Below, piece after piece: positions 1 through 64,000 of a stretch of DNA of 64,000 nucleotides. Made by a program: the position numbers and the translations under genes. How positions within the stretch are numbered: the first letter of the stretch is position 1; every line of letters begins with the position of its first letter. The notes under the pieces are model-generated. The model was not told where the DNA came from and made no database searches. It was given only the letters and a program-made list of their open reading frames with translations. The stretch is from Coprinellus micaceus (taxonomy: Eukaryota; Basidiomycota; Agaricomycetes; Agaricales; Psathyrellaceae): positions 3,038,001 to 3,102,000 of the forward strand of contig OX596338.1 of NCBI GenBank assembly GCA_951394405.1, read 5' to 3'.

Positions 1-217
1 ATCTTCAAATGAAATGTCCTTCCAAGGCCGTTGTCAAGGAGTTGGGGCGGGGAAAAGGATCGCATCAAGCATTAACCCAAAAAAGAGAGTAGTTACAAGG
101 AAAGGAACGAAAATGATAACAATGCGACAGATCGAGTAAGGTACCAAAACATGTAAACATGAGTCCAACTAGCGGAGGCTCGGGGGTCGTCAGGTGTGCA
201 TCTCAGATACAATCCCG

Positions 218-1411
218 TTATAGCAGGGCAGCAAGTGCGAAGAGACCAGCGATAACAGCGCTTGCGCTGCTGATCGTGGGCTGGAAGCCACCATTGCCAT
301 AGCCGCCAGTGGAAGTAGTAGAAGTGCCGTTGATCTGCTTGGCAAGATCCTGGAAGGCTTGGAAGGTCTTGTCGCCAGTCTCGACAGCGTTCACGGAGAA
401 GACCATTCCCTGACCACAGTGGTTGCCTTGTGGGCAGTAGGCCCAGATAGGCTTAGTCTGTAAAATGACATTTAGATATGTGGTGAGGTGGAGAACAATA
501 AGGACGGAAATGACCAACCTCATTCACACGGACGGTGTAGGTGGGGAAAGTGGTGGCATCATCGGCAACAGGGAAGCTAGCCAATTGTCAGTAGGCGGAT
601 CGTGAAAATGGTCCATGCAAGGAACTTACTAGCCAGAGTCGAAGCCACTCGCGGCCAATGGAACACAGGGAGCATCGAAAGTGCTGGCGATGACTGCGTG
701 GTTCTTCTGGTGGAACTCGAAGACGATGTTATCACCGATGTTGGCCTGGACGTTCGAGGGGCTGAAGGTAAGAGCACCGGGGCCACCGACAATGACCTTG
801 ATATCCTTGGTGGCAGTTGATGAGGGTGCTGATGAGGTGCCACTGGCGGTGGTAGAGGTAGCGGTACCGGCGGTCGTGGAGGTACCGGTGGGAGCAGCGC
901 CAGTGGCGGCAGCCTTGTAGGCCGCGAACCTCTCTCCAGGGTTGATGGCGAACACCATTCCTCCTGCTGAGCAATGAGTGCCCTGAGCGCAGTAAATCCA
1001 CACGGGGTCGGTGCTCGTTACGCTGAACTCGGCAACGGGGAACTCGGTCTGTGCCTCAGCGACGGGGACGCTATCACAGGGGTTAGACGGGTGCTGTTCG
1101 ATCGATCTGCGTGAACTTACAATCCAGAGTCGAAGCCACCATCAGCCTTCACGCAAGGTTGAGCAAATGTTGACTGGGTGACGGTGTGGTTCTTCTGCTG
1201 GAAGATGAAGCGAACGAGGTCTCCAGGAGCGGCGGTCTGAAGAGGATTGTCAGATAAGGTCCCCAAACACACTTCAGAAGTTTTGACATACCACGGACTC
1301 GGGATTGTATTTCAGACCGTTTGTTCCACCGACGACAACCTCAAAGGTGGCAGCCCGAGCGGCGGGGAGGGCGGCAAGAGCCAGGAGAGCGAGTGACTTG
1401 AATGAGAACAT
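218..1411 (-). CDS. GPI-anchored secreted protein with two cupredoxin domains
   Basis: Five exons (1292-1411, 1121-1236, 630-1070, 519-576, 218-457) join in frame to 324 aa. The N-terminus MFSFKSLALLALAALPAARA is a clear signal peptide. Two plastocyanin-like domains follow, separated by a Ser/Thr/Ala-rich linker. Each has the blue-copper pattern: an Asn-His pair in the QKNH motif, then Cys-His-Met late in the domain (YCAQGTHCSAGGMVF in domain 1, YCPQGNHCGQGMVF in domain 2). The C-terminus is Ser/Thr-rich and ends in a hydrophobic tail (AVIAGLFALAALL), as expected for GPI attachment. Such proteins are common on basidiomycete cell surfaces; their substrate is generally unknown, and a redox or copper-binding wall role is inferred. 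The intron positions after SGF/SGY recur in both halves, which fits an internal duplication that included an intron. Confidence 0.9.
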
Positions 1412-1529
1412 GTTTTAACGACCGGCCGTAGAGAGAAAGTGAATTAAAGGGAGAAAATGGGTTCAACCCGGAGAACGTAAGTGGGCGAGAAGAAGGGGAA
1501 GTGGGCAACGGTCCATCGCAAGGGCGGCC

Positions 1530-1535
1530 TTTATA
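1530..1535 (-). promoter_or_regulatory. Candidate TATA box of the cupredoxin gene
   Basis: Read on the minus strand this is TATAAA, about 120 bp upstream of the cupredoxin start codon at 1411. The spacer 1412-1710 must hold both this promoter and the 3' flank of the next minus-strand gene. Position and match are suggestive only. Confidence 0.4.
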
Positions 1536-1710
1536 TGTGGGCGGTGGGATCCCAGAATAATTGGCTCATTGGGTCCTGCATTGTCCATCAGCCCAAACAT
1601 GTGCAGACAATCGCCTGACTTGCCTCTCTCGGCTGATCTTCCAACAAGACTTCCTTTGTTCCCCGACCGTTGCCATCCAATCCGAGCTCGCAAAATGAGT
1701 ACAATTGACC

Positions 1711-3612
1711 TTATACATAGTTCTTGACAAACTTGCCCCACCGCTCGATGACGGGTTTCACAACCATCTCCCATTCCTTGTTCTTGTAGACCCCTGTCCA
1801 TCTCTGAAATTCGAATATTTCTTTGTGAAGAATCCCACAGTCATCGCAACGCACTCGGGACGTTTTCCCACTGCTCACAGGGGTTGCCGGCTCACTAATT
1901 TTAGGCCAAGACGGATGCTGGTACGCGCATGTGGCCGTAAGATCAGCCAGCTCGAGGTGGATAAGCCTCTCTGGGATATTTCGCGAATCAGAGTGGGAGG
2001 GCAACTGGAGGGCATAAATTTAACTCACCGAGCCGATGGCAACACGACACTTTCTCACCCGCCCTTACTCGTCCTTTCATTAAGCTGGCTTCCTGCTCCT
2101 CTTCTTCTCCCAACGTTTCGGGCCCAGGGTAGTAACCTCGAAGTACCTGCTCTTTCGACCCGCACTGCTTCCCCCACTCATCTATTCTCTTCACAAGGTT
2201 GACGGCTCTCCCCACCTTCAGCTTGATTGTCTCCGTGCTCTCTTCTAAATATACCGTCAGTCCCCAGTAACCCGCAGTGTTTTCCAGTCACCAGTTACCT
2301 CGGATTTCGAATGTGTAGATGTATCCATCCTCATCCGACCGCGAACGGCTACGTTCCATCTCTATCCTCAACGCAAGCTGTGTTTCGGTCTGCAGATAGG
2401 CGGGGATCCAAACTAAGAACAATAGCAGTCAGTGGCGCAAATGAAATGAAAGAGTACAATTGACTCACTGTGGAAGTCGATCCATTCGCCGTTCTTCCGG
2501 GCGTAGAAACCTGAAGGGCCCAAGAGTTCTTTTGCATGCTGGTGGCAGAAGCGTTCAAGCGGCGGACTTAATTCTCCGTCCTCACCATCCTCAATCATTT
2601 CTTCAAGCGCCGGCGCTGTCTTCACCATGCGTGTGCACCGCTTTCCAGCCTTCGTGGTACCAGAGCACTGCACTTGTCCAGCCTTTCCAGAAGGCGTAGA
2701 CGGGGCAGACGAAGGTGTGGATGAGACCTTCTTGGGAGGGGTCTGGGGCAAGGAGACCTTGCCGGGCTTCGGTTTGGTTGGAGTGGCGTTCGCATTCGGT
2801 TTCGAACTGGATGGCTTGGAGCCAGATGGTTTAGAAGGTGCGATATCCGAAACAGGCTTGTGGGGAAGATGAGGCTTGCCAGGTGAGCTGGGCTTCAATG
2901 AGGTTGGTTTGCTAGGCTTGGTGGGTGTTGAAGGCGGCCTGGGGGGTAGTTGAACATTGGAATCGAGAGCCATTTGCATGGTCAACGATGGCTGATCGGG
3001 AGGTGGAAATGAGGCGAATGGAACTGGCATCATAGAAGGAGGAGCGCTCGCAGCTGGGCGAGCCGGGGGAGACCCTTCACTTCCAGGGAGATGCACTGGA
3101 TGGAATCCGCCAACGAAACCGGGGCTCAGTTGAGCAGTTGGGTACTGAGGAGGTGGTTCAGAGACATGAAGGCCGTTGAAGGGATGCGCTAGGGCATTAG
3201 GCTCAGACCATGCTTGCTGAGCGCTCGGCTTGGGAGGCGGTTTGGGAGGCGTGTCCTCCGAGTCATCCCTCTGTTAGATGTATCAGTGGACGTGCCATCT
3301 CAGCATCGAAGCCGACATACTAGGAGTTTGGAGACGAGGTTTATGGCCGCCTCCTTGAACTTGTCCGTTTTTGAGAGCTTGTACATTGGTTCCAGGGAGT
3401 CGCAACCCGCGAGCAGAGGCACCAGCACCTCGTACTTCACAGCAGTTGAAGGAGAGGGCAGTGAAAGGTTTGTTACGCACGATCTGGCAGGTTTGCCCCT
3501 GTCAGTGAGATCATCTCACGCGGCCAGTGTTATTATCGCACGTGACCGCAGGCGCGGAGTTTTTCAATTTCTTGATGCTTTCCCACAGGCGCCGGTTGTC
3601 GTCTCCCCTCAT
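1711..3612 (-). CDS. Zinc-knuckle and T5orf172 (GIY-YIG-like) domain protein
   Basis: Multi-exon gene. Supported exons are 3542-3612, 3321-3483 and 2469-3270, followed by several short exons down to the stop at 1711-1713. The N-terminus (MRGDDNRRLWESIKKLKNSA) leads into a short helical region, then a long Pro/Ser/Lys-rich linker. A compact Cys/His site follows: QCSGTTKAGKRC ... FCHQH, probably zinc-binding. The C-terminal third reads GYIYTFEI ... KLKVGRAVNLVKRIDEWGKQ, the hallmark of the T5orf172/DUF1766 branch of the GIY-YIG superfamily. It then gives CDDCGILHKEIF and a terminal VIERWGKFVKNYV. Fungal T5orf172 proteins are widespread but functionally unassigned. Nuclease activity should not be assumed, because no full GIY-YIG catalytic set was verified. 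The start codon lies 11 bp from that of the divergent LCP5 gene. Confidence 0.8.
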
Positions 3613-3623
3613 CGTCCCCAACA
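3613..3623. promoter_or_regulatory. 11-bp gap between two divergent start codons
   Basis: The minus-strand ATG (3610-3612) and the plus-strand ATG (3624-3626) are separated by 11 bp. With these starts, each gene's promoter and 5'UTR must lie inside the other gene's transcribed region. The plus gene has only a 10-nt coding first exon and a 181-nt first intron. Promoter DNA for the minus gene may therefore sit in that intron. Confidence 0.5.
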
Positions 3624-5052
3624 ATGGCTGAAGGTGCGTACGATTCGAGTCTGGTTTCGGTTCTCGGATGAAACGCACTGGGCTCTGCAATAAACGTTGA
3701 TGTCACGCACTACACTCTACGGAGTGGCGGCTCAGAAACCCGTTAACTGAATCTTCTGGCCTCAACAAATTTGGATCTTGTGCAGTGCTAACTGAGATCC
3801 CTCATCTTGTCCAGCGGATTCGAACCATGCAGTGGAGCTGCAGGAACTCCTACAATCGATGACTTCAAGCATCTCTGCATCTCGGGCCTCACTCAAATCG
3901 TTCCTTGAAGAGTCAGTTTCATTTCCTGATCGTTATACTGCTGGTCTAAAGGCTTATGGTGACAGCCCTCAGTCGCTAGATTTCGCGGATGGCATCTCCC
4001 TCTTGTCCCTCAAGCATAATGTCATGATTTCGTATCTGCGATCTCTGGCCCTGCTTTCCGCTCGAAGAGCTCTCGGGCACAGTCTCGAAGGTCGCTCTCA
4101 ACCGAGCTTGCCATTTAGCGACGTCGGTCGTGATCAGCGCGGAAATGGCGCAGGCGATCTCGTCGACTCCATGATTGAGGGTCGTGTTGTCCTCGAAAAG
4201 GCCGATGCCCTGGAGGGACGTATGCGGTACCAGATCGAGAAGCTGCTCAAAACTGCAGAACAAGTAGATGGCGATGCCGTCACCAATGGTAAGTTCATCC
4301 ACCTTTCTCACACCCGACCGACTACTAAAGTATTTTGATCAGACCCACTCGCATTCAAACCTAATCCCCAAAACCTCGTCGACAACGACAACTCTGACGA
4401 GTCCGACGGAGACCATGGCGAAGGGAAGAACGCCAACCGTGACGCCATCTATCGCCCTCCCCACCTGGCTCCAGTACCCTACATCGAAAAGTCCAGCAAA
4501 GGCCGCCGCGAACGCCTTCCAGTCCCTTCTGCGCTCGCCCTACTCCAAGAAGACCCCAGTCGTCCTCACGTCGAAACGACTTCTGGTCTGGGCGGTATGC
4601 CATCGCTTCACTCTGGGCGCGCCAAGTACCTCAAGCGTGTCACTGAATACGAAGAGGAGAACTTCACCCGTCTCATGATGAAGAAAACCGATGCCAAACG
4701 CCGGGCCCGCGACGAAGCCGACCTGGCCCTTGGCGCCGACCTCGCTGATGCCAACCCCGGCCGCAGACGTCAACAGGCCGGCGGGCTCGAGGACGAGTTC
4801 GGTGACATCTTCCGTAGTGTTCATCGGGGCAACAACCAACTTGGGCAGGGTGACGGGTACGATGAGCTTAGGAAGAAGGGCAAGAAGCAGAATATTCTAG
4901 TCCGGAGTCGGGACCAGGAGGCGCCTGGTAGAAAACGGGACACTGCGCCCGAATCAGATGGGGAGGACGGTGGCAGGGGGATGCGGAAGCGCACGAGGTT
5001 CGATATGGAGGCTAAAAGCGCGAAGAGGAAGCTTGTTAAGAGGAAGAAGTAA
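3624..5052 (+). CDS. LCP5: U3 snoRNP protein of the Sas10/Utp3/C1D family (Lcp5/neuroguidin)
   Basis: Three exons (3624-3633, 3815-4288, 4343-5052) give 397 aa. The first exon encodes only MAE plus one base and is followed by a 181-nt intron. The first ~100 residues form the helical Sas10/C1D domain. The central signature DPLAFKPNPQNL and the segment AIYRPPHLAPVPYIEK are diagnostic of the Lcp5/neuroguidin group. The C-terminus is strongly basic and nucleolar in character (KRTRFDMEAKSAKRKLVKRK). Lcp5 is a nucleolar SSU-processome component needed for 18S rRNA maturation; metazoan neuroguidin also binds eIF4E/CPEB. Frame is kept through both introns, and the stop is TAA at 5050-5052. Confidence 0.93.
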
Positions 5053-5629
5053 AAGTGTCTTATTCTTGCGTGTAATGAACAGCCGGTGTATATATTCCCG
5101 ACGCCATCTTGGTGTCGTTAATTTCGGAGATCATAGGTGTCTGGTGCGGTGCGAGAGACCTCGTGGACGTGAGGTGTCCTGAAGCAAGCTTTGTCCGACG
5201 CGTCAGATGCTGGAAGAGAACAACGAGTACATTTATCTGGGTGGATGGATTACATTTAGGCGAACAACATGCGGCTCTGAGTTGATATGGGGTGAAGTAT
5301 ACGAGGAATACAGGGGTGTAGTCTGTGGCAGGGAACGGATAACAAAAAAACAGCATTAGAACGCGGGATGACAATAACAGCATTAGAAAGCGGCGGAACC
5401 GAAAGCATACATCGATAAAGACGGTGGAAAGCGACGAGAGTAGGTTGGTGTGGTATATGATGAGTAGTAGATGTGGGAGAGAAAAAATGTGAACAAGATG
5501 CATGGGCTAGTCGAGTACAGAACAGGAACGGTGGGACCCAAGATGGCGAATATATGACCTAGGTGTGGAGACAGTGACACATGGGGGGAAGTCAAGAAAT
5601 GAAGAGGAAAACGAAGCATGCGCGTTCCC
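5053..5629. other. Intergenic, between convergent LCP5 and PUF genes
   Basis: This contains the 3' flanks of two convergent genes. It is AT-richer than the flanking exons. No convincing coding frame, hairpin or repeat was found. Confidence 0.5.
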
Positions 5630-8116
5630 TTAGCAAGCGACGAGCTGCAGGTAACGTGGCTCGTGGGCCCGGGTCACTGGTGCCGGGGCGCACATGCGCG
5701 CGTCAACGCCGTGCCTCCTAAGCGCCCGATCGACTGATCGATCGTCAGCCTGACTCGTGAAACGGAGTCGAAAAAAGAGACTGCTCACCTGCGAGGTACT
5801 TGACACACTGGTCGCCAATGGGCCCAACCCTCACGCCGCGAAGTTGCTGAGAGACGACAGACATCAAATAGTTCTTCTGCCGGCCATGAGCCTGCTCGAC
5901 GGCACGCTGGAGAACATAGTCTTCGAGTAAATCGTAAGCAGCTGAAGTAAAGTATGACTCGGGGGGCCACCTACTGCCGTACTGGTCATGGACGAGCGTG
6001 TAGATACCGCGGGGGAAGTGGTTATGGTCGAGGACGAGCAACTCGTCGATGAGATCCTGCCGGACCTTCTCGGGGGTGTAGATGAGGGCCCGCTCACAGA
6101 CATTGGATGCGTGTTTATGCAGCGAGAAGCGTACGATGTTCCCTCTCATCAAGGAAACGATATAGTCGCGCTCGGCAGGGCGGCCGGATTCAAGCAAATA
6201 CTGGATCACATAGTTCTGTGAAAGGGAGGAAGGTCAGCGGGCGAGAAAGGAGACCCTATGAACCAAATCGTACCCCAAACTGGTCCGTTATCATATCGAA
6301 AGCCCGCTCCATAAATTCAGTCAGCAACGGCTGCGCTTGCGGCGGAGGCAAGTGCTGGAAGCACCGCTGGATGACTCGGCATCCGTACGTGTGCTGCGCG
6401 AATTCGATGACGCGCCCACGGAAGACTTTGACGAAGTTGAGGTAGGGAGGAGCCACAACTTCAAGCATTTTTTGGACAACCTGAAGGGCAGTTGAATAGT
6501 CAGTCACCGAGAGCCCTTGCGAGGAAAAAGAGGGCATGTACATGGTTTCCGTGCGCACTTTGCACGCATTCGGGGACGTAGGGCTCGAGTTCCCTGACGA
6601 TCTCGGCCTGCTGAGAAGGCGTAACGACGTCCAAAAGCTACGAGATCCGGGTCAGTACACGGCCGAATAAAATTTAAGGCAGAGGAATACCTTTTGAACG
6701 ACACGACAGCCGTAGATATGGAGCGACAGCTCGCGCATATGGCCTTGCAGAAGTCTGAGAGCACCGTTCTTGTGTGCATCAGTGCCGTACTCCAAAATTC
6801 GCTGGATAACCTGCACCAGCGCGTTCAGTTGGAGCCGAAGAAGTCGAACCAAAAAAGTGTATATACGCACATAATTGCCAAACACATCCTTCGAGATTTT
6901 GAGAACGCTTGGCTCCACGACTTCGTCGTAGACGAGATCTATGTCGGCGGGGTCCCCTTCTCTGATCGCGTCCTGAACAAACCGGGACCCATATTGGTCG
7001 CTTGAGAACTCGCCGATGTGACCGTTCAGTTCCTAGGATATGGTTAAAACCCCATGGGGGAGACAAATGCGGGATATAACAGGTACGCACCTGCAACGTC
7101 CAGACGCGGTCCTGGGTATTGCGAAAGCTGTGGAGCAGCTCGGTTGTGGGGCCTATGGGGGTCCGTGGAAGTATCTTCTTTCGAGCCGTCTTGGTAGGCT
7201 TTTCCTTCCTGGGATGTTGACCTTCGGGTTGACGCTAATATTCGCGAGTAAATCAGCCTTGTCCCGTTGGTGAAAATGCAAAACATACATCGGAACCGCT
7301 ATGTGCGCTCAATATCGAGGGCGCGATGGAAGTAGGCGACGAATGATACGTCTGAGGGGAGATGGGTCCCTGTATAGGGGTGGGCAAGGACGGTCCAGCG
7401 ACAGGAGACATATTTGCAGTAAAAAACATGGGAACGTGATGAGGAGGGGGAGGAAAGTGCGACATCGGTATAAAATGCGGGTGAGCGAGTGGTGGAACTA
7501 CAACCGCCCCACCTGGTGCCAGGGTGATCGGTGGTGGCATTGGCTGGAACTGATGCTCGAATTTGGCAGGGAACGGTTGGTTGTGAGGCATCGGAGGGAA
7601 TGGTGGATGCGGCACAAATGGGAGAGGAAGATGAGGCGCGAAGTGTCCTAGACGTGGATCGAGATGACTGGGTCCTAGGGGCGCTGGGTGGAATACCGGG
7701 GGCGGAATCATGAAGGGCTGCTCGACCATGGGAACTGGGTCCGAGGGAGGCAAGAAAAATGGCCCAGGTTCGCGGTGGAAGGACATCGCAAGACGTTCGA
7801 GTGGCTGAGTAGGAACGACCAAGTTGAAAGGGTGGTGGTGAGGTTCCCTTGGGGGTTTACCAAGGCGCTTTTACGGTCAGGGTGTTGCGGCGCGTCGGTG
7901 GATAAAGAGACGGCTGGGGCCACAGGAATGGAGGGGAAAGAAAGAAGGATAAAGGAACCTCGGCGAACTCCAGAGACCAATATTGCCTCGGTACGTTCCC
8001 GAGCGAAACATGTTGCCATTGGCTCGGGGTGGCGAGGCAGGCGGAGGCAATTCTGAATTAGGACGAGAGATACATTGGAATGAGGATCGAGATGGCGGCT
8101 GCGCGGAACCATTCAA
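5630..8116 (-). CDS. Pumilio-family (PUF) RNA-binding protein
   Basis: The N-terminal third is a Pro/Phe/His-rich low-complexity region. Exons from about 7010 to 5790 then encode tandem PUF repeats. The first reads NGHIGEFSSDQYGSRFVQ. Later repeats show the characteristic (S/N)xxY/FG(C/N)xxVQ helices, for example IYGCRVVQK, TYGCRVIQRCF and QYGSRW. PUF proteins bind 3'UTR Nanos-response-like elements (UGUANAUA) and repress or localise mRNAs. Both ends are uncertain. The start may be at 8116 (MNGSAQPPSR...) or further in, depending on weak 5' introns. The last exon after KYLAG follows a GTGAGC donor and could end at 5630 or slightly earlier. The core identification rests on the repeats. Confidence 0.85.
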
Positions 8117-9041
8117 GGTCCCAAATTGGTTTAGGGCGCGGGGGAGCTGTTAAATTCTTTCTCGCAACGGGCGCGGTTGATATTCACTTCCCTCCGCGGT
8201 TGGGTACTAGAACCACAAGAAGTCTTGCTGGAGCAGATTCAAACACACAGTTTAACTTCACGGACAACGCCGAACGCGTGCCCCTTACATATATAGGCTT
8301 TCCCTAACTCATGGAAGTCTTTGGGTCGTAAGTAGTCGTAAGTACGCCACACGAAGGCCGTGCAACGGGGGGTCTTCCACATGGGTGAACGAGTGGTGAT
8401 ACGGTCAGGGACGAGGACGCTTGGTCACCGGTCAATTCTGTTCGCCCTGTCGTCGTGAGAACACTCCGGCGCCATCTTCCCGACGACCCATGACCCGCCC
8501 GCTCCTCTCGATGGCATCCGAACAGCCTGTCGATAAAAACCGCAGTGCTTTACGGGATTTTGGATTTGTTTTCTTTCTCCTGGAGAAGCCCACCTTGAGA
8601 ACTGCGCGATCGTCACTGACAGTTCATTTGTCATATCACCTATTTTGACTTCGCCGTCGCCGTATATAGTAAGTGCACCCCTTTCACAAAATCACATTTT
8701 GCAGGGTCAAGAGCGCTCACTTTATACTCAGGGTCCCACCAATGTCCGACTCACTCGCGATCTGTTGCCGACAACTCCAAGATAAGTATTGCTTTAGACA
8801 CCATATCACAATCTAACCAGATTTGGCACCATCAATAACATATTATTGAAGGTTTTACGTCTTACCGTGCAGGGTCCACGGCGATCTCGCGACAAATGAG
8901 ATGTGGGTGCACGAGATGGGCGCACAACACCCTGTTGGGGCCACAGAATCCTGTCTAAGTTCAAACCGATAGAATAAGCAAGGAGGATACAAATAATACA
9001 CTGATAGCAGATGAGTCTGGGAGAGGAGTGGAACATAGATT
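8117..9041. other. Intergenic: PUF upstream region and kinesin-1 3' flank
   Basis: Both flanking genes are on the minus strand, so this holds the PUF promoter and the kinesin-1 3'UTR. Short open frames exist on both strands but none looks like protein. No repeat was recognised. Confidence 0.5.
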
Positions 9042-12000
9042 CTACCGTGAGTTGAAGAACCAGGACGCTCGTTTCGCTGAGAGGAAAAATCGTGAGTGTC
9101 ACTCAAAGAATGGAAAGAAATGATGGTAACTCACATTGCCTGATGGATACGGAACCAAATTTTTAGGGTGTTAGCGCCAAAATGACTGCCAATATGTGAC
9201 AGTAATGACTTACCCTGCCTCCTCGTTCTGAATCCTCGCCAAGGGGCTGGCAGAGGACATGACACCACCAGGGACTGCTGGTGGACTCGTGCTGGCCACA
9301 CTGCCTCCTCCTCCACGCAACGGCTTCGCGATCCGGCCGGCAAAGCTCAATGTGGAGGTGGTGGCCGCTTTCGAGGCTATGGCAAGGCAATGAACATTCA
9401 ACCTTGCTCGGGAAACCCCAACCCCTGAACGCACCTCGTGCTTGGTCCAATCGCTCCTTTACGGCCTGAAGCTGGGCCTCGAACTTCTGGTTCTGGATCG
9501 ACAGACGCCGGTCAGCATCTTGGAGCAAGGCCTCCAGATTCTGGATCCTCTCATTGCGTGCCAATAATTTGCGCTCAGCAATCCCAGCCTCCTTCTTGAG
9601 GGCAGAGTTCTGATCAACGAGCTGCGCATTCACCAGGTGATCAGAACGATATCGATATGGAGGGCAAAGGTGAAAACCCACCTGCTTCTGGACTAACGTC
9701 AGCTGTTCCAAGTTGCGTTCCAGGAAGGCCATCTTCTTCTGTTGGGCCTTGCTGTTGCTATTGCGGATAACATTGTTGTACTGTTCCTTAATCTCATCGA
9801 GCTGAATTTCCAATTCGACCACCTGACGCAGTTTGGTTTAGGCCACTGATAGTTAAACGGGGGGTCACGTCATATAAGCTCACCTTCTCACAACGGTTTT
9901 GTAAATCACGCATAAGCGACTTCTTCACACCGTCGAATTCAGCCAACTGAATGTTGATAGCCTTGCGTGTCCGCTCGAGATCTTGAGCACTCTCAGCAAG
10001 ATTCTTTCCGCCCTCGATCCCAGCGGAGGTAACGGCAAACGCTCGCTGTGTCCCTGGGTGAGTGACGATCGGGAAGAGGGGCGAAAGGGACCAACCTTCA
10101 ATTCCTCGTTCACACTCTTGAGACTGTCAATCGAGGCATTGAGGTTCCGAATTTCCGTATTGCGAAGCTCGAGCTGCTGCTTCAAATCCGACACCTCGTT
10201 TAGCTGCGTTTCACGTTTGGCATTGTATTGAGCCTCGAGTTTGATCTGGAGAAGAGTGTTAACAATCAACGGGAAGGCATAACGGAAGGTCCACCCCATA
10301 CCTTTAAATCGCTCATCGCTTCTGCAAGGTCCACGTTGCTAGTCTCCTCGTCATTGATGGTCTTCTCTGCGAGGATATGAGACAATTTGAGCCAAAAGAC
10401 CGGGACCGAATACTTACCCAAAAGGTCCTCATACTCCGCCTCCAGGGAGGTGATGCGGTTCTCCAACTCATCCTTTCGTCGAGAAAGCATCTCATTCTCC
10501 TCCTGCGACTGCCTCAGTCTATCAACAGTCTCCTTCAACATGTTCTGCCCCTCCGACAACTGCCTTCGGATGCTCGTGAGGTCCTCCGATGTCAGAGGCT
10601 CAGCAGAATCTATGCTATCTAGCTTAACGAGAATCTGGCGCAATTGCTCGTCTTTATCGGAGAAGGCGCCCTGCTACAAGGTGTATTTTTAGCGTTGAGA
10701 ACTAGATGTCCCCGGCGACACACGAGACTCACCGAATCGAACTTGGCCATCATGAGAGCCATCTTCTCCTGCTTCTTCTTCTCCTTGTCTTCGGCGGACG
10801 GGTCCTTCTGGGTAGCTTTAAGCTCGGCCAGCTGCTTGCGAACCTCCTCCAGCTCCCCCCTGACATCGGCGTTCTGCTCCTTCAAGATATCAACGGTGAT
10901 AAGGCCCTCCTTGTTGTCATAATCGAGTCGCTCGACTTGCAGGCGCAACTCGTTCAACTGGCTCGACATGGCTTGGTTTTCCTAGACCAGACAGTGAGCG
11001 ATGGAGAGTTGTCAAGAATGATATACTCTAACCTTGTTCACCCCGGCTTCCTGCTCCTTGAGGAACGTCAGCTCCTCCTTAAGCTCTGTGACGAGCTTGT
11101 TCGCCGTGACAAGGGCACTCTCCCTCTCAGCGAGCGAATCGCTGAGCTCATTCTCTCTTCGAAGGAACTCTTCGCGCTCATCCTTGTCCAAACCGATGAC
11201 TGTGGGAGTCTGTGGCCGGCTCTCAAGGTCGTTTCGGAGACCATCAATTACAGGGTTCACGGGAGTCATGCTGCGCGAGGCAGCCAAAGAAGCCGACGCC
11301 GAAGACGAGGGGGATACGGCCGCTTTCTTGACATCCTTAGAGGGGACAGGAGGAGCACCGGGTTTGCCAGGGTGGGCCCAGTCGGCCTCGGCGACAGCTC
11401 CACCAGATCTCCAAATCGCAATCTCAGCTTCGAGGGCGGCAATGTATTTCGTAAAGTTGCCGTTCGCAGCATTTGCTTTACTGAGGAGTGACTTGAGTTC
11501 CAGAGGGGACAGTTCTTGGTTAACGCGAGCAGAGTTCTTAATCGACTTCGCCCGGATACCGAACCTGAGAGTACCCAAGGTTTCGGCTTCGTTGTAGGAG
11601 GAGGGAGAGCAGTTGATGATGAGTGTGGTCCTGGAGTTACCACCAAGAGATTCTTGAAGGATACGCGTCAACTTGGAGTCGCGATATGGGATGTGTTTAG
11701 CCTTTCCGTCTGTTAGGGCGTTGATGACCATCCCAAGTGCGGACAGAGACTTGTTGATCTTCTTTGCCTCCTCTAGAGTCTGACCGGAAGCGCCCGTCTT
11801 TCCAACTTTCTCTGAACCAGCAAGATCGACGAGATACAGGTTACCCGTCTTCTGAGCACCGGTTTCCGTATTCCTTTGCTGAATCGAGATGAGGAAGATG
11901 GAGTGTGATCGAGAGGATTCCGCATTCATGTCTGTGGGCGCAATCAGCATTGCACCACTGCATTGGGGGCTTTGGACATACTCGTAGCTGTTACAACTCG

Positions 12001-12862
12001 AGCAGCACCTCCCGTTCGCATGATTTCATACACCTCCTGGGCACTGCTCACGTAGAAATCCGAGAGATTCTTGACGTAGACTCCTTTCGACTTCTCCTCA
12101 TGCACTTGAAGATTGTCGTTCTGGGCTGTAAAGGGTTCGATAAATGGCCAATATATAGTAGTCGGAAGAACCTACGAGCTAAAAGATCACGAATGCGTTC
12201 GAGGTAGATCTCCATGTACGAGACTTTGACGAGGTACTCCAGGTGGGAGTCACTTTCGACGATAGACTGGAAGATCTGTTCCGTTATCCGGGGAATAATA
12301 CCTTTGAGGTCGGGGGAGTCGATATCGGCACCCTAGGGTGTCGAGTTCATTAAGGCCAGTCCGATTAGGAGTCCGGATTGCATACCATCATGGTGAACGT
12401 CTTTCCACTACCCGTCTGACCGTAGGCGAACACCGTGCCATTGTAGCCATCCAGGACATCTAGCCACCGTGTTTGAGAACTGTTCCCAATGCCGAAGAGC
12501 TCTTGACAACCGACCTTTGACGATACTTCAAAGGGGACTGCGGTTAGTCTTGAACACTTACGAGAGCTCAGGGAACACGTACTCCTTGACACCATACTCG
12601 AAGATCTCCTCCTGCTTCGTCCCCATAGGGAACACCCGATCGAACGTGAATCCATCCTTCTCCGGTCCCGTCGACACCGCTGCTGACTTCATGAAGATCG
12701 TCTGGAGGTTGTCATCGAAGGAGACGACGACCTCCCCGCCTTCCCGAGTCTCGATCGAGTTGACGGGTCGAAATCTACGGAACTGTCAATGGCCTGCATT
12801 GTAGGAGGGAAGAACCTGTATCCGCACCTGCAGACTACCTTGATGTTCGTTGAACTCGCCAT
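9042..12862 (-). CDS. Conventional kinesin heavy chain (kinesin-1)
   Basis: The protein starts [20 protein letters not shown]. The motor domain contains the P-loop GQTGSGKT, switch [12 protein letters not shown] and switch [17 protein letters not shown], followed by the neck and long heptad-repeat stalk. The frame ends in [20 protein letters not shown] (last residues S-R), matching the conserved extreme C-terminus of fungal conventional kinesins. Reaching that tail requires a 5-nt exon (9135-9139) between introns 9140-9213 and 9077-9134, with a last exon at 9042-9076. Fungal kinesin-1 is a plus-end-directed transporter of vesicles and dynein in hyphae and usually lacks light chains. Many short introns interrupt the gene; the protein is roughly 1,000 residues. 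Confidence 0.95.
9135..9139 (-). other. 5-nt internal microexon of kinesin-1
   Basis: On the minus strand this reads CAG|GCAAT|GTGAGT, with perfect acceptor and donor dinucleotides. The exon before ends GAG GCA GG and the exon after begins CG AAA CGA. Inserting GCAAT gives GGG CAA TCG AAA, i.e. AGGQSKRASWFF, the conserved kinesin tail. Skipping it shifts frame into unrelated sequence. Confidence 0.8.
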
Positions 12863-13258
12863 CGTGGATGAAGCCTGATGGTGTCCGGAGAAATCGTGAG
12901 GTTTATGCCTGGTACAGGGCAAGCCTTGTGGATGTGTGAGGTATCTTGCTGCCTCGGACCAGGAGTCGTGGTATTATGTGTCGAAGAGGAGGGTATAGAG
13001 AGACGAGAGCCAGCACAATGCTGGTGGGGAGAGAGGAAGCACGCCTTGGATCACGTACTCGTGTTGCCACAGTGCAGGCCGTGACACAAACTCGCAGCCA
13101 ACATAACAACACGGCTTCGCTGGACTCTCATTTATTTTCCGACGCCCCTATTTCAAATTGAACTGGCTCGGCCAGGGTGTAAGGCTGGGTCATTATAGCG
13201 AGAAAAACTATGGTACAGGTTGTCTACAATGCGAGTGGTAATGGCGGGGCCTGAGATA
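12863..13258. other. Intergenic: kinesin-1 promoter region and ELF1 3' flank
   Basis: Both flanking genes are on the minus strand. No protein-like frame was seen in this 396-bp spacer, and no clear TATA element was identified. Confidence 0.5.
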
Positions 13259-13691
13259 TCAATCGTCGTCGCTGTCTGCTGCAGGGGCTGCGCGCGATGA
13301 AGATGCGGCAGCTCTACGGGGGACGTGCTCATCGTTGTCCTGGGCGGCGTCACACGCGTCTATCCATTCCGAGTAGATGTCCACCGCTTCCGTCAGGTCT
13401 ACAGGGGGAATTCAATATAGCACCTGTGATCCGGGATCTATGGAACGTACGATTCACTTTGCTTTGGAATCTCTGGTCGCAGACCTTACAGACCAGGGTC
13501 GCGACACCCTCTTTGCGGTCCATACGAACCGTCACTGATTTATCGTGGTGGCAAAACAGACATGTAAAGGTGGTGTCTGGAAATGTGCGATATGAGCGTC
13601 ATCGCAGAAGAGAGGACGTCAAATACGCACCCAATGGAACCTTCTGCCTGGCGGGTGCTGGCTTCCTGGAGGACTTTTTGCGCTTACCCAT
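13259..13691 (-). CDS. ELF1: Transcription elongation factor 1 homologue (Elf1)
   Basis: Three exons (13631-13691, 13451-13576, 13259-13398) encode 108 aa. The basic start MGKRKKSSRKPAPARQKVPL is typical of the family. The zinc ribbon is visible as CLFC ... CKVC, with CHHDKSVTVRMDRKEGVATL between the pairs. The segment NHLTEAVDIYSEWIDACDAA is the conserved C-terminal half. A fungal acidic tail ends in SDDD. Elf1 binds elongating RNA polymerase II and helps it pass nucleosomes. The start codon is 183 bp from that of the divergent kinesin-5 gene. Confidence 0.96.
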
Positions 13692-13874
13692 GGTCGTCGA
13701 AAGACAAGCCAGGAGACAGCCCGCCGGGAGCAGCGGAGCTTCCAATGGGAGGGCGATCACGTGTGGCTACGCGTTGTTGAACACCGCTTGACGCGCGCGA
13801 GAAACGGACCCAAATCGGGCAAGCAAGAGTTGCCATCCGCCTCCTCGGTCGTTGCCCTCCTCGCCATTCTCGCA
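13692..13874. promoter_or_regulatory. Divergent promoter between ELF1 and kinesin-5
   Basis: This 183-bp spacer separates two head-to-head start codons and must contain both core promoters. No TATA box is obvious. Confidence 0.5.
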
Positions 13875-16800
13875 ATGGCTACTCGTCGTCCGGCATCGTC
13901 TAGGATGAGATCGACCCCCATGCCACCGCCTGCTATTCCTCGATCCCGTTCAGTCCTCTCAAAACCTGTCTCATCATCCCAGCCTACTCCTGACGCTAGC
14001 TCCCTGGGTGAATCCTCAGCATCGAACCGGCAAACGAAGGAGGAGACTGGGACAAACATCCAAGTCGTTATCCGGTGTAGAAGAAGATCAGAGCGGGAAA
14101 TACAGGAGAACTCACCAATCATCGTCACCTCCACTGGCGCCAAGGCGAAGGAACTCTCAATCGAAACAGGAACACCGCAATCTAGTCTCGGGGTCGTCAC
14201 CCAAGCCCCGACGAGAACGTACCCCTTCGATCTGGTATTTGGACCTGAAGCGGACCAAACCATGCTCTACCACGACGTTGTCAGCCCCATGCTGGAGCAG
14301 GTCCTCCAGGGTTACAACTGCACGCTATTTGCATATGGACAAACAGGGACTGGAAAAACGTGCGTGCCCTTGGTTCACTATTGAAAGGCCATGCTTGACC
14401 CTTTCGCCCAGGTACACCATGCAGGGAGACCTCAATCCTACCCCAATGGGTAACCCCTCAGCACACGCCGGCATGATTCCTCGAGTGCTTTTCCGTCTCT
14501 TCCACCAGCTCGAATCCAGTAACGCCGACTTCAGCGTCAAGATTTCGTTCATCGAGCTGTATAATGAAGAGCTTCGCGATCTCCTTGCCAATGACTTCTC
14601 GGCCCCCAATGGCTCGACGCAGCCAATGGGGCACGGGTCGAAAGACAAGCAACAGGACAACGGGCTCAAGATCTTCGACGACGCAGGGAAGCGGGGTGTC
14701 TTCATTCAAGGCTTAGAGGAGGTCGCCGTCAAGGACTCCAAGACTGCCCTCGCTCTCTTGCTCAAAGGTAGCGAACGTCGGCAAATCGCCGCTACCAACT
14801 TCAACGAACATTCCAGTCGGTCACACTCCGTATTCTCCATCACGGTCCACCTCAAGGATACCTCCTTCGGTGAGGACCTTCTCAAGACTGGAAAGCTACA
14901 TCTCGTCGACTTGGCTGGCTCGGAAAATATTGGTCGCTCAGGGGCGGAGAACAAACGAGCGAGGGAAGCTGGTATGATCAACCAAAGCCTTCTGACTTTG
15001 GGAAGGGTCATCAACGCCCTGGTCGACAGAGCTCAACATGTTCCCTACAGGTGGGTCGCCCCAGCGACGACGCGTAATGGAACTAACATTTATGCTCAGA
15101 GAATCTAAGCTTACTCGGCTGCTCCAAGATTCTTTGGGCGGTCGTACGAAGACATGCATCATCGCCACCGTGTCGCCTGCCCGTTCCAATATGGAGGAAA
15201 CGCTCTCCACATTGGACTATGCCTTGCGCGCCAAGTCTATTCGCAACAAGCCTGAAGTCAATCAGCGCATGACGCGGAATGCACTGATCAAGGAGTACGT
15301 TGCCGAGATCGACCGCCTAAAAGCTGACCTTCTGGCCGCTCGGGAGAAGAACGGTATCTTCTTCTCAGAAGAGACTTGGAAGCAGCTTACGGCGGAGCAG
15401 GAGATGCAGAAGACTGACATGCTGGAGGCGAGGAAGCAGGTGGATATTGTCGAAAGCCAGCTTCGAAGTGTCCGGGAAGAGTTTGAGCAGAGCATCGGGC
15501 TTCTGATGAAGCGTGACGGAGAGTTGAAGGAGACGAAGGAACGCCTTGAACAGACGAAGTCGACGCTACAGCAGAAGGAGGGCCATCTTCAGCAGACTAC
15601 CAAGGCACTAAAGGACGAAGAGGTAGTTCGTAGGGCTTACCAGGACTCTGAGAAGAACCTGGATGGTGTTGCGAGAAACTTGAAGGCAAGCTTGGTCCAC
15701 AGTACTCGCGATATTGAAGGTCTCCATGCCAAGATCGGTATGTTATTTTATCGTGCCCACTTGGTCAGCACTCTTACCAGCTTCCGCAGAGCGTAAGGCG
15801 AGTGCCCTCCATTCAAACAACAGGGTCGTCAGCAAGCATGGACAAACCCTCGCCTCCTCTTCGAAGATCATCTCCGAATCCATCAACCAATATATCCGTG
15901 CCGCAACCGACCTACAAACCGCCATCGAGTCCCAAACGCACACTTTTAGCGAAACTCAGGCCAACCAGATCTCGCAAGCTTCTTCTCAGATGGAAGAACA
16001 GTTCAAGACGTTGCGGCAGCAGTTCAAGGACCTCGCATCCGGGGACGAGGCTGAGACTCAACTTTTCCACGGTCTTCAGGAAGCGCTTGAAAGCGCACAC
16101 TCGGAGTTCGAAGAGCAACTGACGAACTGGGGGGAAGGCGTGAAGGAGACCGTCCAGAGGACGTGCGGAGAGGCGACTGCCACGGTAGCCCAGCATACCG
16201 CTGACATTGGGAAGGCCGTCGACACCCTGCAAGTCGCGTTGGAAAGCATAGTGCGACAAGCCAAGGCATTCGTTGAGGAGGAGCGTAAACTTGTCGCGGA
16301 GATGAAGGAGTACGCCAATGCCCAGGCACAGGCAGAGATCGTACGGTTGAAGAAGCAAAATCAACTGCTCAACCAAATGGTGGCAAACGAGCGGAGTAAG
16401 GCCAATGCGGCGAAGGACGACTTGGTGAAGCGGGTGACGGGACTTCTGGACGGTTTCCTCCAAGAGCGGGACGAGTCTCTGAAGGCCGCTACGAAAGGCT
16501 TGCAGCGAGAGAATGACGGAATGGCGAAGGCGACTGAGGCCGAGTTTGCAGATCATGGGAAAACGTACGACACTGCTGAGGCTCGGATACATGCGTTCGA
16601 TGGTGTGCTCCAGCAGAATACGCGCGAGAACAAGAGGAAACGGGACATGATTTCAAAGGTGGGGTTAACGCTCTTCGTACGGTTTGTCAACTTTTTGACC
16701 GCTTCTGTAGACCATCGCCGATACCACCAGTGTGTTGGAGGGCGCGCTTGGAACGGTCCAAGCAGCGATGGAGGAGAACGCCGAAGAGGGCTGCACCACC

Positions 16801-17566
16801 CTCCGCCAAATACATCACGAATCGTATGATATGTACACCAATGGTGAGGACTCTCGTATTCTCTCTTCGCCCAGACACTCACTTGTTAATGATAGGCTTG
16901 GATGAACACACGAGGCTCAAACGCATTCGGCTCGATACGACCGCAAGCCTGCAGGCCAATGTCGAGGCGTCGAGTTCGTACATCCAGTCTGCCCTCGTTT
17001 CGACATCAAGCGAGTTCGGATCGTATGCTCATTCGATGTCGACCCACGTTTCTGACCTCCAAGAACTAACGGAGGCACACGGCGATGAGCTCATGCGCGA
17101 CCTGTCAGCAATGCACGAGACAGCCACCACTCTTCTGGACACTGGAACAAGAGAGGACGTGTCGACTGGGGAGACGCCCAAGAAGAAGCAATGGAAATAC
17201 GCCGATCAGTGGAAACTTGCGAAACCACGCGAGGAGCTTCTCGGGCAGCCTCAACAGGCTCTAAAAATGGAAGAAGTTATCTGTGAACACGAAGACCCGC
17301 AACATCCACAACCTGAAGCCAGTACCAGTTGGCTTCCGACTGCTCGATTGTCTGGTCCAAGGACGAGCGACATCGAAAATCGCGCCCCCTCAGTACAAGA
17401 AGTTCCTCCACCTCAGGCACTGCCACGGCCTGTAAAGAGGGAATCTGTTGCCTCGCCCCCTCTGTCACTCCCTACAAAGGTCGAAGAGAGAGGGGCACCC
17501 GCCAACCCCGCGCCCATGGTTGAGTCACGGCGGCGGAATGTGTCGAATCGGTTCCGTCGGCCATAG
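13875..17566 (+). CDS. Kinesin-5 (BimC/Eg5) mitotic motor
   Basis: Six exons (13875-14359, 14412-15050, 15100-15737, 15790-16658, 16711-16843, 16896-17566) sum exactly to 1,144 codons plus stop. After a basic Pro/Ser-rich head, the motor shows GQTGTGKT (P-loop), [11 protein letters not shown] (switch I) and [20 protein letters not shown] (switch II). [18 protein letters not shown] follows. A long coiled coil leads to a BimC box near residue 1030 that begins [13 protein letters not shown], whose Thr-Pro is the expected Cdk1 site for spindle targeting. Kinesin-5 is a homotetramer that slides antiparallel microtubules apart during mitosis. Later in-frame methionines exist, but [10 protein letters not shown] fits the family best. 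Confidence 0.96.
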
Positions 17567-17879
17567 TATTTATTTCTTCCCGCTCTACCCTCATCTATTT
17601 CATACCTTGTATTGTACTCTAATGTTTTCTGCTGCATCGGATATCCTACATTTCTATCCCCTCAAGCACACGACTTCCTCTTCGCCTCGGGCGCTTAAGT
17701 GAGGTGTGGTTCAGCGTGCGAACTGTCACATAATCAAGGTGAACGAATCAGAACGACGTTGGCCGTTGGTCATGTGACCCGCCCCACGTTCTCACCACCT
17801 GGAATCGATTCAGGGCGTCACGGTCGTTGTGGAGGAGCACTCATCATACGCGTTCAATTGAACCCTGCAGGACCCGACG
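17567..17879. other. Intergenic between kinesin-5 and VPS55
   Basis: This is a 313-bp tandem spacer holding the kinesin-5 3' end and the VPS55 promoter. Nothing else was recognised. Confidence 0.5.
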
Positions 17880-18479
17880 ATGGCCGCTCGTCTCCCAAGT
17901 ACGCATTACGGATCCTCGATGAAGGAGGGCTGCATGTTGACTTCCGTACAGCTGTCATTCTCCTCGCATTCGTCCTCGCAGTGGGATTCCTGCTGATCAT
18001 CCTTTCCTGCGCATTATGGCAGAACTGGTTGCCTCTCCTCGTCGGTGGGTTCTTCCGCTTGCCATTTGCATGCCTAAGCCCTCATTGAGCTCTGGAATTG
18101 AATCTACAGCCTTGACCTTTGTCCTCGCGCCCCTTCCCAACGCTGTGTTCGCCCACTGCGGAAGCGATGAATTCGGCTCGTCCTACGAAAGTTCCCCTGC
18201 GGTCGACTTTGGACGCTTCCTCACCTCTCTAATCGTCGTCACCGGCTTTGCAATGCCAATAGTACTCGCTCATTCCGGAGTCATTAACGGGAAGGCGTGC
18301 GCTATGTCTATTGCTGGAGGAGGGTGAGTTCCTTGTTCATATTGTGCAGCGCAGCCTCTGCGCCCGTCCTTCCTTGCTAACGATATCTTATCACCCGCAC
18401 CCAAACATATAGACTCGTATACGGAACCATCCTGGCATACTCTGCTGCATTTAGCCAAGAAGAATCTGACTATGACTAA
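17880..18479 (+). CDS. VPS55: Vps55/OB-RGRP endosomal membrane protein
   Basis: Four exons (17880-17898, 17952-18044, 18110-18323, 18413-18479) sum to 130 aa. The sequence begins MAARLPTVILLAFVLAVGFL. The family motif GFLLIILSCALWQNWLPLLV is followed by LAPLPNAVF, DFGRFLTSLIVVTGFAMPIV and a fourth hydrophobic span. This matches the four-TM, ~130-140 aa Vps55 family. In yeast Vps55 pairs with Vps68 and controls late endosome-to-vacuole trafficking. The first coding exon is only 19 nt. Without that splice the upstream frame would give an unlikely extension, so the spliced start is preferred. It is encoded just upstream of another endosome-related gene (FHIP-like). Confidence 0.93.
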
Positions 18480-18789
18480 ACGTTGAACGTTTGAACCCGC
18501 CTTCCTGTCTGTATTTTATGCACCCTGTGTACATCGATCCCCTACTTTATACCTCTTGCAAGGACTTTCAGTACCTCGACGCCCGCTTCCTGGGACTAGC
18601 ATGTCACATTGAGAAGAGCCAAGGATGAGAATTCGATCCCATATGATGTTGCGAGAATCCGACATCAGGCCGGATTATATTGGACCTCCTCTTTGTCTGT
18701 TCCTGCCCTCCACCATCACAGGGATTGTCCCTCAACGTCTCCGGAAGCGCTGAGCTTTGCTCAAGCCTGGCTCCATCTACCACACCCAC
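18480..18789. other. Intergenic between VPS55 and the FHIP-like gene
   Basis: A 310-bp spacer. No coding or repeat signal was recognised. Confidence 0.5.
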
Positions 18790-21700
18790 ATGTCCTACTT
18801 CTCAAAGTTCCTCAGAGGCGCGAGCCAGGCGCCGCCCAAACCGCAGGTCGATCACCTTGAAGAGTTTCTGAAGGCATGGGAGGTTGTCAAGGTCAATACC
18901 ACTCTCACTGTTGCTGCACATAGCTTTGGCTGGTGGGGCTGAACCAAGTCATTCGATCCTTCGGCAGGAAACACTCGAATACCCAGATGAAAGGCAGCTC
19001 GCGAGAGGGATCGGGTCCACGAGCGTCCCAGAGAAGCTCAAGTCGATGGTGGATACGTTGGTAGCCGAATCCGGGAAGGCAGAGACAGGGTGTGTGAGAG
19101 CCTCCTTACAAGCTCTATGCCTTGGTGCTCACGTATAACATGCATAGAGAAACAGGGGAGTGCTTGGAGTATCTACTGAAGAATGGTAGGCTCCTCCATC
19201 CACACAACCCCGCATGATCTCACGAGCTGTAGATGTCTTGGGAACGCTCGTGCGCCTGAGCGAGACAGATCGTCCGAGAGGGGCCCAAGCTGAAGTACTA
19301 CGCGCTGTTCAGAACATGATCGTGATGCTCGATGAGCAGTTCCTGGTGCACACTGCAGTACACAAAGCAGTGCTCAGGCTTCTCAGGACGTGTGTGGGGG
19401 ATGACATCCAAGAACAGCTAGATGGGAGGAACAAGCCTATGGGTGCTGCAGGCAGCTCGACAAGAGCACCCCCATCGGAGCACGAAGAGGACTGTGAGTT
19501 CGGCAACCTAAGCCACTCATGATGATCTAATAATGGGTTGTGATAGTGGTTCACCTGCTCTGCATATTGTGCAGTAGGATTCTAACTTACCGCGAGCTAC
19601 TGATGATTTTCTTCCACGACAAACACTGGTATCGCTCGGAACCACTATTTGCAGTGGAGGAAGAGGACGAAGACTTCGAAGAGGATGAAGAGGAAGCCAT
19701 AGTGACTAGCTCAGCAGACGGCGAAACCGATCCCCGAACACCTTCACCCACACCATCCCAAGCGACGATAACCGGCGCCCGATCATCTCCTCCCCCGAAG
19801 AAGCCAGAGTACGAGTTCCTCCTATTCAACTACCTCTTGCGATTCGTCCACAGAGAAGGTCAAATTGGGGAGTTCGCAAGAGCTGGTCTATTGTTCCTCA
19901 TGGACGTCGCCATGTCCACCGCTGGGTTGGCTACTCCCGGACACGGTGCGGACTCCCCAGGCGGAGACCCTATAACCGATGCCGCACTCGCTCTGGCGGA
20001 GTACATCCTCGACGGTGACTTCTCAGACGTCCTAGGGGCGGGTCTCGTCGCGGTCTACTCGACCCTACCGCGGAAGCTGGGTTTCTCACCTCCTATTCCA
20101 GAGGACAATGATGCGACTGCTGCCATGGTAATCGGGAATCCGGGTCTGGAGACGGAGGATGCGAAGGAACACGCGTTGGCCATGCGCGACAGGAATCGTG
20201 CAATGGGCATTGACGACGCGTCCGATCCTGACTTCATGACGCGCTTGGATCACTTCCTCAAGCAGCTGGAGTTTTTGCAGGATGTTCTGAGGAAGAATGT
20301 GGAGAGCGACGGAACGGAGGCATCGCAGCTCATTGGCGGCCAGATTCTCCAAACCATACTGGATGCAGTGCGCCGGGTGTTTCTGGAGAACGTGTTGTAT
20401 TCCTCCATCCTCGAATGCTCGGACACGGATGGGAGCTCTGTCGCCGTCATGTCGTACATCGACATTATCGTGCGGACACTTCGTCCAGGACCGTTGGTGG
20501 ACCTCTTGGTCGAATTCCTGACCGAGGAGGGAACCGACGATTCTAAGACGCGCTCACGGAACTCTCCAATGGTGAAGGGACCACCTGCGTCCAGTGCTCC
20601 TGCCGATCGAGCGACGAAACTCAAACGAAGGAAGAGCAGTGCAATGGTCTTCTTGGAGATGGAGGCTCCAGACTCCAGAAAGAAGTCTGAGTACTTCATT
20701 CCAACCAGCCGCTTCACCCTCCGCGATCTCCTCCTCGCCAATCTCAGGTCGAAGAACCACGCTAGCATGACCATAGCCCTCCAACTGCTAAGTACCATGC
20801 TTACCTACCAATCCAACATCACCTCCGAAAAGGTGCTCGTTGTGATCCCTGACTCTCATGCTACCGCCTTCCCACATCCCCTCCTCGTCAACGGACCCGA
20901 GAAGTTCGAATCGTCGTTTTCAGCAGATGAAGACGATGAGGAGGAGTTCCGGTATCCAGGCGCTAACGACCCTCCACCTTCCCAACCGTCCGACCCTATA
21001 TACGTGCAGCCCGCTGCAACCGTTTCAACACACGAAAGGGAAATGAGCCTATATCTCTCACTTATCACTCGCGTCGACCCCTCTTCAACAACCGAAGGCT
21101 TCAGTACGGGCTACCACTACTACCTCCATGATGCTTTGCTATCAATACAAGCCCAACCATCCTACTGGTCATGCAGCGAGCTGTCATTCAATAGCAAAGA
21201 GGTCGACAAGCTCAAGCATCGACTGAACGCCAACGACCCTGTGCTTTCACGGCTGCTCGAGTCTGCCCGATCGTTCTTCTCCAACACTGCCGACTTCAAC
21301 GTTGGGTTGACGGGAGTCTTCGCTACGCTCGCGCTCAACCCACATCGTTCTCTCGCGGGATGGCTCACCTTCGCACACAACGACAACCTCTTTGCATCAC
21401 CCGAACGAACAGACGCGATCCTGGATGACGACGACAAGTCTATCGACTTCAGGATAGATGAGAAACTTGCGACGGATACCAATATCCTGCCGGCAGCGCG
21501 GATGGACGAACATTCGCGACCTGTCGTTTACACCGTTCTCCAAAGCCTCGTCAACCAACTGGAGAGGTACCGACAGCAAGTAGACGACTTTGACAAGTAT
21601 CTGTCTGAGCGGAGACAGGGATTACTCTTCTCCGAAAATCTGACTGACGCCCTCCAAATAACCCTTGACGATGAGCCAACGGCGCCCATGAAGCCCGCCC

Positions 21701-22188
21701 AACTGGAGACGCCGGCGAAGCCGAAGAGACCATCCGCAACCTCTGCGATTGCGTCGTTTTTGACGCCCAAGAAGTCGCGCCCAAGGCCCGCTCAGGAGCC
21801 GACGACCCCCCAGCGCTCACCACCCAAAGCGATCCCCCCTCCAAGTCCCTTTGGAACGCACTATCAGCAAACGTCTTCTATTACCGTCGAACCTATCATT
21901 GCCCCGGTTCCGTTCACAGCATTATGGACACCGTCGAAGAAGCAGTCTTGGGATGCGATGGAGGAGGACGTTTTTAGTTCGGGGTGGGGGGATCGGTCTG
22001 ACCGGTCATTGGGCAGCACCAGCTTTGATGACGATGACGAGGTCGAGGTCGAGGTATACAGGCCACAGACTGTGACCTTATCTCAGTTGCTGGATAACGT
22101 GGTCATCCTGGAGGAGAGTATCAAGGAGCTGGTCGCGATTATACATGCTCGTCGTAGTCTTGGGATAGATGCGATCCGGTATCTGTGA
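18790..22188 (+). CDS. FHIP/RAI16-like Hook-interacting protein
   Basis: The chosen start is MSYFSKFLRGASQAPPKPQV, because upstream methionines lack conservation. Early short exons read DHLEEFLKAWEVVK, then ETLEYPDERQLARG, ECLEYLLKNDVLGTLVRL and HTAVHKAVLRLLRTC. These are followed by LVHLLCILCSR and one long exon from about 19545 to the stop. RELLMIFFHDKHW and the C-terminal block LDNVVILEESIKELVAIIHA are recognisable as the RAI16-like/FHIP family. FHIP joins FTS and Hook to link early endosomes to dynein; in filamentous fungi this drives endosome motility in hyphae. The middle contains acidic and Ser/Pro-rich insertions, including a FLTPKKSRPRP patch. The first intron (about 18903-18978) was inferred from frame and a CTGAAC branch site and is less certain. 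Confidence 0.82.
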
Positions 22189-22352
22189 TCTGTTGCTTTC
22201 GTTGTCAATGTAAGATCTAAAATGAAATGAAATATGCTAATAAAGAACTATGCAACGAAAACTATACAAGGGCGTAGGAGCAACGACATGGACAAAGCTA
22301 ATAAGAAAGCGACAATAAAAATACACCAGGTGGATAGATGGGGAGGGGAGGG

Positions 22353-23460
22353 TCACTTTGTCTTCGTTTTCTTCCCCTTCCCCTTCCCCTTGCCTTTGGG
22401 TTTGGCGCCTGCAGAAGATTTGGACTTGGGGCCGCACACTTTCTCTTGCAATTTCGCGAATTCCTCGTCGTCAATCCCTGGGGGCTCGGCGGGACGGGCC
22501 TTCTTCGATGTAGGGATCTCTTCTTCCTCATCGTCACGGGCACGTTTCTTGCCTTTGCCCTTTCCATTAGACTTGGGCGCATACTTCGAGGCGAGACTGT
22601 CAATGAGGTCGTCGGTGTTCTTCTTCCTCTTCTGAAGAATAAGCGCCTGTAATGCCGAGTAATCCTCATCACCATCTCCCGCTGCTGGTTCAGCCGCTTT
22701 ACCCTTCGTCTTCTTCTCAGTTGGTTTTCCGGTTCCGAAGAATTCGTCCCACACCCCCAGCTCCTTTGCCAGCTCCTCAGCTTCTTTGGCCTCCTTCTCC
22801 CCAGCTTTCTTCCGCGCGAGTTTAGCCTTCTCATCCTTCACACTCTCCTTCCAGGCCTTGGTTGATTTAAGCTCCTTCTTGGCGATGAGGGAAGATATGA
22901 TCATGACAAAACGTGCTTCATCTTCGTGCGTTGAGTGTGGGATGTATGTCATGATTTCGCCAATGGACCCGTCAGTCTCCAGGTACCCGCTCTTGAGGTC
23001 GTCCACTTCCTCCTGAGAGCCTGGAAGTTGAGGGGTTAGGGTACGTGGGTGACTCAAGTAACGCTTGTAATGCACCTTGATATTCCTTCTTCATCTCATC
23101 CAGCTTTCCACGCGTGACGCGGTCGAAGAGGTCCTCAAAGTACGCCTCCCACCCATCCTCTCCAGCCGACAACTCAAAGCCTTCATCCGTCCTGCCCGTC
23201 TTGTCGTACCTCGCCTTTCTCTTCTCATCAGTCAACACCGCGTATGCGAACCCAATCTGCTGGAACTTGACAGATGCGTCGGCTTTGGCCTGCTCACTGG
23301 ATGTGGCGTGTTTGTCGGGGTGGTATGTGAGCGCCAGACGGCGATACGACTTCTTAATGGCATCCGTCGTCGTGTCCTTGGTAAGATTCAGAACGACATA
23401 GAGGTCTACGTCCTCTTCTCCGGGGAAGAACTGTGAGATGGGGTCGTTGTCTTCAGACAT
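22353..23460 (-). CDS. DNAJC9-like J-domain protein
   Basis: Two exons (23076-23460, 22353-23020) give 350 aa. The J domain spans about residues 18-88 and includes LYVVLNLTKDTTTDAIKKSY and the HPD tripeptide in YHPDKHA. It is followed by the DNAJC9-type helical region (EEVDDLKSGYLETDGSIGEI, then PHSTHEDEARFVMII). The tail is long, Lys/Glu-rich and ends GKGKGKGKKTKTK, suggesting a nuclear location. Human DNAJC9 recruits Hsp70 and is a histone H3-H4 co-chaperone, so a similar role is a reasonable inference. It is convergent with the FHIP-like gene (164 bp between stops). Confidence 0.9.
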
Positions 23461-23694
23461 GGTTGTGGAATGAGTGAGAGTTCAAAGCGCGTCAACCTGA
23501 CTTGACATTCATCAAAGTCACGTGTTGACGCGTCAAACACCGTTTCCACGCCCGGCTCGGACTTGGTCGCAACAAAGTGCTCACCTGCGGCTTTTGGAAA
23601 TTATATCACCGACGAGCAACCGACGAGGGAGGAACAAACATTGAAACAACCAAAGAGGAGGTCTGAGGGGTATGCATAACTCCATTCATATTTA

Positions 23695-24412
23695 CTATAG
23701 GTACATTCTAAGCGTAGGAACCGCCGTATGCTGAAAATTATGAATGTATCTATCCATCACAACACCGTAGGAGTATTTCCAGCTCTTTGCCCATAACGCA
23801 AATAATGCCCCAGCGACGCACACACCGTATAGGAACCCAACAATCACCTGGGACCATGTGTGGTAGCCCAGTCGCACCCTGGAGACCATAATGGCGGTCG
23901 CCCATGGAATAACAACGAGAGGGGGGAGAATTCGGGAGACAGTATTTTGGGGGAAGTTGGGGTGGATGGGAAGCGCAAGGCATGCGAGGAGAACGTAGGT
24001 GGCCTGAAAGCTCACTACGGCTGAATGAGTGCTTGGCATTCTGCAAGGGATTCCCAAGCGCGTTAGCCGTTCCGGCACCAGCGACCCCGACAAGAAGCTG
24101 AAGAATACACTCACCCATAGCTCTTCTTCGTCTTTCCCTTCACCACCACTGATTCCCCATGAGGCCGTGCTTGTCGAACGAGCCTCTTGATAATTTTAAC
24201 CGTTATGCTGCATGCCGCCGACGCCAAACCAAAGTAGACCGCCCCAGCCGACCTCGAATAGAACACGAAAGCCGTGAGGCAACTTGCGACGATTATGCTT
24301 GCCTATTTGGGTCCGTCCAGGGTCCTGTCAACCCTAATTGCATTTCTTCTCGACTTGGCTATCCACTTACCCTGTCAAGAAATACCAGAAAGAGTGCGTT
24401 CGTGGGTCCCAT
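23695..24412 (-). CDS. PAP2-family membrane phosphatase (dolichyldiphosphatase-like)
   Basis: Three exons (24371-24412, 24115-24302, 23695-24040) sum to 191 aa. All three PAP2 motifs are present: KRLVRQARP (Kx6RP), SYGMPSTHS (PSxH) and SRVRLGYH (SRx5H). Several hydrophobic segments surround them, consistent with a lumen-facing active site in the ER or Golgi. The GMPSTHS context resembles Cax4/DOLPP1, which recycles dolichyl pyrophosphate for N-glycosylation. However, the N-terminal region before the first TM is very short here (MGPTNALFLVFLDR), so a related lipid phosphatase is also possible. The start depends on an inferred first intron (24303-24370). Confidence 0.82.
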
Positions 24413-25113
24413 GGTTCGTCAGGCTGGCAGTGGTTCGCGAAGCGGCCGCAGAGAGTGACTTGAGTTGGGGGAAGACCCGGGGTGACAACAGTGGGCAGTT
24501 ATGTGTTCTAAATCAGACAGGATTTAGCAGCCGGGCCTATCTACGCGCTCATGATATTTCGCCGCGACCGCAAGGTGCAGGGTGAAGTCGAGCCGCACTT
24601 CGTTTCAAACATTTAGATCAAAATCAAGAAGGTTGGCGCTTCCCATCACAGGCAACACTTCACCACTCTCCTTCAAAAAGAGAACCTACGTAACATATGT
24701 CTGGGCTACCCTTGTACCTTGATACTCGTATCCTACAACGGCCTATTAAAGTGGGACCAGGAGACAGGCCTGGGTGACAATCTATATCATTCCAGCAGGT
24801 AACTATAGGTAGGTATCTTAGGTTAGAATAACAACATGTCGGATATCACAGCGGAAGATTTGCAAGATAGCGCACAAAGTCCGGGCGCGAGAGAAATGAA
24901 GCAGCTTCTAATATTCATCATGATGCCCATAAAATAGGTGGCAAACGTGGGCCCTGGCGGTCGAAGTGATACACTTGGGTAATTGTCCTGCATGGCGGTG
25001 CGTGGGTAGCCAAGCCGACATATAGCCGGCTGAAAGGAGCATATGGGCGGTTGGTGGGAGGGGTATACATAGTTCACAGATTCGTAACATCAGAGGAACG
25101 ATCGTCCAGGCCC
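24413..25113. other. Intergenic between two minus-strand membrane-protein genes
   Basis: This 701-bp spacer contains the PAP2 promoter and the 3' flank of the multi-TM gene. Frames here are shadows with no protein-like features. Confidence 0.5.
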
Positions 25114-27131
25114 TTACTCGATGGATATCCGAGGTCCGAGAGGTATGCCAGAGGTGTCGGGCTTGAGTCCTGATGATTCCTTGGATTGAAGTGGGGGCCG
25201 TTTGGTGGGGGCGGCTGCAGGATAAGAGAAATCAGAAATGTGGACGTCCAACAGAAAGCGGAGAACATACAGTGGATTTTGGAAGGTGCCAACCCCTTGT
25301 CGAAGTCGAAGAAGCAGCGGAGACCAATCCCGAATGATGTGAACAGCAGCAAGAAAGCCACAATCGCTGTATGCGGGTCAAGAGGCGGTTAAACGGATAA
25401 ATAGGATCTTGGCTTACTGAATATAGTGAGCGAAGCCCTTGTCGTGGAGTATAGCTCGGCATTTTGAGGCTGATAGAATCGAACAAGCTTATAGACTGAG
25501 ATAAAATATGACGTTAGTCGACCCCGGCGGCCCACAAGCATATGTACGTACTGACTGTAGTTCGGAAAATGTCAGTGATTGTTCACTCGAGTAGACAGAG
25601 TATTACTCACAATAGCTCAACGACGCCAACATCATGACCAGGGAAATGGACATAATCCTATGCCGACTTTAGCGGCTTCTTCTGAGGACGTCATTGTCCA
25701 CATACCATTTTATTTCCCTTTGAACAGCCAAACCACACAGAACCAGTAGGATAAGAACGATTGGTATGGCGGCTACGGTAATCCCAAATTCGGCGGAATT
25801 ACTCTGGAGTACGAGGATGAGGAGCTGTGAGGTGATTGGTGGGCACGGAGACGGTGGGGCAGAGGCGACGATCAGGGCGCACCTGCATGGTAACTCCGGT
25901 GAAAAAGAAGAAGTCGAACTTGAGCAAGCAGATCATAATCTGGTAATACTGGTACATCGCTGTGGAGGTCCGTTCAGCCGTAGAAGCATAGGTGATTTGA
26001 TAAGATAGCGTACTCTTCATCCTCGGGTTCGCTCCAACCACATGGAAGATCGCCCATCTGCACCCATCCAAATTAGCGCCCGACTGGATGACGTACTGGA
26101 CCACCTACCCAAATTCACTGTAAAGCTGTTTGAGATACCAACCGAGGAAGAGGAGGGATACGCCGATGATGACCGGGGCTACAATCAAGAATGGCCGTAC
26201 ACGCCAGAAGAGCGTACCAGGGCCATCGCATTCCTAGAGTAATTGTCAAAAAGGACGGGGCCATCAGTGCAGGCATGTCACGCACAATCCAGTCAAACCT
26301 CCTTGCACACTCCGCTGCGGATCTCGATACGAGAGCGTCTCTTGTTTGTGGCACTTGGATGGCGCCAATAACCATCAAGGCGAGATGGAAACCTAAGCAA
26401 TCATCAATGCTGTGACGCAAGGAGGAGATGAATGGACTTGCTCGTTACACCGAAGAGTTGGATGATATTTCGCAGCCGCAGGGCATCGAAGACCATAAAG
26501 ACTTCAAATATTCTGGAAATGAACTGAGAAACGTGTACGGGGACAGCGAAATGCCGGAATCAGCACGCACTCAGCGAGGGCGAACAGCGCGAGGTAGCAC
26601 GGTAGTGTCTATGGGGGGCGTTTAACGATGAGGCTTCTAGCGTAGAGACTCTGGGCGCACTTTGTATCTGACGCTCGTGTCGAATATGTCTTCACCGGCG
26701 ACCTGCGGTTCGTTAGGGATCCCATGAACAGGCGCTTATGTCTGCAGGGGACGTTCTCGTACCATTCCATAGGTGATTCCAACCATTGCAAGAACAACGA
26801 TGGCCTCTACAAACGCCAACCATCTCAGCCTGAGCCTTGCATCGAGTCCCCAGAAACCCACGTACGAAGAATGACTGCATTGAACGTATAGTTGAGAATT
26901 GGGCGTAAGAATCGGTATTGGATGCGGTATTAACTTGCCTGTGAAGAAAAACGCCTTTTGGGCTCTGGTGCCCAGGAAAGGCTCAAGGGCCATATTGAAC
27001 CGAGCGCCAAGCGACGAGGAAAAGGAAAGGAAAGAGGCAAGCGGTCGCTGGTCGACACTGGCAACCGTCGGGATTGGGAGTAAGCTGTAGCGCCCTCCTG
27101 TCGTTGGCTCACTCCTGCTGTAGGTCTCCAT
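25114..27131 (-). CDS. Uncharacterised multi-pass membrane protein of basidiomycetes
   Basis: I recognise the style of a basidiomycete family without known function but not a named gene. Many small exons assemble in frame. The N-terminus is METYSRSEPTTGGRYSLLPI, then WLAFVEAIVVLAMVGITYGM (TM), RIFEVFMVFDALRLRNIIQL, FHLALMVIGAIQVPQT (TM) and FLIVAPVIIGVSLLFLGWYL (TM). FHVVGANPRMKTMYQYYQIM and LLKFDFFFFTGVTMQ follow (TM), then VAAIPIVLILLVLCGLAVQR (TM), SISLVMMLASLSY (TM), FKLVRFYQPQNAELYSTTRA and FLLLFTSFGIGL (TM). A hydrophilic tail ends in GPRISIE. Seven or so TM segments are compatible with a receptor-like or scaffold topology. A 60-nt intron at 26875-26934 is a multiple of three with no stops, so retention would also be in frame. 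Function is unknown. Confidence 0.75.
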
Positions 27132-28939
27132 TCTCACACTTGAATTAGCAGCACAGCCGCACGGCAGGCTTTCCTTCTTGTCCTCTTGATCCGAATAAAG
27201 CTTGGCGCTTGGGCCCGGGTTAGGCAGATGCCAACGATGCTGAGCCTTTGCTGGGACGACTTGAAGTTGTCGAGTATGGCGAAGAGCAAAGGCGAACCCC
27301 CCGCGCCGGCTTTTGTATTGAGTGCGTGGCAGGGTCCCCAGCCCCTACCATACACGAGCGCGGGCGTCCAAACCCGAATCCTGACATTCATCATGGACCA
27401 TCTGTGCAAAGGCTATGTTCACCGCGTGCCGTTTTCCTGCCTCACAACTCGATCGTTCGATTCGGGCGCTTGAGGCAGACCGTAGTCTCTTCACTCGTCA
27501 AGGACCATCGATAAGCCAAGGAAGAGTCTTTCTAGAATATGCTTTCACAAACTCCATCCTTGGAGTTCAGGCTCGGAACTTCACCAGCGATACCGTAGCG
27601 TGGCGAGGACCCAGATTGGTACGCACTCCTGGTACCGTCCACTTAGTTTTCCTCTAACCTCATGATCCAGCTGTCAGAGAGACTCAGTTTCGGACGATGT
27701 CTCCAACAGTCGCTTTCAGCGCATTCTCCGCAGAGCATCTCGCCACCGCCCCCTTCCATTCATCCTGCGGCATCTCCTACTATTGAATATGTCACGCCAA
27801 CGATGTGGTTCTGCGGCTCGCAGGGGGCTTGTGCGTAACTTCGCTCGGATCGTTCCATGCCCTGCCTGTGGCCTTGGAGATCTGGAGCGCAACCGAGGGT
27901 CGGAGGGCGGTCTTCTGATCGCAAGCGGCGCACGGGGCGGGGCTGTCACTCAAGCCGTCTCGTCTATCCGAGTCTCACATGCGAACACCTCGTCATAATC
28001 AGCAAAGCGCGCTTCATTCTGTCACGAGAAGTCGAAGCCGGATCCTAGTCAACCCAGGGTGGCACCAGGTACCAGGGGCCGGCAAATTCGAGGGGGGACG
28101 AGGTGTAAAATCTGCACTTATCACCGACATTCAGGGAGTGGTGGACGGCTCGAGACTGGAAGAAAAAATAGGGGAGCGAAGCAATGGGGACGCGCGTACT
28201 GCGCTATGTTCACGGCCACACCCAGCGAGAGCAAGCATACTCGGATGAACCCCAGACGACGGAGTTTCACAGTGTAGTAGGGACGCCATCCCAAGAGAAG
28301 GGACCGACGGCCCTGTCCCTTTCCATTCCTAATCGGGCGTCACGACGTGCGAGCGTGGAGGTCTAGCAAGGGGTATTGTCTGTGGATGGTGGAAAGGATG
28401 GACGAGATGGAGGAGAGGAACGAGAGCTTGTCCTCCTGCTTGTCCGTGTTTGGCCTCTCACAGGGGGAGGTGGCGAGCGACGCTTCTGGTTGTACGCCGA
28501 TCCCAGTTTCGTGGATCGCTCTACTATTGGGTTATTATTAAACTTGCCCTTGGAGCTTAAGATCTTATTCCTCCACGAGGTTTGTCCCAGTTCGTGCGTT
28601 GTGAGAGAACTCGAACTGCATCGAAACATGAGATCCAGTAAGCGCTCGCAAGCCTTATGGTCCGGCAAGGGCAGTTTGCTGAGCCCTTTACTTGGGGCCT
28701 TCTACGTCAAGTGAAGTGCATCGCACGGAGTTCTCTGGGACACAAATGAGTATTCTTCGACTTTCCAACCGATCCAGCCACCGAGGGTACCGAAGGAGCG
28801 CGTCGCGTTCAAGAGGTGTGGGAATATCATATCGACGCGCCAGGCCGGCGTCTCAGGATGATGAGAGCCATTCACTGCAACCTTCTTCCTATTACCTCAA
28901 CCACCTCCAGCCAACCCGTGTGGGTTTCGAGACACCGAA
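27132..28939. other. Large intergenic region
   Basis: This 1.8-kb head-to-head spacer separates the membrane-protein gene (-) and APC5 (+). The open frames present have skewed, non-protein-like composition. No transposon ends, long repeats or RNA genes were recognised. Confidence 0.45.
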
Positions 28940-31657
28940 ATGGAAGATGCGCCTCCTCCGACAGAGCACATCCTGCGACCGCACCACCTCGTCCTTCTCT
29001 CAATCCTCATGATCGCGTTCAAGGACCTTGAGATTAAGAAGTTTCCACCTGAATTCTCCACCCATTTGCTGCGAATATTGCTCAACGAAGTGTCCGAGGT
29101 TAGATTAAAGGAGCGGGAACTCTACTTGCAACTGCTTAAAACGTTGAATAGGTCACGGAACCGCTCACATTTCGAGAGTTGATGAAGGCAATAGCATCGG
29201 GGGCACCAACCCCTCCGCACAGAGACGTTGCACAGTTCATGGCTGCTATCAATGTGGTGGTGAGCGGCTCTTTAAATGACTGGAAGAAATCGTAGTGAAA
29301 GGTGGCAGCACACAGATATCTACTCCACGGAGAAGCTAGGCAACTTTTTGACGAGTGCGTACATACCCTGCGGCTTCTCCCGCAGTCTCTCATCGTTCCC
29401 CAGATCTACCGCAACTTTTCGTCGAGAATCCTAGGGCACCGCCAGAGGTATGTGCTCTGCAGCATTTGTGAATATCGCTGAACTGTTGCGAAGGAGAAGA
29501 CACGTCTCGCCCGCCGCTCAATATTTGGTTATTTCTGCCGTCGGTGCTTTGTTAGCTACGTGAAGCTCTCATACGGAGGACTCTCCAAACTGCGGGAAGA
29601 CTACCAATATTGGTGTTCGGAGGGCAGGAAAGCAGGATATGAGCCTATGCCCAAAGATAATCTGACTGGTAGGTGTTATATTGTGGACAATAGTTGCCTA
29701 CTGACTGAACCAGCGTCCTACCTCATTCACAAGACCCAAGTCGACAAGAAGTCGTGGGCGAAACCTGACGCATACGCTGCGTATGTCCATGTTATGTTCT
29801 ATTTTCACATCGACTTACCCTTGATTCACAGATGGGAGAAGGCGAGAGCAGTAGGCGACGAAAGCGTCGCTGTGGAGAGTATTCGCAGTTTCTTCGAGCA
29901 ACACTTCCACGACCAGTCGGATTCGTACGTGCTGTCGTCACCTCCTGCCTCCCTCACGAGCTCAACATGTCAGAGGCTTCCGTCAACACGCGCTGCTGAA
30001 CGTAGTGCACATGCACTACCTCAACAAGGAATACGTCGCTGCAGGAAAGCTGTTGCACGAAGCTATAGGTGTAGCAAGGACGGCTAACGACCGCCCTACC
30101 CTACAACACTGTTTAAGGTGATTGACACCCTTTCGCCTCGAATCCAATGGCTCTGACGCGACCCAGTCTCCTCCGTCGACTTCCACCACCTCCTGGAGTC
30201 AAACCGTTCCTCAACGAGGCTCAGCCTGATATGCACCCGTTTGAGGTCCTGTATGATGTCAGGAAGCTGCTGGACGAAGAGCATGTAAGTGAGATCGTGC
30301 GGGCGGTGCCACAGGCCCTGCTAACGTCTCTGTGCAGGAGCAACCGATATCAATGGCGTTCAACAAGTTTGTGGAGGCTATTGGACTGTATGACCACTGG
30401 CTAGAAGCACATTCAGCGGTGCCCCATGCCGATCATCAGTGGGCCCAGCATGCTGTTCAATCTGTAATTTGGAGGGAAGCAGGTGAGTGATTATATATGG
30501 GCCTGACTGCAAGCACTGACCTCATGTAGGGTGTGAAAGTCTCGCCCAGGCTTCAGAGGAAGTCGTTCTTGCCTTTACCGAACCTGGGAGTGACAGTTCA
30601 ACTCGACTCATCGTCCTCCTTAACAAAGCACATCAGGTATGCGCTGGAGGCGAACATATTAAAGCCGATCCCGTTCTGATGATTTGTAGATGGCCCGGCA
30701 AGGCCAATACCATGAATCCCTGGCTCTCCTCCTCGAGCCGTCGACCTGGCAAGGTTTGACGATGAACGACCATGGCTCGTGGGCACACGAGATTTGGAAC
30801 ATACTTGCCATGCGTGCGATTCGCAGGTAAGCGATGCCAATGTTTGTATTTTCTTCGTTCGATTGACTCTTCTCTAGAGGGCAAGAACGATTATACAGGG
30901 AATATCTCCTTCCTCGGAAGCCTGCGGGGGAATCCAGTTCCAAGCATTATACTTTCGAGCCGGCAATCGATCAACTATCCCCTATCCGAGAGTCTCTATA
31001 CCAAGTGCTGCGCCTAAAGGTATGTCGATTGCGCCTTAATTGCAACTCCCTTGATATCATTTCGCGTACTCTAGAGCTGTGACCAACTCTCAAACTCGGT
31101 CGACGCCTTGCTCAATGCTTTGTGGCTGTCTGAATTCCTGGGTCGATATCACGCATACAGAAGCACTATGATTCTCCTGGCAGACTTTGGCTTGCAATAC
31201 GGCATGCCCAAGCGCTCGAAGAGATTATTAGAGGAGATTCTTCCGCAGGTATGATCCCTGCGTGCTTGTCCCCAAAGCGTCTTTCTCAACAATTCTCTAG
31301 ATCATCAAAGGTGGGGATCGCGAGCAACGGGCTGCTGCCTGCTTCACTCTAGCGAGGTGTCTCCTCGTCTCCGAAGGAATTTCAGCCCCTGTTCTGACAG
31401 AGGCCCTGGCCTACTTGAAGATCGCCGAGGCCGATTTTGAAGAGCTGCAGATGCATAGCTCATGTGCGGACGTAGCATACTTCTCCTCCGTACTGTACGA
31501 GAACCTTGGCGAGAGCGATAAGAGAGACGAGGCAGCCAAACGCCACGGAGAAATCGAATCACGGAGGATGGGTCTAGAAATCGAGGTTCTCGATCCAGAG
31601 GTACAAGAAATCTGGAATGTGGTTATAATGGTTGGAACACGACTCGCGTCGCGGTAG
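28940..31657 (+). CDS. APC5: Anaphase-promoting complex subunit 5
   Basis: The chosen start gives MEDAPPPTEHILRPHHLVLL, matching the Apc5 N-terminal block. Numerous short exons follow, including a helical segment around SYGGLSKLREDYQYWCSEGR. The Apc5 TPR signature is clear near 29980-30115: HYLNKEYVAAGKLLHEAIGV then ARTANDRPTLQHCL. Further TPR-like repeats (MARQGQYHESLALLLEPSTW, and LEYLKIAEADFEE-type helices) continue to the C-terminus, which ends IWNVVIMVGTRLASR. Apc5 is a scaffold of the APC/C platform, the ubiquitin ligase that triggers anaphase and mitotic exit. Exon borders in the middle were not all resolved. The next gene starts 260 bp downstream on the same strand. Confidence 0.85.
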
Positions 31658-31917
31658 TGACGAAATCTGTCTCGGTAGATTGAGCATGTATTTCTATGAT
31701 ATTCAGGGCTTATCTTATTGCTTGAAGGTTGTAATTCAAAGGGAGTCAACGCGACTCGAGTTGACTTGAACGCGTCGCGTTTCTGCCTAATGGCACGCAC
31801 GTGACTGACTGGGGAATCGTGTTGGTGATTTCGGGAATCGGTTCAGCACATTTCTGTCTCTTTCCATCGTCACTATCCCTATCCCCGCACGTTCCCCGAC
31901 CCCAGGCCTTTTGGCAC

Positions 31918-34900
31918 ATGGATGGTCCACCGCCGCCAGAGGAGGACTTCAGTTCTCTCCCCATAGCTGACAGACTTGCTCACAAGAACTGGAAGGCTCG
32001 CGTGAATGGCTACGAATCCCTCATCAAGACCTTCCAAAATACCGCCTCGGATACCGACCCCGCGTTCAGGCCCTACTTGAACAACAGCGATCTGATCAAG
32101 AAGTTTGCCTCGGATTCGAATGCGGTTGCTCAGGAGAAGGGTGTGGAATGCCTGGTCGCTTTGGTCAAGTTCTCGGGAGAGTCTGCGGCCAAAACACGAG
32201 ACGCGATCGTGCCTGTGCTTGTCGACAAGTGCCTCGGCTCTACACGAGCAGGAACGAAGAATCAGGCATTGGAACTTATCTTGCAGTATGTTGAAGTGGA
32301 GAATGGCGCTGCAGGCATTGTGGTATGTCCAGTTCATTTCGACCTGTGACAGCCTCCATTAATTCATAACAGGGCGACATCCTCCCCGGCTTAGGAGCGA
32401 AGCAACCAAAAGCAGTGGCTGGGTCTGTCGCTGCGTTGAAGGAGATCGTTCGGTGCGTCCTGATCACAGAGGTCAACTGGTTCGCCAACTCATCCCCGGG
32501 TTTAGGTGCTTCGGAGTCCAGGTCGCAGCACCCCCACCCATCTTGAAAGCTCTCCCAAAGATCTTTGATCATAAAGACAAGACTGTCCGCGCTGAGGGGA
32601 CGGCACTTGTACATACGCTCTACCAGTACTTGGGACCGGCTATCGAATCATTCCTCGGCGACTTGAAGCCAGTGCAGGTCAAGGAGCTCAAGGAAGCGTT
32701 TGAAGGACTCGAGAAGGAAGGAAAGGGGAAAGGATCGATCAAGCCAGAGAGGTTGACGAAACAGCAGGCCCGCGAGGCTGAGGCGCAAGGAGACGCGGGC
32801 GATGATGCCGCCGACGATGCACCAGCGGAGGGTACGGGTCACGTTCATCTTCCACCGTGCCAATCTGACTCTTTACTATAGAATCTGAGGAATTGGATCC
32901 TCGCTCCCTCGCCGAAGTCGTCGATGTGGTCCCAAAGCTCCCTTCGGCATTCCAGACCGCGATCAAATCCTCAAAGTGGAAGGAGCGAAAGGAGGTTCTC
33001 GATGAGGCCGCAACGGTATTCTCCTCAACCCTCAGAATCAAAGACGCCCCGGAATTGTCAGAGGTGACCAGGTCGATGGCGACATGTATCGCGAAGGATG
33101 CAAACATCAACTGCGTCATTGTAGCTGCGAACTGCTTGGAACACCTCGCCAAAGGCATGGGGACTCCGTTTGGAAAGTACCGTGAAGCCATAGTCCCGCT
33201 GATGCTTGCCCGTTTGAAGGAGAGGAAAGCAAACGTGACGGATGCCGTTGGTGCTGCTCTGGATGCACTTTTTGCGACGGTACGGTCGCTCCTGCTCCGT
33301 CTATAACCTGGTAACTGACCCATGAGTAGGTCTCCCTTGCGGACATCCTTCCAGATATTGAGCCATCACTCAAGGACAAGAATCCCCAAGTAAAGGAGGG
33401 GACATTGAAATTCTTGGGTCGGTCATTATCAACAGCAACTTCCCCTATACCTCCCGCGCAGATCAAGCCGCTATCCGAATCCCTAGCCACCTTGCTAGAG
33501 GATGGGTTCGAAGGCGCTCGTAACGAAGCAGCAGCTTGTTTTGGTTGCCTCATGAAAATGGTGGGTGAGAGGCCCCTGAATGCGATCATGGATACCATGG
33601 CGGATGTTCGAAAAGCAAAGGTGAAGGAAGCGTTCGAAAAGGCGACCGTCAAATGTAAGGCCGGTGCTGCTCCTACACGAGCACCCCCCGCAAGCGGGCC
33701 CAAAGCCCCGGCCAAGAAAGGTCCCCCTAAAGTCGCCGCCAAGGCCTCACCCGAGGAGCCCAAAGTCGAGACCCCCCCTGCTAAAAAGCCAGCACCTAAA
33801 CCTCCAGCGGTAAGGACATTCGGCCCCGCTCAACTCGATGCGCCCACTGATACACCTATGCCTTTCAGGCTGCTGTAAAGAAACCTCCAGCTGCGGCTGC
33901 ATCCAAGAAGCCCGCCGCAGCCGCAAGTGGATCGGGTGCCAAGGGCAAGGCCGCGCCAGCAGCAGCAGCCGGTTCCCTGGATTCTTTCAAGTACAAGCAT
34001 ACGCCTGAAGACGCAGAGGCCTTAGCCGCGGATATCATCCCTGCGAATTTCCTCAACGATTTAGGGGATGGTAACTGGAAGACGCGTCTCGCAGCTTTGG
34101 AAGAGATGACTACTTGGGTTGAGGGAGAGGTCGACTCGCTCGATGCTGAAGTTGTCGTCAGGGCACTGGCTAAGAAGGGGTGGAATGAGAAGAACTTCCA
34201 GGTGTCCTCAAAACTGTACGGCATTCTCAGCTTGCTCGCGAAGAACTGTCCGAGTTTTGGGAGATCCTGCGTCGCGCTGAGCGTTGGTCACCTATCTGAG
34301 AAGCTCGGAGATTTGAAGCTGAAGAAGCCGGCCGGCGAGACGTTGCTGGACTTTGCTGAAAAGACATCACTCCAGTTTGTCCTTTCGCAAGGTACGATCG
34401 CATAACGTACTCGTCCTTCGCGAGGTTCGACTTATATATTCTCTAGCCTATGATCCATTATCAAAGCAAAAGGCGCCTAAAGTGCTGGCTGATTCCATGA
34501 CTTGGATCAGCTCTGCGCTTACCGATTTTGGTATTGCGGGCGTCTCCCTTCGCGGTCTCATCGATTTTTTGAAGGCCGCGCTGGCCAACTCCAATGCAGC
34601 CGTACGAACGAACACAACGAAGGCCTTGGTCACAGTGAAGCTGTTTGCAGGATCTAGTATGTCTCAACCATTGCCCCCATCCGCATGTACTAACTTGACC
34701 AAGGTGTGAAGGACTTGCTTGAGGATGTTAACCCACAGCTACTAAACACCATCAGTAGCGAGTTTGACAAAGTGGAGGGCACACCTGCTCCTGTACCAAC
34801 GAGAACATCCACAGATCTGCAGAGCATGGCAACTGATTCTGGAGGGGGAGGCAAGGGCGCCGCTGCAGGTGGAGCAGACCCCTTGGACGACTTATTTCCG

Positions 34901-37900
34901 AGGGTGGAGCTCGACGGGCTTTTGAAGGGCACTACCATCTTGGCCGATGCAAAAAGTGATGCGTGGAAAACCAAGAAGGAGGCCCTTGAAGGCTTACAAG
35001 CTACCTTAGATCAAGGTAGTAACAAACGGTTGAAGCCATCAATGGGTACGTCCATCGTTCATCTGCGTTACCCGATACTTATTGACCACATGTATAGGTG
35101 AGATTGGCCAAGTTTTGAAGGCGAGGGTTACCGACACGAACAAGGCGGTTCAAGCTCTTGCTTTGGATATCGTTGCCCGCATTGCCACTGGGATGGGCAA
35201 ACCGTTCGACAAGCATTCGCGTCTCTACGCCTTACCCGTTGCAACTGTCCTCTCCGATCAGAAGGCCCCCATCCGCAATGCCGCCATTCAGACCCTCACC
35301 GCGATTGCAGACGCATGCGAAGGAGTGGATTCTTTGGTCTCAGGCTTCGCTACGGCGATGGAGTCCTCAAACCCACTTCAGAAGTCGACCTTGATGAACT
35401 GGCTGGCTCAATGGCTCGGAGAACACGAGTCCGCTTCCGCTCCAGACCTACACGCTTGGGCGTCGCATGTCGTGGGCTCGTTGGATGACCGAAGCGGAGA
35501 CGTCAGGAAGGGAGCGCAGGCCTTGCTCCCCTTCGTTATTCGGTTTGCGGGGTACGACTTCGTTATGCAGCAGACCAATGCTTTGAAGCCTGCTTCTAAG
35601 TCGTCCGCTGTCCCTCTCATTCAAGCGGCCCGACCGGCTGCAACTCCGGACGCTCCCCCCGCCTCTGTAGCCGCTCCAGCTATGAAGAAGTTACCAAGCG
35701 CGTCTGCATCCGCCAAGTCAGCCAGCCCAGCCCCTCCCTCTCCGACATCGTCAGCCGCGCCCTCAGCCCCTCCTGCAGGGTCTCGTGCCGCTCCAAAACT
35801 CGGAGTCCGCAGAAAAATCCCCCAATCCTCCACTAGCCGTCCTGAGTCTCGCGCTGAAACTCCTGAGGCTGGCCTTAAGCCTCCTGGTGGATTAAGGCGG
35901 CCTGGTGCGTCGATGTCAGGGCGAGCTGCATCCCCAGTTCAGATTACAGGTGGCGTATTTCATGGCATGAACCCCGACGCTAAGCGACCGAGACTCGGAA
36001 AGGACGTCCAAAAATGGATTAACGAAGGCGGCCCCACGCGAAAGGACCTCGCGGAGTCGCTGCAGAGTCAAATGGAGCCTGTTGCGTCGAAAGAGCTTGT
36101 ATCCAAGTTATTCAGCCACGACCACAGCGCCGTGAACGATCACGTAGCGGGGCTGGGGATGATTACGGAGTTCTACTCCTCGGCATTTGGTGACGAGACG
36201 CTGGAGAAGATTTGCATTGCCAACGTCGACTTGCCTTTGAAGTACGTTTCAATCAAGGTTCACGAATCGCAGTCGAATCTGGTTGCGAAATGCCTGGACG
36301 TTGTGGATGCTGTCTTGGAGTTCCTACGGAATGTCAACTACCAGCTGACGGATCCTGAAGCAACTTGCTTTGTCCCTACTATGGTTTTCAAGGTATGTGA
36401 CCACCTCGAGTGGCGTGGCACTGTTACTGACTCTAACGCAGCTTGGGGATGCACGAGAGCCAGTGCGAAACCGCGTATCTCAGATCGTGCGGAACTTGCC
36501 AAAAGTATATGCATACAGTCGGGTCTTCCAGGCCATCCTGGACAACGGTTTGAAGTCCAAGGTAGCGAAGACTCGGCAGGGATCACTTGACGAGATGTCT
36601 GTTATACTCAAGAAATCAGGGATGGGGGCTTGCGAGCCCTCAAAGGCAATGCCCGTCATCGCCTCCTTCATTAGCGACAAGGATCCTGCTGTTAGGAAGT
36701 CGGCATTGGTCGTCCTCAGGTATGATACCCTTCCTTTTATGCGCCTACCAAGCTAATCCACGATCCAGCGAGGTCTACTCCTTGGTTGGGGAGAAAGTTT
36801 GGAGCTTGGTTGGCCCTCTGTCGCCCAAGGATAAAACCCAGCTTGAGGAACGATTGCGCCGAGTTCCAGGACCAAGCTCTCACGAACGACAAGAGTCCGC
36901 CAGCACTAGCGTCGCCCCACCTTCAGGTGTCGCTCGTCTAGGTGGAGCTGGAGGTCTCGCAAGACCCGGCAGTCCTGCTCTCTCCAAGTTGGCGCGTCCC
37001 TCGTCGCCAGCCCGCGGCCTTAGACCGACTTCTCCCGCAATGGCTCCCGATTCTCCTTCTCGGTCTCGCGCTGGAAGTGTGGCATCCCAGATGCAGGCCC
37101 CCTCCTCTCCCACCGGCATTGCTCGTCCAAAGAGCTTCCTTCCCGGTCCCTCACGATTGGCGCGACCACGGACGAACATCGCGCCTCCGCCTGTCCAAGC
37201 AGTTCATCATCCTGTGTATGAAGAGCCTCCCGCGCCAGCACCGGGGAGGGTTCCCCGTTCACTCCCCATATCGCGGGGATCATCTGCGAATGGGGGCCAT
37301 GCGTCGGCCGTCGAGCCACCTGCAGACACTTCGGACGACATTACCATCATTATCTCAACAATTCTGAGCAGCGACCCCTCCCGTAGCGTCGATGCCCTCA
37401 AGAAGATTCAGAAGATCTTGTCCATTAGCCCAGAGGCCGGCCCCTCGTCACCTCAATATCGTGACCTCGCTGAGCATACCGAGGGACTTATCGAGACCAT
37501 TACGCTGCAGATGGCCCATGTGTTTGAGCGGCCAGAGGAACTGCTGCCCGACGACAACTTCCGTCTGGCAAAGCATTTGATCCAGACCCTCAACAACTTC
37601 TGTGATCACGCATTCCTCGCGGAATCCCTCACTGTGGAGATATTGACATCGTTGTTGGAGGAGCTGACTTTGAGACTCCTGGAGACGGATGAAAGCCCCA
37701 CCAAGAAGATCAAAGACCTCTCCAGGTTCATCAACATGATCATCCTTCGCCTGTTCGCCACGGGAAGGCGCATGTCTATCTTCCGGTCAGTTCAGTTACC
37801 ATAGTCCTCGAGGGGATTGCTGACATGATTGTGCCTTAGTTCCCTTTTCGCACTCCTCCTGCAAATCGTCAAGCCTTTCCCCGCGAAAGGCGCTTTGCCC

Positions 37901-39017
37901 GATTCCAAGGAAGCAAAAGTGGCGGAGCTGGTGCTCAAGTGCGTTTGGAAGCTGGCTCGCAACATTCCTCAGGACCTGGCAGACGCCCTCCTCGACCCAG
38001 TCGAACTCTTCCCAGCTGTGGAGCATTTCCTTCAGTCTGTACCCCCCAACGAGTGGAGGGCCCGGGCAACGAACAAGGTACCTTGCGGGGACATGCCTTT
38101 GAGGACGATCAAGGTCATCATTCAGCATGTCGTTGGTGAGTCCTGCCCGTGAATCAAACGTTCTTCGCCCTGTTGACCAGAAACCGTAACAGCCCACTAT
38201 GGAGAGGAGGTATACGAACTACTATCCGCATCTTTCGAGGACCCTTCTGCGACAATCGTCTACCCATATGTGTTCAGAATTTTGAACGCCGCTCCCAAGG
38301 CCAACGGAGGGCCACCCGCCGGACGGACCGGGGACGCTCCTCCGTCTGATAGATTTGCCTCTCGTCCCATCTCTCCAGCTTCCAGTCGACCGCGTTCCCC
38401 TCCGGAGACCGTATCTTCTATTAGGTCCAATCGCGAGTTTGCTAGTCACCGCACTGCCAGTCCAGCTTCTTCCTCGGCAAATGGACACCCAGCATACTCT
38501 CCTACAACGGAAGAGCCCGACCCAGACGCACAGCTGCTCACCATTATAAACCACATCTCCAGCGAGACGACTGGAGCGTTGCACAAGGAGGGCATCACGG
38601 AGTTGCACCATTTCTTAAAGGCACACCCTCACAAGCGACCTCGTGTGGAGAAGATGCTCGAGTCTACCGGGGCTGCGTTCCGGAAGTATATAAACCGTGC
38701 ACTCGCCAGTCGTGCTGCAGAAGATCAAGAAAGGGACATCGCCGTCACGGATACGCTAAACAGTCAGTCCCAGTCACCTTCACCTAGCATGTAGAGGAAA
38801 GCTGACGCTCCCGATAGAACTCGAGGCGAGGTCGGAGTCTGGGGCGCCAACCAGTCCGCGATCACCAACACGTCCGATGTCCAGGCCCGCGGAGACGAAC
38901 ACCCAAGATAAATTGTCCAGACTGCATGGCATCTTCCAGTACAACAGGTCGAGTACGGCGAGTACTGGGTCATCACAAGGGCATGCCAGGACATCGCACG
39001 ACCTGGGCTCTGCATGA
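31918..39017 (+). CDS. XMAP215/Dis1-family microtubule polymerase with five TOG domains
   Basis: The protein starts MDGPPPPEEDFSSLPIADRL. TOG1 (~31960-32760) contains the tubulin-contact loop HKNWKARVNGYESL. TOG2 (~32890-33640) begins near SAFQTAIKSSKWKERKEVLD. TOG3 (~33990-34770) has LNDLGDGNWKTRLAALEEM. TOG4 (~34880-35590) has ADAKSDAWKTKKEALEGLQ. TOG5 (~36000-36860) follows a Ser/Pro/Ala-rich basic linker and includes REPVRNRVSQIVRNLPKVYA. Another basic Ser/Pro/Arg-rich linker (RPSSPARGLRPTSPA) precedes a C-terminal helical domain (~37330-38760) and a tail ending SSQGHARTSHDLGSA. Family members bind tubulin dimers and speed plus-end growth at centrosomes or spindle poles and kinetochores. 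Total length is around 2,000 residues, close to human ch-TOG and much larger than yeast Stu2 or Alp14. Confidence 0.93.
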
Positions 39018-39294
39018 TTCTGTCGAGGTTCTGTGCTTTATATCCTGCTTGGTTTTCGTCGCTTTCTTGAGCATGTGTATTCTATTTATTCTCTCACATA
39101 CATACCTACCATAGAACGTTGAACCACGAATAATTTCGGTCGGTTTGCATGAAGGCTTGGTGTGAGTCCGGCAACTTGATGGTTGCCGGTTTGTTTCGCT
39201 GGGCGAATTGCGACAAACGGCATCAGCCTCGATACGTCTTCCCATCACTCCAACCCCACCTCCTGCCCCCAAACTTCTGCCCTCGACGTCGACC

Positions 39295-42058
39295 ATGTCG
39301 AAGCCACAAGAGAGCTCGTCGGGCTCCCCTGTGCCCTATGAGGCCGTCATGATGTTCTGGAAACTCGTCACCCAAATCTTCTTCAGAGAAATCCGGCCTC
39401 GGGGCGCCTTCAACATTCCTCGTACCGGTCCAGTCATCTTCGTTGCTGCTCCCCATAACAATCAGGTATACCATATCTCACTCTCGGGATCATAAGCTCA
39501 ATACCAGGCCATATAGTTCCTCGACCCACTGTTGCTCAGTCTCGAAGTATGGCGAGAGACGCATCGTTCCGTGAGGTTCCTCGCCGCCGCTAAAAGCATG
39601 CATAGGAAGGATGTTGGGTTTTTCATTAAGATGATGAACAGCAGTGAGTTTCAAGTCTACCAACGACTAATAGTACATTTACCGTGTTTCAAGTCCCTGT
39701 CGAACGCGCAGCAGATTCCGCCAAAGCCGGCCAAGGTCGTGTCTGGATTTCCGCAGACGACCCATGCCTCATACTCGGAGAGGGCACTCAGTTCACGAAA
39801 GATTTCTCTCCAAGGATGCAAATTCTACTCCCCAAATCCGTCAACTCCGCTGTTGCAGAAGTCAGTGAAGTTATATCCGATACCCAACTCAAGATAAAGC
39901 GCGAATTCGGCGGTGATTCTGGCAAGGGGACAAATCGTATCCGCGAGAAGGCAACTGAGTTGGAAAAGGGGGGTGTAAAGGGCTTGGACTACAAAATCAT
40001 GCCCTTCGTCGACCAAAGCGAGATGTACCGACACGTCTACCAAGCTCTCAAGAATGGAGGGAGCATTGGTATCTTCCCAGAGGGTCCGTGGCGCGAGTGT
40101 TTTGAGACTGGGATAACGAATTCACAGCTTTTTAGGTGGAAGCCATGATAGGACGGATCTCTTGCCCCTCAAGGCCGGAGTGTCCATTATGGCCCTTGGC
40201 GCGATGGCCAATGACCCCAACTGCCAAGTCAAGATTGTGCCAGTGGGACTCTCGTATTTCCATGCTCACAGGTTCCGATCGCGAGCAGTAGTGGAGTTTG
40301 GAAGTGCAATGGACGTGCCCCCTGAGTTTGTGGAGATGTTCAAGCAGGGAGGGACGCAAAAGAGGGAAGCAATCGCCAAGTTCCTCGACCTCATCTACAG
40401 CGGCTTGAGAACCGTTACTGTTCGGGCGCCTGACTATGATACACTCATGGTGGGTGATTTTATGCGAGAGCCGTTGCGCGTCTATTGACGCGCTCTCATA
40501 GCTCATCCAAGCTGTTCGACGTCTCTACAAGTCCCCTGCACAACATCTCACCCTGGGGCAAGTCGTGGAGCTCAACCGGAGATTGCTCGAAGGGTATAAC
40601 CATTTTAAAGACGAACCGCGCGTGCAGAAGTTGAGGAAAGACGTCCTAAAATACAATCGCCTAATCAGGGATCTTGGGCTTCGAGATCATCAGGTATGAA
40701 TTCCATCTCACCGTCTAACGCCGACACATTGCTCAGCTATGCCCTAGGTTCCCCGAGCCCAGAAGGCGAGCTGGAAGGCCCTTGGTCTCCTTACTTATCG
40801 TCTGGGGCTTCTTGCAGTCTGGACAGTTCTTGCACTGCCAGGAACCATTCTCAATGCTCCGATGTTCATCCTTGCCTCGATTATCTCGCGCAAGAAGGCC
40901 AAAGGTAGATACGCCTCTCGCGAAGTCCTATTCATAACTGACGTCGTTTCCTTGTCAGAGGCTCTTGCTGCATCATCGGTGAAGATTGCAGGACGTGACG
41001 TACTGGCGACATGGAAGGTTCTCATCGCCTTGGGTGTCACCCCTGTCCTCTACACCATCTACGCCATCATCGCGACTGTGATCGCTTACCGGGCCAACGC
41101 TCCTTTGAAGTGGCGTCTATTGACGCCATTCATCGTAGCCTCGATTTTACCTTTTGCAAACCTCGCAGCCCTCAAGTTTGGTGAAGCTGGAATGGACGTT
41201 GTCAAGTACGCAGTCGCCCTTCCAACTTTAAGCGCTCATGTGTCGCTGACGTCATCATGCACAGATCCTTGCCTCCCCTGATCGTTGCGCTTCTTCCCGG
41301 CCAGCAGCGCTACCTCGAGAGAGTCAAGACTCTCCGAGAAAATCTTGCCAACGAGCTCGCCTCGCTCATCAACGACTTTGGTCCTAAAATTTATGACGAC
41401 TTTGATGGAGTGCGTGTTTGGAGTTCTCACCTCGTCGTTCACAATGCTCATTTGGTCACCGTAGACGCGCATCGTCGGCCCCACTGCGAGTGTCCCATCC
41501 AATAGCCACAACTCTGGCCTTTTCAGGAGAAAGAGCAGTGTCGGGGCTGTCGACGCCCAAGGCCTCGGTCTGACTCACCCAATGACATGGCTCGATGAGC
41601 GCCTCTTTGGCTGGAGTCAGAGCTCTCGGCGCGGTACCAGCGTGTGGAGTGGAAGTGCTGCAGACGACGCGAGTCGCATGGCTAGCCGTGTTGGCTCGCC
41701 CGACATCTCTGATGATGAAGACGCTGGTGACTACGATAACGTCGTCGGCGTTATCGACGACCACCATCTCTCTGCCGTTAAGAGTCGCAGCCGCAACAGC
41801 TCTTTTGCTGACCTCCAGCGCCTGCGTATGGCGGGACTCTCCTCCTCCAAACCTCCAGTACAGTCTACCACCACCGGTGTTGCTGAACACGACGATTCGA
41901 ACCTGATCGCACGAAATGCCCATAGCCCACACGCTCGTCGGATGAGCCTGACTGATGCTGTACCTGTAGAGCGAATTGCGGCGCTGGACAGGCAAGAACC
42001 GTTCAATGAGGCAACCCAGGACCTGAACGAAGAGATTTCTCACACCAAAAGCTCGTAG
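39295..42058 (+). CDS. Glycerol-3-phosphate/DHAP acyltransferase of the Gpt2/Sct1 family
   Basis: The protein starts MSKPQESSSGSPVPYEAVMM. The first acyltransferase motif, APHNNQFLDP, is in the Sct1/Gpt2 form (H-x5-D). It is followed by RFLAAAKSMHRKDVGFF. Later blocks include KNGGSIGIFPEGGSHDRTDL (motif III, split by an intron) and VKIVPVGLSYFHAHRFRSRA (motif IV). Two to four C-terminal TM spans follow (LLTYRLGLLAVWTVLALPG; LIALGVTPVLYTIYAIIATV; LLTPFIVASILPFANLA). The tail is long, acidic and Ser-rich, typical of the fungal enzymes and their phosphorylation sites. The enzyme makes lysophosphatidate in the ER, the first step of glycerolipid synthesis. The gene is tandem with XMAP215 (277-bp gap) and convergent with MetAP1. 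Confidence 0.93.
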
Positions 42059-42223
42059 TTTACGAAACGCTTCATTCACTTCATGTCCCCCCTCATTCAT
42101 TTGTACAGACATTTCCTTTCCACCCTTAACGTGTTGTGACATTTATCTCGAGGTTGCTCCTTCCAGAAGCCTGCTTTTGTGGGACTGAGATTACCCTATA
42201 TACTCTTCGTAGTACATCTGTAT

Positions 42224-42247
42224 GGGACTACACATATCTGTAGTCCC
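42224..42247. repeat. Perfect 9-bp inverted repeat with 6-nt loop
   Basis: Arms GGGACTACA (42224-42232) and TGTAGTCCC (42239-42247) flank the loop CATATC. The hairpin lies in the 266-bp gap between the convergent acyltransferase and MetAP1 genes. It would form in both 3'UTRs if they overlap. Confidence 0.7.
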
Positions 42248-42324
42248 TTCGTCCTTGGATAGTCGTATATGATTCAGCACGGGCTCTAGTATATATGTAC
42301 CTGCCCACTCCAGCGTTCAAGCAT

Positions 42325-44420
42325 CTACCAATGACCGGAAGCCTTGTGAGCAGTATGCCTAGGTCCCCATGTGAGGATTTCGACCCCAGTCTCCGTTACC
42401 CTAACATCATCGAGTCAGCGACAATCTCAGGAGAGAGGGAAATAACGCACAAAAGGGTGTCTTCGAACTGGGCACTCCTCCTTCCATCGACGGTAGTCGC
42501 GGTCCAGCCATCGGGCCAATGGACGTCTCCCCAATTGGGACCCAAGTTAATCATCTAGATAATGGGTATGAGCGCCGAAACTTCTATGGTATGTTCTCAA
42601 GTTGATTTCCACTCACCGGCTCAATGGTAAATACCTGTTATATGGGGGTTGAAACCGTTAGTTCTCTCATCCACACACTCGGCTACGAAATTAACGGGAG
42701 ATTCACCTGACCAGCCTTCATGGAACCCGGAGTCTTATTCTTGGCGTAGTGGGGGATGTTGGGAGCGGTGTGGAAGAGGTCATTAACCCCATGCCCAGTG
42801 TACGTTCGCACGACTGAACAATCAGCCGCTTTGGCAATAGGTTCACTGGAAGGGTCAGGAACATGAGGCGTAAGTTATATAAGTTATGTGTGATTGATCG
42901 ACGGGCGTTTCATCTTTGGAACCGCTTTTGGGGACGGGAAACTTACATGGCCTTTCCGAGATCCCTGAACAAAGCACCGGGCTTGCATATTTTGATAGCG
43001 GCGTCCAGGCACTCTTGTGTAACGCGGATAAGTTTGGCGGACTCGTCATCGATCTTTCCCACAGGATAGGTCTCGTTCAGGTCGGCGTGGAATCCTGAAC
43101 AGGAAGAAGTGAAGAAGAAAAAGGACACGGTTAAGACGGAGTGGCCTTCGAGACTTGACCTGGAATGGGCGTACCGTCGTAATACAGACTGACATCTAGG
43201 GACTAGGTTAGGTATGATGTCAACGGCGCCTGAAAGGTATAACCACGAACCAATGTTAATGATGTCGCCCTCTTTGAGCGGGCGCTTGTCCGGTATACCA
43301 TGGCAGATGACCTCGTTGATGGACCTAACATCGTCGTAGAAGGAAGCGTGTATACGATTGAGAATGTAGGCGGTGGAGCAACCAAAACGGCGACTAACGT
43401 GCAAACTGATTTGGGAAAGTTCCGGTAGTTCAAGGGCGAGGGGTACGCGTTACGTTCGATGGTCGCGTTGTGGACGATCTCGTCAATCTCGTCGGTCGTA
43501 ATACCAGGGCGAACCGCAGCAGCGGCGAGATCCAACACCTCTCGACCCAGCTAAAGAAAAATAATGCCAAATGGTTGGGTGTGTTAGTTAGTTGGACGAG
43601 ATCCCGTCCATTCCGGGGGTGGAGATAGGACATTTAGCGTGTATTTACGCACCTTGCAAGCATGCCTCATCTTCTCTTGCTCCTCCAACGACAAGATCCG
43701 TCCAGGCTGACCCCCCGCTTTGATTTCAGACAGTGGTTTGCCTGCAGTAGCGCCGCCACAAGCGTTAATTTTTGGCGTTTTGTTCGGTCGCGAGAACGAG
43801 GAAAAGGAAAAGGATCTTACCCGTCTTGTGGTAGTCTGGGAGGGGGATGTGGTCTGGAATCCGCCGCCTAGGCGAGAGTGGGTACCATGGGTGCAGCGAG
43901 CCGGTAAATTGGTTGTTGGGGAAGGGGTTGTACACGCCCTCTGTGTGGAATAAATCGAGATCGCAATGCTTCAGTGAATGTTTCGGGGAGTAGATGGGGC
44001 GTTGGGTGCGCACCGGGAAGGACGGATAGTGCTGCGCCGCCGGACTTGGCGAGGTCGTGAATGATTTTGTGCGTTTTCTGTGAGGAAGCATCGGGAATTC
44101 CGGTTATTCAATAGCTCAAGGTAACATGTCGCGTATTTCGCGCACCCCTGCGTGTTAGAGATCAGCTAGGCGTTTGGTTTCATCGCCGATAGAGAGACGT
44201 ACATCCGGCTTTGAAGCATGCCTGCCCACAGAAGAACGAGCCCCGTATTCCGAGCCTACGGGCTGTAATCAGCGGCTAGCGCCAGCCCGACGCACTTGGG
44301 GTCGACGTACTTGTTACAGGTAGGACATTCTAGCTTTGACGGGGGATTGCCGTTGAGGCACGACGAGCTCTGGCAGAGAACGACCTTGGTGTCGTCGGTG
44401 GTGGCGACTGCGGAGGACAT
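42325..44420 (-). CDS. MAP1: Methionine aminopeptidase 1 with N-terminal zinc finger
   Basis: The first exon (44311-44420) starts [20 protein letters not shown] and supplies a ribosome-associated Cys finger: CQSSSCLN ... ECPTCNK, then [16 protein letters not shown]. The next exons are 44203-44255, a 2-nt exon 44146-44147, 44014-44077 and 43821-43940. [20 protein letters not shown] and the catalytic domain follow. Metal ligands are visible: both Asp in [16 protein letters not shown], His in TGHGVND, Glu in FTIEPM and Glu in QFEDTLL. The protein ends [14 protein letters not shown]. The enzyme removes initiator Met co-translationally in the cytosol. The 2-nt exon is the outstanding oddity: it supplies two bases of the Trp codon before KTHK and restores frame (110+53+2 nt = 55 codons). 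Confidence 0.95.
44146..44147 (-). other. 2-nt internal microexon (GG) of MetAP1
   Basis: Minus strand: intron A (44148-44202) runs GTACGT...CTAACACGCAG. Then GG. Then intron B (44078-44145) runs GTGCGC...CTTCCTCACAG. The bordering exons supply T (before) and AAA ACG CAC AAA (after), giving TGG AAA ACG CAC = WKTH. Both introns have good ends and plausible branch sites. Confidence 0.72.
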
Positions 44421-44979
44421 GATGATGATCTAAAGTCAAGTCAAAGGCCAAGAAGTTCGCAACCGAAAAAGATGGCGCGCGCGTGATGGGACCTTCTCGA
44501 GTCTGCGGCCTCAAATAGACGCCAAACGGACTTACTACAATCGTTTTGCTTCCTTTCCATCTTACTTTTTAGCGATTGTCAGCCGAGGAACTGCAGTAGG
44601 CACATGGAGAATTATGATGGTCCGACGATGATTAGCGTACTGGATGGGGACAAGTGTATGGCTGAGAGAGAGAAAATGGATACATGGTGGCAAGCGACAG
44701 GCCTGCTGGGAGGTATTATATGCAGCGTGAATCAGTGGTATGGATAACATGAACAGAGGAGAGTGATAACGAAATTTAAGTTAATGTGCAACAATGACCA
44801 GGGGGATAAAAACACGAAAGCAGTATAAGGATCTATAGGTATTAGTAGAAGCAGCAATGCGAAGATGAAGAAAGCAGTACGATACAAGACAGCAAACAGG
44901 GGGGCCAGGGGCGTTTTTGCGTGGACTCGGGGGGTAACCTGGCAAAATAAAAGAGGATGGGGAAGCGAATAGCTGGGGA
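44421..44979. other. Intergenic: MetAP1 promoter and 3' flank of the next gene
   Basis: A 559-bp spacer between two minus-strand genes. It is AT-richer in the middle. No feature was recognised. Confidence 0.5.
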
Positions 44980-45597
44980 TTAGCACGGAACGAATTGGTG
45001 CATATACGAGGCTTTAGTGTCGTTGCAGGCCCTTCGGAGGGCCTTGTAATGTGCAGCGCCGAATATTTCTGTGAGATTTGCTTCGTGGGCGTTGACCCAG
45101 GCCACTGGGGGAAGACCTCGGATTGTGCGGTGAACCCCGTCGCTTTCGCGCTCCTCGAAAGTGATGGTGACAACGCCGGTCAAGAGACATTGCATGAGGT
45201 AGAGGATATCGTTGATGGGATTGCATATTTTTCTGACCGAGTCGAAGATGTCGCTGTGGAAGACCATCTCCCACTGGACTCTGCGGTCAGGCGTAAAGAA
45301 CGAGCTTGCGTGGACAGGGAGGCACAGTCTTAGTTTGGGGCCTGCAGGAAGGCCGACAGAGGAACGCCATATTGAGGAGGTTTCGACTGAAAAGAGCAGG
45401 CGAGGGTCGGGCACAGAAGACTCTGTCCAGTTGTGCTGCTGGATCAGCTGCTGCTTCAGCGCGTGGAACCAGCGGTGGGCCCGCGCGTAGGTCGCCCCCA
45501 GGGCCTCTGCGGTCGTGAGCGGGATGTGGGTGCGCTGGGCCCAAGCGTCCATGTTGGGGATTGCGCTCGAGAAAACGACCTCCGTGCTGGCTGGCAT
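44980..45597 (-). CDS. Hypothetical protein, single exon
   Basis: This is an uninterrupted 205-codon frame starting MPASTEVVFSSAIPNMDAWA and ending KASYMHQFVPC. Composition is that of a globular soluble protein, with no signal peptide, TM segment or low complexity. Features include an N-terminal segment with a repeated Ala/Trp/His-rich helix (TYARAHRWFHALKQQLIQQ). The middle segment is strand-rich (LRLCLPVHASSFFTPDRRVQ) and is followed by a His/Glu-containing C-terminal helix. I do not recognise the family. The absence of introns is unusual here, where nearly every other gene is split. It is divergent from the eIF2B-alpha gene with a 396-bp spacer. Confidence 0.65.
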   Translation of the reverse strand: MPASTEVVFSSAIPNMDAWAQRTHIPLTTAEALGATYARAHRWFHALKQQLIQQHNWTESSVPDPRLLFSVETSSIWRSSVGLPAGPKLRLCLPVHASSFFTPDRRVQWEMVFHSDIFDSVRKICNPINDILYLMQCLLTGVVTITFEERESDGVHRTIRGLPPVAWVNAHEANLTEIFGAAHYKALRRACNDTKASYMHQFVPC

Positions 45598-45993
45598 GGC
45601 GGTGGGTGGGGGAGGTAATGGGAGATTTTTGAAATGGTGTCGCTGCTATAAAATGGGTGAGAACAAGGGCGAGAATACGGGGCTATCAAACTGACAAACG
45701 GGGGCCAGGAGCGACGGCGACGAGGACAACGAGGAGGACAACGGACAAGGGAGTCGGGAGCAGTGGGCGGGCAGAGGCTGCGGGATCAGAGCAAGAAGGA
45801 CTGGAGAGGCCTTGGGTATTTGTAGGCCGAACAATAAATTGGGCCATAGGCGTCGGTCGAAAATACACGTGTAACAGCCATCAAACTTCTCACACAGAGA
45901 TCTCGTCCAAGCCTCTGCCCGTCGCCACAGACCGCGTTGCCATCGTCGTCGCCGTCCAGCTCCGTCCATATCCCCTCTTGACCTCCATCACCC
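45598..45993. promoter_or_regulatory. Divergent promoter region, hypothetical gene and GCN3
   Basis: A 396-bp head-to-head spacer. It must hold both promoters. No distinct element was recognised. Confidence 0.45.
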
Positions 45994-47473
45994 ATGTTCG
46001 ATATCCACAACGCCTTCCGCAGGGCTCTCCAAAACCCACAGGTACGTCAACCCCCACCCCCCACAGCCAGAGCTTCATCCTTTTAGATCGCCTATCCCCT
46101 CGCAGCTATCATCGCCCTCACAGAGCTCATCGAGAACTCCGATGGTGCGCCAGTCGTTCTCGTCCAGTCCAGAGGGCTCCCATAGACCAGTCGTCGATCA
46201 GCCGGCACCATGTTCGAGCTCGTCAACGCCCTCCACGAGGGCGCAAAATCCCTCCAGTCCCAGGTCGCAAATCCAATCGGCGTCGATGCTGGCTGCGAGC
46301 TCTTCATCGCATTCGTGACCCTGTTTCCCCATGACTCCGCTGTGCGCCTCTCTCTGTCCAATCGCAGACCGAATCACTCACCGCACTGCCGCCATAGAGC
46401 TTCACCGATCTCAAACAGGAGCTTATTCTCCAGGGACGCAAATACGCAGAGGAAGCCTTGACTTATCGCAACAAAATCGCAGAGTTGGCAGTGGGGTTTA
46501 TAAAGGATGGTTCAGTCGTAAGCTCGGGTTGCACGACTCCTTTGTTCCACATCTGACTCGAATCATGCCAGATCCTCACGCACTCGTATTCGCGCGTGGT
46601 TATGCAGACTCTGCTGCTTGCTCACAGCTGCAAACGGATATCGGGTACGTCTACCCGCACACCGTTCCCCCCGACGCACATGTCTCAACTATCTCGTATC
46701 TAGTCTTCGTGGCAGAAGCCCGTCCTCGAGGCCTCGGGTTCGTTCATATCTCTCAACTGCGTTTCCTGGCGGCAGGCTCACAACGATTGACATTAACCTA
46801 TATAGCTTGAAAACAGCCGAAGCCCTGATTGCTGCTGGGGTGCCGTGTACTGTCGTCCTCGACTCAGCGGTGGCCTACGTCATGGACAAGGTCGACTTCG
46901 TTCTCGTTGGGTCGGAGGCTGTTGTCGAGAGTGGAGGACTCGTCAACGCAGTGGGCAGTAATCAGATTGCCATCATCGCTCGCGCGGCCAAAAAGCCCTT
47001 CTATGCCCTTGCGGAAAGGTGAGTACAGCCGCGCGCACGGTTTCATCGATAAACTCCCATTCATCTCACACCGTCGCGCCCTCAGCTACAAATTCCATCG
47101 TCTCTTCCCGCTATCGCAGTACGATCTGCCAAGTCACAACTCCAAAATTCTTTCATTTTCATCTCCTCCTCGGCCAGCGCGTTCCGCCTCGATCAGCAGA
47201 CCGTCCAAGGATTCACAAAGTACCGCCGAACCAACAGCGGAAGATGTGGCAACGGAGTTGGCTCCCACTCGGGTCACCCAAGAACAAATCTCGGAAAACA
47301 ATCCTCATGTAGATTACACCAGGTATGGCTACAGCATATCCTTTCACTGGCTCATTCCCCGTATCTAAGCTCGTATCTGCAGGCCAGATTTAATTTCCCT
47401 CGTCTTCTCGGACGTTGGGAGTTTGACGCCAGAGGGCGTCAGCCAATATCTCGTTGGCATGTTCGCTGGATAA
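45994..47473 (+). CDS. GCN3: Translation initiation factor eIF2B subunit alpha (Gcn3)
   Basis: The start is MFDIHNAFRRALQNPQ, followed by IAYPLAAIIALTELIENSDA. Short exons then give FELVNALHEGAKSLQSQVAN, PIGVDAGCELFIAFVTLFPH, ELILQGRKYAEEALTYRNKI and ILTHSYSRVVMQTLL. After VYVTEARPRGLG, the long exon LKTAEALIAAGVPCTVVLDS to FVLVGSEAVVESGGLVNAVG is the conserved eIF2B alpha/beta/delta core. The C-terminus (VDYTRPDLISLVFSDVGSLT, then PEGVSQYLVGMFAG) is diagnostic. The alpha subunit senses phosphorylated eIF2 and inhibits GDP/GTP exchange in the integrated stress response. A Ser/Pro-rich insertion of about 60 residues sits between FHRLFPLSQYDLP and the C-terminal block. Confidence 0.95.
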
Positions 47474-47677
47474 TCCCCCCGAACTTCGGCGCCTATTATA
47501 ACAATTAAATGTATGAATTTAACTTTGTGAGTCTTAGTTTCCCAAGCCTCCCTCTGCCTCCAGTTGCGATTGACGCGATTAACTGATTATCTTCCCTTGC
47601 TCTCCGCACCCCACGCGATAACTCCAGACCTACTCACTGTATCCGTCATACCACGCACCTGAAGAAATGAGATACCA

Positions 47678-48497
47678 ATGCGTCATTTCCGACGCAAATG
47701 CTACCACAACTGTATAGATGAAGGCCGCTGCCTGCAATTTCTTTTGTACTACCTGATCCACGCCAATCCTACAGTCCGGCGATTATTTCTGGCCAACGAT
47801 CCGGCTCGCCTTCTCGGATAGGGAATGAAAGGGGTAGGCATTGAGCTGATTGGGGATTAGGGAGGAGAAGGAGTCCCTCGCTACGTTCCCGCACCTCCGC
47901 GATCTCCTCCAACCGAAACTGAGGCTATCGAGGCCGTCTTACAGAGACTCCCAGACAACCGCACATGACGATAAGTCATCAAGACACGCGCCTTGAGCCA
48001 ATCGATCCCATCTCTCTCTGGAGATACCGTGCACTTCTCTTTCTACTTCGAAGATAGGCCAGATCAATGGTGAGCACGCTCCTTGTGCCGTATGTTTGGG
48101 TTTTTAGAGTTTTGACCCAGTAGCTGACAACCATTGAAGGTGGCGAGAGACGATGAGATCTAGACGATGTTGGCGCAAACCCATTTCGGCATCAGTAACC
48201 GCCTCCAAAGCAGAAACAGGTGTAGTCTTCTTTCATACATTGATACGTTCCTTACTCGCGCAGAAGAAACGGTCCGAAGGGTATCTGAAGATCATTCCCG
48301 TCGAATTGGCGGTTCGGATGCATCGCTGCGGGACAAGTTCGATGCGATGTATTTAATCCATCGCATATTCTCGACGAGACGTCCGTTAGACCAATCCCAG
48401 AGTCCTTCTCGCAGACGCCTTTCTCGCTCTCCAAGACTTTCCACTCGCAATCCCCTTCGCCCCGTCCAATTCCGACCCCTCCCCTCCGAACGATATG
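47678..48497 (+). pseudogene. Decayed-looking reading frame of unknown family
   Basis: One frame from the ATG at 47678 runs 131 codons with protein-like stretches (RRKCYHNCIDEGRCLQFLLY; HANPTVRRLFLANDPARLLG; PRYVPAPPRSPPTETEAIEA; IPSLSGDTVHFSFYFEDRPD). It is interrupted by four in-frame stops at 47819, 47858, 47966 and 47972. Each stop is one C-to-T change from a Gln or Arg codon. After a possible intron, a second stretch (TMLAQTHFGISNRLQSRNRC, AMYLIHRIF) lies in another frame behind a further TAG at 48161. I do not recognise the family. It could be a pseudogene, or a gene whose introns I failed to place, though the donors needed to splice around these stops are missing. Confidence 0.4.
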
Positions 48498-49078
48498 TGC
48501 CGTTGGCGACAGTGCGTTTGGCACTTCACATCCGCCGCCCCCGATATTAAGCGCTGACGCCGCTGGACACTCCATTTAGGATACAGGACACTTTCACGAC
48601 TTGCAACCATTCTCTTCGTTTGGTTCGTATTGACTTCCGTCGGAGCGCTTGACGCCACACGCTAATCACTTTTGTATTGCAATAGGCCGACCAACTTGTA
48701 TGTCTTCTGTGACACGGGACAGTTTCCTTTCACGACTGATCGACGTTCGGCGAAAAAGGTCCAATGTGACGATCGCTTCTGCAAGTTCAGCTCCTCCCAT
48801 CCTGCAGATTGCGGATCTGAATGTCGGACAACTTGTTGGCAATAGTGGGTCCCTTTCACTCCTATGCGACTTATTTACGTGTTTCTGACCCCTTTGTTCT
48901 CTCGTTATCGCTCCCTTCAGCCGTCAATTCCCTGAGCAGATCAGTAAGTCTGTTTTGCTATTCGTCCGGCTGGCTCGTAGTAACAAACCCTCCGTGCTTC
49001 TTTATAGATCGCACACTTAACCGTCCGTGCCCTACCTGTGCAGCTGGCGGCGGAGGGGCGGGGCGAGGGGTCGCCTAG
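48498..49078 (+). CDS. Cysteine-rich miniprotein, Cx4CxFSSxH family
   Basis: The reliable part is 48690-49078. The first exon there reads PTNLYVFCDTGQFPFTTDRR, then SAKKVQCDDRFCKFSSSHPA and DCGSECRTTCWQ. This joins to YRQFPEQ and then NRTLNRPCPTC before a Gly/Ala-rich end (stop at 49076-49078). The last two introns (about 48844-48918 and 48942-49007) have GT-AG ends and keep frame. An upstream exon with TTCNHSLRL supplies a CxH pair, and a possible start is MCRWRQ at 48498. The 5' splicing was not solved. The pattern CxH ... Cx4CxFSSxH ... C ... C ... CPxC matches the complete 92-aa gene at 54313-54711, which is the main support. Zinc binding is inferred; function is unknown. Confidence 0.55.
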
Positions 49079-50358
49079 AGGCTGGGCTGCGGGTGTTGTT
49101 GTGTTGACCTCGTTGCATCTTTCTTCTTTCCTCTTCCTAGACATAGATTTCCGTTCACCACCCACCATATTCCCCGATAATGTACATACTTTTTGGCTTA
49201 CCTCTGACGCATTTGCATGGGCCCTCGGTGCATTCGTAGCGCGTTCCTAAACTCCGTCGCCGTTGCCTCATACAGAGTCCGGATGAGCCGTTGTGGCTGA
49301 AGTTGGCTGTCTCTCGGTGTTGAGGGCCCCTGAATGACGTGTTTGGGAGGGCAGGAGCTACTTTCAGCCACCATGCTGTTGCCTCGAGCCCATCGACTCC
49401 GCACTATTCGAATTCTTGGATGATTTTGGCTTCCATTGATTCGGCCACAGTGTGATTCACGAGTGCTCTTGGGAAAAGCCATGATAAGGAAGATTTCGTC
49501 GCAATTAGGCCTTGGACGACGAGTGTGAAGAGCATAAAAGCGCGGTGATAAACTGCGACTGCGTTGGGAGATCGCAGGGAGGGTGGTATGGCAGCCGAGG
49601 GCGCAGCGCAGCAGGATCTCTGCCGTTGGGCCGGAGCTCAGCTGACATTTGGCTGGACCTCGACCTTCAATGAACAATCCGTGGCACCGGCGATCGAGCT
49701 GACGCCAACGCCTCCTCGATGGGGTAACCCAGTAGTATGTTTACTACTGAGACTGAGGCAAGCCTTTATCGCACGTTTTCTCGCCACGACATCCGGTGCG
49801 GTGGGTCGACAGCAGCGGGGGGCACCCAAGCAACGTTGCGATTTGGCCGCTGCTTTACCGAAAGTTCATATGGTGCGATAAAGGAAGATCCGGAGTACGG
49901 TGGTGTCTTCTGATACTGTTTCTTTGGGCGCGCGAAGCGCGTTTTCGTGGAAGGAATATTGGAAAGGGGAAGGTGCAAGCATGGTGCGATGGCTTGTTAC
50001 TGTTCCTGTCTATGGAAATGGCACAGAGGCCCCGAAACGGGGCAAATATCGTTGACAAAGGTGGCAAGAAATCAGAGAAACCCGAGGACCTTCCCAGTGC
50101 ACCGAAAGGCGGCTCTGGGAGGCGGCGCCGATATTTTATGTGATTGTGGAGGCTCAAGCTCGAGGCAGTCCGATGGCGGAATCAAACAGAGTCCCACTCG
50201 AGACCACCACCGGATCAAAATCCAAAAAGGGAGGAATACTGATCGCATGTTGGCTGCTCTCGCTCAGGCTCTTGCACCGAAACGACGAGGTCGGTCTCCA
50301 CAGTCTTGCCTGCTTGACGCTCCTCTGGTCGCCGGCCGACTGCTTGAGGTCTTAGATC
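49079..50358. other. Intergenic between the cysteine-rich gene and the cyclin gene
   Basis: 1.28 kb. An in-frame stretch at 49010-49250 (ending ALGAFVARS) is open, but it overlaps the last exon of the cysteine-rich gene in another frame and is not preferred. Nothing else was recognised. Confidence 0.45.
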
Positions 50359-51729
50359 ATGTCGACAATGTCAACATCTCAATGGCTCTTTCCCTTGAAT
50401 AGCCTAGAGTTGACCCCGTCGGTATGTTCACTGGAGAAGGAGCTGTACGACCGAGCACGAGGCGTAGAGTTCCTCTTCCGTCTGGGCTCGTCGCTGCAGC
50501 TGTATGTTCATATCGGGCTCCTTACTTGCCGAGTCTGGCTGATAGTAAACTGCGCACGGTAGTCCGACTTCCGCCCTTTGCACCGCTGCAACATGGTTTC
50601 ATAGATTCTACATGAGGTATTCGATGGAAGAGTTTCATCGGCAGGTATGTTCCCAGCAACCCCTTTTTCATATCTCGCTCCAATCCATTCGTAGGATGTC
50701 GCTGCGGCCTGTATTTTTCTTGCCACAAAGACTGAGGAATGCGGCCGGAAGCTTGTGGACGTTGCACGGATTTATCAGACCAAGGTCCTCAACCTCGAGC
50801 CGAAACAAATTCCAGAAGACAGCCAGGTGCGTTCGCGAAGCGCACGTTTAATCGCCACAGTCACCCACCCTTCGATCTGTTTTGCAGGAAGTTAATGAAC
50901 GAAGTGCAGCAATCCTGCAGACGGAAGAAGTCTTGCTAGAGGCGCTTTGCTTTGATTTCTTTGTCGAGAGCCCACATGCCGAACTTGTGGACCTCTTTGA
51001 TTCTTGCGAAAGTCCGCCCCCGGTCCAGGAATTCGCGTGGAGCCTGGCCCACGACTCGTATGTGCCTTATCGGTCTAGCCGACAGCATCTAACTCCGTTC
51101 ATAAGTTATCGAACACCACTGTCCGTACTACATCCCCCGAGAATCGTAGCTACGGCCTGCTACGTTCTCGCGCAGCGTGTATTCGACGGTCCGAACTCTC
51201 CATCGCTTGACGCAAGAATATCCGCGACATCACCTTCCTCTCATTTGCCAACACCTCCTTCACACAAGCCTCCGTCTCCGGACGCGACACGCGTCGTCGT
51301 GGAACGCTACGCCTTTAACGAAGTTGAACTCGCAGGGATCGCAGGTAATATGCCCACCCTTTTGGTTCGACAAAGAAGTCCCTCACCGCAAATCCCTCCT
51401 AGATGCACTTCATATCCTCCTTGAGTTTTACTCATCCCAGGACGAAAATACCTTTCCATACCTGTCAAACATAGCATCCGTAAGCTGTGAAGAGTTCGCT
51501 AAAACTCAGATCGTCTTCCTAACACTGATCAAAGGTCCCTGCTCCCGCGAAGGCGACTTCACGGCCCCGGTTCTACGTCCCTGCCAACCAAATTAATCAT
51601 ATACCGCCGCAGCCCGCGAACCATGGCCAGACCTCTCCTGAAGACTCCCTGGGACGCACTCCGAGCTCAATCCACGGTGGTAGAAGCCCTGACCCCACCC
51701 CTCGAAACTCTCAGAACCCTCAGCCATAA
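50359..51729 (+). CDS. Transcription-type cyclin (cyclin K/L/T-like)
   Basis: The start is MSTMSTSQWLFPLNSLELTP. The first cyclin fold reads EKELYDRARGVEFLFRLGSS, ALCTAATWFHRFYMRYSMEE, FHRQDVAAACIFLATKTEEC and GRKLVDVARIYQTK. The second fold includes LLEALCFDFFVESPHAELVD and RTPLSVLHPPRIVATACYVL, then DALHILLEFYSSQDE after a 59-nt intron. Between them lies a Ser/Pro linker with LPTPPSHKPPSPDATR. The tail (VPAPAKATSRPRFY to NSQNPQP) is Pro/Ser-rich. Such cyclins partner with CDKs that phosphorylate the RNA polymerase II C-terminal domain (Ctk1 or Cdk9 type). Assignment to one subtype is not possible by eye. Confidence 0.85.
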
Positions 51730-51849
51730 TCCACACATGAAGTATCACGGTTGAAGTTCTTCTATCTATGTTGCACAGGCATTACCATGGCGCAAGGCCC
51801 ATACACTTTATATTTACCACGGAATCGATCGTCGCCACCTGGCCTCGCG

Positions 51850-53746
51850 CTAATACAGCCAGCTACCAACTAAATCAGCCTCCTCTCCCCGTAAACGAGG
51901 TTCGCGGAAGACTTGGATGACGTAGGGTATCGTGTCCATAGGATCGACGAACCACTCCGATGTCTCGATCTCGGCTTTACTTCGACTTCCCTCCGCCAAG
52001 GTTGTCCTTATCCAGTCTTCGATGGCCGGGTTGCAGTTCTTTTTTTGTGGGTCGTACATTTTGGTCTCGTAGACACATTCGCCTTGGGAAAACGACCAGA
52101 GACTTGGGCATACTTCAGCCGAGTCCTCGCTATCTGTGACGGAGTGGAGTGGGGCAAGAGATACGATTCGGAGAGGATCAGCAGGAGAGAGAGAATTGAA
52201 ACAACGATCACCCGAGACGAACCTATCATACTGCCTCCCCAGCTCGAATCCGAGTCTTCTGGATCAAGGCACTGGTGCGGTAGCCTCGGCGGGTGGACTT
52301 TGGCGGGAAACTTGTAAAACGGCTCAGATACCTAGATGAAACAAGAACAGGCATGAGATCCTCGTTGCTTTCATACGGAAGGGTTAGCCGTAGCAGCTGC
52401 CATTATGGACTTCCCGCGAGACTCAGACGATCGTGCGTCGAGCTACGGTTGCGAAGCTCATGGTGAAAGAAATGAGATCAAGCTCGTCACTTACCGGAGG
52501 CGGCACGTACCCCCCATCGATGCCCATAGCCGAGATCGCCCAGTACGATAGCATCTCGACGACCGTCGGAACTTTGCTATCGAATGGGATAACTTGCGAT
52601 GTCCAGGCCGTACTATAGCCTACGCACATTCAACGCGTCGTCAGCCTATCGGGCTAAGTTCGTGGGGTGCCGCACGATAGGCCTTCAGGCAATCACGCTG
52701 ATCATGAATCACTCGTACCTGGACTGAATACTCCAAATACCCAGTGCGTATAAGAAGTGAGGACGAAGTAGTGGATCTTCTCCCGAGCACACGAGTCCCA
52801 AACCTGGTATACGGCTATGAGAAGTTGGTGCCGCGGGAGTAGACAGGTCAACTGACCTTGGCCCACAAGCGGTCTTTGGCCTCGTCGAGACATTCTGGGA
52901 ATTCGTCTCCCGGGTGCATGAAGGGTGGAAACTGCGAAGTTGTGATAACGTGAGCGATGAGGAATATGCGATGCGATAGGAGGAGACAAAAACATACGGT
53001 ACGGGAGTCAGCGAACTCGTGTAAGTCCCGTTCAGTGAGAATCCACGGGGGTTGAACCGCGACTAGCATCCGTTTCTCGTTTAAACCGCGCCGCTCCCTC
53101 TCTCGAGAACGAGTAAATCGGCCAAGGTTCATGGACCATGTGTATGTGGCAAATAAATGGCTGTCTGGCTCTGGGTCGTCAGGAGACCCAGGCTGAAAGG
53201 ACCACGATTTTGTCTCAGGGACGGACAAGTGGAGTATCCTTTTCACGGTTGCGAAGGGAAACTTTTCGAGCCACGGTGTGACCCTAAGCGAAGATTTGAG
53301 AGGCTGAACTCCCCATTTGAGAAGTGGTATAACTTACCCCTGTATATACTCAGGTCGTGGGTTCAAGGCGGAATGGAAATACGGTGGACTGGAGTGGCGA
53401 ATGTTGCTCAACCGTCTGGTGACCCCAACGCTTGTGGCGGGGACCAAAGAATCGAGGCCTAAAGAAATGAAAGTTAGAGCTAACCAGCATCGCCGGGTCA
53501 CTAGGGGTGGGTGTGTAGCTCACATTTCTCCAGAGCAAACCAGATGGAGTCATGAAGTCCATGAATGCTCTCGAACCGGCGATACGTCTCTGGCCGCACA
53601 GAGAGGTGGTTCCGATGGCTGACGTGACCTTTGGGAGGAAGGATAGGATCGTTCTCTTGATACCCAAGTGGAGGGAGGATGCAGTCCCTCAAATGTTGCC
53701 GGAAATCAGGGATGCCATCGGGCTGGATTCTGAAGTAGTACGCCAT
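51850..53746 (-). CDS. Uncharacterised conserved-looking protein
   Basis: The start is MAYYFRIQPDGIPDFRQHLR. Exons then read HRNHLSVRPETYRRFESIHG, LDSLVPATSVGVTRRLSNIR, VTPWLEKFPFATVKRILHLS and ERRGLNEKRMLVAVQPPWIL. FPPFMHPGDEFPECLDEAKD, HYFVLTSYTHWVFGVFSPG, IPFDSKVPTVVEMLSYWAIS and AMGIDGGYVPPPVSDE follow. The last exon ends FREPRLRGEEADLVGSWLY. The FVLTSYxxWVFGxFSPG and PTVVEMLxYW blocks remind me of a repeated basidiomycete hypothetical family of about 400 residues, but I cannot name a domain. There is no signal peptide or TM segment. Exon borders in the 52000-52450 part are approximate. Confidence 0.65.
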
Positions 53747-54312
53747 TGGTGGAGGTGGGAAACAAGTGAGGAGTGGAACCAGTCAAAAGAGCACCATGTC
53801 GTTGACAAGACCTTTAAGTAGTAGCCAGTGTGCACAGCGTCACGCCCAAGTAGCCTTTGTGGCGGCGAGTGTTTGAAATACAAGGCCCGTTGCTTCATGT
53901 CTCGACGTCGCGCAAGAAGCGCCGGTGGATGTTCAAGTACAAGCCACGCTTTCCTAGTTTGGTACAAGGTCGCGCGCAAGCGCCCGTGGCGGACCTCCAA
54001 ACCTCGCGCATGGAAACGCCGCGTGGTCACAATGTCGATGGTATTGGGACTAAGAGTGGCATAGAGAGATAGTTACTAAGACTAAGATAAATACAATACA
54101 GATTAGTGACACGTCCAGAGGGTATTCATAGGATTATAGAGCGGGTATCATAAGCAAATCTCAAGACCGGAAAACCGAAAGCAGAACTGAGTGCCCAAAA
54201 CCCAGAAACCGAATGACCGAAACCCAAGAGATAGTGTATAGACCGGTACCAGCGGTGTTGTCGTCATAATAGATGGGAGGTTGTGTGCGGCACGTTCCAG
54301 AGGAGGAAGTGT
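53747..54312. other. Intergenic between two minus-strand genes
   Basis: 566 bp. A plus-strand frame at 53857-54072 contains a basic stretch but has no supporting motif or splice pattern. A short ACCGAAA-like imperfect repetition occurs near 54165-54230. Nothing else was recognised. Confidence 0.45.
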
Positions 54313-54711
54313 TCACGATTGAGCGAGCTGCTTTGAGGGGTGTGGACCAATGGGCCCGCCCAGCTTTTTTATGTGGATACAATTCGGGCAGCACGCTGGG
54401 CTAACCCGGATCGGGTTCTTCACTGGGGTCGCCATCAAACGGATGCACTGCGAATGGCGGCAGCCTAAGTAGTGGGACCACGTCAAGAACCGAACATGCC
54501 TTGCCACGACACAGAGGTTACTTACCGACTGGGTGCGCATGTCGAGAGCTGAACAGACAATCGTTTTTCAGGCAATCCACAGTCCGCGTCGCCATTTCCA
54601 CGAAGTGGAAGCACTGGGTGTGGTAGCGCCCGTCGATGATCTAGAGGGTGGCAATTCATTATGGCGACGTGGAAGGGGGGTGACAGCAGCGGCACATACG
54701 TTGTGGCACAT
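54313..54711 (-). CDS. Cysteine-rich miniprotein, Cx4CxFSSxH family (92 aa)
   Basis: Three exons (54700-54711, 54526-54640, 54313-54464) total 93 codons including the stop. The first exon encodes only MCHN. The protein continues IIDGRYHTQCFHFVEMATRT, VDCLKNDCLFSSRHAHPVGC and RHSQCIRLMATPVKNPIRV, then SPACCPNCIHIKKLGG and a short Lys/Gln tail. Eight to nine Cys with interspersed His suggest zinc binding rather than disulphides, since there is no signal peptide. The pattern CxH, Cx4C, FSSxH, C, C, CPxC is shared with the gene at 48498-49078. No domain name is known to me. Confidence 0.78.
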
Positions 54712-55436
54712 GGCGATGTCCAGAAAAGAGAAATATGAAGTCTAAAGAGCTGCGAGGGGAATGTTGGGCATGGAAACTCAGACTGTGCACCAGCGCAATT
54801 TAAACGGGGCAGAGTTGCCTGCAGGCAACCCAGCCGTCGCCGCATCGTGTGCAATAGGTCAGCACCATACGAGCGAGGCGATCGGAACGTGCCGATCCCT
54901 AAGTTTAGGAGACCGAACAGAGGCCCCCTCTTCCCTAATCCACCACTTCGCAGATATGCTCCGGGGTTCGATAAACGCATAGATGCGTCCCTCTTCAAGA
55001 TTCCAGGTCGATAGGTGTGGTCATGCTGCTCCTAGATGCTTCCAGTTCCACGTAAATGAAGCCGTCCAAGAATACTCCAGCCCTATAGTCACCGAGAAGC
55101 TCACCGACTTGGAAATTCTGCCCGGCGCAGGCGCTTCACTGGGTGGATATCAGTCAGATGAGTTCAGGGACAGATACGGTGGCCGTTGTACGTGCAGGGA
55201 CGTCTGGGCTGAAGTGAGCTGACGCTGGCATTCAGGACTTTCATGTAAGTTGAAACTTGACCGGTTAACAAATGGGCGACACCGGATTGCTGGTGATACT
55301 TCAGACTCGACGGAACTAACTTCCTGCCAGCTATGACGAGACAGCTGACGATACGCTTTGCCACCAAGGTCCGATATCTTGCGTGGGGCTCCACCCCAAG
55401 TAAAATGTGGATTAAGTGAAAAGGTAGGTAGTAACT
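54712..55436. other. Intergenic between the cysteine-rich gene and bS21m
   Basis: 725 bp holding the promoter of the cysteine-rich gene and the 3' flank of bS21m. No convincing coding frame. Confidence 0.45.
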
Positions 55437-56068
55437 CTATGCTCCTCTGTTACGAATTTTCGTGACCAGCTGGACCTTCTTGCGAACCTGAACCGTGGAG
55501 AATAACGTTACAAACGGAAATAGAGCTATGAACTGACGAGACGCACCTCATTCGCAAACTGTTTTCTCCACCGCTCGCTCGTCAGCCTGCGGAGCTTTTC
55601 GCCCCTCTTCTCATGTCGCCGCTGCAGTCGAAGGTAATACCGGACTCTGTTACGAGCCAGGGTGCCGTCCAGGTTACGAATGGCGTCGCCGACCCTTCCT
55701 GGGGAGACAGTAACGCTTCGGCCTGACCAACATATTGAGAACGACGGGGGTTGGATCATCAGAGAAGCCAACTCACCCGAGTACGCATGCGCTGGTGGTA
55801 GTCGCTCCGCCTCAGCCAGGGCATTCGTCGACTGCTCCTTCCACGTCTGGTCCATGGATGTCACCTGCCTAGGAGCTTCATAGCTAGGGACGATATCTGG
55901 CGCGACCCTCAAAATGGTTTCGAGGATGTTTGAGCGGCCAGAATTGGAGTGGACGGCCCGGAACGCTGCAAAGGACGCGGAGACGGGAGCTCTGAACGGT
56001 GAAGGACGCGTCAGGGCTGTCCTGCTAGCTATTGGCGAACATGACTGAAAGAGTCGCTGGGCGAACAT
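55437..56068 (-). CDS. MRP21: Mitochondrial small-subunit ribosomal protein bS21m (Mrp21)
   Basis: Three exons (55777-56068, 55547-55722, 55437-55487) give 172 aa. The N-terminus MFAQRLFQSCSPIASRTALT, continuing in Arg/Ser/Ala-rich sequence, is a mitochondrial presequence. The conserved S21 core is GRSVTVSPGRVGDAIRNLDG, then ARNRVRYYLRLQRRHEKRGE and RLTSERWRKQFANEV. It ends RKKVQLVTKIRNRGA, as in fungal homologues. It acts in the mitochondrial ribosome small subunit. The start codon is 144 bp from the divergent GIR2 gene. Confidence 0.94.
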
Positions 56069-56212
56069 GGCGGAGAGCTTCAGATTCTGGGCGTGCAGCA
56101 ACGGAACAGTGAAATTGCGCCACGTGACATGGTCCGGCGGCTGCCACAAGACGGGAATAATAAATATTAGATCTTGGATTGAGAGCTCTTGGGTCTTCAC
56201 GTCGCGCCGACC
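56069..56212. promoter_or_regulatory. Divergent promoter between bS21m and GIR2
   Basis: A 144-bp head-to-head spacer between start codons, AT-rich near 56157-56170. No distinct element was identified. Confidence 0.45.
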
Positions 56213-57314
56213 ATGGCTTCAGAGACGCTCCTGGAAGAGCTCGAGGTCAGCAACATTAGTGTTCACCGTCGTTTGTTCTCCGTGCCCACCATTCCCTAGG
56301 TCCTGGAAGCGATTTATCCGACGGAACTCGAGAGTTCGTGCAATCGGCCATCACCCTGACCCTTCAAGTTCGAACTGAGGATGATATTGTGAAGGAATCT
56401 CTGATACCGACTTGCAAATCGAGGCGGAGCAAGATGAGCTGCTGGAAGGATATCCTGCCAGTGAGTTATACTCTTCGCCTTCTGGCAACCCACTTGGACG
56501 TAGAACTCATGACATACGCTTTCACTTTCGCTCGCTTTCACTTCCACTAGTCAAGCTCCTGCTCTCGGTGCACTATCCTGATGCATACCCGGACGTGCTG
56601 CCAGAACTCAATTTGACCACAGTCGAGGGTGGTGTCACTGACGGCGAGATCGATGCTCTAATCCGAGATTTGTCGACTATTGTGAGCATAGTCATGGTGT
56701 CTGTACCTCGTGCTTCAGCTAACCCTCCCAGGGCGAAGAAAATCTCGGGATGGCGATGACATTCACCCTCGTCTCCCACCTCCGTGAGCTACTATCAAAA
56801 CTCTCCCGATCGAAGAAAGAAGAGCAGGACAGGCTTGAGAAAGAGTTGGAGCGTCTACAACTCGAGGTACGGACGCGATCCATTCGCGCTCCACTCTTTC
56901 GTACAAAAACTATCGCTGATTCTGCCGTGAAGGAAGAGGAAGCTAAAACACGCGGCACGCCTGTGACGTTGGACTCCTTCAAAGTGTGGAAGGCCAAGTT
57001 CGACAAGGAAATGGACCAAAAGAAAGCTCAGGAAGAGCAAGAGAAGCTCAAGGAGCTAACGCCGAAGGAGCGGGAAGAGTTCAAGAAAACCCAAACGAGA
57101 TTAAGTGGTTAGTGCATTCCAGCTCTTCTTGGGCAGCGTGCTTATGAGCCCGCGATCATCAGGTCGCCAGCTGTTCGAGCGTAACAAGGATGCCGCGGCC
57201 CAAGACGAAGAACTCATCGAAGAGGGTACGGTTTCGGTAGACATCAGCCAGTACGAACGGACAAAGGAAGAAGAAGAGCAGGATGAAGGCATCACCTTCA
57301 GTGACAGCGATTAA
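56213..57314 (+). CDS. GIR2: RWD-domain protein Gir2/RWDD1 (DFRP2)
   Basis: The start MASETLLEELE splices to VLEAIYPTELE, the RWD opening. ISDTDLQIEAEQDELLEGYP, KLLLSVHYPDAYPDVLPELN and the diagnostic GEENLGMAMTFTLVSHLREL follow. A long charged helix ends the RWD region. The C-terminal part (TPVTLDSFKVWKAKFDKEM, LSGRQLFERNKDAAAQDEEL, then an acidic end ITFSDSD) matches the DRG-family regulatory region. Gir2 binds the GTPase Rbg2 (DRG2) and, through its RWD domain, Gcn1. It therefore modulates translation and Gcn2 activation, thematically close to the GCN3 gene 9 kb upstream. An intron at about 56332-56399 was inferred from frame. Confidence 0.92.
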
Positions 57315-57438
57315 GTGTGTGTACAGCTATTGAATGTCCTCTATGAGTTATGCTATTAAGTGACGATGCATGCAAGATGTCTAGGTGGATCATATGATGA
57401 AACGGAATAGCTTGGTATTGTGAAGGCCCTGTAAACTC

Positions 57439-59247
57439 TCACAGTCCCTGCAGGATTCCAACCTCTCCGCCATTGCCCTCCACAACACGGATCTTCTCCT
57501 TCATTTCTTTCGACCCCAGGTGGGGCATTCCTTCTTCCCTCAACCACCCCTCTTCGTCGACGAACATTCTCCGAGGATTTGACCCTTGCTCGATGATATA
57601 ATCCTCGCCCATCAATTTCAACCACTCGAGGACCGGACGGTTAGTCCACCTATCAACAAAACCATCACCAGCTGTGAACCAACCAAGGTGACCCCCTCCC
57701 CGAGTCAGGCGAATCGCAACCAGTCCGTTGGTCACCCCGTCGATGGGAACGCGAGTAACCACAGGATCGTCGTCCGCGTTGATACCCAGGAAAGGTACAG
57801 TGATGTTAGGGATCACCCTGTCGCTGGAGCCCCACACGTAGTAATCATCAGAACTGGGGAAAGGGAAGTGTGGGGGAGGTCCACCACCTATTCTGGTGAA
57901 CGCTTCGTCAAACTGCTCCAGAGTGGGGTTCTTAAGCGTGAGGGCATTCTTTGCGGCAATGCATACATAGTGCGTCGGATCCGCTGTGAGCGAGGCCTCG
58001 TGCTTGCGCAAGAGATTCAAGAGATTACCGCCCATTCCCTTGGAGTAAATGTGCTTCCCGATGAAGGTGTTCAAAAGCCTGGCAAATGGAGTCAGATACT
58101 GGTGCGGCGATAGGGGCGGAGGAAATAGGTAAGGACGAACCCATGATTATTGTGCTGGAGGTTCCATGGCTTCGGAATTTCTGAAATTAGCAAAACGCGT
58201 GTTTGGGAAGAGGCTAGATCCACATACGCATGCAAGGGCACAGACCGAATGGAGTCGAGTTTCCGCACCTTCCTCGCCTAAATACCGCGTTAGGACGTTG
58301 GATCCAAGGGAGAAACCAAGACCTAAGAGCCGAGCATCGGGGAACTGTCGCGATATGAAGGCTAGTGCGTTTCGTGTATCGTCAGTGTGTCCGGCAGAAT
58401 ACAGCCGCGGGCTCGTGACAGGCACTCCCGTAGGTAATATTGAGAAAACGTCACTCCGGTTCGGGGTGGGGCAGTTACTCACAGCCTCTGAAGTTGATAA
58501 CGATAGCACGGTACCCAAGGCCCCCTTTCTCGACAGGTGCACAAGCGCGGGACAAGATCGCTCTGACATATGGTTCATATGACCCTGGAGACCGGTTAAA
58601 GGTAACGATAAATGAGACAGGGAGCGACTCACCTCCAGTCAAACCGTGCTGGACCACGACGATGGGGGCATCTTCCCTCACCGAAGCCTGATTCAGGGGG
58701 GCGAAGTCGAGGCCGCTTTTCTGAAGTCAAACAACGTCCGATAGTACATTGGTATAATTAGCGTACAGCGTGCCACCGTCAGGTGTCTGAATATATTTCC
58801 TTGGACGCAACAATTCTCAGCTAGATGTAAGGCGGAGGCGGGGGACTGGACATACCGAACGTACGACATGCGATCTACCGTCGTGAAGTCTCCGAAGACG
58901 CAATAAAGCGTCTGCAGGTGTGCACTGACAGCACCCGGTTAGCCTGGTTCCATGTACACATGCTTGGGAAACCAAAATAGGTCAAGGACTTACTTGAAGA
59001 GTTTCCAAAGTGGCTTGAACTCTGTGAAAAGAGAGGGAACTCGAGTCTGCAACAGGGTGCGATAATCCAGCCTCTCCACGCCTCCCTCCCCGCCCCTCTC
59101 ACCCTCCTCTTTTGCCTTCAACTTTTTGACAGACAGAACAGCGGGTTTGCTTGAGAACACGATTGTTGGCGGATGGGGCACTGGCGGCGAGCCCGATACA
59201 GAGAGGATTCCACCCATGAGTGCAAGAATGCTAAGGAAGGCTCCCAT
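57439..59247 (-). CDS. Alpha/beta hydrolase of the YheT/ABHD1-3/Eht1 family
   Basis: The start is MGAFLSILALMGGILSVSGS, a hydrophobic N-terminal anchor. The family blocks are HLQTLYCVFG, then APIVVVQHGLTGG (oxyanion region), GYRAIVINFRGC and VTSPRLYSAGHTDDTRNALA. The nucleophile motif is GLGFSLGSN (GxSxG). The catalytic Asp lies in LGINADDDPVV and the His in RGGGHLGWF. These enzymes include yeast Eht1/Eeb1 (medium-chain ethyl ester synthases/thioesterases) and metazoan ABHD1/2/3 phospholipases; the substrate here cannot be assigned. Several introns interrupt it. The C-terminus ends GNGGEVGILQGL. A TA dinucleotide run lies about 27 bp upstream of the ATG. Confidence 0.92.
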
Positions 59248-60980
59248 GAACGAGGACACCTGCGGGTGCCGAGTATATATATATATGAGGTAACGAAGAA
59301 GGGGAGTTAAGGTGGGGTTGAAAGTTTGTTCACAACCGAGCTAGCTCTATGTCCGAGGATGCAGGACGGCACAGAGTAGATGGCTTGGAAGCCTGTTGTC
59401 GCCCTCTTGACGGGGAGGGGATGGGCTGTAGTTGTGGTGGACGTGGACTAGCACGACGAGAAGCAAGAGGGTTCGATGTGAGCGCAGCAGAGCGTCTCGA
59501 TGTTGAGCACTCAGCCCAACAATTCTATCACGGGCTTCCAGGTGCCAATGCACGCCGAGCTGCCTCTGGACCGGATGTGAGGTAACCGGTCTTCCGGTAG
59601 AACGTCATCACTGATCGCGTGCAGTGGCGCAAACGTCGGGCGCCAAACTCGAATGGACGCCGACATCAACAGCGGCAAAACTTGAAAAGTGCTCGGCACA
59701 AAAGTATCAGGACCGCATCCGAAGCGAAGGCATCGCGGGTGTGTTATGGACGCCGGTAGCACCAAAATGTCATCCAAACTGCGTCACGATCGTTTTTGCG
59801 CAGGTCCTCTCGGAAAACCATCGGAGGGGGACATGCGATCTTGCACAGCGCTAAAATGGCGCTTCCAAACGTGCACCACGCTACGCAAAGGCGTAACTTA
59901 ACTACCAATAAAATGCGCAAGAGTAGCCTCGATCTCCAGAGTTTGAGCTGTTCAAAAAGGCCGAATGATAAATCGGAATAGGTCGGCCTATTTCTATGTG
60001 CAGTCGCAGTTAAACTTAGGCCGTAGGTGACCAGATTGACGCAGGCCGTCTAGATCGCTTGCCATAGTTGTAGGGAGCGTAGGTAAAGTCTTATGACCCT
60101 ACCCTATCTCTGACTGGTGCAGCATATCCAGGATATTGGATAACGTGGAGACAGGCCACATCCCAAGGGCCGGAACGGAGATAGAAGCAAATCCCTGAAT
60201 GGCTATTCCGCTGGCGAGAAGTAGTTAGACCGAATTATAGTGGCATTAGAACCGATATTCATGGTCGAGGTTCGAAGGATCGCCGATACGGTTCGTGTCC
60301 AAAGGAGGTTCCTTTGGCCCACACCGACATCTTCGCGTCTGGATGTGGCAAGGGTGGACGATGTGCGGTTTCTGGCTCAATATATCCTTCTTGGATATGT
60401 TTCAGCACTGACATTCCTCCTGGAGCGTATCCCGGGCCAGGGCCCTGGTCACTGATTTCATACTGATTATCGACCGGGCTGTGGTGGCGTTAGAACAGTG
60501 ATCGATTGCCCCAGAGAGTCTCAACGCGATCCTCCGCTGCGTCCGGGTGCGGGAGAACACGAGGGAACCAGGAGGCCTGGAATGACATGGTAGCTTTAAG
60601 ATAATAGCAAAGAGACCAGAGCGGGTGCTCCAAGGGAACGGGAAATTGGCGTAGACACGGGGGAACAAAAGAAAGAGAGATGAGGCACCAAAGCAACCCC
60701 GGCACGTTGCCACAGCCATCACTGCGACGGACGTGACTTGCCAAAATGAGGAAACTTGGCAGTCACGTGACACGTGTCGCTTGTTCGGAACAAACAAACA
60801 ATCGAGTCTCCCCTGAACCGTGACCATCATTGGTCTTGCCAGATTTCCGACATACTCTGGCCATCCGAGGTCCCTGCGTGCAGCACGGTAGCGCACGCCA
60901 CACCACATTTCCAGTCCAGATTGCGGGTGCACCTGTGACCTGGGTGCAGGGCATCGAATCAGACGACCACCAACTACAGC
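59248..60980. other. Large intergenic region
   Basis: This 1.7-kb head-to-head spacer lies between the hydrolase (-) and the Pro/Ser-rich gene (+). Apart from the TA run, no gene was supported. Two short similar stretches (GTGGCATTAGAAC near 60240 and GTGGCGTTAGAAC near 60484) hint at diverged repetition but are too short to classify. Confidence 0.45.
59274..59286. repeat. TA dinucleotide run
   Basis: (TA)6 plus one base, 27-39 bp upstream of the hydrolase start codon. It could act as a TATA element only if the 5'UTR is almost absent. Otherwise it is a simple repeat. Confidence 0.7.
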
Positions 60981-63900
60981 ATGGACGCCGCGTTGCAAGA
61001 TCCCGGTTCAGTATCAGTATGCTCCGACGATGATACCTACAACACAGAGAACGCACGCATACACTTTGGACCTCTCAGGTCTCCGGAGCGCAAATTTGCA
61101 GCGATGGGGGAGAGCATGGAGCAACTTCTGACCTCGGACACTGTGCCGCCACCCGACCCTGGCACAATGGCAGGTGGAAACGAGGTTGTATTAGAAGAAG
61201 ATAATGGAAGCGACGATAATGAGGATGCGGATCGCGTCGAAGAGCTTGTGGGTGGTGCAGAGGATGACGAAGGCAATGGGCAGGACGACGAGATACCCTT
61301 CAGTGCGGACTATGTGGACGACGGTAAGTAATTCTACTCTGGCACCGTGAAAATACATACATACGATCTACAGAACCCACGTCTGCATTGGCACTGAGGA
61401 TATCTTGTGCGACGGGCAATCCATCTCCCCCTCCAAGTCCAACCCGACCCACGACAACACTTGAACTGGTTGAACCGACTGCTGCCGAGGGATCGCCTCC
61501 AGAAGATGACAACACAGACACAGCTGAAGATGTCGAGCCTCGAATAGCAGACATATTTCAACTTCCTCCAGAAATACCCCCGGTGTCGCAAAGCCCAAGC
61601 CCATCTCCACCGAAAGACGACCAAGACATGGAAGTCGAACCCGTGTTACCGACAACCCCATCCACACAACCGGACCTCATCAATTTCGACCCATTCACGC
61701 CGCTTCGAATACCATCGGAATTCGTCTCTTCAGGCAATTTTGCCCCAGATTTTGCCATCTCTGCGGTCGACGCTTTGTTGCTTCACTCGCCCTCTGTCGA
61801 TCCAATCACACCGACTGTTAACGAAGTAGTCCACGTTCCTTCAATTAGTGAGCCGAGTCCCAGCGAGGTCGAAGCAACTGCTTCGGAGGAAGCTGGAAAG
61901 ACAGATCCAGCACCAGTCGTTGCGTCGCCTGGGCCCCCGAACGCCGATCCAATAAACCTGGTGAGCGTACTCACACCTTCTCCCCCGCCACCACCTGCCC
62001 AACGATTGCGGCGTTCGCCGCGAAAGAGTGTGGCGCAAGCGACAGCTGCTCTCTCTACACCACAAGGTCCGGTCGCCCCTCGTCGTTCGACTTTGGCATC
62101 TCATTCGCCCAAGAAAAAGAAGCTCAAGGTCGACTCGGCGGTCGAGGAATCCCAGGACGAAAGCGATGTTCCCATGGATAACAATACCCTGCTCCCTGCT
62201 CAACAAACGCCAAATACCACCCCTAGACCGAAAGACCGTTCAAGGAGCCCGTTGGCGTTCACTCGCGAAGTCGGGTCCCTCTCACCGGAGACAACGAACA
62301 TACTGTCTGAGTTGGTTCCTTCATTCACGGATAGAACGCCATTGGAGCTGAATGCGGCGTCTGTTGCGGAACCTTCTGGGTCTTCGAGTGAGCCAGTTGT
62401 CTCAGCCCAAGGTATGCAGACGTTCTCTGTGTTCTCTGCGCCGCCCGCGGAAGCGTTACCATCGACGCCAAAGCGGTCCACTAGCCCAATCCGACCTCTC
62501 CAAACACCCCCACCATCTAAATTCCGACTCCAAGTTTCTGCCCCACAGAATATACCAGAAACACCCGCTCGGAGGATTACCATCGAACAAGCTCTGGAAA
62601 CCGGACAAATATCGCCTCTGAAGGCTTCGCAACTAGGATTCACTCCTGGGGCAAAGGGTGTGTCGTCAAATCCAGGGATTCCTCAGACTCCTGCGAGGCG
62701 AGTTCTGGTTACAGACAAGGACGCTCCAAGCTCTTCCTCGGCAGTGACGCGGACACCCGGACCACCTTCACCAGTAAAGCAGGCACCCCGGTTCGGGACC
62801 CCTGCTCGTCAAGAACCGCGTGTACATGGGCCAATGATTAGTAGCGCCAATGCGAGTCGCCAAGGATTTAGTGTGCCTTCCTTTAGCCGACCGACCACTG
62901 CAAGTTCTGCATCAGCGGCCCACGGCGTTGCTCCTTCGTCTTCCAATGGCGGGAGGACTTCGAAGTTGCCATACCCGCTCGTTGGAACTGAGAAACCTCC
63001 GTCGGCGACTTCCTTCTCCAGAGATGGTGGTGACAAACCAGCGTCGTCCATTTCAAGCCCAGTCAAGTCAAGCCTGAAGCAGCCTACCAGTCGGATACCC
63101 AGAATCGGCGCAAAGCCATATGCAAGACCTGTTGCGATTTCGAAACCTGCTGTACCAAGACAGGGACCCCTCCCTGTGCCTCCTGGAGCAGCGGCAGCCC
63201 AGAAGCCTGTGGTCATAAGAAAGGTCGATATGTCGAAACCGAGCACAACGAAGATGGTATGCACATCTTCAACGAGGACAGGGGAAAAGTCTGACGTCTA
63301 TTTCAGGTGAATAAGACTACCCCTCGGGCTGGCCCATCGAGTACAACGGTGACAACGGTGAAGGGTGCTGGGAAAGAGCCTAGTTCTCTACGATCTGTTG
63401 TACCAGCTAGCTCTTCTAGCAATGGGACATCGTCGTCTACTGCTTCGGGTTCGATAAAGCGTAAGCGAAGTCCTGACTCTATGCGGCCAGCTCCTGCGTC
63501 TCCAGTAAAAAGTCGTATGCCTCCCCGCGCGGCGAAGACGGCGGCGGTAGCAGCCGTAGCAGCAGCGTCGAAGCCCATCCCCCTCTCAAGCTTGACAAGG
63601 CCGGCACCGCAGCTTAAGCAGCCTCGGATGATTCGGAAAGTCGTCGACCCGCCACCGCCTCCAGCTGTTGTTCCTGAAAGTCAACCCCAGCCACCGCCAG
63701 TCGAACAAGCTCAAGCTGAACCTACGGCCCCTCCTAAACCCCCGAGCCCACCTCTCACAAATGGACCACTGCAAGCACCTCCGCCTGTGTTCACACCGCC
63801 TGTACTAATACCACCACCTGGACCCGAACTCGACGCCCTTGGGTCCCCTATGAAGGAGGACGCAGCCCCCACTGTTGATACTCCCCCACCTCAGCCTGCT

Positions 63901-64000
63901 CCAAAGTCTCGCCGCGCATCCCTGATACCCTTGCCCACGCCTGTGGTCTTACCCACCATTCAAATTGATCCACCTGCCGACCACCCTCCCATTGAGACCC
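60981..64000 (+). CDS. Pro/Ser-rich low-complexity protein, 3' end outside the window
   Basis: Exon 1 (60981 to about 61322) starts MDAALQDPGSVSVCSDDDTY and is acidic (VVLEEDNGSDDNEDADRVEE). A long second exon (to about 63256) is dominated by Pro/Ser/Thr/Ala. It contains a basic LRRSPRKSVAQ patch, many Ser-Pro/Thr-Pro sites and SPIRPLQTPPPSKFRLQV. More ordered short motifs include TPARRITIEQALETGQISPL and KASQLGFTPG. A third exon continues NKTTPRAGPSSTTVTTVKGA and runs to the edge, still Pro-rich. Dense proline-directed sites suggest a CDK-regulated, disordered nuclear or cytoskeletal protein, but no domain was identified. The functional part may lie beyond position 64000. Confidence 0.75.

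Follow-up and report, generated by a model that had tools for sequence, protein, structure and literature searches.

Internal exons of only a few nucleotides have been described in fungi, plants and animals. CYP621A of Fusarium contains a 1-nt exon, said by its authors to be the first for any fungal gene (PMC12940212), whilst extracts of other reports describe 3-nt exons in lipS of Dactylellina haptotyla (PMC5639578) and a functional microexon in Xlr2 of Trichoderma, the authors of the latter stating there that such exons were previously undescribed in filamentous fungi (PMC11121469). For land plants, 1-nt exons in APC11 and VPS55 are documented in extracts of two reports (PMC4674806, PMC8831610), the first of which proposes intron definition and recursive splicing for APC11 of Arabidopsis (PMC4674806). 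Exons of 2–5 bp in Arabidopsis, Drosophila and human are attributed to Volfovsky et al. (2003), as cited in PMC12940212. Within the literature searched, outside which most subscription journals lie, we found neither a 2-nt fungal exon nor a METAP1 microexon: as far as the extracts go, '2 nt exon' matched HLA-F (PMC7725694), 'methionine aminopeptidase' together with 'microexon' matched a cancer review (PMC11897510), and two further sources treat short exons or microexon mapping in general terms only (PMC11590231, PMC3990503). Here we describe a methionine aminopeptidase 1 (METAP1) gene in which a predicted exon of 2 nt supplies two bases of a zinc-finger tryptophan codon.

Results

The window (the whole stretch of DNA that was analysed, 64,000 nt) contains a complete METAP1 gene on its minus strand, running from 44420 to 42325 and comprising 14 exons that encode 389 aa. 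Its product carries a zf-C6H2 zinc finger and, after it, a Peptidase_M24 domain, both scoring well above the Pfam cut-off (65.0 and 175.9 bits, respectively), and the solved human and yeast METAP1 proteins align to it over nearly the whole of their own length. The closest protein among the matches listed was METAP1 of Coprinellus micaceus (Psathyrellaceae, Agaricales), at 94 % identity, which makes Coprinellus or a near relation the probable source of the genome. Exon 1, as read from the sequence, bears the start codon (44311–44420, minus strand; 110 nt), exon 2 encodes part of the zinc finger (44203–44255, minus strand; 53 nt), and exons 5–14 with their introns cover the catalytic M24 domain and finish with the stop codon (42325–43940, minus strand). 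All 13 introns are GT-AG and measure 50–102 nt each. Exon 9 (21 nt, 43195–43175) and exon 12 (18 nt, 42634–42617), both on the minus strand, are microexons by the usual 51-nt limit. A second METAP1 copy was sought and rejected, as searching the genome with the protein turned up nothing elsewhere but weaker matches, none of them over the zinc finger. These lie at G000:C4:3731861-3732523 (37–53 % identity per match), a more distant second M24 aminopeptidase gene that is possibly a mitochondrial-type MetAP. Four open frames in the neighbourhood of METAP1 gave no Pfam match at an E-value of 0.001.

Exon 2 terminates in ...TTC AAA GCC GGA T, the last T being the first base of the Trp-55 codon (phase 1), and exon 4 (44014–44077, minus strand; 64 nt) opens at 44077 in phase 0 with AAA ACG CAC AAA, starting with Lys-56; as such, two bases are missing between them. 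The 125 nt that separate these exons contain AG|GG|GT (44149–44144), which divides them, on the minus strand, into intron A (44202–44148; GTACGT...TCTAACACGCAG, 55 nt, ending in CGCAG and containing the branch-like motifs CTGAT and CTAAC), the dinucleotide GG (44147–44146) and intron B (44145–44078; GTGCGC...CTTCCTCACAG, 68 nt, ending in CACAG). Read as exon 3, the GG provides bases 2 and 3 of the Trp-55 codon in the N-terminal zinc finger, giving CFKAGWKTHK, and the frame sum of 110+53+2 nt equals 165 nt, or 55 codons. The exon phases, the two abutting GT-AG introns with only GG between them and this arithmetic had all been proposed in the earlier note, and each was found again directly in the sequence. 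At 2 nt, and flanked on either side by canonical splice sites, the predicted exon 3 fits the class of ultra-short internal microexons (at most 15 nt), and it is required both for the reading frame and for the conserved motif. A single 125-nt intron in its place would exceed every other METAP1 intron in length. Intron 4 (44013–43941) has the same donor, GTGCGC, as intron B. A search for the branch motif yTrAy found none in intron B and likewise none in introns 4, 7 and 12 of the gene.

Three related arrangements were considered for the 125 nt and rejected. A stwintron does not fit, as the GTGCGC donor of intron B and the CGCAG acceptor of intron A are both contiguous, neither being interrupted, and a zero-nt recursive splice site does not fit, as two bases stand between AG and GT. 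The third, an origin as an introner or recent repeat, found no match, the 125 nt matching only themselves in the 50.3-Mb genome in a search that ignores simple repeats and very common words.

In order to compare possible splicings, we enumerated the combinations of up to two introns, each 40 nt or longer, within 44255–44014 (the unspliced case included), and scored the resulting proteins with a profile built from the N-terminal 100 residues of 29 transcript-like relatives (defined below). With GT-AG sites only, six open in-frame proteins were obtained, every one of them from two introns, and the 2-nt exon ranked first at 164.9 bits, ahead of a runner-up at 145.0 bits; it remained first of 34 when GC donors were admitted and first of 720 with AT/AC ends. 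Amongst the GT-AG splicings enumerated, it alone kept CFKAGWKTHK. An alternative acceptor, CTAG ending at 44166, lies 20 nt from the GT at 44145 and would give an exon of in-frame length; when read by hand it contains a stop, it does not occur amongst the open proteins enumerated, and it was rejected.

To extend the comparison to other species we collected the best 120 matches of each of three protein searches, yielding 162 different METAP1 proteins. One of these METAP1 proteins, P0003 (eukprot, 567 aa), has a catalytic stretch in duplicate, perhaps an assembly artefact; it has the Trp and was left out. The remaining 161 were split into 129 with NCBI names (hereafter annotated) and 32 from jgi or lgn only, on contigs of about 1–16 kb, which we call transcript-like, a label assigned from source and contig size. 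Given that the gene in the window has 13 introns and that 10 of the 13 junction rows were free of indels in 29 transcript-like proteins (the three variable rows having indels in one, three and four of the 29), this set was taken to be transcript-derived. The motif CFKxxWxxHK was present in all 32 transcript-like proteins and in 46 of the 129 annotated proteins (Fisher P = 1.3e-12, a guide only, as the sequences are related). Indels, counted in the 119 annotated and 29 transcript-like proteins assembled before the third search, fell within about three residues of the 2-nt exon junction in 57 of 119 and 0 of 29, respectively, whilst the other 11 junctions had indels in 1–14 of the 119 annotated proteins; those of exons 9 and 12 had them in only 2–10. 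The highest of these values belongs to the exon 4/5 junction at intron 4 (14 of 119 annotated, 3 of 29 transcript-like), a naturally variable linker. The suggestion that MetAP1 zinc fingers have a Trp at exactly this place was upheld for human METAP1 (CFKGSWATHK, chain 9fq0_E) and failed as a general rule, since yeast Map1 carries Tyr (CYENNYKAHK, 8bqd_x). Relatives' DNA was sought with the pattern FCGQ[EDA]CFK in viral_contigs and genome_contigs, giving no match.

The 83 annotated proteins that lack the motif were examined for the form of their error. In 49, Cys replaces Trp and is followed by foreign residues. Glu or Lys stands second in 33 of these (matching a translated T|GTGAG or T|GTAAG), a residue with a T-initial codon stands third in 34, and 25 show both, which is the outcome if T|GTGAGT or T|GTAAGT is translated. 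Gln directly ahead of K-x-H-K, as CAG|AAR would give, occurs in 19 of the 83, and by hand count 11 combine the Cys and Gln footprints. Tyr stands at the site in six, three of which (P0111, P0148 and P0156) read YG[ST][YF]NPF, as would follow from a direct splice of exon 2 to exon 5. A plain Cys for Trp with length unchanged was seen in five (P0002, P0015, P0056, P0078 and P0149), for which no explaining splicing was found by hand, and the anchor motif is absent from six that are truncated or scrambled in a manner not specific to the junction (P0011, P0144, P0150, P0151, P0153 and P0162); other types of error account for 12. Five proteins retain Trp and are faulty thereafter, including P0014 of Cyclocybe aegerita and P0155 of Rhizoctonia solani, which read W-V-S, as TGG|GTGAGT at the donor of B would give. 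A second R. solani entry, P0137, has an intact motif. Taken together, these two entries suggest that R. solani may lack intron A, its TGG then being uninterrupted, in which case intron B could predate intron A.

Closely similar proteins were in some cases split at this very site. P0055 (lgn) and P0070, the latter annotated in Tricholoma matsutake, share 99.7 % identity across 369 aligned positions and read GWKAHK and GCECLKAHK, respectively, at the junction; Armillaria gallica P0009, which keeps the motif, and A. fumosa P0111, which has lost it, are 97.2 % identical, and similar pairs occur in Irpex (90.0 %), Lentinula (90.9 %), Suillus (88.2 %) and Trametes (87.3 %). From such pairs it appears likely that at least some annotated entries with an intact motif are better gene models rather than genes that lack the 2-nt exon. 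With orders assigned by looking up one or two species each, Cys-plus entries were found in Agaricales, Boletales, Russulales, Polyporales, Hysterangiales, Cantharellales and Gloeophyllales, the footprint of Gloeophyllum (Gloeophyllales) not being donor-like; the motif is kept in Exidia glandulosa P0160 (Auriculariales). Footprints of both introns are thus seen in the proteins of many relatives, whose splice sites are read from protein sequence alone, and the 2-nt exon is likely to be common to several Agaricomycete orders.

Introns A and B are likely to be recognized by intron definition and to leave successively, since two spliceosomes would hardly fit on splice sites 2 nt apart; the two-step scheme follows that proposed for APC11 in the extract cited above (PMC4674806). 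Intron A would probably leave first, being transcribed first and having the stronger donor (7.4 bits in a leave-one-out matrix of 12 introns, against 3.7 bits for intron B, the second weakest of the 13). Removal of A would also turn positions −3 to −1 of the donor of B from GGG to TGG, raising its score with the 12-intron matrix from 3.7 to 4.7 bits. The earlier idea that A is removed before B, creating a fuller donor context for the latter, is thus only weakly suggested, and an order cannot be assumed, because in a potato 9-nt exon cited by the APC11 authors the second intron leaves first (PMC4674806, extract).

All four modelled failures of splicing stop early. Skipping of exon 3 creates T|AAA, a stop after residue 54; retention of intron A, or of both introns, leads to a stop after residue 61, and retention of intron B to one after residue 64. 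Only the fully spliced form would therefore make the enzyme, and the failure products are likely to be targets of nonsense-mediated decay. Lys is the next residue in 30 of the 32 transcript-like relatives, where T|AAR would be a stop too. Such stops, here and in those 30 relatives, would also suit a regulated on-off switch, in which the exon is real and its skipping tunes the level of METAP1; yet the loss of any 2-nt exon disrupts the frame, and the stop may therefore be no more than a by-product, so that we consider regulation of this kind improbable.

A second alternative to a constitutive 2-nt exon is one 125-nt intron with both ends shifted by one base (TACGT...CACA), exon 2 then ending in ...GGATG and exon 4 beginning with GAAAACG. 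The joined sequence would read TGG AAA, so that protein and mRNA would be identical to those of the 2-nt exon; transcript evidence would be fitted equally, and aligners may well place reads in this way. For the same reason a cDNA reading ...GGAT-GG-AAAACG, put forward in the earlier note as proof of the exon, would not be decisive, because the donor G and acceptor G flanking such an intron spell GG as well. TA-CA ends are, to our knowledge, used by neither known spliceosome, which counts against this intron. It would, furthermore, leave AGGGGT in the 125 nt to chance: in 20 000 shuffles, with the first and last six bases fixed and the remainder redrawn from its own dinucleotides, AGGGGT arose anywhere in 0.16 %, and placed so that both introns were at least 45 nt in only 0.04 % (1.6 % for any AGNNGT so placed). 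The W-V-S of C. aegerita P0014 likewise suggests GG directly before GTGAGT. As such, we regard the TA-CA intron as very unlikely, and the 2-nt exon as the better account of the same message.

There is next to no probability left for a single GC-AG intron (44209–44078) that joins CFK to KTHK and drops Ala-Gly-Trp: it is open and in frame at 145.9 bits, but this is 19 bits under the 2-nt exon model, and it loses the Trp found in all 32 transcript-like relatives. An assembly or sequencing error that shifted the frame of a flanking exon around one ordinary intron can be dismissed as readily, for although a 2-base error would imitate the phase mismatch, the exons flanking the junction align to human METAP1 without indels in its vicinity and the same junction fails in 83 of 129 annotated relatives, many with footprints of the same splice sites.

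Discussion

The gene model, the enumeration of splicings and the proteins of relatives together lend good support to the earlier claim of a 2-nt internal coding exon in METAP1. With high confidence, we favour as the best explanation as a whole a predicted 2-nt exon that is likely common to several Agaricomycete orders, whose flanking introns are likely handled by intron definition and removed sequentially, probably with intron A first, and for which the modelled failures lead to an early stop. As 83 of 129 related annotated proteins are without the expected residues at this site, the exon is likely to be old, common to many mushrooms and routinely missed. A bolder version, in which the exon is ancestral to most Agaricomycetes (from Agaricales to Cantharellales), has been retained, is mostly misannotated and acts as an all-or-nothing checkpoint, is one towards which we lean only slightly.

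If correct, exon 3 would rank among the smallest fungal exons known and, in contrast to the Fusarium exon, would belong to a housekeeping gene and have left traces across several orders. It would offer a natural test of the shortest exon that intron-definition splicing handles, and of how long such an arrangement survives. The results also suggest that METAP1 is misannotated in a systematic way in Agaricomycetes (83 of the 129 annotated proteins in our set), and point to a cheap search for exons of this kind, namely for conserved residues that transcript-derived proteins share but that are disrupted in genome annotations.

Ultra-short exons as such are already known, and the earlier view that 2 nt lies near the physical limit for exon definition needs correcting, in that exons can be shorter still, given the 1-nt exons on record (PMC4674806 and PMC8831610, in extract; PMC12940212). 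Stwintrons, as described in extracts of three reports (PMC9024468, PMC6616335, PMC5639578), resemble introns A and B in being two abutting fungal introns that are likely removed sequentially; in stwintrons, however, a splice element of one intron is interrupted by its partner, whereas in METAP1 both sets of sites are intact and two coding bases remain. Of the fungal microexons, that of Xlr2 is a regulated exon of a transcription factor (PMC11121469, extract), and those of lipS, mentioned in passing in the extract, share with METAP1 a very small internal size but are 3 nt long, frame-neutral and from Ascomycota (PMC5639578). The exons of Volfovsky et al. (2003), as cited, fall into the same size class as METAP1 exon 3 but are not fungal. 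The plant exons of APC11 and VPS55 are similar in residing in conserved genes, in their deep conservation and in their absence from reference annotations; according to the extracts, they differ in being 1 nt long and in having been demonstrated by RNA-seq and RT-PCR. Fusarium CYP621A also contains an ultra-short exon of the AG|G|GT type within an over-long intron, which completes a codon of a conserved motif and was found through a phase mismatch, nearly all database models being wrong at that point (PMC12940212). In that case the exon is 1 nt, belongs to a P450 of one genus and has SRA reads in its support (PMC12940212), whereas the predicted METAP1 exon lies in the zinc finger of a housekeeping enzyme and has left signs in several orders. 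Its notable features are the housekeeping gene, the likely breadth and the frequent misannotation.
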